NCBI GenBank assembly: GCA_945910395.1
Contig: CAMDYX010000001.1
Span: forward strand, 62,001-126,000
From: an uncultured Agathobacter sp.
Lineage (GTDB): Bacteria > Bacillota > Clostridia > Lachnospirales > Lachnospiraceae
Reading direction: 5' to 3'
Length of the DNA: 64,000 nt
The notes beneath the pieces were generated by a model, which saw only the letters and a program-made list of their open reading frames with translations, made no database searches and was not told the origin of the DNA. Below are positions 1-64,000 of this stretch, piece by piece. Made by a program: the position numbers and the translations under genes. How positions within the stretch are numbered: the first letter of the stretch is position 1; the number at the start of each line of letters is the position of its first letter.

Positions 1-561
1 ATCATTCATTCCACTGTTTATCACAATGTCTGCAAGGTACTTGGTGGGCTCCACATAGACATAGTGCATAGGCTTAACCGTGGTAAGATACTGCCGCATA
101 ATATCCTCCACATCCCGTCCGCGTTCCTTTACATCCCGGACTACCCGACGGAGAATTCTCTCATCCGCATCTGCTTCCACATAGACTTTGATATCGATGA
201 GGCTGCGAAGTCTTTCATCTGCCAAAGCAAGGATACCTTCCACGATGAGTACCCGGCTTGGCTCTATCGTAATTGTCTTATCTGAACGATTATGTACCGT
301 GTAATCATATACCGGACATTCTACGGATTCCCCATTTTTTAGTTTCTGAATGTGCTCAATCAAAAGCTCTGTCTCCAAGGAATCCGGTGAATCATAATTG
401 ACCTTCTTACGTTCCTCCAATGGGATATCGTTCTGGCATTTATAATAATTATCGTAATAAATAACGGAAATCCCATCTTTAAAGCATGCCTTTAATCGAT
501 TGGTAAAGGTGGACTTTCCGGAACCTGTTCCGCCAGCAACTCCAATAATTGTACAATCCAT
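1..561 (-). CDS. udk: Uridine kinase, C-terminus cut by window edge
   Basis: The enzyme phosphorylates uridine and cytidine to UMP and CMP in pyrimidine salvage in the cytoplasm. Reading leftwards from ATG at 561, the protein opens with a P-loop (GVAGGTGSGKST, residues about 7-18). It continues with YYDNYYK, the NYDSPDS motif typical of uridine kinases, PVYDYTVHNR, the VEGILAL strand and the RRVVRDVKERGRD lid. 187 codons are visible. The family is usually about 205-210 residues, so only the last 20 or so are missing. It is separated from the glycan cluster by the LCP gene's terminator and probably belongs to a different transcription unit. Confidence 0.93.
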   Translation of the reverse strand, partial: MDCTIIGVAGGTGSGKSTFTNRLKACFKDGISVIYYDNYYKCQNDIPLEERKKVNYDSPDSLETELLIEHIQKLKNGESVECPVYDYTVHNRSDKTITIEPSRVLIVEGILALADERLRSLIDIKVYVEADADERILRRVVRDVKERGRDVEDIMRQYLTTVKPMHYVYVEPTKYLADIVINSGMND

Positions 562-611
562 TCTCTCTCTCCATTCTAACTAAAAAACGTGGGCGACAAG
601 GCTCACGACAA

Positions 612-648
612 CAAAAACAGGACGTTGGTAAAAACTCCAACGTCCTGT
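612..648 (-). terminator. Rho-independent terminator after the LCP gene
   Basis: A perfect 12-bp stem (ACAGGACGTTGG at 617-628 with CCAACGTCCTGT at 637-648) encloses an 8-nt loop. Read on the minus strand it is followed by a run of T. It closes the leftward glycan cluster before udk. Confidence 0.85.
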
Positions 649-667
649 ATTTTAACATCATTTTTGT

Positions 668-2221
668 TTATTGTAAATCTTCATCTGTAATAAGTTCACC
701 GGCTTCGATCTTATTAATCAGCTCAACTGCCTTATCTACACTGCTCTGATCCGGTACCATTACATAGGCCCTGGTGTTCGGAACTGAGTAGGTAGTTCTG
801 CTGTCTCCCGTTCCGGTAACCGCATACTGTTTGATATCCCAGCCGCTCATATCAGAAAGCTGCATACGAACAAGTGTGGAAATATCGTCCGAGCTCATAT
901 TGGTAACAAACATTCCCTCCAGACTCTTCATAATATCGCCATATTTTGAAAGAATGGTTGTACCGGATGAGCATTTATCAATGATTGCAGCAACAACCTT
1001 CATGGTATTTCGTCCACGGGCATTATCTCCGTCCGCAAAGGCATAACGTTCACGAATGTATCCTAAGGTTCCCATACCATCCAGTTCATTCTTTCCTTCC
1101 TTGATATGAACATCGTAGTGCAGGGTGGTAAAGCTCTTCTCCGATTCAATGGTAATTCCGCCGATGGCATCCACGAAGGTCATAAAGCCTTCAAAGTTGA
1201 TCTGCATGTAATATTTAATATCTGTACTATACAGATTCTCCAAAGTATCCATGGAGCAATCCACGCCATAAATTCCACAGTGCGTCAGCTTGTCACATTC
1301 TCCACTCTTGCTGATGGAGATTGGCACATAGTAGTCACGCGGCGTATTTACAAGAAGCACCTGATGCTGGCTTGGATTTACAAATGCCACAATGTTTACA
1401 TCGCTTCGGCTGGTGGAAAGCTTCGTGCTTCTGGTATCCGAACCGCTTAAGTAGATTGCAAAGGTATCCTCCGTGATATCGAAATCCTCGTCCACCTCAT
1501 CCTCTACTATCGGAGCTTCAATAACCGTCTCTATACTGTGTTCATAGATAACCCTGGTCTGCTGTGTAAAGGTCTCATACCCCTCCATATCGGAGATAAT
1601 CTCTTCATAGGAATAGTTTAACAGCATGGCATCAACCTGTCCGCCAAGAAGTGCATCAACGGTACTAAATACATCCTCAAACTCTGTTACGGAAATATCA
1701 TGACCTACTTCTTTTTCAATGGTGGCAATAGTCTGCATGGAATTCTCATAATCAAATCCGGATGCCATTCCAAAGCTGTAATCTGCCGTATCCTTAATGG
1801 AAGCAGCCGCATCATCGGCTCTTACATATACTGCAATCGTATCCGTAACAACGGTTTTTTCCACGGTAATATTGTCAATTGTCGTATTTAAGGTTCCAAG
1901 ATAATAGGTAACCATCCAACAAATAATAATCGTAAATATGGAAAGAGAAGTTCCCAACCCTCTCTTTAGATAAAGCGCCTTCTTCGGCTGCCCCTTTCGT
2001 CTTCTTACCAGCACCATTAAGGTAAATGCAAGAAAAAGCATGACCCACAAAACAACAACCAGAAGTAAGACATAGGTCGTCGGGATCATCTTCGATGCCA
2101 GAACCTGAACAAGTGCTACAACGCTTAAAATAATCTGAATTAATAAAATAATATATGCCGCTGTTTTCCAGACAGCCTTTTTCTTCCTGCCCGCCGATGA
2201 TGTTTTTCTTTGTGTACTCAT
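668..2221 (-). CDS. LCP (LytR-CpsA-Psr) family glycopolymer-peptidoglycan ligase
   Basis: LCP proteins move a lipid-linked glycopolymer onto peptidoglycan on the outer face of the membrane. The 517-residue protein has three hydrophobic segments near residues 20-44, 48-71 and 90-108. An extracellular region follows, with the LCP core in the second half: YLSGSD, RSDVNIVAFVNP, LLVNTPRDYYV and RERYAFADGDNARGRN, which carry the Asp/Arg residues that bind the pyrophosphate lipid. About 130 residues between the last membrane segment and the core have no obvious motif and are longer than in a minimal LCP protein. It overlaps the upstream GT2 gene by ATGA and is the last gene before a strong terminator. 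Its position suggests that it attaches the polymer made by this cluster. Confidence 0.92.
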   Translation of the reverse strand: MSTQRKTSSAGRKKKAVWKTAAYIILLIQIILSVVALVQVLASKMIPTTYVLLLVVVLWVMLFLAFTLMVLVRRRKGQPKKALYLKRGLGTSLSIFTIIICWMVTYYLGTLNTTIDNITVEKTVVTDTIAVYVRADDAAASIKDTADYSFGMASGFDYENSMQTIATIEKEVGHDISVTEFEDVFSTVDALLGGQVDAMLLNYSYEEIISDMEGYETFTQQTRVIYEHSIETVIEAPIVEDEVDEDFDITEDTFAIYLSGSDTRSTKLSTSRSDVNIVAFVNPSQHQVLLVNTPRDYYVPISISKSGECDKLTHCGIYGVDCSMDTLENLYSTDIKYYMQINFEGFMTFVDAIGGITIESEKSFTTLHYDVHIKEGKNELDGMGTLGYIRERYAFADGDNARGRNTMKVVAAIIDKCSSGTTILSKYGDIMKSLEGMFVTNMSSDDISTLVRMQLSDMSGWDIKQYAVTGTGDSRTTYSVPNTRAYVMVPDQSSVDKAVELINKIEAGELITDEDLQ

Positions 2222-2949
2222 AGCTTACGTTCCTTTCGAATTTCCCGTATTCTATTCTTCAAATGATGATAAATCATCCATCGGTTCTTGATCATAACCC
2301 CCACCGAATTGTGTTCAAAATCCGAAACAGCATTTTCATGCCTACGATATAATAACAACTTTTCCGATAAAAAGCAAGATTTACCAAAAATCCTGTCGCT
2401 GACCATCCCAATCCACTGATCATGCATCGGAATATCCTTTGGAATGGGAACCACAAGGGGAACCAACTCCTTTTTGAATGCCATACAGCACCCCATATAA
2501 CGATTTTTCACCAGATTCGCCGCCACACCGGGTTTTGAACCCCGATAGGCAAAAAACGAATCCATAATTGTATCTCCTAAATCTTCCCCCACCACTTTTG
2601 CGTCATGAATGACCAGATAAATCTCTTTTTTTGAAAAGGCCTCAAGAACCTTCTCTACTTTATCCGGTGCCCACACATCGTCCTGGTCTGCCAGAAAGAT
2701 GTAATCTCCTTCACAGGCCTCTATCGCGTATTCAAAATTAGAAATCACACCCTTATGAGGACCCTCCAGCAGACGGATTCTGTTGTCCTTTTCCTGATAC
2801 TGTGCCAGAATTTCAAGGGTTTCATCCGTCGATCCATCATCGGATATGACAATTTCATCCTCCCCGGACAGATTGTCCAGTATGGAATCCAGCTGTCTGC
2901 GAAGATACTTAGCACCATTATATGTTGCCATTGCCACGGATACTCTCAT
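2218..2949 (-). CDS. GT2 family glycosyltransferase (rhamnosyltransferase-like)
   Basis: A single-domain GT-A glycosyltransferase of 243 residues from the chosen start. It opens with VSVAMATYNGAKYLRRQLDS and has the nucleotide-binding EIVISDDGSTD and the metal-binding signature FLADQDDVW. That signature is typical of the RfbF/RgpB-type rhamnosyltransferase group, although the donor sugar cannot be read from sequence. The ATG at 2949 is preferred over a longer upstream start because it has a GAAGGGGATC ribosome binding site and begins exactly at the GT2 fold. It overlaps the upstream GT gene by 32 bp and the downstream LCP gene by 4 bp, so translation is probably coupled. Confidence 0.88.
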   Translation of the reverse strand: MRVSVAMATYNGAKYLRRQLDSILDNLSGEDEIVISDDGSTDETLEILAQYQEKDNRIRLLEGPHKGVISNFEYAIEACEGDYIFLADQDDVWAPDKVEKVLEAFSKKEIYLVIHDAKVVGEDLGDTIMDSFFAYRGSKPGVAANLVKNRYMGCCMAFKKELVPLVVPIPKDIPMHDQWIGMVSDRIFGKSCFLSEKLLLYRRHENAVSDFEHNSVGVMIKNRWMIYHHLKNRIREIRKERKL

Positions 2950-4489
2950 TATAAAACGGATCCCCTTCTTCAAAATATGCCGTCCAGCGCTCAAGCAGCC
3001 GCATCCGGGCAGACTCATTTTCTCTAAATGCCCGCTTTTGACATGCAACCACCCGGGCATCCAAAAGCACTTGATATCCTGCATCTCTCAAACGAAATGC
3101 AAAATCTAAATCTCTATACGGACCGGGAAGGCTTTCCTCAAAACCGCCCACCTGTTCCAATACACGTTTTTGAATCACACAAAAATCCAGGCTGCAGGCG
3201 CTCACATTCTGTGGCACAACTGCTCTTCGAAAATATCCCTTCCACTTCGAAGAGATACCTTCAAAATTGGAACCGATTCTTCCATCCTTCAAAAAATAAT
3301 ATCCCACAGAACAAATTCTGCCCCGGATTCCCTTTGAAGTGATAAGCTTACCGCCAATCATGCCAACCGGCTCTGTGTGTCCATAGGCATCCAGGATCAG
3401 CCGTTTCGCCCAATCCCCCTTGACCGGCCGCACATCCTTTCCCAGACAGATGACCCAGTCCTCCATCAAAAGCTCTGCAGTCTTTTGTCCACAGCTTCTT
3501 TGAAGCTCGATATACTCCCGTCCTTTCGCCGGCTGTGCCGTTATCTTCACCGAATTTTGATCCGGCAAAGCCTGTTCCATTATCCGGTCTAAATGTGCCT
3601 GTACTGCCCGGATTCCCGCCTCATAGGCATAATCCTTATTTCCGGAAAACCCGGCGGTAGACAAGCCGTGTACTCTCCAATGATACACTATTTTCCCAAC
3701 ATGCGCAATCTGTTGTTTCTTAAGATTTTCTGAACAGCGAAGCACAAAATCATAATCCTGGGCCCCGTCATAGGCACTATTTAAGCCCCCCACAGTATGA
3801 ATAAGTTCCTTCGAAAAAAGAACAAAATGACAGATATAATTATAATGATTTAAGAGTTCCTCGTTATATTCTGTCTTAAAATGGGGCTCATAATACATCG
3901 AACCAGTCTCATCCACCTTATCCTCATCGGAATACAAAAAAAGCGGCCGTACTTTTCGACGGTTGATCTCAGAAACCATCTCATACAGTGCATTTTTTGC
4001 CAGCAGATCGTCATGGTCCAAAAGCGCAATATACTCTCCCGAGGCCATCTCAAACCCGGCATTCGTATTTTCAGAGATTCCGCCATTCTTAAGAAGTGCT
4101 TTGTAAATAATCCTGCTGTCCCTCTTTGCATATTCGGCAGCAATTTTTCCCACCGACGCACCTCCATCACAGGAGCCGTCTGCAAGGCACAGCTCCCAGT
4201 TCCCATAGGACTGCCCCATCACAGATTCCAGCAGTTCTACCAGGAACCTTTCCGGTGTGCGGTAAGTCGGAACTACAATACTGATCTTTGGACAATAGGA
4301 AAAGCTCCTCCAGTCCTTTTTTTGTCTTAAAAGCTCCGCCTCATCTGCCAGAAATTCCTTAAAATGCGCTCTGTAATAACGGTCTGTTTTTTCTGTTTTC
4401 TTTTCCACAAACTTCAAGACCAGGCCAAAAATACCATGCTTTTGTATCAGGCCGGTCAGATAAGAAATTTTCCTTGCGAATCTACTCAT
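2918..4489 (-). CDS. Two-domain GT2 glycosyltransferase with degenerate second domain
   Basis: A 523-residue cytoplasmic glycosyltransferase. After an N-terminal helix-rich stretch (1-65) it has a complete GT2 domain (68-300) with KISIVVPTYR, WELCLADGS, ALLDHDD at about 156-161, YSDEDK, DGAQDYDFVLRC and YHWR. A second GT2-like half (about 320-505) lacks the usual first strand (SIIIP) and the NND metal motif. It keeps only VGGFEESLPGPYRDLDFAFR and the terminal GDPFYN tail seen in the tandem GTs nearby. The second domain is therefore probably structural. It is closely related in style to the GTs at 10.7 kb and 12.7 kb, and duplication is likely. Donor and acceptor are unknown. Confidence 0.87.
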   Translation of the reverse strand: MSRFARKISYLTGLIQKHGIFGLVLKFVEKKTEKTDRYYRAHFKEFLADEAELLRQKKDWRSFSYCPKISIVVPTYRTPERFLVELLESVMGQSYGNWELCLADGSCDGGASVGKIAAEYAKRDSRIIYKALLKNGGISENTNAGFEMASGEYIALLDHDDLLAKNALYEMVSEINRRKVRPLFLYSDEDKVDETGSMYYEPHFKTEYNEELLNHYNYICHFVLFSKELIHTVGGLNSAYDGAQDYDFVLRCSENLKKQQIAHVGKIVYHWRVHGLSTAGFSGNKDYAYEAGIRAVQAHLDRIMEQALPDQNSVKITAQPAKGREYIELQRSCGQKTAELLMEDWVICLGKDVRPVKGDWAKRLILDAYGHTEPVGMIGGKLITSKGIRGRICSVGYYFLKDGRIGSNFEGISSKWKGYFRRAVVPQNVSACSLDFCVIQKRVLEQVGGFEESLPGPYRDLDFAFRLRDAGYQVLLDARVVACQKRAFRENESARMRLLERWTAYFEEGDPFYNESIRGNGNI

Positions 4490-4499
4490 ACTTTACCAT

Positions 4500-5744
4500 T
4501 TACCAGATTTTCTTTAACTTTCGCCAGATTATCATCACCTGTACCAGAATTTGCAACAGAATCGTTCCGATCTGGGCATAAATAACGCCCATCATGGAAA
4601 ACTGCCTTACAACCGTAAAGGCAAGAATTGCAGAAGAAAGAATTCCTGCAATACCAATGAGATACTGCTTTTTTATTTCTCTTACAAGCGTACATACATT
4701 AAACAAACAGGAGCACATTGCCACAAGAATCATCATCAGAAAGCTTGGCAACAACAAAAATGTATAGGGCTCAATTTCCGGTCCAAACAGAAGAATTAAA
4801 ACAATTTTTCCAAGAAGGATGGCTCCCAGTATGCAGCCAAAAGCAAAGGCTGCCAAGAGAAGCAGGAACCGCTTCATGATACGGGAAAAAACCGCCCTGT
4901 TCTTTTGCATAAACGCTTCTGTAAGAGGTGTGACAAGGGGTGCAAAAAGCGTCATTGCCACAAGCTGAACTGCCATGCTCGGGGAAGTAACCGAAGAAAA
5001 GTATCCCATCACCTCCGAGCCGAAATAATCCTCCAGCGTAATCTTTGGAAGATTTACCGACAGATTGTTCAAAAAGGCTACCACCGCAAGAGGAATACAG
5101 GTAACCAAAAGATTTTTTACCGCTGCTACGTCAAAGGTAAATGCCTGCTTTAACTCTGCTTCCATTCGTTTGCATTTTGGAATATCAAAGAACCAGATCA
5201 CAGCAAAAGAACAGAGCATGATGATTGATAAACTAAGCAACAGATTGTTCCACAGAATCTGGGCAATCACAAATGGGACGATGGTGCCGATTCCCCGAAG
5301 GGTATAGGAGATTCCCGCAAGATCCAGACGATTATGCCTCTGTTCAATGCCATAGTAGACATCTGCGGTTCCCTCTGCCACCTTATAAAGCATATACACC
5401 AGAATAACCAATGCCTTTTGCAGATTGTATCCCCCCGCAAGAGTCATGCAGATGCAGACAAGATAGGAAAGAATATTGGTTACATGCCTTGAATTCGTAT
5501 AGGTCCGAGTATTATACTCGCCTTTTAAATCCGATACCTGAAATGCCCTTACATTAAACAGGCTTACGATTGCCGGGGCCGCACATACGGTCAGTGCAAT
5601 GGAAAGGACCCCCGCCGCCTCATAACCGGAAATCCATACGATTGCTACCGACAGTGACCACTGGCAGAAGTAATAAATAAGTGCCCCTACTGTATAGAAC
5701 AGCATACTTTTTTGCAGATTCCCTGCTTTGCTTTCGTTTTCCAT
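4500..5744 (-). CDS. Wzx-type polysaccharide flippase (MOP superfamily)
   Basis: A 414-residue integral membrane protein with about a dozen hydrophobic segments spread evenly along its length and short basic loops. It resembles Wzx/RfbX O-unit flippases of the oligosaccharidyl-lipid/polysaccharide exporter group, which move undecaprenyl-linked repeat units across the membrane. A clear ribosome binding site (AGGAG, 6 nt before ATG) supports the start. It sits between the phosphohexomutase gene (8-nt gap) and a GT2 gene (10-nt gap). No Wzy polymerase was recognised in this first cluster. Either a single unit is transferred or the polymerase lies elsewhere. Confidence 0.85.
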   Translation of the reverse strand: MENESKAGNLQKSMLFYTVGALIYYFCQWSLSVAIVWISGYEAAGVLSIALTVCAAPAIVSLFNVRAFQVSDLKGEYNTRTYTNSRHVTNILSYLVCICMTLAGGYNLQKALVILVYMLYKVAEGTADVYYGIEQRHNRLDLAGISYTLRGIGTIVPFVIAQILWNNLLLSLSIIMLCSFAVIWFFDIPKCKRMEAELKQAFTFDVAAVKNLLVTCIPLAVVAFLNNLSVNLPKITLEDYFGSEVMGYFSSVTSPSMAVQLVAMTLFAPLVTPLTEAFMQKNRAVFSRIMKRFLLLLAAFAFGCILGAILLGKIVLILLFGPEIEPYTFLLLPSFLMMILVAMCSCLFNVCTLVREIKKQYLIGIAGILSSAILAFTVVRQFSMMGVIYAQIGTILLQILVQVMIIWRKLKKIW

Positions 5745-5752
5745 TTGTGCTC

Positions 5753-7477
5753 CTATAAAAGCTGCTTTAAATCAGCAACCAGTTTTTCCTCCAGTATCTT
5801 TGCATTTTCCATGTTATCTGAAGTTACAGAGATATAGAGCTTTAGCTTCGGTTCCGTGCCGGAGGGTCTTACAACAACCGAGCAATTATCTTCTAATAAG
5901 AATTTTAATACATCAGACTTTGGAAGCCCGTCAAGACCCTTTGCATAGTCCAGACAGGTCAAAATTCTCTTGCCCCCAAAGCTCTCTAAGCTGCCACGGA
6001 AGGCTTTCATGATTCCCTGCATTTTTTCTGCCCCAGATGCCCCTTCAAATTCAAAGGAATGAAGGGTATTCAGGCGATATCCATAGGTCTCATAAAGCTC
6101 CTTCAGCTTTTCTACCAGACTGATTCCTCTTGTCTTATAGTAGGCAAACATTTCACAGATTAAGAAGGCTCCGTCCACGGCATCCTTATCCCGCACGTAG
6201 CCGCCGCTTAAATAGCCGTAGCTTTCCTCCATGCCGAAGATATAGGATTCTTCCCTTCCCTGTTTCTCCAGAAGGCCAATCTGCTCTCCGATAAATTTAA
6301 ATCCGGTGAGCACATCAATCACACGGACATGGTAATGCTCTGCCACCTGAGCTGCCATATCTGAGGTTACGATCGTCTTGATGGTAACGGCATCTGACGG
6401 CATGGTGTGATTTTCTATCCTTCTTGCACAGATATAATCCAATAGCAGAATGCCTGTCTCATTTCCAGAAAGAAGCACATATTCTCCCTTTTCCCCACGG
6501 ATTCCATGCTCATCCTTTACCGCAATTCCCACCCGGTCACAGTCCGGATCCGTAGCGAGAAGAAGATCCGCATTATAGCGTTTTGCATACTCCATTCCAA
6601 GAGCCATGGCCTCCTTGATTTCCGGGTTCGGATACGGGCAGGTGGGGAAATTGCCATCCGGTTTTTCCTGCTCCGCTACAACCGTCACATTGGTATAGCC
6701 CGTTTCCTTTAACGTCCGAAGCACAGGCTTTAAGCCGGTTCCGTTCAATGGAGTGTAAACGATTGCCACATTCTTATCGATAACGGCAGGGTCATTTGCC
6801 CCTTCGCCAAGCAGAGACTGCCCCTTTACTTCCTCTACAAATGCGGTATAGACCTCCTCAGAAATGTAGGAAATCTTCCCCTCTTTCATGCCCTGCTCAA
6901 AGCTTCCGAGCTTAACATCGGAAAAAATGTCAAGCTTTTCAATCTCTGCCAGTATTTCTGCAGCGGCCTCTGTTGTAATCTGGCATCCATCCGCTCCGTA
7001 CACCTTGTAGCCATTGTATTTGGAAGGATTGTGGGAGGCAGTAACCATGATACCTGCCGCACAGGAGAGAGCCCGGACTGCATAGGAAAGACAGGGTGTC
7101 GGCATAAGCTCGGAATAGATATAGACCCGGATTCCGTTTGCCGCAAACACAGCGGAAGCAACCTTCGCAAATACATCCGATTTTATTCTGGAATCATAGC
7201 TTACCGCAATACTTCTCTCCTCCGGCTGAAAGCTTTTCGTCACATAATCCGCCAGTCCCTGGGAAGCCTTCGCCACGGTGTAGATATTCATGCGATTGGT
7301 TCCTGCGCCGATGACACCCCGAAGGCCTCCGGTTCCGAATGCAAGGTTGCGATAAAAAGCATCTTCGATTTTTGCATCATCCCCTGCGATTGCAGCAAGC
7401 TCCTTTACCACATCCTCATCCTTGGTTGCAAGCGAAGTCCAACGCTCATATTCTTTCTTAATTTCTACATGATTCAT
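5753..7477 (-). CDS. Phosphoglucomutase/phosphomannomutase (alpha-D-phosphohexomutase)
   Basis: Interconverts hexose-6-phosphate and hexose-1-phosphate. Next to manA and manC it most likely supplies mannose-1-phosphate for GDP-mannose. Domain landmarks occur in order: FGTGGLRGV near the N-terminus, the catalytic phosphoserine loop TASHNPSKYNGYK, the metal-binding loop TDPDCDRVG, the sugar-binding loop GMEESYGYLSG and the phosphate-binding loop RPSGTEPKLKLY. It has 574 residues, matching the long PgcA-type mutases of Firmicutes. Two adjacent ATG codons are possible. The second (7477) lies 7 nt after GAGGA, and an upstream GTG at 7501 would put that site inside the coding region. It follows a large repeat-filled gap after manA. 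Confidence 0.94.
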   Translation of the reverse strand: MNHVEIKKEYERWTSLATKDEDVVKELAAIAGDDAKIEDAFYRNLAFGTGGLRGVIGAGTNRMNIYTVAKASQGLADYVTKSFQPEERSIAVSYDSRIKSDVFAKVASAVFAANGIRVYIYSELMPTPCLSYAVRALSCAAGIMVTASHNPSKYNGYKVYGADGCQITTEAAAEILAEIEKLDIFSDVKLGSFEQGMKEGKISYISEEVYTAFVEEVKGQSLLGEGANDPAVIDKNVAIVYTPLNGTGLKPVLRTLKETGYTNVTVVAEQEKPDGNFPTCPYPNPEIKEAMALGMEYAKRYNADLLLATDPDCDRVGIAVKDEHGIRGEKGEYVLLSGNETGILLLDYICARRIENHTMPSDAVTIKTIVTSDMAAQVAEHYHVRVIDVLTGFKFIGEQIGLLEKQGREESYIFGMEESYGYLSGGYVRDKDAVDGAFLICEMFAYYKTRGISLVEKLKELYETYGYRLNTLHSFEFEGASGAEKMQGIMKAFRGSLESFGGKRILTCLDYAKGLDGLPKSDVLKFLLEDNCSVVVRPSGTEPKLKLYISVTSDNMENAKILEEKLVADLKQLL

Positions 7478-7571
7478 CATTTTTTCCTCGTTTCTTAACA
7501 CTTCTATTTTTCTGCTTTACTGCATTCTTCTTAAAAATTTTCTTCTTACAGATTACTTTTAGCAATCTCTC

Positions 7572-7746
7572 TTTTCGGAATATGTTCCTGAAAATGAATT
7601 TTGCTATTTGAATCAGAACGTTTCAAAAGCGTCGGCACTTAATGAGCAATTACTTACGAATTTAGTACCGCTACGCTTTTTTCAAACGAAAGTGGGTTCT
7701 GATTCAAATATGCAAATTCATTCAGGAACACGATTCCAAAATGGAA
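7572..7746. repeat. Foldback repeat family A, copy A1
   Basis: About 175 bp with imperfect terminal inverted repeats of about 45 bp: TTCGGAATATGTTCCTGAAA at the left, and a right end that reads TTGGAATCGTGTTCCTGAAT on the other strand. The inner arms AAAAGCGTCGGCACTTAATG and AGTACCGCTACGCTTTT are also complementary, so the whole unit can fold into one long hairpin. No reading frame is carried. It looks like a MITE or another non-autonomous foldback element. Confidence 0.8.
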
Positions 7747-7785
7747 GTTGTAAAAAGCGGCTTGTGCTTCATGCTTGATTAGCAA

Positions 7786-8036
7786 ATTGTATCATTTCGC
7801 CGCCTGATTTTCTTCCCATACCTAAAATCTTTGAAAAAAACCGCTTTTTAGGCGTTTTTTGGGGTCGATTGTATAATTTCGCCAGATACATTTTAGCCTG
7901 TATCTAAGAAATTGCAAATATCTAGGTATACAGCGAAGTCCACCCTTCAAAATAATACAATTCAAGCGAAAAAGGCGCATTTTGAAGCGGTTTTTCAAGG
8001 ATTTTAGGTATACGATGACTTTTACACCTCAAATCT
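7786..8036. repeat. Foldback repeat family B, copy B1
   Basis: About 250 bp with nested inverted repeats. The outer arms are ATACCTAAAATC (left) and GGATTTTAGGTAT (right), with GAAAAAAACCGC pairing with GCGGTTTTTC just inside. An inner pair is ATTGTATAATTT with AATAATACAAT. The centre carries TGTATCTAAG and ATCTAGGTATACA. It is related to copies at 18600 and 29356 and codes for no protein. It sits exactly between family A copies A1 and A2. Confidence 0.72.
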
Positions 8037-8049
8037 TTCCAAATATCCC

Positions 8050-8225
8050 ATTTCGGAATATGTTCCTAAGAACGAATTTTGCTATTTGAATCAGAACGTT
8101 TAAAAAGCGTCGGCACTTAATGAGCAATTTATTGCGAATTTAGTACCGCTACGCTTTTTACAAACGAAAGTGGGTTCTGATTCAAATATGCAAATTCATT
8201 CAGGAACATAATTCCAAAATGGAAT
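8050..8225. repeat. Foldback repeat family A, copy A2
   Basis: Nearly identical to A1 and in the same orientation, with the same terminal and inner inverted repeats. It ends directly against the manA stop codon at 8226. Its long stem may serve as the transcript end for manA. Confidence 0.8.
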
Positions 8226-9272
8226 TTAACAATTCACCTGCAAAAGCTGCATTTTTCCATGAATCTTAAGCGCCATGGAATCCGCCGGGATAAAGATACA
8301 GTCTCCCTTAAAGACAGTTATGCTCTCACCGTTTTCCAAAAAGATCATTCCGCATCCCTTGGTGCACAAAAGCACCTGAAAGGAATTACTGTCGGTCTGA
8401 AACGGAAACAGATCATGGTTTCTTTCGGTATTTACCAGCAGACGGTGGACCTCAAAATATTTACATCTGCACAAAAGCTCCGACGCACATCCCTTTTTAT
8501 ACTTCAGCACCCGCATGGGCTGCCTCGGAGAGGAGGAAGCCTTTTTATTTACCACTTCCATAGCCTTATCCACATGAAGCGGGCGAAGCATACCGTTCTT
8601 ATCCACCCGGTTATAGTCATAAAGCCGGTAGGTCAGATTGGAGCTTTCCTGAATCTCCGCAATCAGTGCTCCTGCCCCAATGGCATGGACCGTTCCGGAC
8701 TCAATGTAAAATACATCATCCTTTTGCACGTTTACCTTCTGCAAATATTTTTCCAGAGTGCCTTCTTTTATACTCCTTCGAAGTGCCGCCTCCGTTACAT
8801 CCCGGGAAAAGCCATATACCAGAGATGCCTCGGAGGTAGCATCCAGCACATACCACATCTCGGACTTTCCAAGCTGTCCATTCTCATGAACTGCTGCATA
8901 TTCATCCGACGGGTGAACCTGAACCGACAGGTCCTTTTTCGCATCAATGAATTTAATCAGAATGGGAAGCTCCCCATCGTAAACTGCATCGGGTTTATGG
9001 ATCCCAAGCCCGGCACTGGGATGTGTTCCAAGATATTCCGGATGCTGCTTTAGCACCTCCGGAAGCAGCATACCGTCAAACTCTCCGCCACATACCCTGC
9101 TTGGTCCATCCGGGTGCGTCGAGCACTCCCAGGTCTCTGCCAATGGAGATAAATCAATGTTTTTTGCAAAATCATCATTTAAGCGGCTTCCGCCCCACAG
9201 ATAATCCTTTCCCACCGGTTTTAATAAAAATGGCTTCGTTTTAGTTTTCAAGCTCGAATTTTTGCTTGTCAT
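8226..9272 (-). CDS. manA: Mannose-6-phosphate isomerase, class I
   Basis: A zinc enzyme converting fructose-6-phosphate to mannose-6-phosphate, the entry step to GDP-mannose and GDP-fucose. The 348-residue protein shows KDYLWGG near the N-terminus, AETWECSTHPDGPS, the zinc-ligand motifs SVQVHPSDEYA and SEMWYVLDA, and FYIESGTVHAIGAG with the third ligand and active-site region. The length is typical of the short bacterial class I form. The ATG at 9272 was chosen because TAAGGAG lies 9 nt before it; it lies 32 bp inside the end of manC. A separate class I isomerase makes sense because the upstream ManC has only a single C-terminal cupin domain. Confidence 0.95.
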   Translation of the reverse strand: MTSKNSSLKTKTKPFLLKPVGKDYLWGGSRLNDDFAKNIDLSPLAETWECSTHPDGPSRVCGGEFDGMLLPEVLKQHPEYLGTHPSAGLGIHKPDAVYDGELPILIKFIDAKKDLSVQVHPSDEYAAVHENGQLGKSEMWYVLDATSEASLVYGFSRDVTEAALRRSIKEGTLEKYLQKVNVQKDDVFYIESGTVHAIGAGALIAEIQESSNLTYRLYDYNRVDKNGMLRPLHVDKAMEVVNKKASSSPRQPMRVLKYKKGCASELLCRCKYFEVHRLLVNTERNHDLFPFQTDSNSFQVLLCTKGCGMIFLENGESITVFKGDCIFIPADSMALKIHGKMQLLQVNC

Positions 9273-10557
9273 GAACACTGATCTCCTTACCAAGCTGTAC
9301 CTCAATCACCTGAAGCTCGGTCTCTGCAATAATGGTATGGCGACATCCCGCTTCCATGGTAATGACATCCCCCGCAGAAACCTGCTGCTCCATGCCATCC
9401 ACGATGGTGCGTCCTTTTCCTGAAATAATGGTCCATACCTCATCGCGGTGCTCATGGCTGTGATAGTTCATGGAATGTCCCGGATTCAAGGTAATCTTGA
9501 TGGTCAGACTCTCATCCTCCACATCCACCACCTTAAAGCTTCCCCAGGACTTCTCCGCAAACATGATCTGCTGGTCAATGGAATCCACATAAGGCTTGAT
9601 GTAGCTGGATTCTTCCTTATCCGATACAAGAATTCCTTCCGGACTTGCAGATACCACCACATTCTTTAGTCCCATACAAAGAATCGGCATGTCCAGTTCA
9701 TTGATGACATGCACATTTTCACATTTATCATTCAAGATTGCATTGCCGATGCATTTTTCCTCCATTGCCTCGGTTAACGTATTCCAGGTTCCAAGATCCT
9801 TCCATTCCCCGCCAAATCTCATGACCTGAATCTTATCTTCCTTCTCAACCACCGCATAGTCAAAGCTGATCTTTGTTAAGGTCTCATACTTTGCAAAAAG
9901 ATCCTGATAATCTGAAAAATCAATGAGCTCATGGGCCTTATCCAGAACATATTTTAACTTGTAAGCAAACACGCCTCCATTCCAGAGCGCCCCCTGGGCG
10001 AGATATCCTTTCGCAGTCTCTATATCCGGTTTCTCCTTGAAGGTTTTTACGCTGCTAAGGGCTTCCTTGCTCTCCGGTATGATATATCCGTATTTTTCGC
10101 TGGGGTAAGTTGGCTCCATGCCCATCAGGACAAGATTTGCCTCTCCCTTATCCGCCTGCTCGGAAAGCTTTTTTAACATCTCAAAATAGTCGTCATTTAC
10201 GTACGGGTCTACCGGACAGACCACCACAGAATCCTCTTCGGATACCCCCATCACATCCACCAGATAGGCCGTTGCCAGAGCAATTGCGGGAAACGTATCC
10301 CTTCTGCAGGGTTCCACGGAAATACCAACCGCCTCTCCCAGCTGGTTATTGATGGCCGAAACCTGTGATTTTGAAGTTGCGATGGTTACCTTTGCATCGG
10401 AATCCACCTTGCGGATCTGACGGTACATTCTCTGTACCATGGACTCATATTCTCCGCTTTCACTCTTGAAAATTTTGATAAACTGCTTGGAACGAATGTC
10501 ATTGGAAAGCGGCCACAAACGCTTTCCCGATCCACCGGATAATAAAACGATATTCAT
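9241..10557 (-). CDS. manC: Mannose-1-phosphate guanylyltransferase
   Basis: Forms GDP-mannose from GTP and mannose-1-phosphate. The N-terminal nucleotidyltransferase domain has the signature LLSGGSGKRLWPLSND, EPCRRDTFPAIALA, CPVDPYV and FKEKPDIETA. The C-terminal cupin has MNYHSHEHRDEVWTIISGKG and EAGCRHTI, as in ManC/CpsB proteins. The length of 438 residues is slightly below the usual 460-480. The start at 10557 has GGAGGA 6 nt upstream and begins at the conserved N-terminus. It overlaps manA, and its product is the substrate of Gmd further upstream in the same cluster. Confidence 0.95.
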   Translation of the reverse strand: MNIVLLSGGSGKRLWPLSNDIRSKQFIKIFKSESGEYESMVQRMYRQIRKVDSDAKVTIATSKSQVSAINNQLGEAVGISVEPCRRDTFPAIALATAYLVDVMGVSEEDSVVVCPVDPYVNDDYFEMLKKLSEQADKGEANLVLMGMEPTYPSEKYGYIIPESKEALSSVKTFKEKPDIETAKGYLAQGALWNGGVFAYKLKYVLDKAHELIDFSDYQDLFAKYETLTKISFDYAVVEKEDKIQVMRFGGEWKDLGTWNTLTEAMEEKCIGNAILNDKCENVHVINELDMPILCMGLKNVVVSASPEGILVSDKEESSYIKPYVDSIDQQIMFAEKSWGSFKVVDVEDESLTIKITLNPGHSMNYHSHEHRDEVWTIISGKGRTIVDGMEQQVSAGDVITMEAGCRHTIIAETELQVIEVQLGKEISVHDKQKFELEN

Positions 10558-10596
10558 TGTTCTCCTCCATTTTTCTAGCACTTTTTTCTACTTCCT

Positions 10597-10669
10597 TTCC
10601 GGAATTGTGTTCCCAAATGAATTTACATATTTGAATCAGAACCCACTCTCTGGAACACTTTTCCGAAAT
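10597..10669. repeat. Foldback repeat family A, internally deleted copy A3
   Basis: About 73 bp. One full end is present (CCGGAATTGTGTTCCCAAAT, then CATATTTGAATCAGAACCCA), followed almost at once by the outer tip of the other end (TGGAACACTTTTCCGAAA). The central hairpin seen in A1, A2 and A4 is missing. The copy sits in the gap upstream of manC. Confidence 0.7.
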
Positions 10670-10681
10670 AGGAGTTTCTCT

Positions 10682-12643
10682 CTACCAATCATCGTTTAAG
10701 GAATAGTTCGTATAGACACGGGACAAATTCGGATTGTAGTATGGATCTCCATTTTTTAATATGTCAATCCAATTTGTCCGCATATATTCGATTTCCCGCT
10801 GGAAACGGTCCAGCTTTTCCGGAGTATCCTCCTGTCCTCTGGACTTAGACTCGAAGTGATAGGCTTCCACTCTGGGGTTATATACAATCAGATATCCTGC
10901 CTTTCTTACCCTTAAGCAAAAATCCACATCATTAAAGGCAACGGTAAGCGCTTCCGTAAAACCGCCCACCTCTTCATAAATGGATTTTCTGACCATAAGG
11001 CATGCCGCCGTAACCGCACTGTAATTCATCTGCAGGTTAGCTTTGTGAAGATACCCCCCAAGCTCCCTGGGAAGTCCCACAAACATATTTGCCGCAATTC
11101 CTCTTACGTTTCCGCCGATGCCCACCACGATGCCCGCATGCTGTATGGTATTATCGGGATAGAGAAGCTTCGCACCCACGATTCCCACGCTTCTTCGCAT
11201 GCAGTTTGAAACCATGCGCTCCAGCCAGTCCCTTGAGATCATCTCAATGTCGTTATTCAACAGAACAAGATATTCTCCCCTGGCAAATGCTGCGCCAAAA
11301 TTATTCAGCTTCGAATAATTGAAGCCCTCCCTCCAGACCGCAACGCAGATGCGCTGTCCGCCCCTTAGAGTACCTTCATACCGCGCACCCGGTAATGCAT
11401 CGGAGCTCTTTTCTTTCACGGCACCATTTGTGCTCTTGGATTCCTCCGGTTTTTCAAAATAATTGGAAGTAATCCTCTCATAATAGGAAAAGGTCTGTGC
11501 ACAGCTGTTGTTTTCCACCACAATCACTTCATAATTCCGGTACGTGGACTTCTCGATGGAAGCCAGACATTTTTTTAGGCTCTCCACCTCATCCTTATTG
11601 GGGATAATAATGGAAACAAGGGGATTTCCCTTTACCTGATAATCCGTCATGTAAAAACCGATCTGTTTTGTCGGTGTAACCTCTGCCTCCTCTCCCATCC
11701 GGCGGATGTGGGCTTCAATGGCACGCTTTCCGGCATCCACCACATACCGCTTGGAAAACGGGTCCCCTGCGGTGGAATCCTGATGGGTTCTCCAGTGATA
11801 CAGGATTTTTGGAATATGTCCGATCTTTTCTGCCTTCTCCGAACACCGGAGCACAAAATCAAAGTCCTGGGCTCCATCGAAGGCTGCATCCAGATTTCCG
11901 ACCTGCTCTAATAGCTCCCTTTTTACCAACAGAAAATGCGTAATATAGTTGTTCGAGCGAAGCAGGTCCTCATTAAAATCCGGTTTAAAATGGGGTTCTA
12001 AATGATGCTCCCCAGCTGCATCGATCTTGTCTTCATCCGTATAGATCATGTCGCAGCCCTGCTGCATCAAAAGCACAGCCTCATACAAAGCATCCGGTGC
12101 AAGAACATCATCGTGATCCAGAAAGGCAATATAATCCCCATCCGCCATGGTAAGAGCGGCATTGGTATTTCCCGCAATTCCAAGATTCTTCGGAACGATT
12201 CCATAGCAGATACGCTCATCTTCTATATACTCTCGTATCACCCCATGAAGCCCGTCATCCGGACACATCGCAGGCTTTTGTCCTTTTTCCACCACAACAG
12301 TTTCATCAATCCGGTCGCTTCCATCCGCAAGACACAGCTGCCAGTTCGGATAGCTTTGAGCCAGAACCGATGCAATCATCTCACGCAAAAAACATTCCGG
12401 TGTATGATACAACGGAACAACAATGCTGATTTTCGGTGCCTGAGTTTCTTTTTCAAGCCACTTTTGCGCTGTCTTCTTTTGCTTATCTAACTGCTCGGAA
12501 GTTGCCTTATGCTTCTCGTACCACGGCTCATAGGGAATGTCTTCCCTTTGCTGTTTTTCCTTCAGGCGTATCAGAAATTCCCGAAAGCCGTAGTGCTTCA
12601 GATATTTTATACCTTTTACAATCATTTTGGGTGTTATCTTCAT
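10682..12643 (-). CDS. Tandem GT2 glycosyltransferase
   Basis: A 653-residue cytoplasmic protein with two complete GT-A domains. Domain 1 (about 72-310) has ISIVVPLYH, WQLCLADGSD, AFLDHDDV (metal-binding, 174-180), YTDEDK, DGAQDFDFVLRC and YHWR. Domain 2 (about 342-600) has VSIIIPNKDE, VIVVENNS, LVLLNNDIEM, VGIVGAKLLYPD, IQHAG and FNDVDFCLRV. The C-terminal NGDPYYNPNLS tail is shared with the sister protein at 12679. About 38 extra, low-complexity residues (397-436) lie between the strands of domain 2 and are absent from the sister. The two domains could add two different sugars, but specificity is unknown. Ribosome binding site AAAGGGG precedes the ATG. Confidence 0.9.
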   Translation of the reverse strand: MKITPKMIVKGIKYLKHYGFREFLIRLKEKQQREDIPYEPWYEKHKATSEQLDKQKKTAQKWLEKETQAPKISIVVPLYHTPECFLREMIASVLAQSYPNWQLCLADGSDRIDETVVVEKGQKPAMCPDDGLHGVIREYIEDERICYGIVPKNLGIAGNTNAALTMADGDYIAFLDHDDVLAPDALYEAVLLMQQGCDMIYTDEDKIDAAGEHHLEPHFKPDFNEDLLRSNNYITHFLLVKRELLEQVGNLDAAFDGAQDFDFVLRCSEKAEKIGHIPKILYHWRTHQDSTAGDPFSKRYVVDAGKRAIEAHIRRMGEEAEVTPTKQIGFYMTDYQVKGNPLVSIIIPNKDEVESLKKCLASIEKSTYRNYEVIVVENNSCAQTFSYYERITSNYFEKPEESKSTNGAVKEKSSDALPGARYEGTLRGGQRICVAVWREGFNYSKLNNFGAAFARGEYLVLLNNDIEMISRDWLERMVSNCMRRSVGIVGAKLLYPDNTIQHAGIVVGIGGNVRGIAANMFVGLPRELGGYLHKANLQMNYSAVTAACLMVRKSIYEEVGGFTEALTVAFNDVDFCLRVRKAGYLIVYNPRVEAYHFESKSRGQEDTPEKLDRFQREIEYMRTNWIDILKNGDPYYNPNLSRVYTNYSLNDDW

Positions 12644-12678
12644 AGTACCCCTTTTCTAAAATGGAAACATAACAAATG

Positions 12679-15168
12679 CTATTCCTTCAAAGAGAAATTC
12701 GCCTTGTCCAGCGTCAGATTCGGATTGTAATATGGATCCCCGGCCGTAAGCTGCTTATTCCACTTCTCAATGAATCTTGCTACCTCGGAATTAAAGCGTT
12801 CCACCTTTTCCGGTGTGTCCTCAAGTCCCCTTGATTTTGACTCGTAATGATATAACTCAACTGCCGGATTATAGACTACGAGCTTTCCTAATTCACGCAC
12901 CTTCATGCAAAAATCGATGTCGTTGAAGGCAACCTTAAAATCCTCCGACAATCCGCCAACCGCATCATATACACTTCGTTTGGTCATCATACAGGCCGCT
13001 GTAACCGCAGTATAATCCTGGGCACAGATGATCCGGCTGAAATATCCGTTCTCATAGCGGGAAGATTCAATGAAAGCGTGTCCCGCAATTCCACCGAAGC
13101 CAAGCACCACTCCTGCATGCTGGATGGTGTCATCCTTGTAGTAAAGTCTTGCACCTACAATGCCTACATCTTCACGCATGCAAAGTCCCAGCATCTCCCA
13201 GAGTCCATCCGGATTGATAAGCTCTGTATCATTATTCAACAGCAGCAGATAGTCCCCCTTTGCCGCCTTTTCCCCAAAGTTATTGATTCTGGAAAAATTG
13301 AAGTCCCCTTCATAATACAGGACGTTCACATTATCCCGCTTGCTGATTTCATCGTAAAAACGGAAGGTAGACTCTTCGGTACTATTGTTCTCCACGATTA
13401 CGAACTCATAGTTACGATATGTGGACTTCTCATCGATAGAATCCATACAGACCTTCAGGTCTTCAATATGATCCTTATTCGGAATGATGATGGAAATAAG
13501 AGGTTTTTCCTCCCATTCGTAAACCGTCTTGTACATTCCGTAAAACTGTCCATGCTCTACCCTTGCAGGAATATGGCATCTCTTATAATGCTCTTCAACG
13601 GCCTTTCTTCCTGCCTCAAAGGCATACATTTTGCTCTCCGGATGGGCTGCTGTTGAATCCATATGACAGCGCCAGTGATATAAAATCTTTGGAATATGAT
13701 GGATATTCTTGGCCTTCTCACAGCATCTTAGGATAAAGTCCAAATCCTGTGCCCCGTCAAAGGCGCTGCGAAGATAATGCTTCTTTCCATCTGCCGGCTC
13801 ATGGATTCCTTCCATTTCATCAAGAAGGGAAGCTTTTAGCACAAACAGATGACAGATATAATTCATGCTGCAGAGGAGATCGATATTAAAATCCGACTTA
13901 AAATGCGGTTCAAAATAAGTCTTTCCCTGCATGTCGATTTTATCTTCATCGGAATAAATGACATCGATAGAACGGTCATTGTTGATAGCCCTTGCACACT
14001 CAAACAAAGCCTCCGGTGGGACAATATCGTCATGGTCGCACAATACGATATAATCTCCGGTTGCCATGCGGATTGCAGCATTGGTATTCTCCGAGATGCC
14101 AAGATTCTGCTCCAATAATTCATAGCGGATATTCAGATTTCGATTTCTATGCTTTGCTATACACTGATCAACAATCGACTTCAACTTAGATTTTTGTCCA
14201 CTTCCATCCGCCAGGCAAAGCTCCCAATTTGTGTAGGTCTGAGCAATAATGGAATCAATCAGTTCCTCAAGGAATTTTTCCTTTGGATTATAGAGTGGAA
14301 TCACAATACTAAAAAGCGGCTCATAGTCAAACGTAACGCTTCTTTGTGCCTCGATTTCTTCCGGCTTTGGCGCATACTTTTTACGCCAGAGAGCATAGTC
14401 ATCCCGATCCAACTTATCTGAGGTAAACTCCCTGCCAAGTGCAGTGGCAAGCACTTTTTGAACCGTAAGACCCAGTCCATAGGTTTTCACCCAGTATGCC
14501 ACCTTTTGCATTGAAGAAGGAGCCTCTCCATTCTTCGAAAAAACAATCGGAATATTTACAATCTTGTTTTCATGGGAAAGTGTAAGCTCAAGTCCATGCT
14601 TGGAAGCAAGCTCTGTCTCCAGAATAAACCCGGACTTGATTTCCCGTGCAATCTCCGGGAACAGATCTGCTACATCTCTTCGATAAGACCAGGAAATATT
14701 TGCATCCACAGGATTTCCCTTCTGGCTCAGAGAGATTGTAGTTTCTCCATTGTCCAGGCACCATCCCAGGATTTTTACGCGGCCTTTGTCAAAGCTTTGG
14801 CTTTCAATATAATGTGGAATATTCTGCTGAAGCTTCTGCAGGGCTGTCCTTGCAAGACTGCGCACCAGAACGCGCTTTTCTCCAAGCACACTGTAGATTT
14901 TAAGCTTTGAAAATTCCTCGATTCCCTTTGAAAAAAAGATTTCTCCCACGATTTCTTCCGATACATTTGCCTTATTTTGAAGATACCGCTGGCGCACACC
15001 GATACCTTTGTGGTACTCATAGCTTACCTCCACCGGTGTCTCATCAAGCAGGACTTCGATTTTTCGTCCCTCCGGATTATCATCCCGAAACCAGCCACGA
15101 AAAAGAAGCGTATTCTCTTTTACCAGATGGAAGCGAACTTCCTCCACATTAAAGTCGACTTCAAACAT
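12679..15168 (-). CDS. Tandem GT2 glycosyltransferase with N-terminal beta-rich domain
   Basis: An 829-residue protein. Residues 1-270 form a beta-rich region with two similar short motifs (LLFRGWFRDD near 21-30, VKILGWCLDN near 131-140), suggesting two copies of a small carbohydrate-binding-like fold. GT2 domain 1 (286-530) has FSIVIPLYN, WELCLADGS, VLCDHDD, YSDEDK, AFDGAQDLDF and YHWRCH. GT2 domain 2 (557-795) has ISIIIPNKDH, FVIVENNST, LLLLNNDTEL, FNDIDFCMKV and the TAGDPYYNPNLT tail. Domain order matches the sister at 10682 and the giant at 32257. No strong ribosome binding site is seen close to this ATG; the nearest purine-rich run is about 13 nt away. Confidence 0.9.
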   Translation of the reverse strand: MFEVDFNVEEVRFHLVKENTLLFRGWFRDDNPEGRKIEVLLDETPVEVSYEYHKGIGVRQRYLQNKANVSEEIVGEIFFSKGIEEFSKLKIYSVLGEKRVLVRSLARTALQKLQQNIPHYIESQSFDKGRVKILGWCLDNGETTISLSQKGNPVDANISWSYRRDVADLFPEIAREIKSGFILETELASKHGLELTLSHENKIVNIPIVFSKNGEAPSSMQKVAYWVKTYGLGLTVQKVLATALGREFTSDKLDRDDYALWRKKYAPKPEEIEAQRSVTFDYEPLFSIVIPLYNPKEKFLEELIDSIIAQTYTNWELCLADGSGQKSKLKSIVDQCIAKHRNRNLNIRYELLEQNLGISENTNAAIRMATGDYIVLCDHDDIVPPEALFECARAINNDRSIDVIYSDEDKIDMQGKTYFEPHFKSDFNIDLLCSMNYICHLFVLKASLLDEMEGIHEPADGKKHYLRSAFDGAQDLDFILRCCEKAKNIHHIPKILYHWRCHMDSTAAHPESKMYAFEAGRKAVEEHYKRCHIPARVEHGQFYGMYKTVYEWEEKPLISIIIPNKDHIEDLKVCMDSIDEKSTYRNYEFVIVENNSTEESTFRFYDEISKRDNVNVLYYEGDFNFSRINNFGEKAAKGDYLLLLNNDTELINPDGLWEMLGLCMREDVGIVGARLYYKDDTIQHAGVVLGFGGIAGHAFIESSRYENGYFSRIICAQDYTAVTAACMMTKRSVYDAVGGLSEDFKVAFNDIDFCMKVRELGKLVVYNPAVELYHYESKSRGLEDTPEKVERFNSEVARFIEKWNKQLTAGDPYYNPNLTLDKANFSLKE

Positions 15169-15212
15169 TCTTGTGTTTCTACTCCCTGTTTATCCGCTTA
15201 TTTGTTGCTTTT

Positions 15213-16157
15213 TTAGCGTTCTGCACGCATAGGATTATTTAAAAAGTCCTCATAGGACAGACGGATTCCGTCCTCCAGTTCCGTCATATAGTGCCATCCC
15301 AGTTTTTCTGCTTTGGATACATCCAGAAGCTTTCTCGGTGTTCCGTTAGGCTTAGAGGTATCCCAGAGAATCTCTCCCTCGTACCCGATGACCTTTGCCA
15401 CAAGCTCGGTAAGCTCCTTGATGGTAAGCTCTTTTCCGGTTCCTGCATTTACAGTCTCATCGCCGCTGTAATTGTTCATCAAAAATACGCATAGGTTTGC
15501 AAGATCATCCACATATAAAAACTCCCGAAGCGGAGAGCCGTCTCCCCAGCAGGTCACAGAAGGAAGCTTCTGCTCCTTCGCCTCGTGGAACCGGCGGATC
15601 AGCGCCGGAAGCACATGGCTGTGGGTTGGGTGGTAATTGTCATTCGGTCCGTAAAGATTTGTGGGCATGACAGAAATATAATCCGTTCCATACTGCTTAT
15701 TTAAGAACTCGCAGTATTTCAAGCCGCTGATTTTTGCAAGGGCATAGGCCTCATTGGTCTTTTCAAGCTCACTGGTAAGTAAGCAGCTTTCCTTCATCGG
15801 CTGGGGCGCCATACGGGGATAGATGCAGGAGGAGCCCAAAAATTCCAGCTTCTTGCAGCCATTCTGCCATGCAGAATGAATCACATTCATCTCCAATGTC
15901 ATATTGTAATACATAAAATCCGCAAGAGCCTCAGAGTTTGCAACGATTCCGCCCACCTTGGCTGCTGCAAGAAATACATACTCCGGCTTCTCCTTTGCGA
16001 AAAACTCTTCCACCTCCTGCTGTCTGCATAGATCCAGCTCACTGTGAGTGCGGGTAATAATGTTAGTGTATCCCTGTCTGTTCAATTCACGAACAATTGC
16101 AGAACCAACCATTCCTCTGTGTCCTGCAACATAAATTTTTGCATTTTTTTCCATCAT
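15213..16157 (-). CDS. fcl: GDP-L-fucose synthase
   Basis: An NADPH-dependent epimerase/reductase converting GDP-4-keto-6-deoxymannose to GDP-L-fucose. The 314-residue short-chain dehydrogenase fold shows the nucleotide-binding YVAGHRGMVGSAI, FLAAAKVGGI, the catalytic serine in LEFLGSSCIYPR and YALAKISGLKYCE with the Tyr-x-x-x-Lys pair. It also has MPTNLYGPNDNYHPTHSHVL, LREFLYVDDLA and NAGTGKELTI. The length is usual for the family. It lies directly after gmd with a 74-bp gap, as in most GDP-fucose operons. The first of two adjacent ATG codons is used. Confidence 0.96.
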   Translation of the reverse strand: MMEKNAKIYVAGHRGMVGSAIVRELNRQGYTNIITRTHSELDLCRQQEVEEFFAKEKPEYVFLAAAKVGGIVANSEALADFMYYNMTLEMNVIHSAWQNGCKKLEFLGSSCIYPRMAPQPMKESCLLTSELEKTNEAYALAKISGLKYCEFLNKQYGTDYISVMPTNLYGPNDNYHPTHSHVLPALIRRFHEAKEQKLPSVTCWGDGSPLREFLYVDDLANLCVFLMNNYSGDETVNAGTGKELTIKELTELVAKVIGYEGEILWDTSKPNGTPRKLLDVSKAEKLGWHYMTELEDGIRLSYEDFLNNPMRAER

Positions 16158-16231
16158 GACTTTTCTATCTCCCGGTTTTAGTGCTCGAATATTCTTCGTT
16201 TTCTTTTTCCATGAGCACGATTATTCTTTCC

Positions 16232-17263
16232 TTAGTTTTCTTTTGCAACGAGCTCCATGTCATGTCTTACCATGATCTTAACAAGCTCTTCGAAAGTCGT
16301 CTTGGTTGGATTCCAGCCAAGCTCTGTCTTGGCCTTTGTTGGATCTCCCCAGAGGTTTACAACGTCTGTCGGACGATAGAATTCCGGTGATACCTCAATA
16401 ACAACCTTTCCTGTAGCCTTATCAATACCTACTTCATCCATTCCTTCGCCCTTAAACTCTAACTCGATTCCAGCCTCACGGAATGCGTACTCACAGAATT
16501 CACGAACAGAATGCTGCTCGCCGGTTGCGATAACAAAATCCTCCGGCTTATCATTCTGTAGGATCAGCCACATGCACTCCACATAGTCCTTAGCATAACC
16601 CCAGTCACGAAGGGAAGAAAGATTTCCAAGATATAACTTGTCCTGTTTTCCCTGGGCAATTCTGGCTGCCGCAAGAGAGATTTTTCTGGTAACAAAGGTC
16701 TCACCTCTGCGCTCTGACTCATGATTAAATAAGATACCTGAGCAGCAGAACATGTTGTAAGCCTCACGATACTCCTTTACGATCCAGAAGCCATACTGCT
16801 TTGCAACTGCATAAGGGCTGTATGGATGGAACGGAGTGGTCTCCCGCTGCGGTACCTCCTCAACCTTTCCATATAATTCAGAGGTGGAAGCCTGATAGAT
16901 GCGGCAGGTCTTTTCCAATCCGCATACTCGAACAGCCTCAAGAACACGAAGGACTCCTGTTGCAACAACATCCGCTGTGTACTCCGGTACATCAAAGCTT
17001 ACCTGAACGTGGGACTGAGCTGCTAAGTTATAGATTTCATCCGGGCGGACTGCACCGATGATTTTTACAAGGCTCATAGAATCTGCAAGATCACCATAAT
17101 GTAAATGGAAATTCGGATTTCCGTTCAAATGATCAATACGCTCTCTCTTTTCCACAGAGGAGCGGCGTACCATACCATGTACATCATATCCTTTTTCCAA
17201 AAGAAGCTCTGCTAAGTAGCTTCCGTCCTGTCCTGTTACACCGGTAATTAAAGCTGTTTTCAT
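16232..17263 (-). CDS. gmd: GDP-mannose 4,6-dehydratase
   Basis: Converts GDP-mannose to GDP-4-keto-6-deoxymannose. The 343-residue protein shows [19 protein letters not shown] at the N-terminus, [57 protein letters not shown] (Tyr-x-x-x-Lys), [31 protein letters not shown] and [18 protein letters not shown]. The match is very strong. The start has AGGAG 6 nt upstream. It is the first gene of the leftward cluster, with family A repeat A4 upstream of it, so its promoter is in the 17264-17338 stretch or beyond the repeat. Confidence 0.97.
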
Positions 17264-17338
17264 AGTTTTCTCCTTCTACATATATGTTTTTATTCTTTCA
17301 TTTTCGTATTCCGCGATTCTGCAGTTATTTTAATCCTA

Positions 17339-17511
17339 TTTCGGAGAAGTGTTCCCAAATGAATTTGCATATTTGAAGCAGGACCCACTCTCGTTTGTAA
17401 AAAGCGTAACGGTACTAAATTCGCAATAAATTGCTCATTAAGTGCCGACGCTTTTTAAACGTTCTGATTCAAATAGCAAAATTCATTCTCAGGAACACAA
17501 TTCCGAAAAGG
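17339..17511. repeat. Foldback repeat family A, copy A4 (inverted relative to A1/A2)
   Basis: About 173 bp, a full-length copy in the opposite orientation to A1 and A2. It starts TCGGAGAAGTGTTCCCAAAT and ends AGGAACACAATTCCGAAAAG, with the inner arms AAAAGCGTAACGGTACTAAA and AGTGCCGACGCTTTTT. It occupies most of the 397-bp gap between gmd and the AraC gene. Confidence 0.8.
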
Positions 17512-17625
17512 GATTAATTTTACTCTAATTTCGTATGAATCTGTTTTCAATGCCTTATTATATAGGGAATACGCTGTGTTATTTGTGCCACATAGTAAGA
17601 TAGTATAATTATATCACGTTTTCAA

Positions 17626-17654
17626 TTGAATATCTTGCCTAAAAATGGTATTAT
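17626..17654 (+). promoter_or_regulatory. Sigma-A promoter with no room for a leader
   Basis: A -35 box TTGAAT (17626-17631) and a -10 box TATTAT (17649-17654) are separated by exactly 17 bp. Only six bases (CTTGCT) lie between the -10 box and the ATG at 17661. The expected start of transcription is thus the A of the start codon, and no ribosome binding site is present. Confidence 0.65.
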
Positions 17655-17660
17655 CTTGCT

Positions 17661-18539
17661 ATGGATAAATTATTATTTGAAAATTATAAAACTTCAGAAG
17701 CAACTGAAACCCGAAGAGTCATTTGCACTCCGTCTATTTTTACCAAAAGGCACTTTTTCTATGTCCAGGAGGCCGGTTATCTAAAAAGCAGAAAGCCTCA
17801 TCTAAGCCGTCGCTTTGGGTTGGAATCCTACCTTTTTATGATTATCTTGTCCGGTAGTGGGACTGTTATCTATAAGGGGGAGCGCGTAAATGCCCGCCAG
17901 GGGGATTGCTTTTATATAGACTGCCGGAACGAATACTCTCATATCAGCAGCGCCGATGATCCCTGGGAGCTTCTCTGGATTCACTTTAACGGCCCCACCG
18001 CAGAAGGATATTATGACTATTTTGCAGAGCACAACAGCTGGCACTTTACACCAACCTCTGTATCCGAATTGGTTGCCTCCCTTCAAGCCCTGCTTTCCCT
18101 GCATGAAAACCGGGATGATAACACCGACATTCTTGCCGCAAACGAAATCACGAAAATTTTAACATTGATTTCTACCGAAAGCTCCGACAAAGAACAGCCT
18201 TCCTCTGCCTTAGTTCAAAAGCTTCGGGAAATCGTCATCTACCTGGACGAACACTACACGGAGGAAATCTCGTTAGACTTTCTTGCAGAACACTTTTTTA
18301 TTAGTAAATTCTATCTCAGCAGGGAATTTAAAAAAGAATATGGAACCACAATTATTTCTTATATCTTAATCAAGCGCATCACAAACGCAAAAGAACAATT
18401 AAGATATGGCGATTCTTCTATCGAAGAAATCGCCATGTCCTGCGGAATTGCAGATGCCAGCTACTTTAATAAGGTCTTTCGCAAGCTGGAGGGATGCACT
18501 GCTTCCGAATACCGGAAAAAATGGAGGATTGAGAAATGA
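17661..18539 (+). CDS. AraC family transcriptional regulator
   Basis: A DNA-binding regulator of 292 residues. The N-terminal part (about 45-130) is a cupin-like sensor with SYLFMIILSGSGTVIYKGER, DCFYIDCRNEYSH and WELLWIHFNGP. This resembles AraC regulators that sense a sugar or glycoside. The C-terminal 100 residues have two helix-turn-helix motifs: ISLDFLAEHFFISKFYLSRE, and IEEIAMSCGIADASYFNKVF followed by GCTASEYRKK. It is transcribed away from gmd and could control the GDP-fucose cluster or a carbohydrate-use gene outside the window; neither is shown. Its promoter suggests a leaderless message. Confidence 0.92.
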   Translation: MDKLLFENYKTSEATETRRVICTPSIFTKRHFFYVQEAGYLKSRKPHLSRRFGLESYLFMIILSGSGTVIYKGERVNARQGDCFYIDCRNEYSHISSADDPWELLWIHFNGPTAEGYYDYFAEHNSWHFTPTSVSELVASLQALLSLHENRDDNTDILAANEITKILTLISTESSDKEQPSSALVQKLREIVIYLDEHYTEEISLDFLAEHFFISKFYLSREFKKEYGTTIISYILIKRITNAKEQLRYGDSSIEEIAMSCGIADASYFNKVFRKLEGCTASEYRKKWRIEK

Positions 18540-18599
18540 TATCGGTTTATGATTTGTGCCGGTATATGCCCAATGAATGAATCCGCCCAAATCGAAAGT

Positions 18600-18850
18600 A
18601 TAATTTTGACATATAAATTTCTGCTGGTACCTAATTTCCTTGAAAAAAGCCGCGTTTCGCGGCTCAATTCCGGCAAATTGTATTATTTCACCAGATCAAT
18701 TCTTTGCTGTACCTAAGAATTTCCTGTTTTGTAGGTACAGGTCAAAATCAACCTCTTAAAATTATACAATTCGCCTCTCAAAAGGCAAAAAACCGCCTCA
18801 TTTTAATGAATTTTAGGTACCAGCAAAAATTTACCCTTCAAAAACATATA
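18600..18850. repeat. Foldback repeat family B, copy B2
   Basis: About 250 bp. Outer arms are ATTTCTGCTGGTACCTAATT (left) and AATTTTAGGTACCAGCAAAA (right). Inside lie an AAATTGTATTATTTC / AATTATACAATTCGC pair and a central pair of GTACCTA/TAGGTAC motifs. It shares the motif order of B1. It lies just after the AraC gene, in a gap of 426 bp with no coding potential. Confidence 0.7.
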
Positions 18851-18876
18851 AAAAAGAAAAATAGACATAAAAATCT

Positions 18877-18905
18877 GAGGCTTCCGCCAGATCGGTGGAA
18901 GCCTC
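18877..18905. terminator. Stem-loop, likely bidirectional terminator
   Basis: A 9-bp stem (GAGGCTTCC with GGAAGCCTC) has T-rich sequence on the right and A-rich sequence on the left. It lies between the converging AraC and Rpn-type genes and can serve both. A very similar stem ends the operon at 62271. Confidence 0.65.
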
Positions 18906-18913
18906 TTTCATTT

Positions 18914-18957
18914 ACATCCATTTCGGAATTGCGCTCCCGAAATGGATGTTCATTTTT
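18914..18957 (+). terminator. Terminator-like hairpin resembling two family A tips
   Basis: A perfect 13-bp stem (ACATCCATTTCGG at 18914-18926 with CCGAAATGGATGT at 18937-18949) is followed by TCATTTTTC. The stem and its loop match the outer tips of repeat family A (TTTCGGAATTGTGTTCC), so it may be a minimal remnant of that element. Confidence 0.6.
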
Positions 18958-18965
18958 CAACTATG

Positions 18966-19904
18966 TTAATTAGAAATTTTCTGCTCAAAGTCTTCTATAG
19001 ATTCTGCTCTTGCTGCAAGCTTTATCCATCGGGTCAAAATGTCCGAATCTTTCTGGCTTCGTATCTGTTCCTCCAGCTTTGATGGAACTTTCCCCACATC
19101 TTCAAGAAGCATAAGTATATCCTTTGTTCTACCACGAACTTCTCCTCGGGCCTCTCCTCGGGCTTCTCCACAAGCCTCACCCTCTAATCTCGCATCCCGC
19201 CTCTCAAGCTCGATTCTTCTTTCAAATGTAAAATCCAGTACCTCCATTCTTTTCACCTCATCCCCGCGCTCCCGGAAGAATTCTTCCAGTACATGCTCAT
19301 CGATACATTCCTTTACTGCTTCATCTAAGGCATCCTTTAGGGGCATGCCCTCCTGCCCACATCTTCGCACCTTTTCTACAAAGGTACAGTAGCCCTCTAA
19401 AACATAACTCTTTTTCTTTAACATTGTGTTTTTGTTCGGGTTGATATTAATTGCCTCGCAGATCAATTCAATCTGTGGCTCGTCTTCGCCCTCTTCAAAT
19501 AAATCTGATAACCGGAATATTTCTCTTTCCGGGCGTTCTTCCAGCCCATTATAAAACACCACGAACTGTGGCCTTGGAAGCTTGATTTTCTTTCGACCAT
19601 ACACATTAATTCTCTTCTCCTTGATCAACTTCGTAATGAGACTCGCAAAATAAATCAACTCCCGAACTGCCATGTTGGGATTGTAGCTTCCCTGATGTTC
19701 ATAGACACATAAATGATTGTAGATGATGAATGATGCATCATTTCGTATGGAAAGGGATATACCGCTCTCCAACAGATAGATTTCCAAATCCTTCGGATTG
19801 CTGTAGTCTGAACCATTCATCGCATTATAGACATCCAGCGCGTACTTAGGATTCTGCAGCAGCATGCAAAAAGCATCACTTTTGTATTCTAAATTTTCGC
19901 TCAT
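18966..19904 (-). CDS. Rpn-type PD-(D/E)XK nuclease family protein
   Basis: A 312-residue protein of the recombination-promoting nuclease/putative transposase group, which are DNA endonucleases common in Clostridia. The core follows the PD-(D/E)XK pattern: NDASFIIYNHLCVYEHQGSY (Asp, then Glu-x-Gln spacing), NMAVRELIYFA and KLPRPQFVVFYNGLEERPE. The C-terminal part has ESYVLEGYCTF-like helices and a short imperfect Gly-Glu-Ala-Arg repeat (about residues 243-258) usual in this family. An AGGAGG site lies 3 nt before the ATG. It stands alone between terminators. A role in horizontal gene transfer or phage response is possible but unproven. Confidence 0.82.
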   Translation of the reverse strand: MSENLEYKSDAFCMLLQNPKYALDVYNAMNGSDYSNPKDLEIYLLESGISLSIRNDASFIIYNHLCVYEHQGSYNPNMAVRELIYFASLITKLIKEKRINVYGRKKIKLPRPQFVVFYNGLEERPEREIFRLSDLFEEGEDEPQIELICEAININPNKNTMLKKKSYVLEGYCTFVEKVRRCGQEGMPLKDALDEAVKECIDEHVLEEFFRERGDEVKRMEVLDFTFERRIELERRDARLEGEACGEARGEARGEVRGRTKDILMLLEDVGKVPSKLEEQIRSQKDSDILTRWIKLAARAESIEDFEQKISN

Positions 19905-20253
19905 CTTCCTCCTATATCTGGTAATTAACGGGAAAAAGGAAGAAGCATAGCACTTCTGTTACTATTTTAGCATCATAAAGCCACTTACTCAACACCTGAA
20001 AAAGTCAGAGACAGCGCAGTTTATCCGATTTTTGTATGGTTTCTGTTAACAAATTTTCTTATATAGAAAAAATCCTCATTATTCATGTAATACTGTACAA
20101 AAAAGTGCCTGTCAAAATCGTCATTTTTTCAACCATCATTTCCTTCTATTTACATGGTATTTAGAAAACCAAATAAAAAGGCGGGTAACGCCAAAGCCTA
20201 GACTGCCAAACTTGAAACGACTCCTCCACCGTCACATGAAAATTGAGCACAAG
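19905..20253. other. Intergenic stretch with no recognised gene
   Basis: Between the Rpn-type gene and the terminator of the antitoxin gene. It is AT-rich, with stop codons in every frame, and presumably holds the Rpn promoter. No convincing -35/-10 pair or repeat was picked out. Confidence 0.5.
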
Positions 20254-20317
20254 AAAAAGTATGCCGGACTGTTGCAAATACCATTTAGGTACTCGCTAAC
20301 TGCCCGGCATACTTTTT
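20254..20317 (-). terminator. Terminator of the toxin-antitoxin operon (repeat C1)
   Basis: A perfect 14-bp stem (AAAAAGTATGCCGG at 20254-20267 with CCGGCATACTTTTT at 20304-20317) ends in A/T runs. The 36-nt loop holds an inner TACCATTTAGGTA hairpin. It starts 14 nt after the antitoxin stop codon. A second copy lies at 21957-22022. Confidence 0.8.
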
Positions 20318-20330
20318 GTGTTCAAACTGA

Positions 20331-21341
20331 TCAAACTACTGCTTGAACCAACACATCCAATGAATTGATATACGCTAAAACACCATCCGATTTTTTCAAA
20401 TCATATCTCTTATCCACTTCCATAAAATATGTACGAATCACTTCATCACTAATCTCATTAGTACATCTTTCATTTTCTTCAAACCCCACTCTGGCGCTCT
20501 GCCACGGCCTTTCCTTATGTGTGAACTCACGTAAAGTCCAACCATTATATTTCCCAAATATATTCAAAACATAATCAACCAGAGTCTTTTCTTCTTCACT
20601 TAAAAGAGAATTTAGATCGAACTCCATATTCTCACAGGATAATATCTCTTTACCAAATCCCTTGTATTTGTCATAAATCATTGGAAAAACCGGACCGTTC
20701 ACCCATGCCTCACAGGACATATTCAATATATCTTTTTGATAAAAAACGTAACCGAAACCCTTTATGTAATATAATAATTTTTGCAAAAACAGATTAGTAA
20801 TTTCGTAACCCGAACTAATCATGTAGATTGATATACGTTCTGCAATTGTATTTGTGCTATATAATTGCTTCCGTTTTTCAATTGTTCCTTTTATTTTCTC
20901 GTATGCTTTTTCTGTGATATTTTTTTTGTTTTTTTCAAGGTATTCTTCCATGACGGAATCACTATGTAAGAGTTGAATTAAAACATCCGAATATTTTTTC
21001 CCCGGAAGTTGCCCATCCAGATAACGCGTGATGGTCAGTTCTCCCCATCCTAACAAATTTGATAATGGTCTTTTTTCCACTCTATATTTTTCTAAAATCT
21101 GATTTATTTCTTGAATTGTTACATATCCATTTTTTTTGCGATAAATTTCTTCAATTTTGTTTTCATTCTCATCATCTAATCCCGGGACAGTCAGCTCATT
21201 TCCACATACTGAGCAAATACCATACTTTTCACCATACTCAATCTCAGTATCCTTTACGAATATTTTTTCCTTCCTTACTTGAATCTCATATGAAACCAAC
21301 TTTCGACAGTATGCACAAAGTATCTCTTTTCTCCTTTCCAC
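20331..21341 (-). CDS. MqsA/YgiT-type zinc finger, HTH and SocA-like (Panacea) antitoxin
   Basis: A 336-residue three-part protein. Residues 1-50 hold a YgiT-type zinc ribbon (CAYC near 9-12 and CSVC near 39-42). Residues about 70-125 form an XRE-like helix-turn-helix (PLSNLLGWGELTITRYLDGQ). Residues 165-330 match the SocA-like/Panacea domain (LFLQKLLYYIKGFGYVFY, EAWVNGPVFPMIYDKYKGFG, FTHKERPWQSAR). Panacea proteins act as antitoxins of several toxin families. The small gene upstream on the same strand (127-bp gap) encodes an MqsR-like product, so this is the antitoxin of a type II module and probably represses its own promoter. The last codons (LVQAVV, stop) lie in repeat C1. Confidence 0.85.
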   Translation of the reverse strand: MERRKEILCAYCRKLVSYEIQVRKEKIFVKDTEIEYGEKYGICSVCGNELTVPGLDDENENKIEEIYRKKNGYVTIQEINQILEKYRVEKRPLSNLLGWGELTITRYLDGQLPGKKYSDVLIQLLHSDSVMEEYLEKNKKNITEKAYEKIKGTIEKRKQLYSTNTIAERISIYMISSGYEITNLFLQKLLYYIKGFGYVFYQKDILNMSCEAWVNGPVFPMIYDKYKGFGKEILSCENMEFDLNSLLSEEEKTLVDYVLNIFGKYNGWTLREFTHKERPWQSARVGFEENERCTNEISDEVIRTYFMEVDKRYDLKKSDGVLAYINSLDVLVQAVV

Positions 21342-21401
21342 CTTATTGCTCCTCCTTTTTCACTCTTTTTATCGTATATTTTTCCACGTGCATATCATGT
21401 C

Positions 21402-21428
21402 GAAATCTGCAAAAAACCTGCAGATTTC
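21402..21428 (-). promoter_or_regulatory. Hairpin between toxin and antitoxin genes
   Basis: A perfect 10-bp inverted repeat (GAAATCTGCA, 7-nt spacer, TGCAGATTTC) in the 127-bp gap between the two genes. No T-run follows on the minus strand, so it is not a usual terminator. It could be an internal operator or a processing/attenuation site that sets toxin-to-antitoxin ratio. Confidence 0.5.
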
Positions 21429-21468
21429 AACATATGCATCCCTTATTTTCTATCTTTAGCTTTATTCG

Positions 21469-21834
21469 TTAGTATTCTGCTTCATGAAATGAAATAACTA
21501 TCATCGGCGCTTCATCCGCCAAAACAATCTTAATATAAATTTTTACTATCTTTTCTTCTGCTTCTTCTACAAATCGCTCTCTTAACTTTACAGATTTACA
21601 AAAAATGTAGACCGTATCATCCAAAAAGCATTCATGATTACTCTTGCGGCTTTTTACAAAATCCTTCTTTTCTAAATGTCTTAAAATGTCCCGCACCTTA
21701 GAATCTGTGACATAATATTTTCGTCGCAATGCTATATTCTTTTCCCGATCCATAATCGTATAGTGTTCTCCATACGTGCCGTTCTCAACTATGTCATGTA
21801 TTCTATGCAGGACGAAAGAAATTACTTCCTCCAT
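21469..21834 (-). CDS. MqsR-like (RelE-fold) toxin
   Basis: A 121-residue protein with no signal peptide. The C-terminal sequence VKIYIKIVLADEAPMIVISF matches the final strands of MqsR-type mRNA interferases (E. coli MqsR ends with VYLKITVIHDVLIVSFKE, quoted from memory). The central part (VTDSKVRDILRHLEKKDFVK) fits the helical MqsR region. MqsR cuts mRNA at GCU. Pairing with a gene that starts with a YgiT-type zinc finger, the hallmark of MqsA, strengthens the call. The toxin precedes the antitoxin, as in mqsRA. A strong AGGAGG site and a promoter with an operator lie directly upstream. Catalytic residues were not confirmed. Confidence 0.72.
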   Translation of the reverse strand: MEEVISFVLHRIHDIVENGTYGEHYTIMDREKNIALRRKYYVTDSKVRDILRHLEKKDFVKSRKSNHECFLDDTVYIFCKSVKLRERFVEEAEEKIVKIYIKIVLADEAPMIVISFHEAEY

Positions 21835-21864
21835 CCCAGCTCCTCCTTTCTATTTGATATCTGT

Positions 21865-21904
21865 ATGGTATAGCAATGATACACTTTTGTCAATAGTGTA
21901 TCAT
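21865..21904 (-). promoter_or_regulatory. Toxin-antitoxin promoter inside a palindromic operator
   Basis: On the minus strand, TTGACA (21888-21893) and TACCAT (21865-21870) are separated by 17 bp. The -35 box lies in the 11-bp centre of a perfect inverted repeat (ATGATACAC at 21876-21884, GTGTATCAT at 21896-21904). A protein bound there would cover the promoter, fitting autorepression by the antitoxin. Confidence 0.68.
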
Positions 21905-21949
21905 CTAATTTCTGTACTTTATACATTATTTGTAGATTTACAAAAAAAA

Positions 21950-22055
21950 AAATGATAAAAAAGTATGTCGGACAGTCTGTAAATACCTAAATGGTAGTTA
22001 CAGCCCTCCGGCATATTTTTTGCGTTCAAGCTTATCAAACTACTGCTTGAACCAA
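21950..22055 (-). repeat. Direct repeat C2: copy of the antitoxin 3' end and terminator
   Basis: The stretch AAAAAGTATGTCGGAC ... CCGGCATATTTTTT (21957-22022) copies the terminator at 20254-20317, with the inner TACC/GGTA hairpin inverted. The flanking 22025-22055 matches 20321-20351 with two differences. The latter includes the final antitoxin codons and stop (LVQAVV), which are still in frame here. It looks like the tail of a second, lost antitoxin gene. Confidence 0.75.
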
Positions 22056-22257
22056 ATATCTATTTGAATGAATAAGGAATTATATAAATTATTCGACATT
22101 TTAATTGTCATTACGACTAATATTGTAGTTATTTCTTTATGTGGAAATGCGCATTCTTCATGCGCATTTCCGGGAATATTCAAATTACATATCAGGTACT
22201 TACATCAATTATCCTCATACCACTTTTTGAATAACTACTACTTAGAATAACTGCTGT
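22056..22257. other. Gap upstream of repeat C2 with one hairpin
   Basis: No credible gene. A perfect 11-bp stem GGAAATGCGCA/TGCGCATTTCC lies at 22143-22171 but lacks a T-run on either side. A short plus-strand frame of 60 codons here has no ribosome binding site or recognisable motif. Confidence 0.5.
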
Positions 22258-23649
22258 CTAATATACATATGAACCATATACCGAAATGGTACCTGATGTC
22301 ATATTCTGGACATATACACTATAGGTTCCGGTCTGATCCAAGTTAAACGTATGATTTGCATACCCATTACTTGAATCCACATAGCGAAGTGTACCGTCTG
22401 GTTCAATAATTCCGGCTCTAAATGAAATATTAGAATCTCCTTTAACTGTTACTGCAATTACACCACCGGATGAAGCCGAAAAATCATCCGATTTCTTTGC
22501 AGAATTTCTACCGATGGTCCAGTCAAATGCATTTGCACTTCTTGACCTAGAATCCACTTCACCAGCTTCAACTACTATACCTTCTGCAAAGCCTGCCTCT
22601 TCATGCTCTAAAAACTCGTCAGATGTAGTCGTTTTTGTCAAAGCCAAAGCAGAAGCGACCTCCGCTTCTTTCTCCTGTTCAGCAGTTGAAAAATATGCCT
22701 TTACATATCCTCTTCCCGCAGTTATCGTTGCAGCAGATACTGAGCATGTGCTCATAATCATCATTGCTGCTACAAGCAGTCCAGCCTTCAATTTCGATTT
22801 GTTTTTCATCTTGTAACTCCTTTTCATCCGTTCCATGCGGTCAACCAAATCTTCCTTCTTCTCCACCAGATGCGCTGATAACATTCCACGATCATCCTTG
22901 TCAGTCACCATCGTGGCAATCACTTCAAAATAGGATTTCAGTTCTCCTATTCTATGAACCGAGTCATAGTCACAGGCATACTCACCCCAATATTGTACCT
23001 TATCGGCAAATTTCCAGACAAAATAATTGCAAAAATGAAAGCATTTTGCCAGCTCTGATAAATAAATCAACCACAGGTCCTTCTGCTTGTAGTGAGTAAG
23101 CTCGTGTATGAAAATAACCCTTAGCTCTGCCTTTGTATATTCCTTTACCGGCAGCACAATCATGGGCTTAATTACCCCGACAATCTTCGGAATCTCCTCG
23201 TGGATATCCTGCACCAGCTCCACTTTTCCTGCTTTGATATTCAACTCTTTACAAATTTCCTCAAAGAAGTCATATTCCCAGCCGTCACAGAATATCGCAT
23301 ATTTATATGCTCTGCGAGTATTCCAAACATCTACAGTATATCGAATCAAGAAAAATCCGACACCCAACAACCAGATCACACTGAAAATTCTGCAAAACAG
23401 CCAAATGGCAGGTGTACCGACAAATATGAATCCCCCAAAATAAATATTATGGGTATTCTCATATGCCAATATGAAATAAACAACCGGCACATACCAGAAC
23501 AACAGCACCGCCTTCATCATTTCATAAACCACATTTAAGAAGCCGGTATATTCCATTAATCTTCCGATTCCATACCAAAAGCCGAACAAAAATGCTCCTG
23601 TGACGCTGGTCGTTATGACTGCATACGTCAGGTTAATCGTCCAATCCAT
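22258..23649 (-). CDS. M56 family (BlaR1-like) membrane metallopeptidase without penicillin-sensor domain
   Basis: A 463-residue membrane signal transducer. N-terminal membrane segments at about 5-30, 43-64 and 80-104 precede a cytoplasmic zinc-protease domain with the HExxH motif IHELTHYKQKDLW (His182-His186). A further membrane segment lies near 285-305 (LLVAAMMIMSTCSVSAA). The C-terminal 155 residues are extracellular and beta-rich (AVTVKGDSNISFRAG, YSVYVQNMTSGTISVYGS) and have no SxxK or KTG motif. It therefore cannot bind beta-lactams like BlaR1 and must sense something else. The start at 23649 overlaps the BlaI-type gene by 17 bp with GGGAG upstream; an earlier start would lie deep inside that gene. 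Confidence 0.88.
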   Translation of the reverse strand: MDWTINLTYAVITTSVTGAFLFGFWYGIGRLMEYTGFLNVVYEMMKAVLLFWYVPVVYFILAYENTHNIYFGGFIFVGTPAIWLFCRIFSVIWLLGVGFFLIRYTVDVWNTRRAYKYAIFCDGWEYDFFEEICKELNIKAGKVELVQDIHEEIPKIVGVIKPMIVLPVKEYTKAELRVIFIHELTHYKQKDLWLIYLSELAKCFHFCNYFVWKFADKVQYWGEYACDYDSVHRIGELKSYFEVIATMVTDKDDRGMLSAHLVEKKEDLVDRMERMKRSYKMKNKSKLKAGLLVAAMMIMSTCSVSAATITAGRGYVKAYFSTAEQEKEAEVASALALTKTTTSDEFLEHEEAGFAEGIVVEAGEVDSRSRSANAFDWTIGRNSAKKSDDFSASSGGVIAVTVKGDSNISFRAGIIEPDGTLRYVDSSNGYANHTFNLDQTGTYSVYVQNMTSGTISVYGSYVY

Positions 23650-24025
23650 CCAAGGTCTCCCTGATCTGTTCGATCTCCTTTTTTGAAAGTTTTTTTGTAT
23701 TGCACAGCGCAGCAAAAAACTTAGGAGCATTTCCAGAAAACCAGAATTTTTCTGTATCCTGGACAATTTTCTCCGTATACTCCTTCTCATCGCGCAGTGC
23801 ATGCACATAGGATGTTCTTCCCTTACGGTAGGTAGAGACAAAGCCCTTTTCTGCCAGACGCTGTACAAATGTAACTACTGTTGTACGGGCATAGTCCTTA
23901 CCAAACCGATTGCGAAGCTCATCAATCAATTCCGGTGTAGAGATATCTTCTTTGGTATCCCACACAATTTTCATGATTAAAGATTCGCAGCCGCTAATTT
24001 CTCTTCCAATCATATTTTCGTTCAT
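23633..24025 (-). CDS. BlaI/MecI/CopY family repressor
   Basis: A 130-residue winged-helix repressor cleaved by its M56 partner to relieve repression. The DNA-binding part has ISGCESLIMKIVWDTKEDIS, LIDELRNRFGKDYARTTVVT and RLAEKGFVSTYRKGRTSYVH. The C-terminal third carries dimerisation helices (FFAALCNTKKLSKKEIEQIR). AGAGG lies 7 nt before the ATG. It is co-transcribed with the M56 gene, with which it overlaps by 17 bp. The promoter upstream carries a TGTCGACA dyad. Confidence 0.92.
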   Translation of the reverse strand: MNENMIGREISGCESLIMKIVWDTKEDISTPELIDELRNRFGKDYARTTVVTFVQRLAEKGFVSTYRKGRTSYVHALRDEKEYTEKIVQDTEKFWFSGNAPKFFAALCNTKKLSKKEIEQIRETLDGLDD

Positions 24026-24049
24026 AATTTACCTCTCGAGAATCTATAT

Positions 24050-24092
24050 TTGTCGACATGTATATCATATTCCAAATGACTACACGATTCAA
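24050..24092 (-). promoter_or_regulatory. Promoter and probable operator of the BlaI/M56 operon
   Basis: TTGAAT (24087-24092) and TATGAT (24064-24069) are 17 bp apart on the minus strand. A perfect 8-bp dyad TGTCGACA (24050-24057) covers the expected transcription start and suits autorepression by the BlaI-type protein. Confidence 0.65.
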
Positions 24093-24229
24093 CACAATTT
24101 TTATTATAAATAACGCATTTTAAAACTTTGCGAATATTTTTCGTCAATAAATTATATCATATCGAATGCAATTCGCATATATTTTCCAACATTTTCCTAT
24201 AATAAAACTTAAAAAAGGAGAATGCACAT

Positions 24230-24577
24230 ATGAGTTCAAAAAATATACATGATATCTTCGAAAAAAATCTAACCGAATTAATGAATCATGAGCAAAACCA
24301 TTCACCATCCATGCGTTACTTAAGCACATGCATCGGAGCATCGGAAGGCTACATTCAAAAAATATTGTCTACCGACAGTCTTCCATCCATAGACAAGCTT
24401 CAGGCAATCGGTGAGCATTATGATGTGGAGGCCTGGTCTCTCATCTACGATTACGACGATCACGAAAAACAGATCCTGCCGATTCTTCAGCAACTGAATC
24501 GTCTTCCTGAGGAAGAATATCCGGTTGTTGCCCAGTATATTCAGTTCTTAATCGATCAAAATTCGAATAAACAGTAA
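24230..24577 (+). CDS. Small helix-turn-helix (XRE-like) protein
   Basis: A 115-residue soluble protein. Residues about 28-60 (MRYLSTCIGASEGYIQKILS, then LPSIDKLQAIGEHYDVEAW) form a lambda-repressor-like helix-turn-helix, and the C-terminal half is acidic and helical (ILQQLNRLPEEEYPVVAQYI). It has a good AAAGGAG site and a TATAAT box at 24198-24203, with no obvious -35 box. It is divergent from the BlaI/M56 operon and convergent with the ATPase/TOPRIM pair. It could regulate either neighbour; a stand-alone phage-type regulator is another possibility. Confidence 0.75.
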   Translation: MSSKNIHDIFEKNLTELMNHEQNHSPSMRYLSTCIGASEGYIQKILSTDSLPSIDKLQAIGEHYDVEAWSLIYDYDDHEKQILPILQQLNRLPEEEYPVVAQYIQFLIDQNSNKQ

Positions 24578-24584
24578 TGTAATG

Positions 24585-24609
24585 CCCGGCACTTAAGATG
24601 AGTGCCGGG
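24585..24609 (+). terminator. Stem-loop after the small HTH gene
   Basis: A perfect 9-bp stem CCCGGCACT/AGTGCCGGG with a 7-nt loop lies 8 nt after the stop codon. The T-tail (TATTGCTAT) is weak. Confidence 0.55.
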
Positions 24610-24633
24610 TATTGCTATCTCTCTAACTTGTAT

Positions 24634-25131
24634 CTATGTAATTTTAATCTTTTCCGAATCATTTCTTATATTTGCAAATTTTCCATTCCACAACTTTTTA
24701 ATGTCAAAATGGTGTTCCTTCAATTTTGATGTCAAATTTGATGCCCGAATGAAATCGCGTTTAAAATTACGGACTCCTTGGCTATCAAGAAGTTCGGTAG
24801 CCTTTGATATATCACAGCATTGCACCAGTTCGTCTTCCAAGTTTTTATTTTGTGGAACAATCACAATTTCAGAAACTTGTGAGCAATTTTCTAACATTGT
24901 TATATTGGCATGCAGTATATCCCATGGTCCACGATCAGTATCAAAGATGATTACAACTGTAGTCTTAGGCTTTAATGTCATTAGTCGCATCTTGGTGATC
25001 CTTTCTGTTACAACATTCATTTTTTGAACATTCCTAGGTAAAATTAGTTGTAAATCAGTCTTTAATACAGAAAGAAACTTAACTTCGTCATCTCCTTCAA
25101 CATAATATTGAACAATTTTGTTTTTCCCCAT
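24634..25131 (-). CDS. TOPRIM-like nuclease partner of the ATPase (RloB/OLD-like)
   Basis: A 165-residue protein with a TOPRIM-type pattern: the glutamate in YYVEGDDEVKFL (about residue 12) and the Asp-x-Asp strand TVVIIFDTDRGPW (64-66). A later IVPQNKNLEDELV segment resembles RloB/DUF4435-type proteins. TOPRIM domains of this kind cut nucleic acid under control of an ABC-type ATPase, and such an ATPase is encoded 13 bp upstream on the same strand. The ATG at 25131 has GGAAGGGA upstream and lies outside the ATPase gene. Anti-phage defence is the likely role but is inferred from architecture. The protein is shorter than typical AriB or OLD nucleases. Confidence 0.72.
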   Translation of the reverse strand: MGKNKIVQYYVEGDDEVKFLSVLKTDLQLILPRNVQKMNVVTERITKMRLMTLKPKTTVVIIFDTDRGPWDILHANITMLENCSQVSEIVIVPQNKNLEDELVQCCDISKATELLDSQGVRNFKRDFIRASNLTSKLKEHHFDIKKLWNGKFANIRNDSEKIKIT

Positions 25132-25144
25132 AGTTCCCTTCCAC

Positions 25145-26263
25145 TTATAGATTAGCAATATCAAAAATCAAATCAGTAGCCGGTGCCATCGAAAAAAGAT
25201 CATTTTCCACAGCTCTTCGTAAAGAATCCGTGTTGCGTTTTAGAAAATTTCCTGCATTTAAACACACAATCGGATGTTCTTCATCAGTTATGTCCTTTTT
25301 CAAAAAAGTGTAAGCATGCTTTGGCAATTGCATATCCAAAATATCTGTGTTATGTGTAGTAAAAAACAATTGTTCATTCGGTTGAATGGAATCAATCATG
25401 AGGGAAAGAATTGCTTTTTCAATATCACTATGAATATAAGAAAATTTCTCATCACAATAGTAAAAAGAATTCAAACCTTGCATCAACGATGACACTACCC
25501 TAGCAATCTCTACCCCCGTTTTGGTTCCACTTGATAACAATTCACTGGTTAGTGGCTCACCATCCTGAATTATGACAGAATTATCTCCCACCCGAATGAT
25601 ATACGCATTTTCAACCCCTCTCAGTCTTTCAACCTTCTTAATGTAAGGATCAAGTGCTTTCAAAATTTTTTCTAAAATCTTTCCAAATTTCTTATCATTC
25701 TTCGGCAGCCTCAGTATCCTCCGTCCATCATCATGAGGATGTTCAAAAAACCAATATAACTTATCCATCTTCTCAAGTTCTTCGATATAGTTCGGATTCT
25801 TAATCTGCTCAGATTTTTCCAATCTTTCAATGCAGGACTCATAGCTATCCTTTGCATTAATCGTAACTTTTTTAATATATAAATTAATATCCTCAGATGA
25901 ATAGTCTTCTTCAGCGTTTGGTTTGATAGTGCAAGATATTCTATATAATGTGTCACTATCACCATCAACCATATCCAAAAGGAATTTCGCATTATCCTTT
26001 CTATTCGCAATTACCTCCGTAATTTGTGTATAGTTTTTCTTATCAATAAAATTGAAAATCCTTTTTATCATATGCCCAAACGTTGTCTTTCCGGTAGCAT
26101 TTGCGCCCATGATAATATTGACCTTTTTATATCGAAAATTCGGATGGTTGTCCAAATGCTCATTTTCAATATATGAACCAACAATTTTCTTTGGGTAAGT
26201 CAAATTCATTTTGAAATTACGAAAAGCATAAAAATTATCCAATTCCACATTCAAAATAATCAT
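25145..26263 (-). CDS. AAA/ABC-type ATPase (OLD/RloA/AriA-like)
   Basis: A 372-residue SMC/ABC-like ATPase without the TOPRIM domain that OLD proteins carry in the same chain. Motifs occur in order: an N-terminal strand LNVELDNFYAFRNFKMNLTY, Walker A IMGANATGKTTFG (51-63), the signature-like LLSSGTKTGVEIARVV, Walker B SFYYCDEKFSYIHSDIE and the His-switch LFFTTHNTDILD. Such ATPases sense phage or DNA and trigger a partner nuclease. The start at 26263 has GGAGGT 8 nt upstream, and earlier ATGs overlap the -10 box. It forms a two-gene operon with the TOPRIM-like gene. Confidence 0.85.
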   Translation of the reverse strand: MIILNVELDNFYAFRNFKMNLTYPKKIVGSYIENEHLDNHPNFRYKKVNIIMGANATGKTTFGHMIKRIFNFIDKKNYTQITEVIANRKDNAKFLLDMVDGDSDTLYRISCTIKPNAEEDYSSEDINLYIKKVTINAKDSYESCIERLEKSEQIKNPNYIEELEKMDKLYWFFEHPHDDGRRILRLPKNDKKFGKILEKILKALDPYIKKVERLRGVENAYIIRVGDNSVIIQDGEPLTSELLSSGTKTGVEIARVVSSLMQGLNSFYYCDEKFSYIHSDIEKAILSLMIDSIQPNEQLFFTTHNTDILDMQLPKHAYTFLKKDITDEEHPIVCLNAGNFLKRNTDSLRRAVENDLFSMAPATDLIFDIANL

Positions 26264-26293
26264 GTTCGTAGACCTCCGGTGTATTTTTTCGCA

Positions 26294-26362
26294 TTTTACG
26301 AAGCAATCTGTATTCATATAATACACTCCATTTTTCAAAAAATCAATTATTACTTCGTAAAA
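26294..26362 (-). promoter_or_regulatory. Promoter of the ATPase/TOPRIM pair flanked by an inverted repeat
   Basis: TTGATT (26341-26346) and TATTAT (26318-26323) are 17 bp apart on the minus strand. A perfect 10-bp inverted repeat (TTTTACGAAG at 26294-26303, CTTCGTAAAA at 26353-26362) brackets the promoter. It may bind a repressor to both arms. Confidence 0.6.
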
Positions 26363-26390
26363 TTGTATGTAATATTATTCAAAAATATAC

Positions 26391-26786
26391 TTAACCACGG
26401 GACAACAGTTTCTTAATTCCCAAAATAATCCCACGTATCGCCGCAAACACCGCGAACATCAGCACAAATCCCATCACACCAAACACAATATCCGCAAAAT
26501 CCATTGCACCTGTATGTGACACTTTCTGACCAATCTCAATTGCAAAGGTCAGCACAATAATCATGGTAAATACATAGATCCAGGTAATTACCAGCGTATG
26601 GTTATGCTTTGCCAGCCATGTAAATATCGGATGAATCACAAACACCAAAAGCATCCCGATAATGCCAATCACCAAAAAATGCAACTGCTTGTCCGTAAAA
26701 TTGTATTCGTAGGCATCATTCAGACCAAGAATGGCATTATGCATCTGGGCAATGTAACCTACGACTGTATATAAAAATTCTTTCAT
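26391..26786 (-). CDS. Small integral membrane protein of unknown function
   Basis: I do not recognise this 131-residue protein. It has about four hydrophobic segments (around 35-55, 66-84, 90-112 and 113-128), with acidic and histidine-rich loops (NAILGLNDAYEYNFTD, KHNHTL, IGQKVSHTGAMDFADIVFG). The last part loosely resembles the VanZ-like arrangement, in which a conserved Asp sits before the last helices. AGAGG precedes the ATG. It lies 22 bp after the NeuD/PglD-like gene and ends the amidase operon. Confidence 0.65.
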   Translation of the reverse strand: MKEFLYTVVGYIAQMHNAILGLNDAYEYNFTDKQLHFLVIGIIGMLLVFVIHPIFTWLAKHNHTLVITWIYVFTMIIVLTFAIEIGQKVSHTGAMDFADIVFGVMGFVLMFAVFAAIRGIILGIKKLLSRG

Positions 26787-26808
26787 TTTAACCTCTTTTC
26801 CTGAACCG

Positions 26809-27339
26809 TCAAGATTGTCCTTCCTCCACCACTTCTCCGGCTTCCACCTTCCTACACGCCTTCACAACACCTCTCGCATGCACGATCGCACCGGCATCCA
26901 CATGGCAGCATTCCTCCAAAACCGCATCATGGTCGATAAGCGCACCAATCCCTACAATTGTGCCACGCTTTACCACAGCATTCGCATTCACAACGGCCAT
27001 CGCCTCAACAATAGTACCTTCTTCTATCACCGCGGAGGGGCTTACCCATGCAGTGGGATGAATCAGCACCGGCATTTTTACCCCATGGAGCTGAAAAGCA
27101 TCCATCCATTCTTTCCGTTTTTCATTATTTCCAATTGCAGGAAAAATCCCATCATATTCTCCGTTTGGAGTGATAAACTTCTCCCACTCATTTAGTCCAC
27201 CAACAACATCTAAAGCTTTCTTTCCATCGTCCAAAAAAGCAATCTTATCATATTTCCTAATCATTCTCGCAGTCTCAGCCACAACCTGACCATGTCCTCC
27301 CGCCGTCATAATCAGAAGCTTCTGGTATGTATCACTCAT
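26809..27339 (-). CDS. NeuD/PglD-like sugar O/N-acyltransferase (left-handed beta helix)
   Basis: A 176-residue protein with an N-terminal Rossmann-like part ([20 protein letters not shown]), then hexapeptide repeats ([40 protein letters not shown]). The layout matches PglD and NeuD, which acetylate UDP-amino sugars or sialic acid. The His in IDHDAVL matches the catalytic base position. It is short for the family (about 195-215): the C-terminal coils are fewer. It overlaps the amidase gene by ATGA. Why an acyltransferase is coupled with a wall amidase is unclear; it could modify a wall sugar. Confidence 0.78.
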
Positions 27340-28244
27340 TCCTGTTCCTTCTCCTCAAAATATGCATCTATTCCGTCCGCAATACCGGTGGCAATCTTCC
27401 ATTGATATTCTTCCGTTGCCATATTGGCATCCTCTGTAGGATTTGTCATAAATCCGATTTCAACAATCGTAACCGGCACCTGGCACCAGTTAATTCCGCT
27501 CATAGTATCCGTTTCCCATACAGAACGCTTTTTGCATCCGGTTGCATCACTTAAGGAATTAAGTACATGAACGGAAAGGCTTTTACTTTCTGCCGCAAGG
27601 GAACCATTGTAGGGATTCGATGATGTCTGGCATATCGTTGTCGCGCCCTTCGCAGAAGCGCTTTCTGAGCCATCTGCGTGCACACGGATAAACGCATCTG
27701 CATTTGCTTCATTTGCAATTTGCGCCCGCTCTGCATTACTGATGTTCACATCGTTTGTAGTACGGATCATCACAACCTCATATCCGCGGTTTTCCAATTC
27801 CTCCTGCAGCTTCAAGGAAACCATCAAGGTAAGCTCGTATTCACGCAGTCCGCTTACCACTCCCCTTGTTCCACTTGCAACCTTTGCCTTTGTAGTAGAT
27901 GCACCGGGTCCGATTGGCTCCTTTTCATTATTGCCATGCTGCTGATGTCCTGCATCAATGGCAACCACGTATCCGGCAGCTGCCAGTTCCTCTTCCGCCA
28001 ACATTTTCGCTTCCTCAACATGTTCACTTATGGTTGCCGCATCTGTCTTCACACGAAGCGCCAGCCCACTGCATTTTCCCCTTGCGTCAACAATAAAAGA
28101 TATCATCTTTCCCATACCGGCATTCATAAAAGAAGCATTTGAATCCTCCGCCGCGAAACCGCAGGCAGGCAAACTGATGATCTGCGCGATAACAAAACAC
28201 ACACTCAATAATTTTACGATAATATGTTTTTTTCTATTATTCAT
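27336..28244 (-). CDS. Secreted N-acetylmuramoyl-L-alanine amidase (Amidase_3)
   Basis: Cleaves the bond between muramic acid and L-alanine in peptidoglycan outside the cell. From ATG 28244 the protein has a signal peptide ([20 protein letters not shown], with a Cys at the end of the hydrophobic part that could be lipidated). About 70 residues of linker follow, then the zinc amidase domain. Zinc ligands appear in [20 protein letters not shown] and FIRVHADGS, and the catalytic Glu in [13 protein letters not shown]. The total of 302 residues fits a single-domain amidase. It is the first gene of a three-gene operon. Confidence 0.9.
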
Positions 28245-28371
28245 TATCCCTCGCCCCATCTAATATCTCCATTCAGTCACTTTCACTCGAAAACCCCAAT
28301 CTATTAGCTCAACTCAGTCGCAACATATGAACCGATGCCAACTTGATTTTACCGACTTGATTTTACCGGCT

Positions 28372-29316
28372 TTATCTTATCAGTTCCATCGCCCCGACAA
28401 TTCCGGAATCATCCCCCAGTCCGGTTGGCACGATATAATGGTCCATATCCTTCAAAATCTTATCATGCTGCACATAACCGCCAAGCATATCGATAACCTT
28501 TTCCCGAATCATTGGAAAAAGCTTTTCTACATGCATCACCCCACCACCAAGAACAATTTTTTGCGGTGAATAACACAATATGTAATTTGTAATTGCCTGG
28601 GCCAGATAAAAAGCTTCCAGCTCCCATACCTTTTCATCCTCAGTCAATTCCTTTGCACCTTTTCCCCAGCGGGCTTCAATCGCAGGTCCGCTCGCCAGTC
28701 CTTCAAAACAGCTTGTATGGTAAGGACATACGCCTTGGAAAATGCGCCTCTTGCATCCATCACTTTTTCCCTGCGAGGTTCGCACTCCCTCTTCGAATTC
28801 TCCATTCCCGCACTCGCACGGCTCGCTTCCATGTCTCGCAAGTAAAATGTGTCCCGCCTCCGGATGCACCAGTCCATGTAAAAGTCCACCGTTAACATAG
28901 ACTCCAACACCGATTCCTGTTCCAACCGTGATATAAATAGCCGAATTGCAGCCAACTGCTGCACCTTTTCGGATTTCCCCCAGCATAGCCGCATTCACAT
29001 CTGTATCAATTGCAACCGGAACAAACAGCTCTTTTTTGAAAAAGCCTAAGACATCCAGATTCGACCAGCCCTCTTTCGGTGTCTTCGTAATATACCCATA
29101 GGTTTTAGAAGAAGCATCCAGATCCAACGGCCCAAAGCAGCCAATTCCAAGCGCATCAATGGAAGCATCCTTAAAATAGTCAGCCATAGCTGCCAGTGTC
29201 TTCTGCGGAGTTTCCGTGGGAATCGACATCCGATCGATCAGTTCTCCATTTTCATTTCCAATGGCGCAAACCATCTTCGTTCCGCCTGCCTCTATTCCAC
29301 CGATTCTTCTACTCAT
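28372..29316 (-). CDS. ROK family sugar kinase (fructokinase/glucokinase-like)
   Basis: Phosphorylates a hexose with ATP in the cytoplasm. The 314-residue protein has the ATP-binding GGIEAGGTKMVCAIG, ALGIGCFGPLD, the catalytic aspartate in AIDTDVNAAMLGE, ITVGTGIGVGVYVNGG, the HPEAGH zinc/substrate motif and GVCPYHTSCFEGLASGPAIE, the ROK fructokinase signature. About 25 extra residues with three cysteines (EPCECGNGEFEEG and after) lie between HPEAGHILLARHG and GVCPYH. Its CECGN part looks like the CxCGxxGC motif of glucokinase-type ROK proteins. Start 29316 has AAAGGGA 7 nt upstream. It lies between two operons and may stand alone. Confidence 0.88.
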   Translation of the reverse strand: MSRRIGGIEAGGTKMVCAIGNENGELIDRMSIPTETPQKTLAAMADYFKDASIDALGIGCFGPLDLDASSKTYGYITKTPKEGWSNLDVLGFFKKELFVPVAIDTDVNAAMLGEIRKGAAVGCNSAIYITVGTGIGVGVYVNGGLLHGLVHPEAGHILLARHGSEPCECGNGEFEEGVRTSQGKSDGCKRRIFQGVCPYHTSCFEGLASGPAIEARWGKGAKELTEDEKVWELEAFYLAQAITNYILCYSPQKIVLGGGVMHVEKLFPMIREKVIDMLGGYVQHDKILKDMDHYIVPTGLGDDSGIVGAMELIR

Positions 29317-29355
29317 GTAATTCCCTTTCTTTGTCTTTTTTCGCACTATAAAAGC

Positions 29356-29488
29356 TTCTGTATACCTAAGAATATGCCATTCCTTAGGTACGGGCCAAAA
29401 ATCACTTCATGAAAAAATACAATTGGCCTCAAAAACTGTTAAAAAACGACCCTTTTTCAAGATTTTTAGGTATATACAAAAATTAGTA
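29356..29488. repeat. Foldback repeat family B, partial copy B3
   Basis: About 133 bp matching the centre and right half of B1 and B2: TATACCTAAG and CCTTAGGTAC in the centre, AAAAATACAATTGGCCTC, then CCTTTTTCAAGATTTTTAGGTATA. It lies just after the GtrA stop codon and just before the ROK gene, at the boundary of the second glycan cluster. Confidence 0.65.
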
Positions 29489-29518
29489 TGGCAAAATATA
29501 ACAAATGACGCAACGCTA

Positions 29519-29992
29519 CTATTTTTCCTTAAACACAAACAACTTGCTCACCACGTAGTTCAGCACGATAACAATCACCTGGGCTACAAGCTTTACTATC
29601 ATACTGTTGAATCCCAGCCATGTAATAAAGATTGCAATAATGATTTCCTCAATAACCAATGTGAAAATTCTTCCACCAAAGAAAGAACCCATCTGCACAG
29701 CAAAGGCTTTTGCACCATCCACACGTCCATCAAATACCCATGTACGATTGGTAAAGAACTGGAACAGTACACACAAGATCCAGCTAAGTATATTTGCAAT
29801 CAATTCATCGATTTGCATCATTTCATGAAATAGTGCAAAAAGCGCAAGATTTAAGAAAAATGCAATCCCACCGAAAAATAGATACATTAAAACTTCTTTA
29901 TTTTTCTTATAAAACGGTTCAAATATCCGAAGAATCGGAAGTGTCATCATACGGTCAAAGATATCCGGTTTTCTCTCTGGTTCATTACTCAT
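29519..29992 (-). CDS. GtrA family membrane protein
   Basis: GtrA proteins are thought to move undecaprenyl-phosphate-glucose or a related lipid-linked sugar across the membrane for side-chain glycosylation. The 157-residue protein has four hydrophobic segments and the family landmarks YLFFGGIAFFLNLALFALFH, WILCVLFQFFTNRTWVFDG and QVIVIVLNYVVSKLFVF. It is the last gene of the second glycan cluster, about 7.5 kb from a GtrII-like glucosyltransferase with which it could act. No GtrB-type enzyme (dolichyl/undecaprenyl-phosphate sugar synthase) was seen. Confidence 0.88.
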   Translation of the reverse strand: MSNEPERKPDIFDRMMTLPILRIFEPFYKKNKEVLMYLFFGGIAFFLNLALFALFHEMMQIDELIANILSWILCVLFQFFTNRTWVFDGRVDGAKAFAVQMGSFFGGRIFTLVIEEIIIAIFITWLGFNSMIVKLVAQVIVIVLNYVVSKLFVFKEK

Positions 29993-30012
29993 AATACGCT
30001 TCCCTGCTCCGA

Positions 30013-31071
30013 CTAACCATAGTATTCTTTATACCACTCAGCAAATTTGCGGAGTCCTGTTCGAAGATCTGTGCTTGGCTTAAAGCCAAAGTCGCACTCT
30101 AGTGCAGAGGTGTCTGCATAGGTGATTGGTACATCACCGGCCTGCATCGCAACAAGCTCCTTGTGTGCCTCAAAATCATAGTCCTCCGGAAGAACCTTTG
30201 CACGAATCAGCTCCTCCTGAAGAATCTGAACGAAATCCAGAAGATTCTCCGGATTGTTATTTCCAATGTTATAGATCTTATACGGAGGAATCAAAAGGCC
30301 ATCCTCACCAACTTCCTTAACCGGCGGCTTTTTCATCACATTGCAGACTCCGGTCACAATGTCATCGATATAGGTAAAATCCCGCTTGCAGTTTCCGTAA
30401 TTGAAAATCTGAATTTTTTCGCCCTTAAGCAGCTTATTGGTAAATCCAAAATATGCCATATCCGGTCTTCCTGCCGGTCCGTATACGGTAAAAAAGCGCA
30501 GTCCGGTAGAAGGAATTCCATAAAGCTTACTGTAAGCATGGGCCAAAAGCTCATCGGATTTTTTCGTTGCCGCATATAGTGAAACCGGATTATCTACTTT
30601 ATCCTCTGTGGAATATGGAACCTTTTTATTGGAACCATAAACCGAGGAGCTGGAAGCATATACCAGATGCTCTACGCCGAGCTTTCCGTCATCATAGCTG
30701 TGGCGGCAGGCCTCAAGAATATTGTAGAAACCGATGATATTGGACTCGATATACGCATCCGGATTTACAATGGAATAACGGACTCCCGCCTGTGCAGCAA
30801 GATTAACCACAATCTGCGGCTGATATTTTTCAAAAATTTCTGTGATGATTGACTTATCCGCTATGCTGCCCTTTATAAAAGTAAAAGAAGAAAAAACATC
30901 CAAAGCTTTCAAACGATCTTCTTTTAAGGAAACATCATAATAATCATTCATATTATCAATGCCGATAACGGTGATGTTTTCGCACTCCTCATACAAGCGC
31001 TTAATCAGATTGCTTCCGATAAATCCGGCGGCCCCTGTCACTAGTATTGTTTTGTTTTCCAATTTTGCCAT
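30013..31071 (-). CDS. UDP-glucuronate 4-epimerase-like SDR epimerase
   Basis: An extended SDR enzyme of 352 residues that probably turns UDP-glucuronate into UDP-galacturonate. It shows ILVTGAAGFIGSNLIKRL, NMNDYYDVSLKEDRL (typical of the glucuronate epimerase branch), VVNLAAQAGVRYSI, VYASSSSVYGSN with the catalytic Ser/Thr, and YAATKKSDELLAHAYSKLYG with Tyr-x-x-x-Lys. RFFTVYGPAGRPDMAYFGFT follows. Start 31071 has AGGAGG close upstream; an earlier ATG lies before that site. It follows the CDP-glucose dehydratase gene with a 71-bp gap and precedes gtrA. Confidence 0.87.
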   Translation of the reverse strand: MAKLENKTILVTGAAGFIGSNLIKRLYEECENITVIGIDNMNDYYDVSLKEDRLKALDVFSSFTFIKGSIADKSIITEIFEKYQPQIVVNLAAQAGVRYSIVNPDAYIESNIIGFYNILEACRHSYDDGKLGVEHLVYASSSSVYGSNKKVPYSTEDKVDNPVSLYAATKKSDELLAHAYSKLYGIPSTGLRFFTVYGPAGRPDMAYFGFTNKLLKGEKIQIFNYGNCKRDFTYIDDIVTGVCNVMKKPPVKEVGEDGLLIPPYKIYNIGNNNPENLLDFVQILQEELIRAKVLPEDYDFEAHKELVAMQAGDVPITYADTSALECDFGFKPSTDLRTGLRKFAEWYKEYYG

Positions 31072-31142
31072 ATTTTGGCCTCCTATGAACATACGAATCT
31101 AGCCTCTATTTCAGGCTCTCCACAAATATACGTATCCAACCT

Positions 31143-32216
31143 CTATTCAAGGCCTTCAACAAATTCTTTAATCTGCCTTTCCATGCATTCTGCAACATCC
31201 CTCTGCTGCAAATATACGATGGACCACTCCACAATCCTTTGCATGGTCATTTCCACATTCCATACCGGTTTCCAGCCAAATGCTTTCCTAATTTTTGAAC
31301 AATCCAATTTTAAGAAATTAGCTTCATGGGGACCCCCATCATACTTGTTGACCCATTGGACCTCATGACCTGTCTGTTCCTTCCATTCCTTACAGAATAG
31401 ATTCACAAGATCACCCGTTGTCCAACAATCCGTGTCATCCGGCCCCACATTATAATTACCTGCAAGGCTTTTGTCCTCGTATTGGACCTGTGCCAACATC
31501 AGATATACCATAACCGGCTCTAGCACATGCTGATAAGGTCTCGTGGAAAAAGGATTTCGAACAATGATATCCTCCCCCTTTTCTACTGCCCGAATACAGT
31601 CCGGAATAATTCGGTCCGCGGCGAAATCACCGCCTCCGATTACATTTCCCGCCCGGCAGGTGGAAATTGCAGTATTCCTATCTTCGAAAAAAGAATTCTT
31701 ATAGCTGCTTGTCACAAGTTCAGAACAGGACTTTGAATTTGAATAGGGATCATATCCATTTAGTTCCTCATTCTCGCGATATCCCCACTCCCATTCTTTG
31801 TTCAAATATACCTTGTCCGTTGTCACATTTACAAAGGACTTTACGCAGGAATTCAGCCGAACACACTCTAGGATATTCACAGTTCCCATCACATTCGTTT
31901 CATAGGTGTAAACCGGATTTCGGTAAGATTCACGCACAATTGGCTGTGCAGCCATATGAATCACAATTTCAGGCTGCACTTCTTCGAATACCTTTTTCAG
32001 GTGCTCCAAATCCCTCACATCACCGATAATGGAATTCATCTGAGACTCTAAATTGCACATGTCAAAAAGATTTGGGATTGATGGTGCCTCAAGGGCATAG
32101 CCCGTCACATCTGCCCCAGCCATGCAAAGTACCTTACACATCCAGGAGCCTTTGAATCCCGTATGCCCGGTAATCAGCACCTTTCTATTTTTGTAAAAAG
32201 CAGGATCAAATTTCAT
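31143..32216 (-). CDS. rfbG: CDP-glucose 4,6-dehydratase
   Basis: An SDR enzyme making CDP-4-keto-6-deoxyglucose, the precursor of CDP-3,6-dideoxy sugars and branched sugars such as yersiniose. The 357-residue protein has the RfbG hallmark VLITGHTGFKGSWMCKVL, then VIHMAAQPIVRESYRNPVYT, VNVTTDKVYLNKEWEWGYRE, DPYSNSKSCSELVTSSY, AISTCRAGNVIGGGDFAADR and RPYQHVLEP. The start at 32216 has AAAGGG 8 nt upstream. The CTP-glucose-1-phosphate uridylyl/cytidylyltransferase (rfbF) that normally sits beside it is absent from this window. It must be encoded elsewhere, or the substrate differs. Confidence 0.9.
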   Translation of the reverse strand: MKFDPAFYKNRKVLITGHTGFKGSWMCKVLCMAGADVTGYALEAPSIPNLFDMCNLESQMNSIIGDVRDLEHLKKVFEEVQPEIVIHMAAQPIVRESYRNPVYTYETNVMGTVNILECVRLNSCVKSFVNVTTDKVYLNKEWEWGYRENEELNGYDPYSNSKSCSELVTSSYKNSFFEDRNTAISTCRAGNVIGGGDFAADRIIPDCIRAVEKGEDIIVRNPFSTRPYQHVLEPVMVYLMLAQVQYEDKSLAGNYNVGPDDTDCWTTGDLVNLFCKEWKEQTGHEVQWVNKYDGGPHEANFLKLDCSKIRKAFGWKPVWNVEMTMQRIVEWSIVYLQQRDVAECMERQIKEFVEGLE

Positions 32217-32256
32217 TTTACAAGCCCTTTCGCATTTCTTTCTCAGAATCAAACGA

Positions 32257-35200
32257 TTACACATTTATCGACCAGGCAACTCGATGCTTCTTTGCTTTTC
32301 CTCCATACTTTGGAGAAGAAATCAAACTCACATAATAAGTTCCCGAATTTAAAATTTTTCTCTTAATTCTACAGAAAAAACCAATATAATCCAAATCATA
32401 TCTGTTTGGATATCCATCTGCTACATCTGGACGATATACAGTAAATGTATCAAAGCAACGTGACTCTACGATCTGATTGCCTTCTACGCGTTCCAAAAGG
32501 ACATAGCGCGTCACCTCATTATTATTTGTAAAGGTCTCATCCCAGGACCACCCCGCAAAAACAAATTCATCCTCAACACTCAACTGATCTACATTAAGAT
32601 GACTATCAAAATCAACTTTTGCTTTCGGAATCGGTATTTCACTGTTACATATATCCGCTGAATTGTAAGAAAAATCCACATTATTTTGAACTAAATATGG
32701 ATGATAGAACGGATCTTTTTCTGCTAACTTTGGATGGCGTTCATAGAGTTTAGTGCGTTCTCTTTCCAAACGTTCCATCTTTTGCTTATCCAGATAATCA
32801 TATCCACGGCTAACAGACTCATGATGGTACAAAACCGCATCTGTTCGCATCACATTATAATATCCGGCTTCATATAGTTTAAAACACAAGTCTACATCAT
32901 TGTATGCAACTGGAAGATTCTCTTCAAAACCACCCACTTCACGGAATTTATCTGCTGACACCGCAAGACAAGCCCCCGTAACCGCACAATAATTAAAATT
33001 CAAGCAGTTGCGCCCAAAATAGAATAGTTCTTTATCTTCAAATCCGCAAAATGCATGGGATGGTCCGTTTTTGATTTGAATGATTCCAGCATGCTGTATT
33101 TTCTTTGAATCTGGATAATAAAGCTTCGCTCCAACTGCTCCAGAATGTGGAACCTGTGCCTGTCCAGCCATAACGCTCAGCCAATTTGGATGTAGCACCT
33201 CAATGTCATCATTCAAGAACAGATAAATATCTCCAGAAGCTAAGGAAACTCCCAGATTACACATATGTGAAAAATTAAACTGCATCTTCTCATAGTGATA
33301 AATGAATTTCATCTGGGGATTTGCAGTCTGATACTCTTGCATTAGTGCATTATACTTTTTACGGCACTCGTCAGCACTTCCGTTATCCACCAAAATCACT
33401 TCATAGTTTTCGTATGCCGTTATCGACAACAAAGAGTCAATCGCTCGCTTTAATATCTCATAGTTATCCTTGGAAGGAATAATAATACTGACCTTAGGAT
33501 TTCCCTGCGGCACATAAGTCACATGAATCTGGTTCATCTCCTGTGTCAAAACCCCCTGCAATCCACGTCGATTCAGCGCATCCTGTTTTGCACGTTTCTG
33601 TGCTTCAATAACATATGGTTTTGCCTCTATTGATCCGGATGTAGATCCATCAATCTCACGCCAGTGATATAGTACTTTGGGAATATGAAATATATGCTTT
33701 GCCGGAATCTGTTCTGTAAATCGAAGCGTAAAGTCATAATCCTGTGCGCCATCACATTCAGAGCGCAGCCCACCAATTTTCTTTGTAATACTTGTCCGAT
33801 ATACACTAAAATGACTGGTATACATAAATGACATTAGTGTGTCCGGCGACCAATCCGGTTTAAAATGCGGATTATGACGGCCTTTTCCATCCGCAAAAAT
33901 CTTATCCTCGTCACTATAGATAAAATCAAATTGATTATTTTCGTTTAATACTTTTACAACTTCATATAGCGCACTCTTGCTTAACGTATCATCACAATCT
34001 AAAAATCCAACAAACTCACCGCTCGCCATCTCAAGAGCAGAATTTGTACACTTTGAAATATGTCCATTCTCAGTTCGATAGCAGATTTTTATTCGTTTAT
34101 CATTTTCATACCGTTTTAGAATTGTACGAACTTCCCCCTGCGTGGAACAATCATCCGCCAAACATAGTTCCCAATTTGGATATATCTGATTGCGTACAGA
34201 TTCAATACATGCAACCAGATATTCATCAGCCACATTATATACCGGTACCAGAACTGAAATCAGCGGGCAATAAGAAAATTTCTGGTCGTAATCCTCCTTC
34301 TGCTCAAAGGAACGCATCATATTTTCATATACTAAATCTCTGCGTTCCATTTGCTTTTGATACTGTTTCCGCCTTTCTTTGGCAATACTCTCTGAGCCGA
34401 TATGTTTTTGTACTTGTCTTTTCTCAAGCCTATTTTTTACCTTATCTGCCAATGCACGGATCGGCTTTCTTTTTAGATACGCGACACAATCTATATAATC
34501 CTTTTGTGCCTGCATCTGTGCCTGCGCACTTTGCAAATGTTCTGATGCACATTTCAATTCAACATCCCGATGTGCAATCATTGCATTTCGTTCCTCAATA
34601 AGTAAGTCCTTTGCCTTGCCTGCATATTCCAGATTTTGGATATGCTGTTCTTTGTCTTGAAGTTGTCTTGTAAACTTTTCTATTCGTTCTGTTGCGCCAC
34701 CTGCAATCAAATCTTTCCAACTAATACTCGGTTTTTCATAGCGTTGCAAATAATTACATTTTAATCCCTTGCCATGAACATGCTGCTGGAACTGACTTTC
34801 CATTTTATTATATAGCTCAATTTCATCATCTGAAAAATTAAATATCCTTAATAATTCATTCCTACTTATCAGTGCAGAAACAATCTTCTGATTCTCATTA
34901 AAAATATATAATAAACTACGATATTTTACATAATTAACCGGAATTGGAAAATTTGACACCCACTCATAATCTAGGCAATAAACATCCCCGGATTCCATCT
35001 TTACAAAATTGCTTACAATCGAATCCAAATTTGATATCGCATATGCCGGAATGCCATTAGCCGGAGTACATTCCGGAAACATTTTCTGAAATTCATCCGT
35101 CATTGCAAATGGTACGCATATTTCCTGCTTTACATCAAACATTACGGAAAAAGCCTCTTGAATCTTGTTAACAAGAGCCCCCAATGATATTTTTTTCTCA

Positions 35201-36279
35201 TCAGACAGGCAAAAAATCGGTTGCCCCTTTACAAACGAGAAGCAAAGATTCCCCCCGTTCTTTTTGCATTCGACCAGCCGAACCTTTTGATATACTTTTT
35301 CCAGCAAAAAACGGTTCTCCAACATTTGACTCAAATGCTTTTTCGCATCTGAAACCATTGGTGCTTTTTGTACAAAACGGACGCCATTCTCCTCAAAAAT
35401 AGAGGTGCGAAGCTGAAATCTTGCATCACGGATAGAGTTGTATTTTACATACAAGATCTGATCTAGTTTTTCATCTACTTCTGCTTTTGCAATCAGAAGA
35501 TATGAGTTAGCAAACTGCTCAAATAAACCATCTTTGCACAACTCGTCTGCCACAAGGGGCTCATCGAATATCTGGTATCTTGTATTCTCATAATCTCTTG
35601 TATTTGCAACAATGGAGCCTTCCTTGATTGGATATTTCTCTGAAAATATCTCGACTGGCAAGCGATAGTCAGCAGTCGGATAATAGCATATTACAGATGA
35701 TAAACCGGAATCTACAAGTTGTTCCTTTACCTGGGCAAATGTTAATTCCTGAGACAAGCCGGAAATGGTATCAAAACTCTCTCTTGCATTCGAATTTTTC
35801 ATTCCTGCCCAGAATTTGAGCGCATATTTATTATCCATTGCAAGAATTAGCTGACCTCCATGCTTTAAGCATCGAACAGCAAGGTCTAACAATTCACAAG
35901 AAGTCATTTCAAATCTTCTACATTGCTCAGAAAGTCCAAGAAGAATAATCGTATCATATGCCTTCTCTTCACAATCACTAAGAGCTGCCAAATACTTCAC
36001 GTTATTCTTATCACGATTTAGATATTGATTTACTTCCAGATAGTCCCCATTGTTTTCAACTGCAACAACACTTGCATTTCGATCAGCAAGCAGACCAGTA
36101 ACAATACCACATCCCGCTCCAATTTCAAGAACTGCACCATTGTCTTCAACAGGAATCCACTCTATTATATTTTTTCTCATATGCGACAACTGAAAAAGAA
36201 GCTCACTATCATTTTCCGTAGCCAAGAATTCTTCCAGATTGTCTATTTTTTTTACCTTTTCAAGAATTGCATTTTCCAT
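32257..36279 (-). CDS. Giant methyltransferase/tandem GT2 glycosyltransferase
   Basis: A 1340-residue cytoplasmic protein with at least five parts. Residues 35-205 are a class I SAM methyltransferase (VLEIGAGCGIVTGLLADRNA, VVAVENN). Residues 270-480 form a domain I cannot name (SFVKGQPIF, GDVYCLDYEWVSNFPIP). Residues 525-600 are predicted coiled coil. GT2 domain 1 covers 672-905 (LISVLVPVYN, LDCDDTLS, YSDEDK, CDGAQDYDFTLRF, YHWRE), and GT2 domain 2 covers 928-1165 (VSIIIPSKDN, ILVDNGS, FLNDDIEV, YNDVDLCFKLYEAGY). Residues 1235-1335 are beta-rich with FAGWSWDET. It could methylate a chain end and stop or control polymer length, like WbdD-type enzymes, but this is inference. AGAGGA lies upstream. 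Confidence 0.88.
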   Translation of the reverse strand: MENAILEKVKKIDNLEEFLATENDSELLFQLSHMRKNIIEWIPVEDNGAVLEIGAGCGIVTGLLADRNASVVAVENNGDYLEVNQYLNRDKNNVKYLAALSDCEEKAYDTIILLGLSEQCRRFEMTSCELLDLAVRCLKHGGQLILAMDNKYALKFWAGMKNSNARESFDTISGLSQELTFAQVKEQLVDSGLSSVICYYPTADYRLPVEIFSEKYPIKEGSIVANTRDYENTRYQIFDEPLVADELCKDGLFEQFANSYLLIAKAEVDEKLDQILYVKYNSIRDARFQLRTSIFEENGVRFVQKAPMVSDAKKHLSQMLENRFLLEKVYQKVRLVECKKNGGNLCFSFVKGQPIFCLSDEKKISLGALVNKIQEAFSVMFDVKQEICVPFAMTDEFQKMFPECTPANGIPAYAISNLDSIVSNFVKMESGDVYCLDYEWVSNFPIPVNYVKYRSLLYIFNENQKIVSALISRNELLRIFNFSDDEIELYNKMESQFQQHVHGKGLKCNYLQRYEKPSISWKDLIAGGATERIEKFTRQLQDKEQHIQNLEYAGKAKDLLIEERNAMIAHRDVELKCASEHLQSAQAQMQAQKDYIDCVAYLKRKPIRALADKVKNRLEKRQVQKHIGSESIAKERRKQYQKQMERRDLVYENMMRSFEQKEDYDQKFSYCPLISVLVPVYNVADEYLVACIESVRNQIYPNWELCLADDCSTQGEVRTILKRYENDKRIKICYRTENGHISKCTNSALEMASGEFVGFLDCDDTLSKSALYEVVKVLNENNQFDFIYSDEDKIFADGKGRHNPHFKPDWSPDTLMSFMYTSHFSVYRTSITKKIGGLRSECDGAQDYDFTLRFTEQIPAKHIFHIPKVLYHWREIDGSTSGSIEAKPYVIEAQKRAKQDALNRRGLQGVLTQEMNQIHVTYVPQGNPKVSIIIPSKDNYEILKRAIDSLLSITAYENYEVILVDNGSADECRKKYNALMQEYQTANPQMKFIYHYEKMQFNFSHMCNLGVSLASGDIYLFLNDDIEVLHPNWLSVMAGQAQVPHSGAVGAKLYYPDSKKIQHAGIIQIKNGPSHAFCGFEDKELFYFGRNCLNFNYCAVTGACLAVSADKFREVGGFEENLPVAYNDVDLCFKLYEAGYYNVMRTDAVLYHHESVSRGYDYLDKQKMERLERERTKLYERHPKLAEKDPFYHPYLVQNNVDFSYNSADICNSEIPIPKAKVDFDSHLNVDQLSVEDEFVFAGWSWDETFTNNNEVTRYVLLERVEGNQIVESRCFDTFTVYRPDVADGYPNRYDLDYIGFFCRIKRKILNSGTYYVSLISSPKYGGKAKKHRVAWSINV

Positions 36280-36367
36280 GCACTAATCCTCTTTTAAAGC
36301 AAATATTTAACTGATTACTTTTGTATTCTATTGACTCAAATATACAAAATCATTAAAGCTAGTGCTA

Positions 36368-37471
36368 TTATAACAAAAGGCTCTCTTGAAGTATATCCGC
36401 AATTCTCTTGCAGGCAAATCCATCTCCGTATGGATTGCTTGCCTTACTCATCTTCTCATATTCTGCCGGATCATCCAAAAGCCTGGTAAACCACTCATAA
36501 ATGGTGTCCTCCTGTGTCCCCACAAGCTTTAAGGTTCCTGCAGCAATTCCCTCCGGGCGCTCCGTCGTATCACGCATTACAAGCACCGGTTTTCCCAGGG
36601 ATGGAGCTTCCTCCTGAATTCCGCCGGAATCCGTAAGAATCATGAAGGAATTTGCCAGGAAATTGTGAAAATCCAGAACATCCAACGGCTCAATAATATG
36701 GATTCTCTCATCATCGCCTAAGATGGCGTCTGCAGTCTCACGAACCACCGGATTCATGTGGATTGGATAAATTGCCTTTACATCCGGATGCTCATCGCAG
36801 ACTCTTCGGATTGCCCGGAACATATGCTGCATCGGCTCTCCAAGATTTTCTCTTCGATGTGCGGTAATCATAATGAGCCGGCTTCCCTTTGCCCACTCAA
36901 GCTCCTCGTGATAATAATCCGGGCGAACCGTAGTCTTTAGCGCATCAATTGCAGTATTTCCGGTCACATAGATAGACTCCGGATTTTTTCCCTCTTTGAT
37001 CAGATTCTGTCTGGACAATTCGGTGGGAGCAAAATTGTACTGGGAAATAATACTGACTGCCTGTCTGTTGAATTCCTCCGGATAGGGCGAAAAAATGTTA
37101 TAGGTGCGAAGTCCTGCCTCTACATGTCCCACCGGAATCTGTAAATAGAAGCACGCCAGGGCCGTAACAAAAGTCGTAGAGGTATCCCCATGAACCAGTA
37201 CCACATCCGGTTTTTCTTTCTCAAGCACCTCTTTGATTCGGTTTAAAATATTCGTTGTTACATCAAACAGTGTCTGCCGGTCTTTCATAATGGAAAGGTC
37301 ATATTCCGGTACTACCTGAAAGGTCTCAAGCACCTGATCTAACATCTGGCGATGCTGTCCCGTTACACAGACAATCGTTTCGATTCCTTTTCTTGTCTTT
37401 AATTCATTTACCAGCGGACACATCTTAATTGCTTCCGGACGTGTTCCGAATACTAACATTATTTTCTTCAT
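36368..37471 (-). CDS. wecB: UDP-N-acetylglucosamine 2-epimerase (non-hydrolysing)
   Basis: Interconverts UDP-GlcNAc and UDP-ManNAc in the cytoplasm. The 367-residue protein has the family signatures IMLVFGTRPEAIKMCPLVNE, CVTGQHRQMLDQVLE, LVHGDTSTTFVTALACFY, VGHVEAGLRTYNIFSPYPEE, ITAHRRENLGEP, ILTDSGGIQEEAPSLGKPVL and RDTTERPEGIAAGT. Start 37471 has GGGAG 7 nt upstream and begins at the conserved N-terminus. UDP-ManNAc could feed a ManNAc-containing wall polymer or be oxidised to ManNAcA; no dehydrogenase is seen nearby. Confidence 0.95.
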   Translation of the reverse strand: MKKIMLVFGTRPEAIKMCPLVNELKTRKGIETIVCVTGQHRQMLDQVLETFQVVPEYDLSIMKDRQTLFDVTTNILNRIKEVLEKEKPDVVLVHGDTSTTFVTALACFYLQIPVGHVEAGLRTYNIFSPYPEEFNRQAVSIISQYNFAPTELSRQNLIKEGKNPESIYVTGNTAIDALKTTVRPDYYHEELEWAKGSRLIMITAHRRENLGEPMQHMFRAIRRVCDEHPDVKAIYPIHMNPVVRETADAILGDDERIHIIEPLDVLDFHNFLANSFMILTDSGGIQEEAPSLGKPVLVMRDTTERPEGIAAGTLKLVGTQEDTIYEWFTRLLDDPAEYEKMSKASNPYGDGFACKRIADILQESLLL

Positions 37472-37520
37472 GTTCAACTCCCATTTTCTGCAAATTTTTA
37501 AAAGTAAATCATGATACAAT

Positions 37521-39050
37521 TTACTTATTTTCCGCAAATTTCACTACAACAATATCATCAATAACCACGATGGAACCATCGGATGGATAGCAATTCATAT
37601 CATCAATTGCATCCGTATTACGAATTTCCTCAAGCTCGGCAAGCTCCGGTGCAAATCCCACCCAAAGCTTTAATGATGTCTTCCATGCATAATTTTTAAC
37701 CATAATATCAGAATTCATGTATGGATTAAGATAGATACATTCAAATTCCGGAATCGTCGGAAATTCTTCCCCAGACATATCGAATTCTCCAATATAAAGG
37801 ACTTTCATATTTTCAGAATATCCTTCACAGCTTTGAATTCTTGTTACCAGACGTTCATAGTAATCCAATGTCTGTTCCTGAACAAATGCTGCTTTTAAAT
37901 AACAGATATTATCAAAACGTACATACAACACACACATCATGCCAATGAGTGCAATTCCACATTTATAAACGCAAGACGTCAATTTTACCTGCTTACACGA
38001 AATCTTCTCCAGCAAAACAACAAACCAAAGAAATATCACAATTTGTCCATAAAGCATTAGTGAAGAAACCGCTGATGCATCACACATCACATAAATCAGG
38101 TTTGTGGATAGCGGAATAAAAAGAAATCCAACCGCACCTAGAACTGCATGTGCTTTATCCTTTTTCCACATAACCAAAAACTGCTTTCCCATCAAAAGTA
38201 TCAAGAAGCATAACAGAATATAGTAGAATATCCTTAGAGAAAACGGGTACATATTTGTTTGTACATGATTGGTCGGATTGAAAAACTCAGTATATGCATA
38301 TAATACTCTCTTAAAATAGCCCAGAGGGCTGGTTAATCCAAAATTGTTTATTCCCTTATACCCCGACAGGCTTGTATGTAAAAGCTTTAACACAAGTGAA
38401 TTTATTCCAAAATAAATTCCCATGAATCCGCAACATACCAGTATACTGCCTGCAATTTTTTTCCAAATTCTTGCAATAGTGATATCTGCATCCAATGTCA
38501 AAGTGAACAGCTTTAGAAGCATCAGACTTACAATAAGAGGTATCACCGCTTGATAAACACCCACCGAACATGCAAGAATCAGCATACCGATTACATAGGT
38601 ATACCACTTCTCATATGCATAGACTAACCATACTCCGCCTGCTGCAAGCAGGAAGCCGAATGCATAGAATGGTGCCGTAAACATGTATCCAAATATGCCT
38701 GTAATAACCGGAAAAGTCACTCCGATTCCGCATATTGCAAAGATGCTCCACTTATTCTGTATTTTCAGTAAATCTATAATAAACAAAAGTGTTAAGGCAA
38801 TAAAAAGAATTGACAGAGCAACATTATATACCGGGACACTATACTGTGTGCTTCCATAGATCTTTTTTGAAAAAACATTAATAATCGAAAGCATCCATCT
38901 TCCCAGACTATAGGTTGTTCCTGCGCCAAAAAGAGATTCCACATCATCAAAGGAAGAAAATTTGTTAAACATGGTCATTCCATGGGCCAGAACTCCCCAT
39001 AGAAAACAACTGATTACTGTAATTTTTGTATTGCGTTTTATGCTTTCCAT
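37521..39050 (-). CDS. GtrII-like membrane glucosyltransferase
   Basis: A 509-residue integral membrane protein with about 11 hydrophobic segments in the first 400 residues and a soluble C-terminal domain. It resembles the glucosyltransferase domain of the GtrII family, which adds glucosyl side branches on the outer face from a lipid-linked donor: the N-terminal FNKFSSFDDVESLFGAGTTY and LGRWMLSII are typical. The second ATG (39050) is chosen because GGAGG directly abuts the first. The GtrA homologue at 29519 could supply its lipid donor. It precedes wecB in the leftward operon with a 49-bp gap. Confidence 0.82.
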   Translation of the reverse strand: MESIKRNTKITVISCFLWGVLAHGMTMFNKFSSFDDVESLFGAGTTYSLGRWMLSIINVFSKKIYGSTQYSVPVYNVALSILFIALTLLFIIDLLKIQNKWSIFAICGIGVTFPVITGIFGYMFTAPFYAFGFLLAAGGVWLVYAYEKWYTYVIGMLILACSVGVYQAVIPLIVSLMLLKLFTLTLDADITIARIWKKIAGSILVCCGFMGIYFGINSLVLKLLHTSLSGYKGINNFGLTSPLGYFKRVLYAYTEFFNPTNHVQTNMYPFSLRIFYYILLCFLILLMGKQFLVMWKKDKAHAVLGAVGFLFIPLSTNLIYVMCDASAVSSLMLYGQIVIFLWFVVLLEKISCKQVKLTSCVYKCGIALIGMMCVLYVRFDNICYLKAAFVQEQTLDYYERLVTRIQSCEGYSENMKVLYIGEFDMSGEEFPTIPEFECIYLNPYMNSDIMVKNYAWKTSLKLWVGFAPELAELEEIRNTDAIDDMNCYPSDGSIVVIDDIVVVKFAENK

Positions 39051-39086
39051 AATAAATCTCATCCTCCGGTACGAAACGTACCTTTA

Positions 39087-40565
39087 TCATTCCTCCGCCC
39101 TGATGCAAGCTGTTGGATTACTGTTCCATATACCGAATTCATCCACCACTTGTCCGGTAATATTGTCATATACCACTATATTATAACCATTGTCGGTTAC
39201 TTTTTTGCTTATTCCATCCACATATACCTGATTGATGGCATTCCCCTCTTCATCCGTTTCCCGAACCAGCCGGAACATATGCTGATCCAATTCAATGGCA
39301 AGGTCGATTTGGGTGTCACTATTCCAACAGGTAGCCTTACTGCCATGATAATATATGATCTGAGCATCCTCTAGCATATCGATGGAAATGCCAGAAAGTT
39401 GCGAAAGCTGTTCCTTCGCCCCCTCCTCCGGAGTCCCATCTGCACATATGAACATATCATATTTTCCTTCATCCATCAAATGACATTCATCCTGCACAGA
39501 GCCCATTCTCCGAAAACCACTATTTATTCTTGTGCGTTCCACATATACGGCATCCGCATCCCAGGATGACCATTTTTCATCTCCCCGATGATCGGTAAGT
39601 TCAAAATTGGAAACCAGATATTCTTCCAGGCATTCTGTCAGTTTTTCGCTTCCCACATGATTTAAATGCTCATCATCCGAAAAATCATTTACAGAATCTA
39701 TGCCGGTCTCCTCATACATCAGATTATAATTGATAAAAGGCACTTCATATTCCGCACAAACCATTTCCGTATAATTGTAGATCCGTTCATCATTATCGCA
39801 GATATTCGCATGGGGGGAAACCACCACAACAATCGGTATTTGTTCCTCCTGCGCTAACTCAATAATCATCCGAAAATACTTTTCTGACTTTTCCGCCATG
39901 GGAATTTGATCTGTAATTCCCCTGACATCCGTTACTTCATTGATTTTCGAAAGTGTTCCGCACTTATACCCTTTCCAATTGGTATACCGCTTATCGCCCT
40001 GATCTTTTACAAAATCCGCGTAAGATAAATCGGTATATCTGGAATGATACTGCACATATCCCAAAAGATAACTCCACCACTCCTCTTTCGGAACACTCTC
40101 GCAGATAGCGCGAATTTTATTGAGAGAAAACCGCATTCCAAAGGTGTTACTGATTGCTTTCCCCGGCTCCTGATACTCCTCTGTATATGTAGTCATATAG
40201 CTTTCCAGAACAATTACCTTTGGTTTCTGGTATTTTAGGGCCTCCACCAAATAAAAATAGGTATTCCAGAGCGGTTGTTTTGATCCTCCAAGATCAAATG
40301 CTGCAATTCCATAATCTTCCCACATATCTGCCGTGCTGATATTTTCATAAGCATGACTGCTTCCGAGTACCAGTACATCCACGGAATCTTTTGGCTGTTC
40401 ATAAAACTTTTTCATACTGTAAATTCCGTCTCCGGATTTTATAGAGAATACGTGAACAAACACACAAACCGCACCCAGCAGGAGTAATGCGAACAGGATG
40501 AATTTCAATATGGATTTTTTAAAATTGGAAATAGATAAACTGTGCTGCGTCATATGCCGGTCCAT
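39087..40565 (-). CDS. Membrane-anchored SGNH/DltD-like protein, MBOAT partner
   Basis: A 492-residue protein with one N-terminal membrane segment (FILFALLLLGAVCVFVHVF, about 22-42) and an outer SGNH-hydrolase-like domain. VDVLVLGSSHAYENIS carries the nucleophile block, and DDEHLNHVGSEKL carries the Asp-x-x-His pair at the far end. Such proteins accept an acyl group handed over by an MBOAT protein and place it on a surface polymer. The MBOAT gene lies directly upstream and overlaps by 47 bp. The last 150 residues have no recognised motif. GGGGAG is close to the first ATG; a second ATG four codons on is possible. Confidence 0.83.
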   Translation of the reverse strand: MDRHMTQHSLSISNFKKSILKFILFALLLLGAVCVFVHVFSIKSGDGIYSMKKFYEQPKDSVDVLVLGSSHAYENISTADMWEDYGIAAFDLGGSKQPLWNTYFYLVEALKYQKPKVIVLESYMTTYTEEYQEPGKAISNTFGMRFSLNKIRAICESVPKEEWWSYLLGYVQYHSRYTDLSYADFVKDQGDKRYTNWKGYKCGTLSKINEVTDVRGITDQIPMAEKSEKYFRMIIELAQEEQIPIVVVVSPHANICDNDERIYNYTEMVCAEYEVPFINYNLMYEETGIDSVNDFSDDEHLNHVGSEKLTECLEEYLVSNFELTDHRGDEKWSSWDADAVYVERTRINSGFRRMGSVQDECHLMDEGKYDMFICADGTPEEGAKEQLSQLSGISIDMLEDAQIIYYHGSKATCWNSDTQIDLAIELDQHMFRLVRETDEEGNAINQVYVDGISKKVTDNGYNIVVYDNITGQVVDEFGIWNSNPTACIRAEE

Positions 40566-42015
40566 ACACTCCCCATATTACGATGCTCATAAATATTGCA
40601 ATCGCACACACCCAGGAAAACCAGGTGTCCTGCAATTGAATGATATCTGTAATATTTTTCTTAAAGTGAAGCTTTAGCGCATCTGCAATCAGTAACACAA
40701 CTGTTGCAAGCACTAATATTTTCATTTCTGTCCGATCAAGGGCAATGTTATAAACAGAACCATCAAAAAGTACCCATGGATTCCATCTGGTAAATATTCT
40801 TCCAATATATGCAAATGCAATGCTTACCGAATCTGCCCGGAAAAAAATCCATGCAAAATCCACAAGTAGGAAGGTTCCGATGATGTTAATGATTTTGTGG
40901 CTGAAGGAGTTTTCTTTTATGCCAAACAAGCGGCTGGCAGATTTCCTGATTGGAGAGATCAGATCTCCTATGACCTGATATATGCCATGAAGACCGCCCC
41001 ACGCCACATAGGACCATGCTGCTCCATGCCAGAGTCCGGAAACCAGAAACGTAATGAATAAATTGGCATACTTTCGAATCGTTCCCTTTCGATTCCCACC
41101 AAGAGGGATATATACATAATCTTTAAACCAGGAGCTCAGTGAAATATGCCATCTTCTCCAGAATTCTTTCACACTCATTGCAAGATAAGGCGCGTCGAAA
41201 TTCTCCATCAAAGAAAATCCCATGACCTTTGCAGCGCCAATCGCAATCATGGAATAACCTCCAAAGTCGCAGTAAATCTGTACTGCAAACCAGAATGCTC
41301 CAAGAATCAGTTCAAAGGTTCCATACAGATCATAATGATCAAATACCTCATCTACCAAAATCGCAGCGCGGTCTGCAATTACCATCTTTAAGAAATATCC
41401 CCACAGCATGTAATATGCACCCTGCACCACACGTTTCCCATCCCAAAGCCGGATTTCCTCAATGTTCTGCATTTGGTTAAGGAGATTTTTCGACCTTTCA
41501 ATTGGTCCTGCCACCAGCTGCGGAAAGAATGAGACAAACAGTGCATACCTGATAAAATTTTTCTCTGCAGGAACGTCCTTCCGATACACATCAATAGTAT
41601 AGCTTAAGGCCTGAAACGTATAAAATGAAATTCCTACCGGCAGTAAGATGTCTAACTGTGGCGGAAGCACTGTAATTCCCACTACTTTTAAAACAGCAGC
41701 AACGCTGTTTAACATAAAGTCAAAATACTTAAAATATCCCAGTATCAAAAGATTGACTATGATGCAGCATGCAACCAAACCATTCTTTATTGCTATTCTG
41801 TTTTTTCCTTCTGCCTCTTTTCCTATGAGCAGCCCGCAGGCATATGTAACTATTGTAGAAAACAATATAAGCAGCGCATACCCCGGATTCCAGCTCATAT
41901 AGAAATAGTAGCTGGCTATCAGCAGCCAGTACAGTCTGCATTTCCTTGGAATCACAAAATACACGAATAATACCAGAGGAAAGAAGAACATAAAATCAAT
42001 GGAATTAAAAAGCAT
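40519..42015 (-). CDS. MBOAT family O-acyltransferase (AlgI/DltB-like)
   Basis: A 498-residue polytopic membrane protein that transfers acyl groups across the membrane for polysaccharide O-acylation. It has the AlgI-type landmarks FFFPLVLFVYFVIPRKCRLY near the N-terminus, VGISFYTFQALSYTIDVYR, FFPQLVAGPIERSKNLLNQM, FWRRWHISLSSWFKDYVYIP and the catalytic His in SGLWHGAAWSYVAWGGLHG. Length and about 11 membrane segments are normal. It sits between a GT8 gene (3-nt gap) and the SGNH partner (overlap), forming an acylation module. Confidence 0.93.
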   Translation of the reverse strand: MLFNSIDFMFFFPLVLFVYFVIPRKCRLYWLLIASYYFYMSWNPGYALLILFSTIVTYACGLLIGKEAEGKNRIAIKNGLVACCIIVNLLILGYFKYFDFMLNSVAAVLKVVGITVLPPQLDILLPVGISFYTFQALSYTIDVYRKDVPAEKNFIRYALFVSFFPQLVAGPIERSKNLLNQMQNIEEIRLWDGKRVVQGAYYMLWGYFLKMVIADRAAILVDEVFDHYDLYGTFELILGAFWFAVQIYCDFGGYSMIAIGAAKVMGFSLMENFDAPYLAMSVKEFWRRWHISLSSWFKDYVYIPLGGNRKGTIRKYANLFITFLVSGLWHGAAWSYVAWGGLHGIYQVIGDLISPIRKSASRLFGIKENSFSHKIINIIGTFLLVDFAWIFFRADSVSIAFAYIGRIFTRWNPWVLFDGSVYNIALDRTEMKILVLATVVLLIADALKLHFKKNITDIIQLQDTWFSWVCAIAIFMSIVIWGVYGPAYDAAQFIYFQF

Positions 42016-42018
42016 CTC

Positions 42019-43008
42019 TTACCTCTTAATCAATCTTACAATTTTACGCCCAATCTTATAAGACGTCGTATGGACGGTTGCAAGAAGGGTTTTCTCCAAC
42101 AGCTCGCTCTTCATCCGATACATATCAGACTGAAGTTCTTCGTATACCGGTGTTTTTTTCGCATAATCCCACCAGATAGTAAGAAGCTTCATATATAAGT
42201 CATCCACTATGAAGCCCTGCATTGCCAAAAGCTCCAATACTCCGTTATCGCGAAGCTGTTCATATTCTTCCCTGGAAAATGCGGCCTGCCAGGGGCGGAT
42301 TCCCGGTCCCGGATAGTGAAGCACAACCGCATCGTCTACTGTAAATCCCGGCAATTCTTTTTGCACGGCATCCTGATATTTTCGATAAAAGGCACAGGTA
42401 AAATTGTATTTCTGCTTCCACACATATTTCGTACCATGCTCTGCAAACTGTGCATTAAGAAGTCCCTGATCCTGATAGTAATCTCCGTGTAAACGTTCCG
42501 ACAACTTTACATACGTCTCAAAGGTAATATCCTTTCGCATCTTCTCCATATCAAACAGGAGCATTCCGGAGTTAAACTCATCCCCGCATTCACACCTTGG
42601 AGAAAAACCACAAGCAGCAAGATATTTCCCGTCTAAATCTGTCTGATACAATTCGTCAATATCTCCATTGACAATCATGTCCCCGTCCAGATATAACACT
42701 CTGTCAAGATTCCTTGGAAAAACATCCTGAATCTCCAAACGAAAATAAGCTTCTACAGAAAATCGCTCATTCCATTCGAATACCTTCTTATACTTTTCAC
42801 CATCAATATAGATAAAATCTATCGTTGCCCCATGTGCCTGGACAAATTCATTTAGCTTTTCCTTTTCCTCATCCTTTAAAGAATAGTACATCACAAAAAT
42901 GCGAAAATTTTTCCCCTGATTATTATCAAACAGAGACTGTAAAAGTACGATGGAGTAATTCACATATACTCCGTTTGGTGCAATTGCAATATTATAACAA
43001 GTCTGCAT
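42019..43008 (-). CDS. GT8 family glycosyltransferase
   Basis: A 329-residue retaining GT-A enzyme, a family that usually uses UDP-glucose or UDP-galactose. It shows NIAIAPNGVYVNYSIVLLQS, SVEAYFRLEIQDVFP, the metal-binding Asp-x-Asp in VLYLDGDMIVNGDIDELYQ, FNSGMLLFDMEKMR, YYQDQGLLNA and VVLHYPGPGIRPW. The C-terminal 60 residues are helical and basic, which may hold it to the membrane. AAAGGAG precedes the ATG. It lies between the CitC-like fusion and the MBOAT gene. Confidence 0.9.
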   Translation of the reverse strand: MQTCYNIAIAPNGVYVNYSIVLLQSLFDNNQGKNFRIFVMYYSLKDEEKEKLNEFVQAHGATIDFIYIDGEKYKKVFEWNERFSVEAYFRLEIQDVFPRNLDRVLYLDGDMIVNGDIDELYQTDLDGKYLAACGFSPRCECGDEFNSGMLLFDMEKMRKDITFETYVKLSERLHGDYYQDQGLLNAQFAEHGTKYVWKQKYNFTCAFYRKYQDAVQKELPGFTVDDAVVLHYPGPGIRPWQAAFSREEYEQLRDNGVLELLAMQGFIVDDLYMKLLTIWWDYAKKTPVYEELQSDMYRMKSELLEKTLLATVHTTSYKIGRKIVRLIKR

Positions 43009-43019
43009 GAAAAACTCCT

Positions 43020-45020
43020 TTACTTATAATTCTCCTGCAAATAAGAATATGTAGAGTCCGGAACAAGCTTTTTTATCTCATCCCACTTTTGTTCCTTTAA
43101 AAGTGCGCGCACTAAAGATGCACTTACCGCTTTGCCGCCCTCCGTTTTACGCTCGATTACTTCAAAACGAATTCCATAACGCGGCAAAATAGCCTTCATA
43201 TTATCGTTGTACATTCCGGTAAAACGATCGAAGGGTTCTTCTCCTGCAAAACGAACCGAAATGCCAAGCTTAGCCGCAATCTGAACAAATAAAAGCAGAT
43301 CTGTGCTTGCGTCCAGGCAGCAATCCGAAAGCTGCTCTTTTTCAAAATATCCCGGAAGTGTACTGCTTGAAATCATATAGTTTCCACTGGGAAGAACAAC
43401 CAGATTCGAAATATCCTGCGTTCCTTTTTTTACAAGCTCCAGTCGATCCTCAAACGGAAAAACAGATTTGTTCTCCTGAACCACAAAAACGAACAACCGG
43501 TCTACCTTCTTTGCAGAGGTCTCAATCAAATACCGATGCCCATTGGTAAATGGATTGCAGTTCATGATGATTGCGCCACGTGTCTGCCCTTGCACTACAG
43601 GATTCTTCCCGGCAATGTCCTTAAGCCACAGCTTAAATGCCTCATCCTTGCAGAATATAAGTCCGGGGGCACGCTTCGTTTCCGGTCCAAAGGCCACGTT
43701 TCGTTCTCCACATTTCCCTTTGACTTTGGATATATAGGGAAGCAGCTGTGATACAATCTGGTTCTGCACTTCCATATCAAAATGCAGCAAAATATCAAAA
43801 ACATGTCTCTCAACATGAGGAATTTTATTGAAAAATACCGTGAGATCTATCTCTGTGATATCCGGATTTCCCCCTCTTCTCTTACGGTATAGTTCCGGAG
43901 AAAACAAAATCACAATATCGCCTTCCTGATATTCGATGGAGCGCATAATATAACAGCAGGTCTGGAATTCGCTTCCGTAATTATGCACACGATACTCCCT
44001 GCCAAGATCTGCTTGTATCATAGAAGGCAACGTGTCTGCATCTTCACGCGACAATCCGCGAATAAAGCAAGGTCCAAAAATATATATATTACTTTTTGCA
44101 TAGAAATCATTGCCGACAGTTCGACGAAATCCATGATCGAAATTCATATACCTTCCATTGCCATGCATTTCGCTATACCCTTTGGAATTGTCGTTGGTCA
44201 GCTTCCTGACTTCCTCTGCCAGATACTCCTTATTCTCTCTCCGGTTTCGCTTACGCTCAAATGCCGAAGGAAAAAAATGTCTTAGTATACGCCAATGCAT
44301 CCCATAGCATTTTATTCGGGCAGAATGTTCGATTCTGTCGGTATCCGGGACATATAGTTTTATTACGGAAACACCATTTGCCACAAGCTTTGGAATAATA
44401 TGCTCGTCCACATCATACATATTTTCAATTGTTTTTATGGAAGTGCGGTATATGCGCTTTGCAAAAACGGTCAACACCGGTTTTCCGTTTATGTCCTTTG
44501 CAGAATACTCTGCAAACAAATCCAAAAAGAGAAACACTTCCTCTTCCTCGGCAGGAAAAGGAAGCCGATATATCCCATCCTCAAGGATAAGGCTGTCCGC
44601 AGAAAGCCTTTGCACCTTCAGCTTTGGGTTTTCTGCAAAATAGGCATAGCACGCATCTGCATATGCGCTGTCTCCCACAACAGTAATTGCCGGATATGCA
44701 TTTTCCAAGGTGTTCCATAGCTGCGGCATTTCTGCAAATTTTTCATCCGGAGCAGATAGCAATTCCAGCAATTCCTTCTTCGTCAGGAAATACCGTTCTC
44801 CCTGTTTAAATAATGCCGGTATTTCCTCCCTGCTTTCGACAAACACCAATCTTTTTTCGGAATTGACCGCCGGGGAGGTCTTCGCTTCCAAAGCCAAAAC
44901 AAAATCTCTCCACTTACTATGCTTTAGAAATGCACTTGTTCCCTTAATATCTCCGTATTCAAACCTTGCTATTACTGTATTCAGATTTTGGCTCAAAAGC
45001 ATTGATTTTACTGATGACAT
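43020..45020 (-). CDS. Fusion: unknown N-terminus, SGNH-like domain and CitC-like adenylyltransferase
   Basis: A 666-residue cytoplasmic protein. Residues 1-300 have Rossmann-like strands (ITVVGDSAYADACYAYF, SVIKLYVPDTDRIEHS) but no family I can name. Residues 311-440 look like a GDSL/SGNH or related fold (NIYIFGPCFIRGLSRED, HNYGSEFQTCCYIMR, DIVILFSPELYRKRR). Residues 482-666 match the nucleotidyltransferase domain of citrate-lyase ligase CitC: GAIIMNCNPFTNGHRYLIE (HxGH-like), FVFVVQENKSVFPFEDRLEL, VLPSGNYMISSSTLPGYF and SASLVRALL. CitC adenylates acetate. Here the domain sits in a glycan operon, so it may activate a carboxylate or phosphate for glycan decoration. It overlaps the aminotransferase gene by 62 bp. 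Confidence 0.82.
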   Translation of the reverse strand: MSSVKSMLLSQNLNTVIARFEYGDIKGTSAFLKHSKWRDFVLALEAKTSPAVNSEKRLVFVESREEIPALFKQGERYFLTKKELLELLSAPDEKFAEMPQLWNTLENAYPAITVVGDSAYADACYAYFAENPKLKVQRLSADSLILEDGIYRLPFPAEEEEVFLFLDLFAEYSAKDINGKPVLTVFAKRIYRTSIKTIENMYDVDEHIIPKLVANGVSVIKLYVPDTDRIEHSARIKCYGMHWRILRHFFPSAFERKRNRRENKEYLAEEVRKLTNDNSKGYSEMHGNGRYMNFDHGFRRTVGNDFYAKSNIYIFGPCFIRGLSREDADTLPSMIQADLGREYRVHNYGSEFQTCCYIMRSIEYQEGDIVILFSPELYRKRRGGNPDITEIDLTVFFNKIPHVERHVFDILLHFDMEVQNQIVSQLLPYISKVKGKCGERNVAFGPETKRAPGLIFCKDEAFKLWLKDIAGKNPVVQGQTRGAIIMNCNPFTNGHRYLIETSAKKVDRLFVFVVQENKSVFPFEDRLELVKKGTQDISNLVVLPSGNYMISSSTLPGYFEKEQLSDCCLDASTDLLLFVQIAAKLGISVRFAGEEPFDRFTGMYNDNMKAILPRYGIRFEVIERKTEGGKAVSASLVRALLKEQKWDEIKKLVPDSTYSYLQENYK

Positions 45021-46083
45021 AATCCTGTTCTTCCTCTGTCATTCCATTGTAAAGCGGAAGTGACAGTACCTCATTTGCATACTGCTCTGTAATCGGAAGA
45101 TCTCCGACCTTCATTCCAAGATAAGCATAGGCTTCCGACAGATGTGGCGGAATCGGGTAATGAATAATCGTTCCGATTCCCTGTTCCTTTAGGTACTCCA
45201 GAAGTTCATCCCGATACTTTATATGAATCACAAATTGATGCCAGATATGTGTTGCGCCTTCTCTGACCCTTGGAAGCTCCAAATAATCAGTTCGAAGTGT
45301 GCGCAAATACTTCCTGCATAACTCCTGCTTCTCTGTCTCAAGCTCCTTCATATGAGTTAACCGAACGCGAAGCAGTCCCGCCTGCAGCTCATCCAATCTG
45401 GAATTCGCACCAACAACCTTATTGTAATAGCGCTTCTCGCTTCCATAATTCCGGAATGCTTTCACCTCTCTTGCAATATCCGGATCGTCCGTCACGATTG
45501 CACCTGCATCACCAAAGGCTCCCAGATTCTTGGATGGATAAAAAGAAAAACATCCAATCTCTCCAAAGGTTCCCGTCATCTTTCCATCAAAACAGGCTCC
45601 ATGGGACTGCGCACAATCCTCCACCAGCTTCAGATTGTACCTCTCCTTAAGTTCCATAATCGGTTTCATATTGGATGCCTGTCCGTACAGATGCACCACA
45701 AGAATCGCCTTTGTTCTTTCCGTAATTTTCTCTTCAATCTTAGAAGCATCCATATTATTATACTCATCCGGTTCCACAAAGACCGGAGTTGCTCCATTGA
45801 TGGTAATTCCCATCACGCTGGCAATGTACGTATTGCCCTGGACAATGACCTCATCCCCTTTTCCAATCCCAAGGATTCGAAATGCAATCCACAGGGCATC
45901 CAGCCCACTGGCAAGTCCCACACAATATTTACTGCCTGTATAAGCTGCAAATTCTTCTTCAAAGCCTGACACTTCTTTTCCAAGCACATACCATCCGGAA
46001 CGAAGCACCTCCAGGGCTTTGTCTTCAAACTCCTTCTGATACTGATAGAATCCCCGATCCAATCGATTTGCCATTATTTCCAT
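44959..46083 (-). CDS. DegT/DnrJ/EryC1/StrS sugar aminotransferase
   Basis: A PLP-dependent aminotransferase of 374 residues acting on nucleotide-linked keto sugars. Landmarks are GWYVLGKEVSGFEEEFAAYT, YCVGLASGLDALWIAFRILG, VIVQGNTYIASVMGI, VVHLYGQASNMKPI, VEDCAQSHGACFDG, the PLP lysine in CFSFYPSKNLGAFGDAGAIV, and HIWHQFVI. Next to a FdtA-like 3,4-ketoisomerase it most likely forms a 3-amino-3,6-dideoxyhexose, as FdtB or QdtB do. AGGAG lies upstream. dTDP-glucose synthesis genes (rmlA, rmlB) are not in the window. Confidence 0.93.
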   Translation of the reverse strand: MEIMANRLDRGFYQYQKEFEDKALEVLRSGWYVLGKEVSGFEEEFAAYTGSKYCVGLASGLDALWIAFRILGIGKGDEVIVQGNTYIASVMGITINGATPVFVEPDEYNNMDASKIEEKITERTKAILVVHLYGQASNMKPIMELKERYNLKLVEDCAQSHGACFDGKMTGTFGEIGCFSFYPSKNLGAFGDAGAIVTDDPDIAREVKAFRNYGSEKRYYNKVVGANSRLDELQAGLLRVRLTHMKELETEKQELCRKYLRTLRTDYLELPRVREGATHIWHQFVIHIKYRDELLEYLKEQGIGTIIHYPIPPHLSEAYAYLGMKVGDLPITEQYANEVLSLPLYNGMTEEEQDYVISKINAFEPKSEYSNSKV

Positions 46084-46089
46084 GACTGT

Positions 46090-46506
46090 TTACTCCTCAT
46101 GTTCTTCCAGATATCTGATATATCCGTCATAATCCCTCAAATATTCCAGTTCATCATAATGCTCACTGGCAAGACATAAAAGTACGGAATCCGGACTAAA
46201 CTCATACATTTCTTTCCATACCAGCTTTGGCAGATATAAACCGATTCTCGGCTTATCCAAAGAAAACACCTCAATATTTCCCCTGCCATCATCTACCTTG
46301 ACCTTGCAGGAACCTGCCACATTTACCAGCACAAATTCGCTGTTAATATTGGCATGCTTGCCTCGCACAATCTCACCGTCTGAGCCATAGATATAGAAAA
46401 TTCGCTCGATGGAAAAAGGAATGTCCTGCATTCCTTCCACAACCACAAGATTTCCTCTCTCATCACCGCGCTCATCGAATTCTAAAATTCTAGCTTTCTC
46501 TGCCAT
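46090..46506 (-). CDS. FdtA/QdtA-type sugar 3,4-ketoisomerase (cupin)
   Basis: A 138-residue single-domain cupin that moves the keto group of dTDP-4-keto-6-deoxyglucose from C4 to C3. It shows FDERGDERGNLVVVEGM, PFSIERIFYIYGSDGEIVRG, the active-site KHANINSEFVLVNVAGSCKV (His conserved), LDKPRIGLYLPKLVWKEMYE and LCLASEHYDELEYLRDYDGY. Length and motif order match FdtA, QdtA and WbtH. It is directly followed by the aminotransferase gene (6-nt gap) and overlaps the GT2/MptE gene by 17 bp. Confidence 0.9.
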   Translation of the reverse strand: MAEKARILEFDERGDERGNLVVVEGMQDIPFSIERIFYIYGSDGEIVRGKHANINSEFVLVNVAGSCKVKVDDGRGNIEVFSLDKPRIGLYLPKLVWKEMYEFSPDSVLLCLASEHYDELEYLRDYDGYIRYLEEHEE

Positions 46507-48289
46507 TTTTTAACACATCCTCCAGATTTTCTCTCGGAAATGCTTCCAGCATTCCACCCCTTGTCACATTACAAATCTTGACATGATTTCTTTTTGCCCA
46601 CTCGGCTGCAACCTCAAAGGCCTGAATCATCTTCTCTCCCTGACCGCTGCCCTTTGCAATCTCCTTCTCGCTTCGGTAATCCGTCAGCGACTTTACTCCC
46701 TTTGCATAATTGCAGTCCGACCCAATCAGGTAGATTTCTTTAAATCCCATATATACCGCTAATTGCAATACCGAATATGTGATTGTAAAGCCATCATAGA
46801 CTCTCTTATACGCATTATTCGAAAACTTTTTACACCGATAATTGCATTCCGGATAATGAAAAAAATAATTAAGCACATATAAAGGAAACCGTATCCAGTG
46901 TTTATCCTCATAGAATTCCTTCTTCATCTTCCAATTTCCGATAAACGCATATTCAAAAGTAGCATTCCTAATTTTGTCCCTTATTCGTTCATACACTAAC
47001 CCATCATCAATTGCATAGAAATTCGGCACATAGGACATCTGATCCAAAAGATTCACCACTCCATTCACACCAAAGGTATACTCATTCTTAAGTGCCTCTA
47101 CATCCGAAAGTGTAAGACTCGGACCTGTGGATATTACAAAGCATCGCTCCCCTTCGAATTTGTTCTTTAATGCCTTTAATTCCTTATATCGGGAAGAACA
47201 GCCTAAGCATCTTGGAAGATATCCAAACACATCATCGCAGATTGCCGGCTTCATCTTCTTCCACATCTTCGCATGCCAGCTCAGACGATTTCTTACATAG
47301 ATGATAGCCTGCTTTATTTTTTTCTTCTTGTGAAATACCATATCCAAATGCTTGGTGTACTGCTTCTCATTCATTGCCAGAAAACGTTCTGGTGTCGTCT
47401 GAATATAGCCTTTTGCACTCTGAACATCGTGTTCCCAATCAATCAAAGACACAATAACCTTTAAATCTTCAAACAACTGCTTACGCTCTTCTTCTGAGAA
47501 TAAAAACCATTTCTCGTCGATTCCCATGCAGAACTCTGCCATATGACCCTTTGCCATCGCAAGAAGCTTGTCTTTTCCCTGCATATACTCAAGCACAAAT
47601 CTTCTCCAACGCAAATCATCCCGATAATGCACAAAATCCACGATTTGCATCTCTGAGGCATTCTTCGCATTGGAAGGTCGCATCATATACTCATAGACCA
47701 CATCTGGAATGTATTCTACTTTTTTTGCATGATAAAACACCTGTACACGAAAGCTATTGTCATCACCCATGCGAAATGGCATATATTTAATATCGTTTTC
47801 GCGCAGCATACTTGTCCGGTAAATTGCCCCCAGAGCCCCAATCAGCTGAGTCTTCAGATGATCCTTCGGAGTCCTTTCCCAAAGGCGCACATCGTTATCA
47901 TCCACAATCGTACGCCTTATTGTTCCCTGTACAACATCCGCATCCGTCTCAAGCGCCTTTGCCATAAGCTTGCTGTACCCGTCCGAAGGAACATAATCAT
48001 CATTATCACAGAAAGCAATATACTTTCCTCTCGCAAGTGCAATACCGGTGTTCGGTCCGCTGTGGCAGCCCTCGTTTTTCTTATGTATAACTCGAACTCT
48101 ATTGTCTCTTCTTGCAGCCTCATCACACATTGCCGGGCAGTTATCCGGGGATTCATCATCAACCAAAATCAGTTCCAAATCCTTAAAATCACAATTCAGG
48201 ATACTGTCTACACAACGCCAGAAAAATTCTTCTGTACCATACACTCCCGACACGACGGTAAGAAGTGGTGTATGTTTCATCTCTGCCAT
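46490..48289 (-). CDS. GT2 glycosyltransferase fused to an MptE-like (DUF115) domain
   Basis: A 599-residue cytoplasmic protein. Residues 7-210 form a GT2 domain (LTVVSGVYGTEEFFWRCVDS, LILVDDESPDNC, IAFCDNDDYVPSDG metal-binding block). Residues 220-345 are helical. Residues 370-590 match the 6-hydroxymethylpterin pyrophosphokinase MptE-like family: KFEGERCFVISTGPSLTLSD, TFGVNGVVNLL, YAIDDGL and EIYLIGSDCNYAKG. In bacteria this domain occurs in glycan loci and in Maf-type flagellin-glycosylation proteins, where it may transfer a nucleotide-activated acidic sugar. The KdsB-like gene two genes upstream would supply such a donor. AAAGGG lies 9-10 nt before the ATG. Confidence 0.85.
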   Translation of the reverse strand: MAEMKHTPLLTVVSGVYGTEEFFWRCVDSILNCDFKDLELILVDDESPDNCPAMCDEAARRDNRVRVIHKKNEGCHSGPNTGIALARGKYIAFCDNDDYVPSDGYSKLMAKALETDADVVQGTIRRTIVDDNDVRLWERTPKDHLKTQLIGALGAIYRTSMLRENDIKYMPFRMGDDNSFRVQVFYHAKKVEYIPDVVYEYMMRPSNAKNASEMQIVDFVHYRDDLRWRRFVLEYMQGKDKLLAMAKGHMAEFCMGIDEKWFLFSEEERKQLFEDLKVIVSLIDWEHDVQSAKGYIQTTPERFLAMNEKQYTKHLDMVFHKKKKIKQAIIYVRNRLSWHAKMWKKMKPAICDDVFGYLPRCLGCSSRYKELKALKNKFEGERCFVISTGPSLTLSDVEALKNEYTFGVNGVVNLLDQMSYVPNFYAIDDGLVYERIRDKIRNATFEYAFIGNWKMKKEFYEDKHWIRFPLYVLNYFFHYPECNYRCKKFSNNAYKRVYDGFTITYSVLQLAVYMGFKEIYLIGSDCNYAKGVKSLTDYRSEKEIAKGSGQGEKMIQAFEVAAEWAKRNHVKICNVTRGGMLEAFPRENLEDVLKNGRES

Positions 48290-48293
48290 CTAA

Positions 48294-50045
48294 TTAACCC
48301 TTTTCCTTTTGGATTTTTCCATTCTCGACACGATATACCATATCGCATCCTTCAATCGTAGTCAGACGATGTGCGATAATGATCATCGTCTTCTTACCAT
48401 GCAGGCTGTTAATGGATTCCATAATTGCAGCCTCTGTCTCATTATCCAAGGCAGATGTTGCCTCATCAAAAATCAAAAGCTCCGGATCGGTATATAAAGC
48501 TCTCGCAATACCGATACGCTGCCTCTGCCCACCGGAAAGACGAACGCCTCTTTCTCCAATGGAAGTATCAATCCCCTCCGGAAGCGAACGTACAAAGTCT
48601 CCCATCTGCGCCTCTTCCAAAGCTCTCCATACCTGGTCATCCTGAATCTGATCTTCATGGAAACCAAAAGCAACATTTTCACGAATGGTTCCGTCTAACA
48701 TGTATATCATCTGCGGGATATATGCCAGATGCTTAAGCCACGCATCATAATTACAGCGAATGTCTGTATTATCCGAGCAAACCGTTCCGCCCTTTACCTC
48801 AAGTAATCCAAGAAGAATATCCACAGCAGTCGTCTTTCCGGCTCCGGAGGCACCTACAATTCCAACAGATTTTCCGACCGGAATTACCATATCTGCGCCC
48901 TCTAAGACATTTGTCTCTACATTTGGATACGCAAATGTAATCTGGTACAGACCACATTCCTTTCCCAAAGTAATGTTCTCTGTGGCAACAGGCCTATTCG
49001 CCTTACGAGTCTGATCCTCTTTCTCGTATTCCTTTGCGACCCGAAGATTTTCTATGGTCTTATCCAGCTGTGGCTCCAGGAAGGTGATGGAATTCAGGGA
49101 TGTACTCATTCGGTTTGCACTTGGAAGCAGACGAACCGCAGCAACTGCAAAGGCAGAAATCTGTGGTAATAACATACTGATACTGTTCCCCTGATAAACC
49201 ATAATTCCGATGTACCCAAGCATTCCGCTTACTACCACTGCCTCAATAATCAAACGAGGGGCTGAAAGCAGTACATTTTGAATCTTCTCCGAATTTACTG
49301 CCTTACTTGCATAACCGGAATACTCCTCCACAAAAAAGCGTTCCTTGTTCGCCACCTTCATTTCTTTTACACCTTCAATGGATTGCAGAATCCACTGATT
49401 TGCTACTGCATTGTTATACTGATAGTTCTGTCCCTCTCTTTTCAATACCGGTTTGACACCCTTGTATACAATAATCATGACCACAAGTAATAGCGCAGCA
49501 ATCATAAGAGCCATAACCGGATCAACGATAATAATTGCGATAATAAGCGCAAATGCCACAATTCCTTCTGTGAAGAAACTCATGGTGGTATTGAGCAGGT
49601 TAAAGGTTCCTGCGGTATCTGCCTTAATTACCCGCATAATCTCCCCCGAGCTGGCATTTAAGAAAAACTCATACGGGCGGTTTAAATACACTTCCATCAG
49701 ACGTCTTTGTGTTGCCACACGATTGTTACAGGTAAATCTTGTTTGAATGTAATATTCAAAAAACAGGAACACATCTTTCACAATGAACACGGCGATCATT
49801 GCTCCGATAGCAAGAAGGACGAATCCTTTTATTGTCTCAATTCCCAAAATATCGCATATTCCTGCAACGATCTCATTCGTTTCCATAAAGTTTTCCTGCA
49901 TCAGCGCAGTCATGAGCGGAACCACCAAAGATACACTTAAGGTCTCAAGTACTGCACCAATCAGCATCAATACAACTATTACAATAATTCTTTTCTTTTG
50001 CTGCTTTGACAACAGCAGGCTCAGTTTTTTTAATATTCTAATCAT
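48294..50045 (-). CDS. ABC transporter, fused membrane and ATPase domains (PglK/MsbA-like)
   Basis: A 583-residue half-transporter working as a dimer. Six membrane segments occupy residues 15-300. The ATPase domain has Walker A GIVGASGAGKTTAVD, the Q-loop LAYIPQMIYMLDGTIRENV, the signature VRLSGGQRQRIGIARALY, Walker B LLIFDEATSALD and the switch histidine in IIAHRLTT. Its place within a glycan operon suggests export of a lipid-linked oligosaccharide, as PglK does, making it the flippase of the second cluster. It overlaps the KdsB-like gene by ATGA, so the two are translationally coupled. Confidence 0.92.
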   Translation of the reverse strand: MIRILKKLSLLLSKQQKKRIIVIVVLMLIGAVLETLSVSLVVPLMTALMQENFMETNEIVAGICDILGIETIKGFVLLAIGAMIAVFIVKDVFLFFEYYIQTRFTCNNRVATQRRLMEVYLNRPYEFFLNASSGEIMRVIKADTAGTFNLLNTTMSFFTEGIVAFALIIAIIIVDPVMALMIAALLLVVMIIVYKGVKPVLKREGQNYQYNNAVANQWILQSIEGVKEMKVANKERFFVEEYSGYASKAVNSEKIQNVLLSAPRLIIEAVVVSGMLGYIGIMVYQGNSISMLLPQISAFAVAAVRLLPSANRMSTSLNSITFLEPQLDKTIENLRVAKEYEKEDQTRKANRPVATENITLGKECGLYQITFAYPNVETNVLEGADMVIPVGKSVGIVGASGAGKTTAVDILLGLLEVKGGTVCSDNTDIRCNYDAWLKHLAYIPQMIYMLDGTIRENVAFGFHEDQIQDDQVWRALEEAQMGDFVRSLPEGIDTSIGERGVRLSGGQRQRIGIARALYTDPELLIFDEATSALDNETEAAIMESINSLHGKKTMIIIAHRLTTIEGCDMVYRVENGKIQKEKG

Positions 50046-50782
50046 TTCTGCTTTTCTTCCATTATCTTTCTTACTTTTTCAAGGTCTCTTGGCGTATCCA
50101 CGGAAAGTGACACGGAATCCACCAAACGATATTTAATATGAATCAAGTTTTCCAAAAATCTCTGAAGTGTTACATCTTCAATCTGCTCCAATGGTCCTTT
50201 TTCTGTGGACACAAAAAAATCCAATGCTCTCTTATCATAACATTCCACACCCACGACCTTCTTATACTTGAACAGAACCGTCTTATATGGGAATGGCACC
50301 GGTGATCTGGAAAGTAAGATGCACTCATCCTTATCATTGGTCACAATCTTGATATTGGCCGGATCCATTACTTCAGACGGTTCCGTAAAATACCGGCACA
50401 GGCCTCCCACATACATCTTATCGGAAGCAGAAATGTCCGCTTCATCCGGTAATGCTCGGCGAATGGTATCCGGCTCGATTAAAGGCTCATCCCCACATAC
50501 CACAAGGTAGTAATCTGCTTCTATTTTCTGGCTTACTTCATGAATTCTGTGCACGTGAGTCGGGTGCCTGTCCGAAGTCATCACAACCGGAATATCGTAC
50601 TCTGCACAAACAGCTTCAATCCGGTCACTATCCGTAGCCACATATATTTCATCAATTTCCGGTATCTTCTTCACTTGTTGATATACCCACCATACCATGG
50701 GTTTCCCACAGATTTCGGCAAGTGGCTTTCCCGGAAATCGTGAGGATTCATATCTGGAAGGAATTACTGCTACAATCTTCAT
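50042..50782 (-). CDS. kdsB: KdsB-like CMP-ulosonic acid cytidylyltransferase
   Basis: A 246-residue enzyme of the CMP-Kdo synthetase family, which joins CMP to a 3-deoxy-2-ulosonic acid. Landmarks are VAVIPSRYESSRFPGKPLAE, GKPMVWWVYQQ, VYVATDSDRI-like EIYVATDSDRI, VMTSDRHPTHVHRI, YLVVCGDEPLIEPDTI and VSLSVDTPRDLEKVR. Length is normal. True Kdo belongs to Gram-negative lipopolysaccharide, and no kdsA, kdsC or kdsD is visible, so the substrate is probably another ulosonic acid. The ATG at 50782 has GGAGGG 8 nt upstream. It is coupled to the ABC flippase gene. Confidence 0.86.
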   Translation of the reverse strand: MKIVAVIPSRYESSRFPGKPLAEICGKPMVWWVYQQVKKIPEIDEIYVATDSDRIEAVCAEYDIPVVMTSDRHPTHVHRIHEVSQKIEADYYLVVCGDEPLIEPDTIRRALPDEADISASDKMYVGGLCRYFTEPSEVMDPANIKIVTNDKDECILLSRSPVPFPYKTVLFKYKKVVGVECYDKRALDFFVSTEKGPLEQIEDVTLQRFLENLIHIKYRLVDSVSLSVDTPRDLEKVRKIMEEKQK

Positions 50783-50860
50783 ACTGTTTGCCCTCCGTAT
50801 TGGCATAAAAAATCATGATAAGTATACCATAAGCATGTGCAAAAATCTACCCAGGGACGC

Positions 50861-50893
50861 AAAAGAACCCGGAGCATAGCCCCAGATTCTTTT
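50861..50893 (-). terminator. Imperfect terminator after the leftward acyltransferase gene
   Basis: The arms AAAAGAACCCGGAGC and GCCCCAGATTCTTTT pair with a few mismatches around an ATA loop. On the minus strand the stem ends in TTCTTTT, 2 nt after the stop codon of the acyltransferase. Confidence 0.45.
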
Positions 50894-50894
50894 A

Positions 50895-51947
50895 TTACCT
50901 CGTAAAAATATGATTCAATGTATTGGAAATTCGTTCCATCTGTGTATCGAGATTTTTCTTATGTGTGCAGGAAAGACACCATGTGCTGATCCGCCGTTCC
51001 ACAAGATAAAACACGCTTCCGACAGCGATTGTGATAACGAGATTTGCAATATTACACAGCAGGACGGACTTGCAGTAAGGATAGAGTCTCGCTGCTGCAT
51101 AGTTAAAGTATACCATTTGAACAAGAAAGATGTTATAGGATGCCTTTCCGACAAATTCCAAAGGCGGGCAGGAAAGCTTCATCAGTTTTTGAGATCGTAA
51201 TATAAAGCCGATAATCGGGATAATAAAAAGTACCGCTATAAAGGAGGTCTGGGTCCAATGTGTGATTACCTTTGGCGTGTAGCCCCGGTAATTGTATAGC
51301 CAGATAAAAGCGGCCCCAACGATCATGGAAACAAGAGACAGCCATTTTTTTGCTTTACTCTTATTCAAGTATACATAACAGCCGAATGCTATCAGAAGGA
51401 TATAGCGGAAAAGAAGCAATCGATAGCACTTATAATCCATTTCAAAAACATACTGAATCCATTCATAGAAGGCATTTAGCAGTCCGCAGAAAATCACCCC
51501 GACAAAATCGTACTTTTTTACAATAAAATACAGAATCGGAAATACGAAAATAAATTGCACGAGAATCGGATAGTAATAAGAGCCTGCGCCCCATCCTCCT
51601 GTGAAAAGTCCTCGTATCCACGCGCCAATGATAGCCCGGGGTCCCATGGAAATGGAGCTGATTACAAATTCCACAAGGAATGCCATCCAAAACGGAATGC
51701 TGTAGCGAAGAAACTTATCCAGTACAAACCGAAGGGAATACGCCTGTGACATCCGGGTAATCGCGTGCCTGTCATAGGATAAGGCATATTGATAACCCAA
51801 CACAATCATAAGCACCGGAACCGCCATCGTAATCCAATATGGAAAAAGCAGCTGTAAGCGTAAGTCTTCCCAGCCGGTATAATGATCCAGAATAATCAGT
51901 ATGATGCATAGTCCTTTTAAAATATCTAACATATGGTTTCGTTTCAT
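50895..51947 (-). CDS. Acyltransferase 3 family membrane protein
   Basis: A 350-residue protein with about ten membrane segments, of the OafA/acyltransferase-3 family, which O-acetylates surface glycans. The N-terminus MLDILKGLCIILIILDHYTG has the family's early His in the first helix. YYPILVQFIFVFPILYFIVK and FVGKASYNIFLVQMVYF are typical mid and late segments. The ATG at 51947 is preferred over a GTG three codons earlier because the GGGGTGAT purine block precedes it. It is divergent from another acyltransferase gene (52074, plus strand). Confidence 0.85.
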   Translation of the reverse strand: MKRNHMLDILKGLCIILIILDHYTGWEDLRLQLLFPYWITMAVPVLMIVLGYQYALSYDRHAITRMSQAYSLRFVLDKFLRYSIPFWMAFLVEFVISSISMGPRAIIGAWIRGLFTGGWGAGSYYYPILVQFIFVFPILYFIVKKYDFVGVIFCGLLNAFYEWIQYVFEMDYKCYRLLLFRYILLIAFGCYVYLNKSKAKKWLSLVSMIVGAAFIWLYNYRGYTPKVITHWTQTSFIAVLFIIPIIGFILRSQKLMKLSCPPLEFVGKASYNIFLVQMVYFNYAAARLYPYCKSVLLCNIANLVITIAVGSVFYLVERRISTWCLSCTHKKNLDTQMERISNTLNHIFTR

Positions 51948-52005
51948 AATTATCACCCCAGTCTTTAAAGTAATCGTCCTTTAAACATTTGTCAATCCTC
52001 ACTCG

Positions 52006-52034
52006 TTGCGCAGACTATATAAATTTGATAAAAT
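52006..52034 (+). promoter_or_regulatory. Candidate promoter of the plus-strand acyltransferase
   Basis: TTGCGC (52006-52011) and TAAAAT (52029-52034) have a 17-bp spacer. They lie about 40 bp before the ATG in the 126-bp divergent gap. Confidence 0.45.
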
Positions 52035-52073
52035 AATCGAAGATAATTCATAACGAAAAAATATCGAAACGGA

Positions 52074-53126
52074 ATGACAAAGCTTATGCAAAATAAAGAA
52101 AAGAGTTCTTATTTAAGTGCCTTTATGGTTGGATTAAGTATCATGGTGATCATGATACACAATCAGACTTTAGCTCTTCTAAGCTCAAAAATTGATTATA
52201 CGGAAATGAATGATCTATTCATTAGGATTCTAAATGATGGGATTTTAGACATTGCCGTACCCGGCTTTTTCTTTATATCCGGATACTTATATTTTAGAAA
52301 TTTTTCTATAAAATCCTACGGCTCAGTATTAAAGAAGAAAGTACATACACTACTGATTCCATATATTTTGTGGAATCTGATTGGCTTCCTGTATGCTTAC
52401 TGTGTTTCTAATGTTCCATTTTTAAAACAGTTTTCCAGTATGGATACCGTTGAGCTTACACTGCAAACGGTTTTTGAAGCAATATTTCTGCACAGATATA
52501 ACACCATATGCTGGTACATATTAAGCCTGATGGGGCTGATTGTTATTTCCCCTTTAATTGAAGTGTGTATTAACAAAAAGCATAGAGCAATCCTTTTTTT
52601 GCTTTTCTTATTCGCTTATTATTTTTTCTTTCACGAACATATGCTAATCCGTGATTTTGGTACTTTGTCCTTTGTTCTTGGTGGAATAATGGGGAAATGT
52701 AAACCAACTCTTGTTGATAACGAACGGATGATTGATATCAATACCATCACATCCTTCGTACTATTTGCGGGAATAGCTCTTTTTCGCACATGGATTACCG
52801 GTATTGCAGGCAATATACTGCTTCTGCTTGCAAACCACCTTCTCCGGCTTGTCCAGCTTTCTTTGTTGTGGAACTTCATCGGAAGTCTGGTAAAAAATTC
52901 AAATAGAAAGGTAAATAATTATTCATTTCCAATCTATGTCATGCATTGGTATGTTTTATCCATTGTGCAAAAACTATTCATGAAACTGATTCCCGCGAAT
53001 AACATTACTGTTTGGCTTATGTTTATAGGAAGCACATTAACAACGACATTGCTCATCATTCTAATTGTAGACGTATGGGAAAGATTATTTCCACGAATAT
53101 ACAAATGTTTTATGGGAGGACGATAA
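52074..53126 (+). CDS. Acyltransferase 3 family membrane protein (divergent)
   Basis: A 350-residue polytopic protein of the same broad family as its neighbour. The first helix (FMVGLSIMVIMIHNQTLALL) carries the conserved His. FFFISGYLYFRNFSIKSYGS, LLIPYILWNLIGFLYAY and YSFPIYVMHWYVLSIVQKLF are typical of acyltransferase 3 proteins. It is the only plus-strand gene within the second glycan cluster, and its base use is more AT-rich than its neighbours, suggesting later insertion. No strong ribosome binding site is seen before the ATG (only GGA 3-5 nt away). It ends at a bidirectional terminator. Confidence 0.83.
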   Translation: MTKLMQNKEKSSYLSAFMVGLSIMVIMIHNQTLALLSSKIDYTEMNDLFIRILNDGILDIAVPGFFFISGYLYFRNFSIKSYGSVLKKKVHTLLIPYILWNLIGFLYAYCVSNVPFLKQFSSMDTVELTLQTVFEAIFLHRYNTICWYILSLMGLIVISPLIEVCINKKHRAILFLLFLFAYYFFFHEHMLIRDFGTLSFVLGGIMGKCKPTLVDNERMIDINTITSFVLFAGIALFRTWITGIAGNILLLLANHLLRLVQLSLLWNFIGSLVKNSNRKVNNYSFPIYVMHWYVLSIVQKLFMKLIPANNITVWLMFIGSTLTTTLLIILIVDVWERLFPRIYKCFMGGR

Positions 53127-53158
53127 AAAGGTAAGCGCCTATTAGGCGCTTACCTTTT
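53126..53158. terminator. Bidirectional terminator with IS66-tip-like arms
   Basis: A perfect 15-bp stem (AAAAGGTAAGCGCCT and AGGCGCTTACCTTTT) with a 3-nt loop lies between converging genes. T-runs occur on both strands. The arms contain GTAAGCGCCT, identical to the ends of the IS66-type element at 62321-62952. Confidence 0.85.
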
Positions 53159-55016
53159 AGTTTTCTTCCACCGGTGCAATATACATATTTTTCATCAGCT
53201 CCTCTTTTGGCAAAAACGGTGCCAGATCTTCAAGTGGAGGGCTGACCAAAGTACCATCTGCAAGACTTTTTGTTGCACTCTTCGGTTCAAATACCTGATC
53301 CGTAGAGACAAAGATTTCACACAGCACCGGTTCATCCAATAAAATCGCCTCATCTACTACCTCCATCATCTCTTTGTTTGAGGAGGCAGATAAATATTTC
53401 CACCCAAAAGCATCTGCGATCTTTCCAAAGTCAGGGAAAGACAAATCCCCGCTTTCCGGACCGATTCCGACTTTCGTATGTTCTTTGAACAGATTGTTCT
53501 GTGTTTGACGGATGGAATGATATCCCTCATTATTAATCAAAAACAACAGAATAGGAAGCCTGTTGGTACTTACCGTCTGAAGCTCCTGCAGGTTCATCAT
53601 AATGCTTCCATCGCCTTCGAGACAAATCGTCCTTCGTTTTCCGGTGGCAATACATGCTCCAATAGCAGCAGGGAGTCCATATCCCATACTGGCAATCGCA
53701 TTATTAATCAAAAACCTTGCATTCTTTTGAATCACATAATTTTGATGTCCCACCACGCACGCACTTCCGTTGGAAACAACCGTCATATTTCCTTCCGGGA
53801 GCCTGCTGCTTAAATACTTAATCAATGCATATACGTTTGCGGTCTGCCCATTTTCTTCCCAATGCTTCGGAAGGGTAACCGGATACTCCTTTTTCCAGCG
53901 TAAGCACTGGTCTCTCCATTCGGCAGCATCCGATAGAGGACTTTGCGGAGTTACCTTCGCCTCCTTAAGTTTTTCTAGCACACCTTCCAAAAAGGCTTTT
54001 GCATCTGCACAGATGGGAAGCTCTACATGTATGGTTGTCTTTTGCAGTTCCGCAGGATCGATATCCACCATGATCACATAGGCCTCCCTGGCCCAAGTCT
54101 TCCAGTTATATCCCACATTTCTTATGGACAGCCGGTTGCCGATTGCGAGTACTACATCTGCATTCTGCACCGCGAAATTACCTGCCCGGTCTCCCATGAT
54201 TCCACCACGGCCAACATATAGCTCATAAGAATCCTCAACTGCATCAATGGAATCCCAATAAGTCACAATAGGAACGCCAAGCAACTCGGCCACCTGGCGA
54301 AACACCTGATATCCACCGGAAAGGCGTACACCGTTTCCCACATACAGCACCGGCCGCTTTGCATTTCTAATCCTTTCAATGACCTCACAAACAGCCTCCT
54401 CCGAAGGTGCCGGATTTTCATCCACATAGCCCTCTGCTTTTGGATCGAACCCTGCCAGATCCTCGGTCTTAATATACATGCCCTGGAAATTTACAGGAAT
54501 GTCAATCCAGGATGGTCCCATTCGTCCTGTTGTAGCAAGGTAAAAGGCCTTTTCCAATTCATACCGTATCTTTTTGGGATCTTCCAGCATTACGGCGTAC
54601 TTGCACATAGAGGATACCGCCGTAGTAATATCAAACTCCTGATCTCCAACAGATCGAAGGGAAGCGCCCTCCACAAACTGATTCATATATCTTGCCGTGG
54701 TATCGTATCTCACCTGTCCGGAAATAATAAGCATCGGAATAGAATCCAGCCAGCCCCCTACTACACCGGTAATGGCATTTGTTCCCCCCGGTCCGGTTGT
54801 CACACATACTGCTGCAATTTTATTATTTACTCTGGCATATGCCTCAGCGGCAATGGCACAAGCCTGCTCATGGTGATTATAGACACAGGTTATCCCCGGG
54901 TGATGCCCCAATGCATCATTCAAATGCATGGCTCCGCCCCCGGTAACCATAAAACAATCTACGATATCATGCTCAACCAGAAAATTTGCTACATAATCCG
55001 CCAATCGGATGTTCAT
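53157..55016 (-). CDS. Thiamine diphosphate-dependent enzyme (acetolactate synthase-like)
   Basis: A 619-residue ThDP enzyme. The N-terminal part has MVTGGGAMHLNDALG, the catalytic glutamate in YNHHEQACAIAAEAYARV and VTTGPGGTNAITGVVGGW. The central part has a Rossmann-like domain (VLYVGNGVRLSGGY). The C-terminal ThDP/Mg motif is ICLEGDGSIMMNLQELQTVS, then FLINNEGYHSIRQTQ. It is longer than valine-pathway acetolactate synthase, has no adjacent regulatory subunit gene, and lies 1 bp after a DRE-TIM aldolase in a glycan operon. It may add a two-carbon unit to a sugar, as YerE does on CDP-keto sugars, or make an aldehyde for the aldolase pathway. AAGGAG lies 6 nt before the ATG. Confidence 0.86.
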   Translation of the reverse strand: MNIRLADYVANFLVEHDIVDCFMVTGGGAMHLNDALGHHPGITCVYNHHEQACAIAAEAYARVNNKIAAVCVTTGPGGTNAITGVVGGWLDSIPMLIISGQVRYDTTARYMNQFVEGASLRSVGDQEFDITTAVSSMCKYAVMLEDPKKIRYELEKAFYLATTGRMGPSWIDIPVNFQGMYIKTEDLAGFDPKAEGYVDENPAPSEEAVCEVIERIRNAKRPVLYVGNGVRLSGGYQVFRQVAELLGVPIVTYWDSIDAVEDSYELYVGRGGIMGDRAGNFAVQNADVVLAIGNRLSIRNVGYNWKTWAREAYVIMVDIDPAELQKTTIHVELPICADAKAFLEGVLEKLKEAKVTPQSPLSDAAEWRDQCLRWKKEYPVTLPKHWEENGQTANVYALIKYLSSRLPEGNMTVVSNGSACVVGHQNYVIQKNARFLINNAIASMGYGLPAAIGACIATGKRRTICLEGDGSIMMNLQELQTVSTNRLPILLFLINNEGYHSIRQTQNNLFKEHTKVGIGPESGDLSFPDFGKIADAFGWKYLSASSNKEMMEVVDEAILLDEPVLCEIFVSTDQVFEPKSATKSLADGTLVSPPLEDLAPFLPKEELMKNMYIAPVEEN

Positions 55017-55017
55017 C

Positions 55018-56619
55018 TTATACTCCTTCACCTTGATATAAGGATTTTGTAAGGAAATTGATTTCCATATCTTCTTTCAGCTTTAATAAACCACTTCTGA
55101 TTTTCTCATTGTTTGCCAGCTTGTACGCTTCATTTCCTGCAAAGGAATAGCTTACGTCATAATAATCCGCTTCTTTCGAAAATCCATCAAAGCCCGCAAG
55201 GGTAGCCTTTTTCATTCCAAGCTTGTGAAGCGCACTTAAGCACAGCAGCAAGGCATTATCATTGTTCTGATGGCTCTCTTCAATAAGTGCAGGATAGTTT
55301 AATACGTAATCCACCACCCCATCCAAAGGTGTGATATTGGATGTCAGAATCAGCTTAAAGGTCCGGGTCTTTATTCTTCTGGAATCCACCAATCTGCTGT
55401 ATCTTTTTGAATTACTTACAAAAACATAATCACACTCATATTCCTTTGGTGCAAAATTAACTGCAACTACAATCGGTTTTTCCGTTGCAATATAATCTTT
55501 AATCTTAACCTGCTCGACGCCTATGCTCTTACCCGGTCCAAGAAGCAGAATATTGCGGTTTGCGCTGGCTTTCTTTAGTTCCTCCAGAGCATTGGTGTCA
55601 TCGATTACTTTTGACTGATGTTCAGAATATGCCTTTTCAATATAGTTTTTATCATAAAGGAGCTTTATTTCTTCCGGAATCTGCGACAATATTTCATTTA
55701 CCGCACTAACGGATAACGTCTTCTTATCCAGGAGAAACTGCACATAACTCGGATGGCAGTTCTGCATTGCGGAAATATAGAAATTGTATTTATAGCCCCA
55801 GTAGAATTTCTGATAAATCGACATCAGATCTGTGTCCAAAATTTCCATGAACTGATTGATATCATAGGATTTCTGATATCTCTCATTCATATGAAGCGAG
55901 ATCAGCTCAATGGGACAGTTCCCGGCACTCTTTCCCATTCCATACACCGTCGCATCTACAACCAGATTGTGGGTTGTCTTCTGGGATATAAATCTGATGG
56001 AATTGCTAAATGCCAGCTGGAAATTATTGTGCGCGTGATATCCAATCGCAATGTCCTTATCCAGATGGTTCTCTAAGAGGCTAAAGTAGTTCGCCAATTT
56101 TTCCTCATCCAGAAGACCATAGGTATCTACAATAGAAAATGCATATGGCTTTATTTCATTGATCTTCTGAATGTAATCCACCATGTCCTGATCGGAATAT
56201 GCAGTGATGGAAATCGCCTGAATAAACAGCTTATAGCCTTTTTCTTTAATTGCCTTGCAAAACGGCAATGCCTGTTCTATTTTTTCCTTTTTGAAAATGA
56301 CACGGATTCCGTCAATAAAAGTCGTGGAAGCATCTTTTATATGCTCTAAGGAACATGTCCCATAATCAATCATTGCTACCGGTATGGCATGCTTCTTTTC
56401 TACATTTTCAAAAATTACGTTCCAGCAATCGGTATCCGGAACAATGGTACGGTTAATGTCAAACTGCCTTCGGTCATCCAAAAAACCGACTTCAATATAA
56501 TCAACTCCGGCCTCGTCCAATCTCTTATAGGTTCCCGTTATCACATTGTGCCCAAACTCCCAATCGTTTATATAGCCACCATCTCTTAAGGTGCAATCCA
56601 ATAAGCTTAATGAATGCAT
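55018..56619 (-). CDS. DRE-TIM aldolase with extra C-terminal domain
   Basis: A 533-residue protein. Residues 1-300 are an HMG-CoA-lyase-like/4-hydroxy-2-oxovalerate aldolase TIM barrel (LLDCTLRDGGYINDW with the DRE-type Arg-Asp, VDYIEVGFLDD, FSIVDTYGLL, the metal-binding His-x-His in IAIGYHAHNNFQLAF, VVDATVYGMGKSAGNCPIE). Residues about 350-533 form an extra Rossmann-like domain (ILLLGPGKSIGVEQVKIKDY, VVAVNFAP, LAGFDGFSKEADYY) that slightly resembles MptE-like domains. Such aldolases join pyruvate to an aldehyde, giving a 4-hydroxy-2-oxo acid, the skeleton of 3-deoxyulosonic acids. It is the first gene of the leftward glycan operon, with a good promoter at 56644-56671. Confidence 0.84.
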   Translation of the reverse strand: MHSLSLLDCTLRDGGYINDWEFGHNVITGTYKRLDEAGVDYIEVGFLDDRRQFDINRTIVPDTDCWNVIFENVEKKHAIPVAMIDYGTCSLEHIKDASTTFIDGIRVIFKKEKIEQALPFCKAIKEKGYKLFIQAISITAYSDQDMVDYIQKINEIKPYAFSIVDTYGLLDEEKLANYFSLLENHLDKDIAIGYHAHNNFQLAFSNSIRFISQKTTHNLVVDATVYGMGKSAGNCPIELISLHMNERYQKSYDINQFMEILDTDLMSIYQKFYWGYKYNFYISAMQNCHPSYVQFLLDKKTLSVSAVNEILSQIPEEIKLLYDKNYIEKAYSEHQSKVIDDTNALEELKKASANRNILLLGPGKSIGVEQVKIKDYIATEKPIVVAVNFAPKEYECDYVFVSNSKRYSRLVDSRRIKTRTFKLILTSNITPLDGVVDYVLNYPALIEESHQNNDNALLLCLSALHKLGMKKATLAGFDGFSKEADYYDVSYSFAGNEAYKLANNEKIRSGLLKLKEDMEINFLTKSLYQGEGV

Positions 56620-56643
56620 AGATTCCTATCCTTTCCTGCTTAT

Positions 56644-56671
56644 ATTATATTTCAATATTGTTTCTTATCAA
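56644..56671 (-). promoter_or_regulatory. Promoter of the second glycan operon
   Basis: On the minus strand, TTGATA (56666-56671) and a perfect TATAAT (56644-56649) have a 16-bp spacer. They lie about 25 bp before the aldolase ATG at 56619. Confidence 0.7.
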
Positions 56672-56722
56672 TGTTTTTTCTTAACATTCTTCTATGCAAA
56701 AGATTCACATCCGTAAATTTAC

Positions 56723-58963
56723 TTACTCAAATGTAATCTCTTCCTCTGCCTTGGCATAAACATCAACCTGAGTATGTACATCAAGTCTGTTAACAATCCA
56801 CCCTCTCATCATGCACATTTTTATAAAGTCATCAATTCTGTTTTCGCCATTCATCTCTTTCAAGGTAACAACAACACCAAATCGCAATCCTCTTCCGGCT
56901 TTTGGATCAAGGCGTTCTTTTGTCTTTATACTCAGTCCCCACATACCGGACTGGTAAGCCTTGCGTGGACGGGCATTTTCTTTCAATGCTTCGCTAATAT
57001 GTTTGACATTGTCCCACTTACGGTACAATTTACGTGCATCCTCCTCATAAATTGTATTGAGCCCTTCTTCAGCCTGTTTGTTGTAATCTATGGCCTTAAT
57101 TACTGCCTTGCCCTTTTGCTCTGCAATTCGCCCAAAGTGTATGTCCATCTCTGTTGATGTATAGTCAACTCCCTGATTTCTATCACTTTTCGGAAAATAA
57201 GCAAGCGTTGCTTTTGCAAAGAAAGGATGTGCATTCATATCCTGCGGTACCGGAATATTGTAAGTGTATACTTCATACTCATCAATGCTTCCTGACATAA
57301 CAAACCTTATTTCATCCTCCTGCGAGTATAAAATATCCTCAATTCTCTTCGGTACAATCCCATACCCTTTTTCATACTTAATGGTATCTTGTCTGTCCCA
57401 CCCTGCAGCAGAATCTATGATTAAAGCCTTTGCCACTTCACGGCTTAACCCCATAACATGTATGAGATATGCCATTTTACGTGTTATCCAGGGAGCCGCA
57501 AAAGATGTGCCTGTCACAGTTGCTTTTCCCAAAGGTTCACAAACCACAATTTTATCCGGACCATCTCCGCCATAGTAGCAAACATCCGGTTTATAAAAGA
57601 AAGATAACACAGGTCCTCTTCGTGTATAAGATGCAGACTGACCATTAAAATCCACAGCATTCACAACCAATGAATTCAAGGAATCTGCCGGAGCGCCTAT
57701 CTTAATAACATCTGAATTTTTCTTCCTATTTGTACCCGCCACCACAAAAATAACATCATATTCATACTGAATTTTATCCAGTTCAGCCGCCTCCGGAGAT
57801 ATAAAATTTGCGTCAATTTCCATTGCGGACCCCAATGATAGATTCCATACTTTTATATCTCGATTTTTCCGAACAATATCACGAATCTGCTTCAATATAG
57901 CGAATGAACTAAATCTCCCAGCCGTGGCAACTCCAAAATGCCGAACCCGAAAATTACCACAATTGTCCTGCAATCTTGGATTAAATGACGGACCATCAAC
58001 AATAATAGATGTTACGGCAGTACCATGAAAATAATCTTCCGGACGCAATTCAATATCATCACTTATACACCTCTGATACTCTACCCAATCGCCAAAATAT
58101 ACTCTTTTATCAAATTGGGTGTCAATAACCCCTACAATCGGTTCGTTTCCGGGCTTTGCAATAGATAATTGTTCTTCATAATCCTTACTATCTGTAATAT
58201 CATAGTCAATTTCCGTAAAGTCCTTAACACTCATTGCAATCAAATAGGGGGCTTTATCCCATAAAATATCTATCTCCTCTTTTTCCATCCGCAAAGTTGT
58301 TTCATCGATCATCTTTGCGTTAATCATATTTATGCCCAAGCCACTTAACAGCTCCGTTGTATCAACGCCCGTTTTATATATCGTTACAATAGACTGTTCG
58401 CTTGCAGTCTTTGGAGCACGGTCTATATGAAAGTTTTCAACATAAAAGCAATCTACCAGTATTTTCAAAAACGGATTTTTTTTCATGATACTATCATTAT
58501 ATTTCCCCGAATTGATAAGCTCTGTATCTTCACTCGAAATATTTCCGTTGTAAAAATTTTGAATAGTGGCCGCACATTTGTCCAAAAGCATTACTGATTT
58601 CTGCAAAGACTCAACAGAAAGGAAGTAAGTAAATACATGTTTTTGTACCCATTCATTCTTTTCATTATAGCCCTCCGAAAATTTAGACCCTCTTACAGAT
58701 AGGTTTGGATGTTTTCCGCCATCAGACAATAGAATTTGAATTCTATTACTCTTTGCTACAACTTTTCTGTAATGTACGCTAACCAAAGCTCCATGAATTG
58801 TCTTCTCTTGATTCCAAAACAAAATAATATCTTGTAACTGTTTTTTCAGTTTCAGAACATGATCTGCACGAACAGATGTCCCTTTCGGTAAATTCGTCGG
58901 TCCAAACCCATCGGGGGCTTTTCGTTTCTGAAATTGACCTTTCAATTGCAAAATATTATTCAT
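56723..58963 (-). CDS. Subtilisin-like S8 protease, IetS-like
   Basis: A 746-residue cytoplasmic serine protease with no signal peptide. Residues 1-270 are an N-terminal region with no named domain (ILLSDGGKHPNLSVRG, TYFLSVESLQKSVMLLD). The S8 catalytic triad is complete: Asp281 in IVGVIDTQFD, His313 in DYFHGTAVTSI and Ser487 in VTGTSFAAPWITRKM, with the oxyanion Asn412 in VVAGTNRKKN. About 240 residues follow the catalytic domain. An AAA+ ATPase gene precedes it with an 8-bp overlap. This pairing and the long non-secreted architecture match the IetAS system, described as a plasmid stability pair and later as an anti-phage system. AGGAG lies 10 nt before the ATG. Confidence 0.85.
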   Translation of the reverse strand: MNNILQLKGQFQKRKAPDGFGPTNLPKGTSVRADHVLKLKKQLQDIILFWNQEKTIHGALVSVHYRKVVAKSNRIQILLSDGGKHPNLSVRGSKFSEGYNEKNEWVQKHVFTYFLSVESLQKSVMLLDKCAATIQNFYNGNISSEDTELINSGKYNDSIMKKNPFLKILVDCFYVENFHIDRAPKTASEQSIVTIYKTGVDTTELLSGLGINMINAKMIDETTLRMEKEEIDILWDKAPYLIAMSVKDFTEIDYDITDSKDYEEQLSIAKPGNEPIVGVIDTQFDKRVYFGDWVEYQRCISDDIELRPEDYFHGTAVTSIIVDGPSFNPRLQDNCGNFRVRHFGVATAGRFSSFAILKQIRDIVRKNRDIKVWNLSLGSAMEIDANFISPEAAELDKIQYEYDVIFVVAGTNRKKNSDVIKIGAPADSLNSLVVNAVDFNGQSASYTRRGPVLSFFYKPDVCYYGGDGPDKIVVCEPLGKATVTGTSFAAPWITRKMAYLIHVMGLSREVAKALIIDSAAGWDRQDTIKYEKGYGIVPKRIEDILYSQEDEIRFVMSGSIDEYEVYTYNIPVPQDMNAHPFFAKATLAYFPKSDRNQGVDYTSTEMDIHFGRIAEQKGKAVIKAIDYNKQAEEGLNTIYEEDARKLYRKWDNVKHISEALKENARPRKAYQSGMWGLSIKTKERLDPKAGRGLRFGVVVTLKEMNGENRIDDFIKMCMMRGWIVNRLDVHTQVDVYAKAEEEITFE

Positions 58964-60005
58964 CTTCAACCATCTCCTTTAATTCTCTGGCGACACTACT
59001 CCTTGATACTTTACTCAAAATTTCGATTTCTCTTATCGTAAATTTTTGTTCCTGCAGCTCCTTAATATTTTCCGGTTTTTTACCTGTAACCGTATAATAT
59101 AACCTCCTAAAATAATCCATTTCATCATCCGGATCACTAAATGCCACTGCTGTTTTAATCAAATTTTTCAATTCTCCCGGATATGGTAATGGAGAAAGCA
59201 GCATCATTATTTTTCTGAATAATCTAATATCTTTTTTTGCCAAATTAAATTTAGATAAAAACTTATTTAAATATTCTTCCGAAATATCCATCAAATCATC
59301 CTGTGAATATCTATTAAAATCTATAACAGAGTCAAATCGTCTTATCAGCGCTTTATCAAAATGTTCAAATAAATTCGTAGTAGCTACTAAGACTATTCTC
59401 TCGTCCATACGATCCATATTCTTAAGTAATGATGATGTCACTCTTCCCATTTCACGCAAATCATTCGCATTTGTTCTATCTAAAGCAACAGCATCTATTT
59501 CGTCGAATAAAATTATTACTTTTTCCGGATGAACAAAACTATTAATCTCTTTGAACAGCTCTGACATATTCTTCTGGGTCTGACCCATTTTACTATCAAT
59601 GATAGCCGAAAAATCCACCATATATATTTCTCTATCCAAAATACGTGCCAACTGCTTAACTGCCTCTGTCTTACCGGTGCCGGGCGCTCCTTGAAAAAGG
59701 AATTTATTGATTCCCGCATTATGGGCTACTGCATGTACAATACCCAATAAGTCTTGGGTAATATCCTCCGGCAACCATAAAGGATCACTTATCTTTTCTA
59801 CCTTTTCAAACATGGCAGTCTCATTCTCACTCATTTGTGGAATAAATGTATTGGCATTTGACATTAACGCCATAATATATTCTGCGAGCTGATAGTCTCC
59901 TGATTGATCAAAATCTCGCGCTATCTCATAAGCTTCACTTCGAAAACCAGCATCATTATTCTCTGCATGATATTTAATTAAATTAATAACGCTCTTCTTT
60001 TTCAT
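58956..60005 (-). CDS. AAA+ ATPase, IetA-like
   Basis: A 349-residue AAA+ protein. After 75 helical residues it shows Walker A FQGAPGTGKTEAVKQLA (Gly107-Thr113), Walker B VIILFDEIDAVA (about 164-173), sensor 1 LVATTNLFEHFD and an arginine finger ALIRRFDSVIDF. The C-terminal 30 residues (FTIREIEILSKVSRSSVARE) form a helix-turn-helix, which is unusual at this position. The gene is the first of a two-gene unit with the subtilase and probably controls or feeds it. Start 60005 has AGGAG 8 nt upstream; a GTG three codons earlier is less likely. The promoter directly upstream carries two identical boxes. Confidence 0.87.
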   Translation of the reverse strand: MKKKSVINLIKYHAENNDAGFRSEAYEIARDFDQSGDYQLAEYIMALMSNANTFIPQMSENETAMFEKVEKISDPLWLPEDITQDLLGIVHAVAHNAGINKFLFQGAPGTGKTEAVKQLARILDREIYMVDFSAIIDSKMGQTQKNMSELFKEINSFVHPEKVIILFDEIDAVALDRTNANDLREMGRVTSSLLKNMDRMDERIVLVATTNLFEHFDKALIRRFDSVIDFNRYSQDDLMDISEEYLNKFLSKFNLAKKDIRLFRKIMMLLSPLPYPGELKNLIKTAVAFSDPDDEMDYFRRLYYTVTGKKPENIKELQEQKFTIREIEILSKVSRSSVARELKEMVEDE

Positions 60006-60035
60006 ATGATCCACTCCTAGTTCTTTGATATATAC

Positions 60036-60076
60036 ATCATAATTCCTTGGGACATTTTTGTCAATATTGGGACATT
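60036..60076 (-). promoter_or_regulatory. Promoter of the IetAS-like operon with two direct-repeat boxes
   Basis: On the minus strand, TTGACA (60059-60064) and TATGAT (60036-60041) are 17 bp apart. The 10-bp box TTGGGACATT (plus-strand sense) occurs at 60047-60056, inside the spacer, and at 60067-60076, just upstream of the -35 box. The 20-bp period is close to two helical turns. A bound repressor would cover the promoter. Confidence 0.65.
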
Positions 60077-60095
60077 ATTCTCTATTTTATATCAA

Positions 60096-60284
60096 TCAAA
60101 GGAATTTCGACAGTTCACTCATATTGGACGGGTGAATCATTTCCACACATTCTTTCATTTCATAGAAAGCAATATTTTCATATAGTAACTTACCACAATG
60201 TAAGCACTTGATATGATAGGTATCTGCAATCCCCCAAGAATTTTCATCGGATGGTATGATAGCGATTTTTTTATGATTGCACAT
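60096..60284 (-). CDS. Small zinc-ribbon-like protein
   Basis: A 62-residue protein from the ATG at 60284, which has AAAGGA 6 nt upstream. A longer frame upstream of that start has no ribosome binding site and runs over the promoter of the plus-strand ATPase. Cys-x-His (CNHKK, at the N-terminus) and CLHCGKLL in the middle form a likely four-ligand zinc site. The rest (LYENIAFYEMKECVEMIHPS) is helical. It lies upstream of the IetA-like gene on the same strand and divergent from the ATPase/TOPRIM pair. Function is unknown; a regulator or accessory of either neighbour is possible. Confidence 0.6.
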   Translation of the reverse strand: MCNHKKIAIIPSDENSWGIADTYHIKCLHCGKLLYENIAFYEMKECVEMIHPSNMSELSKFL

Positions 60285-60294
60285 GGATTGTCCT

Positions 60295-60323
60295 TTGCTA
60301 AATATGGAATAATCTGCTATAGT
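60295..60323 (+). promoter_or_regulatory. Promoter of the divergent ATPase/TOPRIM operon
   Basis: TTGCTA (60295-60300) and TATAGT (60318-60323) have a 17-bp spacer. They lie 45 bp before the ATPase ATG, immediately behind the start of the divergent zinc-ribbon gene. Confidence 0.6.
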
Positions 60324-60368
60324 TAGTTTATACAAAAAGAACAAATGGTATTCTATTAGGGAGCGCGT

Positions 60369-61481
60369 ATGTTTAGAGAGATAAGAATAAAAAGTTATAG
60401 AGGCTTGCGTGATATAAGTCTAACGGATCTGGAGCCGGTAAATGTTCTTGTAGGAGACAACAATTCTGGTAAGACTTCCGTGTTAGAAGCAATTCAATTA
60501 TTTGCAGATAAAAATGTATTAACGAATATGATTTCCATCGCTAGAAAAAGAGAAACACCCTTAAATCCTCTCGGAAGAAATAAATTACAACCATTTGATG
60601 CCCTTTTGTATTCATTTCCCATGAACCAAGAACAACTGAAAGAAGTTTACCTTGAGGCATACTCCGATATTTATGATTATTGTAGAGTAGGGGTACGTGG
60701 GGAAGTACATAGGGATGCTTTCTATAGGGCAGACTTGACACTAGCGGAAATGCGTCGATATGGTACCATCTGTGACGAAGATGGGATGGTTCGCGTAATG
60801 CAAGGCGAATATGTTTTTGAAAAGGATGAAAGAGAATCGGGCGAATATATTTTCCGAGAAACGCAAGTAAAACCCGAGAAGAGAGGGGACGATAGTGCAC
60901 AGTATTTGCCGGTGAAACGAAAAGGAAATATTATGTATATTTCCCCAATGGACATTTATACGGATAAGGTTCTAACTGCCAGTCTGTATAAGGGGATGTT
61001 GGTTGAAGAAAAAGATAGATTGCTCGATTTAATGCGTCTCTTTGATGATAGAATAGTTGGAATTGAAACAGCAGTACTATATGGCAGACCGACTACAATG
61101 ATCGAGATGGAAGGAATGGGATTGATGCCCATTTCTGTTTTTGGCGACGGAGTAAAAAAAGTATTAACATTAGCAAGTGCAGTAATCAAAATGCGCGGTG
61201 GCATAGTATTGATTGATGAGTTTGAAACCGGAATACATAAAAGAGCATTGAAATATGTAGCAGAATGGATGATCTCAATAGCAAATCGATATGAAGTACA
61301 GTTTTTTTTGACAACACATAGCAGTGATGCACTTGCAGCTTTGGTAGAGGCGCAGGGGCCGTATGACAATATGCTTAGTGCATATCGGTTGGAGCATTAT
61401 AAAGATGAATTTTATGTAAAAAGCTTTGCAGGAAATGATTTGCGTATACTAAAGAACAGCCAAGGATTGGATATTTTATGA
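60369..61481 (+). CDS. OLD-like AAA ATPase (split from its TOPRIM partner)
   Basis: A 370-residue ABC/SMC-type ATPase. The N-terminus FREIRIKSYRGLRDISLTDL is typical of OLD and RecF-like ATPases. Walker A is LVGDNNSGKTSVLE (28-40); GDGVKKVLTLASAVIKMRGG, Walker B IVLIDEFETGIHK and the switch FFLTTHSSDALAAL follow. In class 1 OLD proteins the TOPRIM nuclease is in the same chain. Here it is a separate gene overlapping by ATGA, an arrangement like class 4 OLD or Gabija-like pairs. AGGGAG lies 5 nt before the ATG. The likely role is phage defence or DNA repair. Confidence 0.87.
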   Translation: MFREIRIKSYRGLRDISLTDLEPVNVLVGDNNSGKTSVLEAIQLFADKNVLTNMISIARKRETPLNPLGRNKLQPFDALLYSFPMNQEQLKEVYLEAYSDIYDYCRVGVRGEVHRDAFYRADLTLAEMRRYGTICDEDGMVRVMQGEYVFEKDERESGEYIFRETQVKPEKRGDDSAQYLPVKRKGNIMYISPMDIYTDKVLTASLYKGMLVEEKDRLLDLMRLFDDRIVGIETAVLYGRPTTMIEMEGMGLMPISVFGDGVKKVLTLASAVIKMRGGIVLIDEFETGIHKRALKYVAEWMISIANRYEVQFFLTTHSSDALAALVEAQGPYDNMLSAYRLEHYKDEFYVKSFAGNDLRILKNSQGLDIL

Positions 61482-62248
61482 GAAATTATTTGATTATTGT
61501 CGAGGGGGCACATGATATTGCTTTACTTGAGAAATTACTGCGATTAAATGGAGTTGATGAAAAAATCAGCAATGAAAATAGCCTTCCAGAAGTTTGGAAA
61601 CATACCATTCCGACAAGATACCCATTTCATGCCGACAGATTGGAGCGGATTACACCAATACCTAGTTTTGTAAAAAATTCTGAGGTTTCTGTTGCAATAA
61701 AAAATGCAAATAGCGATACGGAAATCATGAATGTACTTCAGCAAACATTGCATCTTATGGAAGTTAGAGAATTGGATCAGGTTAGCGGAATTATGTTAAT
61801 CTGCGATGCAGACAATTTAAAAGCGGATGAAAAAAGACACAGGTTGCTGGCTTCCAGAGAAGAGAAAGAAGATTTTATGCTGGATGAGAAGACAATGGAG
61901 CTAAACGTGAGTATAAAGAAAATTCCACTATATACATTTATTTTTCCTGATAATAGCGGTATTGGAAATCTGGAGAATCTGCTCTTGCAAACCGCAGAAG
62001 TAGAATATCCAGAATTGCTCAAATTGGCATCAGAGTACGTAGAGAAGGCTTCCGACATTTGCACCGATTTGAAAAAGGAGCAAAAAGCCAAAAAGGCAAA
62101 AGTAGGGTGTATTGCAAATGCGATGAAGCCGGGGAAAGCAAACCAGGTATCAATTGCGGATGACAATTGGGTATCTCGTAGAACTATGAGCGAATGCTCG
62201 ATGTTGAAAATGCTTGACAAGTCATTAAAGGAAATGATATGTAAATGA
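61478..62248 (+). CDS. TOPRIM-domain protein (DUF3226-like), ATPase partner
   Basis: A 256-residue protein with the TOPRIM glutamate in LIIVEGAHDIALLEKLL (Glu9) and the Asp-x-Asp pair in IMLICDADNLKADEKRHRLL (110 and 112). IFPDNSGIGNLENLLLQ resembles the DUF3226 proteins that pair with ABC-type ATPases. The C-terminal part is lysine-rich and helical (KKEQKAKKAKVGCIANAMKP). It is translationally coupled with the ATPase gene by the ATGA overlap. It probably cuts DNA or RNA once the ATPase is triggered. A strong terminator follows. Confidence 0.84.
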   Translation: MRNYLIIVEGAHDIALLEKLLRLNGVDEKISNENSLPEVWKHTIPTRYPFHADRLERITPIPSFVKNSEVSVAIKNANSDTEIMNVLQQTLHLMEVRELDQVSGIMLICDADNLKADEKRHRLLASREEKEDFMLDEKTMELNVSIKKIPLYTFIFPDNSGIGNLENLLLQTAEVEYPELLKLASEYVEKASDICTDLKKEQKAKKAKVGCIANAMKPGKANQVSIADDNWVSRRTMSECSMLKMLDKSLKEMICK

Positions 62249-62270
62249 GTCTCGACTTTGTCTACAGTCT

Positions 62271-62298
62271 GAGGCTTTCCATTTGGAAAGCCTCTTTT
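62271..62298 (+). terminator. Terminator of the ATPase/TOPRIM operon
   Basis: A perfect 10-bp stem GAGGCTTTCC/GGAAAGCCTC with an ATTT loop, followed by TTTT, lies 22 bp after the stop codon. Confidence 0.88.
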
Positions 62299-62324
62299 AC
62301 AACTTAATAATTCTATATTCGTAA

Positions 62325-62460
62325 GCGCCTCATAGTGAGCACTCCCACTATAGAGCGTTTTCGCTTCAACAATGGAAACCAGTGTGTCAATACCAGATCT
62401 CAGGTCCGTATAACCACAGACGATATAGATGTCGTTGGCTACCGAAATATCGCCTAACAT
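62325..62460 (-). pseudogene. IS66 TnpB (Orf2) remnant
   Basis: The first 33 codons from ATG 62460 read MLGDISVANDIYIVCGYTDL then RSGIDTLVSIVE, the conserved N-terminus of the IS66 accessory protein TnpB. After about 62361 the match stops, and the frame runs through the right end of the element into the neighbouring operon on the other strand. The usual length is about 115 residues. Confidence 0.8.
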
Positions 62461-62846
62461 AAGGGACCTCTCATCGCAAGTATTACTTGCGTTAACAACG
62501 AAGAATCCGTTCCGTTAGGAATTGTCAGCCTGGCACCATTTATTTCAAGAAGCAATGAGTTGGATGAAACCGGTGCTGATTGTTCATCATTAACGACGAG
62601 AGCTGATGGTTTTGGAATCACATCCAGCAACACTACATCCTGATGCTGCGCCGGAAGCTTTAATTCATTCCAATTAGATTCCGGAATATCACAGCTTCTT
62701 TTGCGGAGTCTGGATACCCAGTTGTAAAACGTAGCCGGACGAATTCCGTTTTCAATGCACCACTGTGCATCGGTCTTGCCGCTTCTGCGGCATTCCATTA
62801 CAAGTTTAAGCTGCTGGGCAGCTGAAGTTTTTGAGTTACGACTCAT
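62454..62846 (-). CDS. IS66 family TnpA (Orf1) accessory protein
   Basis: A 130-residue helix-turn-helix protein of IS66 elements. It shows AAQQLKLVMECRRSGKTDAQ, WCIENGIRPATFYNWVSRLR (recognition helix region) and the C-terminal LLEINGARLTIPNGTDSSLL typical of TnpA. The start at 62846 has GGAGG 9-10 nt upstream; an earlier ATG seventeen codons upstream lies outside the conserved part. It overlaps the tnpB remnant by 7 bp, as in intact IS66 elements. It probably has no function without TnpC. Confidence 0.85.
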   Translation of the reverse strand: MSRNSKTSAAQQLKLVMECRRSGKTDAQWCIENGIRPATFYNWVSRLRKRSCDIPESNWNELKLPAQHQDVVLLDVIPKPSALVVNDEQSAPVSSNSLLLEINGARLTIPNGTDSSLLTQVILAMRGPLC

Positions 62847-63004
62847 GGATAGATACCTCCCATAATTATTAGAGTAAAACACTCGCTTTACTATCAATAA
62901 TTATGAAGAAGATAGAACAATTAAACAATCCGCCCGATTATTAGGCGCTTACTTTCAAAGTGTACTAAGTATATCAAAAACACATCATAATATTCACCAA
63001 TTTT

Positions 63005-64000
63005 TTAAAATATGTATGGAATACTCGATTTTTTTAGAACTATACCACTTCTAGTAAAACGGCATTCATTGAAGTAATTCTTTAGATCCTCACTATACTC
63101 ACTATCTTTATTTATAGTTTTCATAATTTCACGTATTTTCAATTGAAGAAAAATCTTTGCATCTTCTAAATCCACACTTCTTGTCCATGCTCTATTCGAA
63201 AAAATTTTCTGCAATTCCTTATATTCCTTACATTTTTCTAACTCTTTTTTCCATGGTAATAGATAAGATTTTATTCTCTTAACATACTCCTTCGTATCAT
63301 CACATCCAGCTTTTATCTTTGCATAATTTAAAAAATGTTCAATGCTCTCAAACACCACCTGCTGATTAAATCCGGGACCAATCATTATTTCCCAAATCGG
63401 CCATCCACCCTCACACTCAATATCCAAATAAGGCTTCAATACTTTCTTGTCTGGTCGATACTGCACCAATGGCTCATATGCAGATTCATTTGGTTCAAAT
63501 ACCAGCCTACACTCTTCTTCTTGATAAAAGTCATATCTTTTTACTAAAGTACTGACATATCTCCATCGTTCTTTTTTCCATTCTTCTTGATCTTTCGAAT
63601 TATCTGAATATAGTTGGTCTAAGATAGCATATGCTACATCATTGTATTTTACCTTTTTCTTTTTCATAGAATCTAATGTAAAGTAAAATACTTCCCGTGG
63701 CAAAAGATTCCATTCTGCCATAACTTTATCTTCAGTACTTTTTGTTAAAAATCTATAGTACTCCTTCTCAAATTTCATCTTTATGCTGACACCCGATTCT
63801 TTTGCGTATATCGCCCATTGGCTTAGAAGATCATTTTTCTTACAAAAAGATATGGAATAATATTCCATTTTTTGCATATTTTCAGTCAAATTTTCCTCTG
63901 AAAAAACAGCCTGCATTTTATCTCGCCAGTTCGCATCTAGCCCCTTTTTTTTCATCCACCTTCCTACTAGCTGTGTGTCTTTTGATATCTTATATAGTTC
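63005..64000 (-). CDS. DUF2971 family protein, N-terminus beyond window edge
   Basis: At least 331 codons are open to the window edge. MEYYSISFCKKNDLLSQWAI with YAKESGVSIKMKFEKE, then YQEEECRLVFE and WEIMIGPGFNQQVVFESIEH, fit the DUF2971 family. This family is frequent in defence islands and mobile regions, and its function is unknown. An ATG at 63955 follows AGGAAGG. However, the usual N-terminal block of the family (the FNDPF-type motif) is missing after it, and the frame stays open upstream, so the gene more likely begins outside. The very AT-rich base composition differs from the glycan genes and suggests transfer. Confidence 0.72.
   Translation of the reverse strand, partial: ELYKISKDTQLVGRWMKKKGLDANWRDKMQAVFSEENLTENMQKMEYYSISFCKKNDLLSQWAIYAKESGVSIKMKFEKEYYRFLTKSTEDKVMAEWNLLPREVFYFTLDSMKKKKVKYNDVAYAILDQLYSDNSKDQEEWKKERWRYVSTLVKRYDFYQEEECRLVFEPNESAYEPLVQYRPDKKVLKPYLDIECEGGWPIWEIMIGPGFNQQVVFESIEHFLNYAKIKAGCDDTKEYVKRIKSYLLPWKKELEKCKEYKELQKIFSNRAWTRSVDLEDAKIFLQLKIREIMKTINKDSEYSEDLKNYFNECRFTRSGIVLKKSSIPYIF

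What the first reader, a model, noticed from the sequence alone, without database searches (positions are those of the whole stretch)
56723..60005. IetAS-like AAA+ ATPase and subtilase pair in a chromosomal defence island
The AAA+ gene (Walker A, Walker B, arginine finger) overlaps by 8 bp a cytoplasmic subtilase with a full Asp281/His313/Ser487 triad. Known IetAS systems combine these two activities. The AAA+ partner here ends in a helix-turn-helix, so the same protein might both drive the protease and repress the operon. A divergent ATPase/TOPRIM operon and a DUF2971 gene lie next door, which supports a defence island.
Basis: partly seen in the sequence, partly recalled or inferred. Interest (0 to 1): 0.75.

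Follow-up and report, generated by a model that had tools for sequence, protein, structure and literature searches.

The report
IetAS toxin–antitoxin pair with conserved operator
This is a Firmicutes branch of a known bacterial defence and toxin–antitoxin pair (a protein-cutting toxin held in check by an ATPase partner), and it carries a highly conserved repeated DNA switch in its promoter that the ATPase partner probably binds to control its own operon.

Summary
IetA (58956-60005, -) is an intact AAA+ ATPase; IetS (56723-58963, -) is an intact subtilase with triad D281/H313/S487. They overlap by 8 bp and lie in a real defence island. Both belong to the IetA/IetS family: PADLOC 4e-41 and 2e-64; near full-length profile–profile matches to proteobacterial IetA/IetS, 2e-37 and 1e-45. 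The ATPase does not 'drive' the protease in the tested relatives read about. In SgiAT and Mycoplasma TA132/133 the subtilase is the toxin and the AAA+ protein neutralises it.

Two TGTCCC half-sites, 20 bp apart, straddle the -35 box of ietA. This direct repeat occurs once in the 3.1 Mb genome. It is found upstream of 35 of 39 Firmicutes-clade ietA genes (null 0.08%), including 8 of 8 loci fetched after the motif was seen. The three clusters with a lost or altered IetA recognition helix also lack the operator, though they are the most diverged, so this may be one event. An orphan, HTH-less IetA without IetS on Lactobacillus plasmids suggests stolen antitoxins.

Verdict: new member of a known kind, with a new, testable regulatory element. 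Phage protection here is untested.

The parts
58956..60005 (-). ietA: classical-clade AAA+ ATPase, predicted antitoxin and autorepressor (349 aa)
   Evidence: PADLOC IetA PDLC02196 4.3e-41; profile match to proteobacterial IetA 2.3e-37 over residues 8-346; AF2 pLDDT 85, best PDB folds proteasome RPT / Vps4 / PAN / FtsH
59667..59690 (-). IetA Walker A, residues 106-113
   Evidence: conserved in family alignments
59499..59519 (-). IetA Walker B, residues 163-169 (D168, E169)
59337..59342 (-). IetA arginine fingers R222-R223
   Evidence: invariant
58971..59045 (-). IetA C-terminal helix-turn-helix, residues 321-345
   Evidence: AF2 helices 324-331 and 335-348; Pfam HTH matches in relatives; aligned with proteobacterial IetA
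56723..58963 (-). ietS: cytoplasmic subtilase, predicted toxin (746 aa)
   Evidence: PADLOC IetS PDLC02197 1.9e-64; Pfam Peptidase_S8 5.7e-30; profile match to proteobacterial IetS 1.4e-45
58208..58396 (-). IetS residues 190-252: subtilisin-propeptide (I9)-like domain just before the catalytic domain (inferred)
   Evidence: AF2 strand/helix order; best Foldseek hits are propeptide-bearing subtilases, 3afg 7.7e-20; no Pfam I9 hit
57359..58150 (-). IetS Peptidase_S8 domain, residues 272-535, triad D281/H313/S487
58956..58963 (.). 8-bp overlap of ietA stop and ietS start
   Evidence: also 8 bp in Mesomycoplasma and Macrococcoides
60049..60074 (-). candidate operator: direct repeat TGTCCC-N14-TGTCCC
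   Evidence: conserved upstream of ietA in 35 of 39 clade loci, null 0.0008; single hit in the 3.1 Mb genome
60036..60064 (-). sigma-70-type promoter TTGACA-17-TATGAT, -35 lying between the two half-sites
   Evidence: 11 of 12 matches
60014..60018 (-). ietA ribosome-binding site AGGAG, 8 nt before ATG
   Evidence: sequence
60369..61481 (+). PDC-M38A ATPase (neighbouring defence candidate, not part of ietAS)
   Evidence: PADLOC 3e-71
61478..62248 (+). PDC-M38B, DUF3226 protein (neighbouring defence candidate)
   Evidence: PADLOC 1.3e-14, Pfam DUF3226 6.6e-16

Best explanation
A chromosomal IetAS-family toxin-antitoxin and defence module. IetS is a cytoplasmic subtilase toxin that would kill or arrest the cell by proteolysis. 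It probably carries its own propeptide-like inhibitory domain (inferred). IetA, a ring-forming classical AAA+ ATPase, neutralises IetS (shown in homologues, inferred here). IetA's C-terminal HTH binds two TGTCCC half-sites, two helical turns apart, that straddle the -35 box, and represses the translationally coupled ietA-ietS operon (strong comparative inference, no binding shown). When an invading phage or plasmid disturbs IetA, IetS is released and the operon derepressed, giving abortive infection or post-segregational killing (inferred; trigger unknown).
For: Family. Triad and Walker residues conserved. Pairing: 16 of 16 full-length copies in 299 family genomes, 8 of 8 phylum-wide loci, and every uncut viral-contig IetS; IetA and IetS distances correlate r = 0.97. 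Toxin/antitoxin roles: PMC5006074, PMC8562856; an M. hyorhinis copy, a species that paper lists as holding a homologue, is 47% (IetA) and 43% (IetS) identical to this pair. Operator. Island: AbiH 6e-37 and an AriA-like ATPase 1.8e-26 lie within about 14 kb past the window end.
Against: NCBIfam equivalog cut-offs are missed (IteS 172 of 900 bits, IteA 107 of 510), so it is a distant branch. I know of no test of toxicity, neutralisation or phage protection for a Clostridia member. Operator recognition by IetA is inferred from co-occurrence; the three clusters lacking both are the most diverged and may share one event. The model confidence around several IetS loops is low. SgiAT's promoter was strongly active in one study (PMC9927553), which does not suggest tight repression there.
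Confidence: 0.72

Rival explanations
1. AAA+ unfoldase feeds substrates to the subtilase: IetA and IetS form one ATP-dependent protease, and both are needed for activity.
For: IetA's fold is closest to proteasome RPT, PAN and FtsH motors; strict pairing; a ring with a pore loop (SKMG) is plausible.
Against: In two tested homologous systems the subtilase is toxic alone and the AAA+ partner suppresses toxicity. The pore-loop-1 position has K-M-G or L-L-G, without the usual aromatic residue (by eye). Orphan IetA exists without IetS.
Confidence: 0.15
2. The module is purely an addiction/stabilisation cassette of an integrated element, with no anti-phage role.
For: Named homologues stabilise pTiC58 and SGI1 (PMC5006074); near-identical copies (about 90%) sit in unrelated sites, e.g. 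beside a translation-factor operon in L011.
Against: It lies in a cluster of defence candidates (PDC-M38, AbiH, AriA-like) with no replication or conjugation gene seen nearby; PADLOC and NCBIfam list the family as anti-phage.
Confidence: 0.25
3. The TGTCCC repeats are the binding site of an unrelated host regulator, not of IetA.
For: No binding data; the HTH could serve protein contacts.
Against: The site occurs only at ietA in its own genome, is carried with ietA in 20 clusters, and in G212 the searched pattern occurs at both ietAS copies and nowhere else. It disappears together with the HTH recognition helix.
Confidence: 0.2

Closest known systems
Mycoplasma mycoides subsp. capri TA132/133 (AAA-ATPase / subtilisin-like protease, PMC8562856)
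   Same: Same gene order and sizes (353/757 aa there, 349/746 here); full-length homology via the M. hyorhinis copy (47% and 43%), which also has the 8-bp overlap.
   Different: The mycoplasmal IetA examined here (M. hyorhinis) has lost the HTH recognition helix and the TGTCCC operator. The M. mycoides proteins themselves were not aligned.
SgiAT of Salmonella genomic island 1 (PMC5006074)
   Same: AAA+ antitoxin upstream of subtilase toxin in one operon; subtilase toxic in E. coli within 30 min, AAA+ rescues.
   Different: On a mobilizable island; SgiAT itself was not aligned here, and no TGTCCC operator was found in the proteobacterial relatives examined.
IetAS of pTiC58 / iteA-iteS in NCBIfam and PADLOC ietAS
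   Same: Near full-length profile homology of both proteins with proteobacterial members, including HTH and C-terminal domain.
   Different: About 19-24% identity to the Acidovorax and Agrobacterium copies; below NCBIfam equivalog cut-offs.
PHROGs 3964 and 3757 (unknown function)
   Same: Match IetS (5e-128) and IetA (2e-76) over nearly their full length.
   Different: Unannotated families; they can now be named IetS and IetA.

Membership tests
IetAS anti-phage / toxin-antitoxin family | AAA+ ATPase with intact Walker A/B matching IetA models | tested here: met
   PDLC02196 4.3e-41 covering profile 5-370 of 374; motifs conserved
IetAS anti-phage / toxin-antitoxin family | Subtilase with complete Asp/His/Ser triad matching IetS models | tested here: met
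   PDLC02197 1.9e-64 covering 242-748 of 749; D281/H313/S487 invariant
IetAS anti-phage / toxin-antitoxin family | Adjacent genes, ietA upstream of ietS, conserved pairing | tested here: met
   16 of 16 in family sample, 8 of 8 phylum-wide
NCBIfam equivalogs IteS NF042956 / IteA NF042959 | Score above curated equivalog cut-off | tested here: not met
   172 of 900 and 107 of 510 bits: same family, not the same equivalog
IetAS anti-phage / toxin-antitoxin family | Subtilase toxic alone, AAA+ partner neutralises | not testable with these tools
   shown for homologues only (PMC5006074, PMC8562856)
IetAS anti-phage / toxin-antitoxin family | Protection against phage | not testable with these tools
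   no assay for this clade
Secreted or maturation subtilases (e.g. T7SS mycosin) | Best family score, export signal | tested here: not met
   mycosin 1.7e-6 versus IetS 1.9e-64; no signal sequence apparent by eye
Autoregulated type II toxin-antitoxin operons | DNA-binding domain in the antitoxin plus operator repeats over its own promoter | tested here: inconclusive
   HTH and operator both present in 20 of 23 clusters, both absent or altered in 3; binding not measured

The most novel reading that the evidence does not exclude
IetA is a bifunctional AAA+ antitoxin and repressor: its ring carries HTHs that read direct TGTCCC repeats over its own promoter, and mobile elements carry HTH-less orphan IetA (Ligilactobacillus salivarius plasmids, 45% identity) as stolen antidotes against a recipient's IetS.
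Probability: 0.4. Interest if true: 0.62.

Novelty: new member of a known kind. Interest (0 to 1): 0.42.

Why it matters
IetAS is widespread, but papers read here still call its defence mechanism unknown. A sharply defined operator that comes and goes with the antitoxin's recognition helix turns 'how is this lethal protease kept off?' into a simple test (gel shift, reporter). The orphan plasmid-borne IetA gives a directly testable counter-defence candidate. Two unannotated phage protein families (PHROGs 3964 and 3757) can be named.

Tried and rejected
Secreted or maturation protease: rejected on family scores. ATPase that activates the protease: disfavoured by published neutralisation data. 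Operator as a mere promoter by-product: rejected because half-sites stay invariant while spacer and flanks diverge, and several loci (L030, L088, L091) keep the half-sites without a TTGACA -35. TGTCCC operator in proteobacterial ietAS: absent in all six examined; some of their upstream regions share another word (CGTTAC), not pursued. Linking PDC-M38 to ietAS: not seen in the flanks of near relatives on inspection of their ORFs, so treated as a neighbour only. L056 solo AAA in a viral contig: lacks HTH and has no IetS, but is only 28% identical, so weak evidence. A search for more orphans like the Ligilactobacillus one in IMG/VR found none. The original pTiC58 paper is not held. An I9-inhibitor Pfam match for the IetS prodomain was not found.

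Full report
Observation. The numbering D281/H313/S487 is right for the ATG start. These three residues, N412 and the ATPase motifs are conserved in the relatives that cover them. The 8-bp overlap recurs in Macrococcoides and Mesomycoplasma copies but not everywhere.

Identity. PADLOC assigns IetS (1.9e-64) and IetA (4.3e-41). The NCBIfam equivalogs IteS and IteA are hit far below their cut-offs, so this is a separate branch. Profile–profile comparison with eight proteobacterial members, among them annotated iteS genes, shows homology over nearly the whole length of both proteins: 1.4e-45 for IetS and 2.3e-37 for IetA. The IetA alignment includes the C-terminal helix-turn-helix, so the HTH is a family trait. 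PHROGs 3964 and 3757, both unannotated, match nearly full length.

Pairing and spread. Among 299 genomes of the same family, all 16 full-length IetS copies (15 genomes) have IetA directly upstream. Eight further copies found across the phylum are also paired. Distances of the two proteins correlate at r = 0.97. Copies about 90% identical lie in unrelated chromosomal sites, and others are on plasmids and in viral contigs. This indicates transfer as a unit.

Structure. The IetA model (pLDDT 85) has an N-terminal helical bundle, a classical-clade AAA+ core (nearest to proteasome RPT, PAN, Vps4 and FtsH) and a confident C-terminal HTH. The IetS model (pLDDT 80) has an N-terminal domain, a subtilisin-propeptide-like element order at about 190-252, the S8 domain and a beta-rich C-terminal domain. 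Its best structural match is a propeptide-bearing subtilase. The propeptide reading is an inference; no Pfam I9 match was found.

What it does. Two papers read here show the same arrangement as a toxin–antitoxin system with the subtilase as toxin and the AAA+ protein as antitoxin: SgiAT in E. coli (PMC5006074) and TA132/133 in E. coli and Mycoplasma capricolum, with functional homologues from three other mycoplasmas (PMC8562856). The pTiC58 system was read about only through these papers (original not held). Hence the likely relation is restraint, not drive. That the family defends against phage is from database annotation and general knowledge; papers read call the mechanism unknown.

A new element. 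Upstream of ietA there is TGTCCCAATATTGACAAAAATGTCCC at 60049-60074 (minus strand). The -35 box of a near-perfect promoter (11 of 12 matches) lies between the two half-sites. It is the only exact TGTCCC-N12-16-TGTCCC in the 3.14 Mb genome. A pair of half-sites with at most one mismatch and spacing 19-22 is present upstream of 35 of 39 clade loci, against 0.08% in Markov-generated upstream regions. The motif was noticed in near relatives and then found in all eight phylum-wide loci fetched afterwards. After clustering at 85% identity, 20 of 23 clusters have the operator (one with a degenerate second half-site) and the same 20 keep the recognition-helix motif [KR]S. The other three (Mesomycoplasma, Macrococcoides, Ligilactobacillus orphan) lack both. 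Treated as independent, that split has a chance of 1 in 1771 (my arithmetic); but the three are the most diverged members, so fewer events may be involved. Half-site positions are near invariant while spacer and flanks diverge, so common descent alone is a poor explanation. The direct, not inverted, orientation would suit a head-to-tail ring protein (speculation). A paper search for a described ietAS operator found none in the library held.

Orphans. Two Ligilactobacillus salivarius plasmids carry an IetA 45% identical to this one, with intact Walker motifs, the HTH cut off before its recognition helix, no operator, and no IetS within about 4 kb. On pLMP1046, where I read the annotation of almost the whole record, no S8 peptidase is annotated and the gene lies in a run of small genes, near a DUF4065 gene. 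A stolen antidote is a plausible reading, not shown.

Island. Beyond the window end lie the rest of DUF2971, a 175-aa protein and a 2095-aa protein without Pfam hits, an AbiH protein (6e-37) and an AriA-like ATPase (1.8e-26). With PDC-M38 on the near side, a defence island between polysaccharide genes is well supported.

Noticed in passing
L093:2145-8432 (G000:C1, just past the window end), with L093:1625-2152 and the DUF2971 gene at window 63005 onward: A 2095-aa protein with no Pfam or PADLOC match, followed by a 175-aa protein and a DUF2971 protein in one apparent operon inside the defence island; a possible undescribed system.
   Followed up: partly
L094:4001-5005 and L095:4001-5005: Orphan, HTH-truncated IetA without IetS on Ligilactobacillus salivarius plasmids; candidate anti-IetS antidote.
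   Followed up: partly
window 61777-62897 (minus strand): IS66 remnant: TnpA-like ORF (62454-62897) followed by the start of a TnpB whose frame runs on antisense to PDC-M38B.
   Followed up: no
L011:5425-5700, also L003, L006, L010: A 91-aa DUF3892 gene divergent from ietA in four near relatives; it may travel with the cassette but is missing in the window.
   Followed up: partly
L065/L066/L080/L081 upstream of ietA: Proteobacterial copies lack TGTCCC but share the word CGTTAC before ietA; possibly their own operator.
   Followed up: no
PHROGs 3964 and 3757: Unannotated phage protein families that correspond to IetS and IetA.
   Followed up: yes
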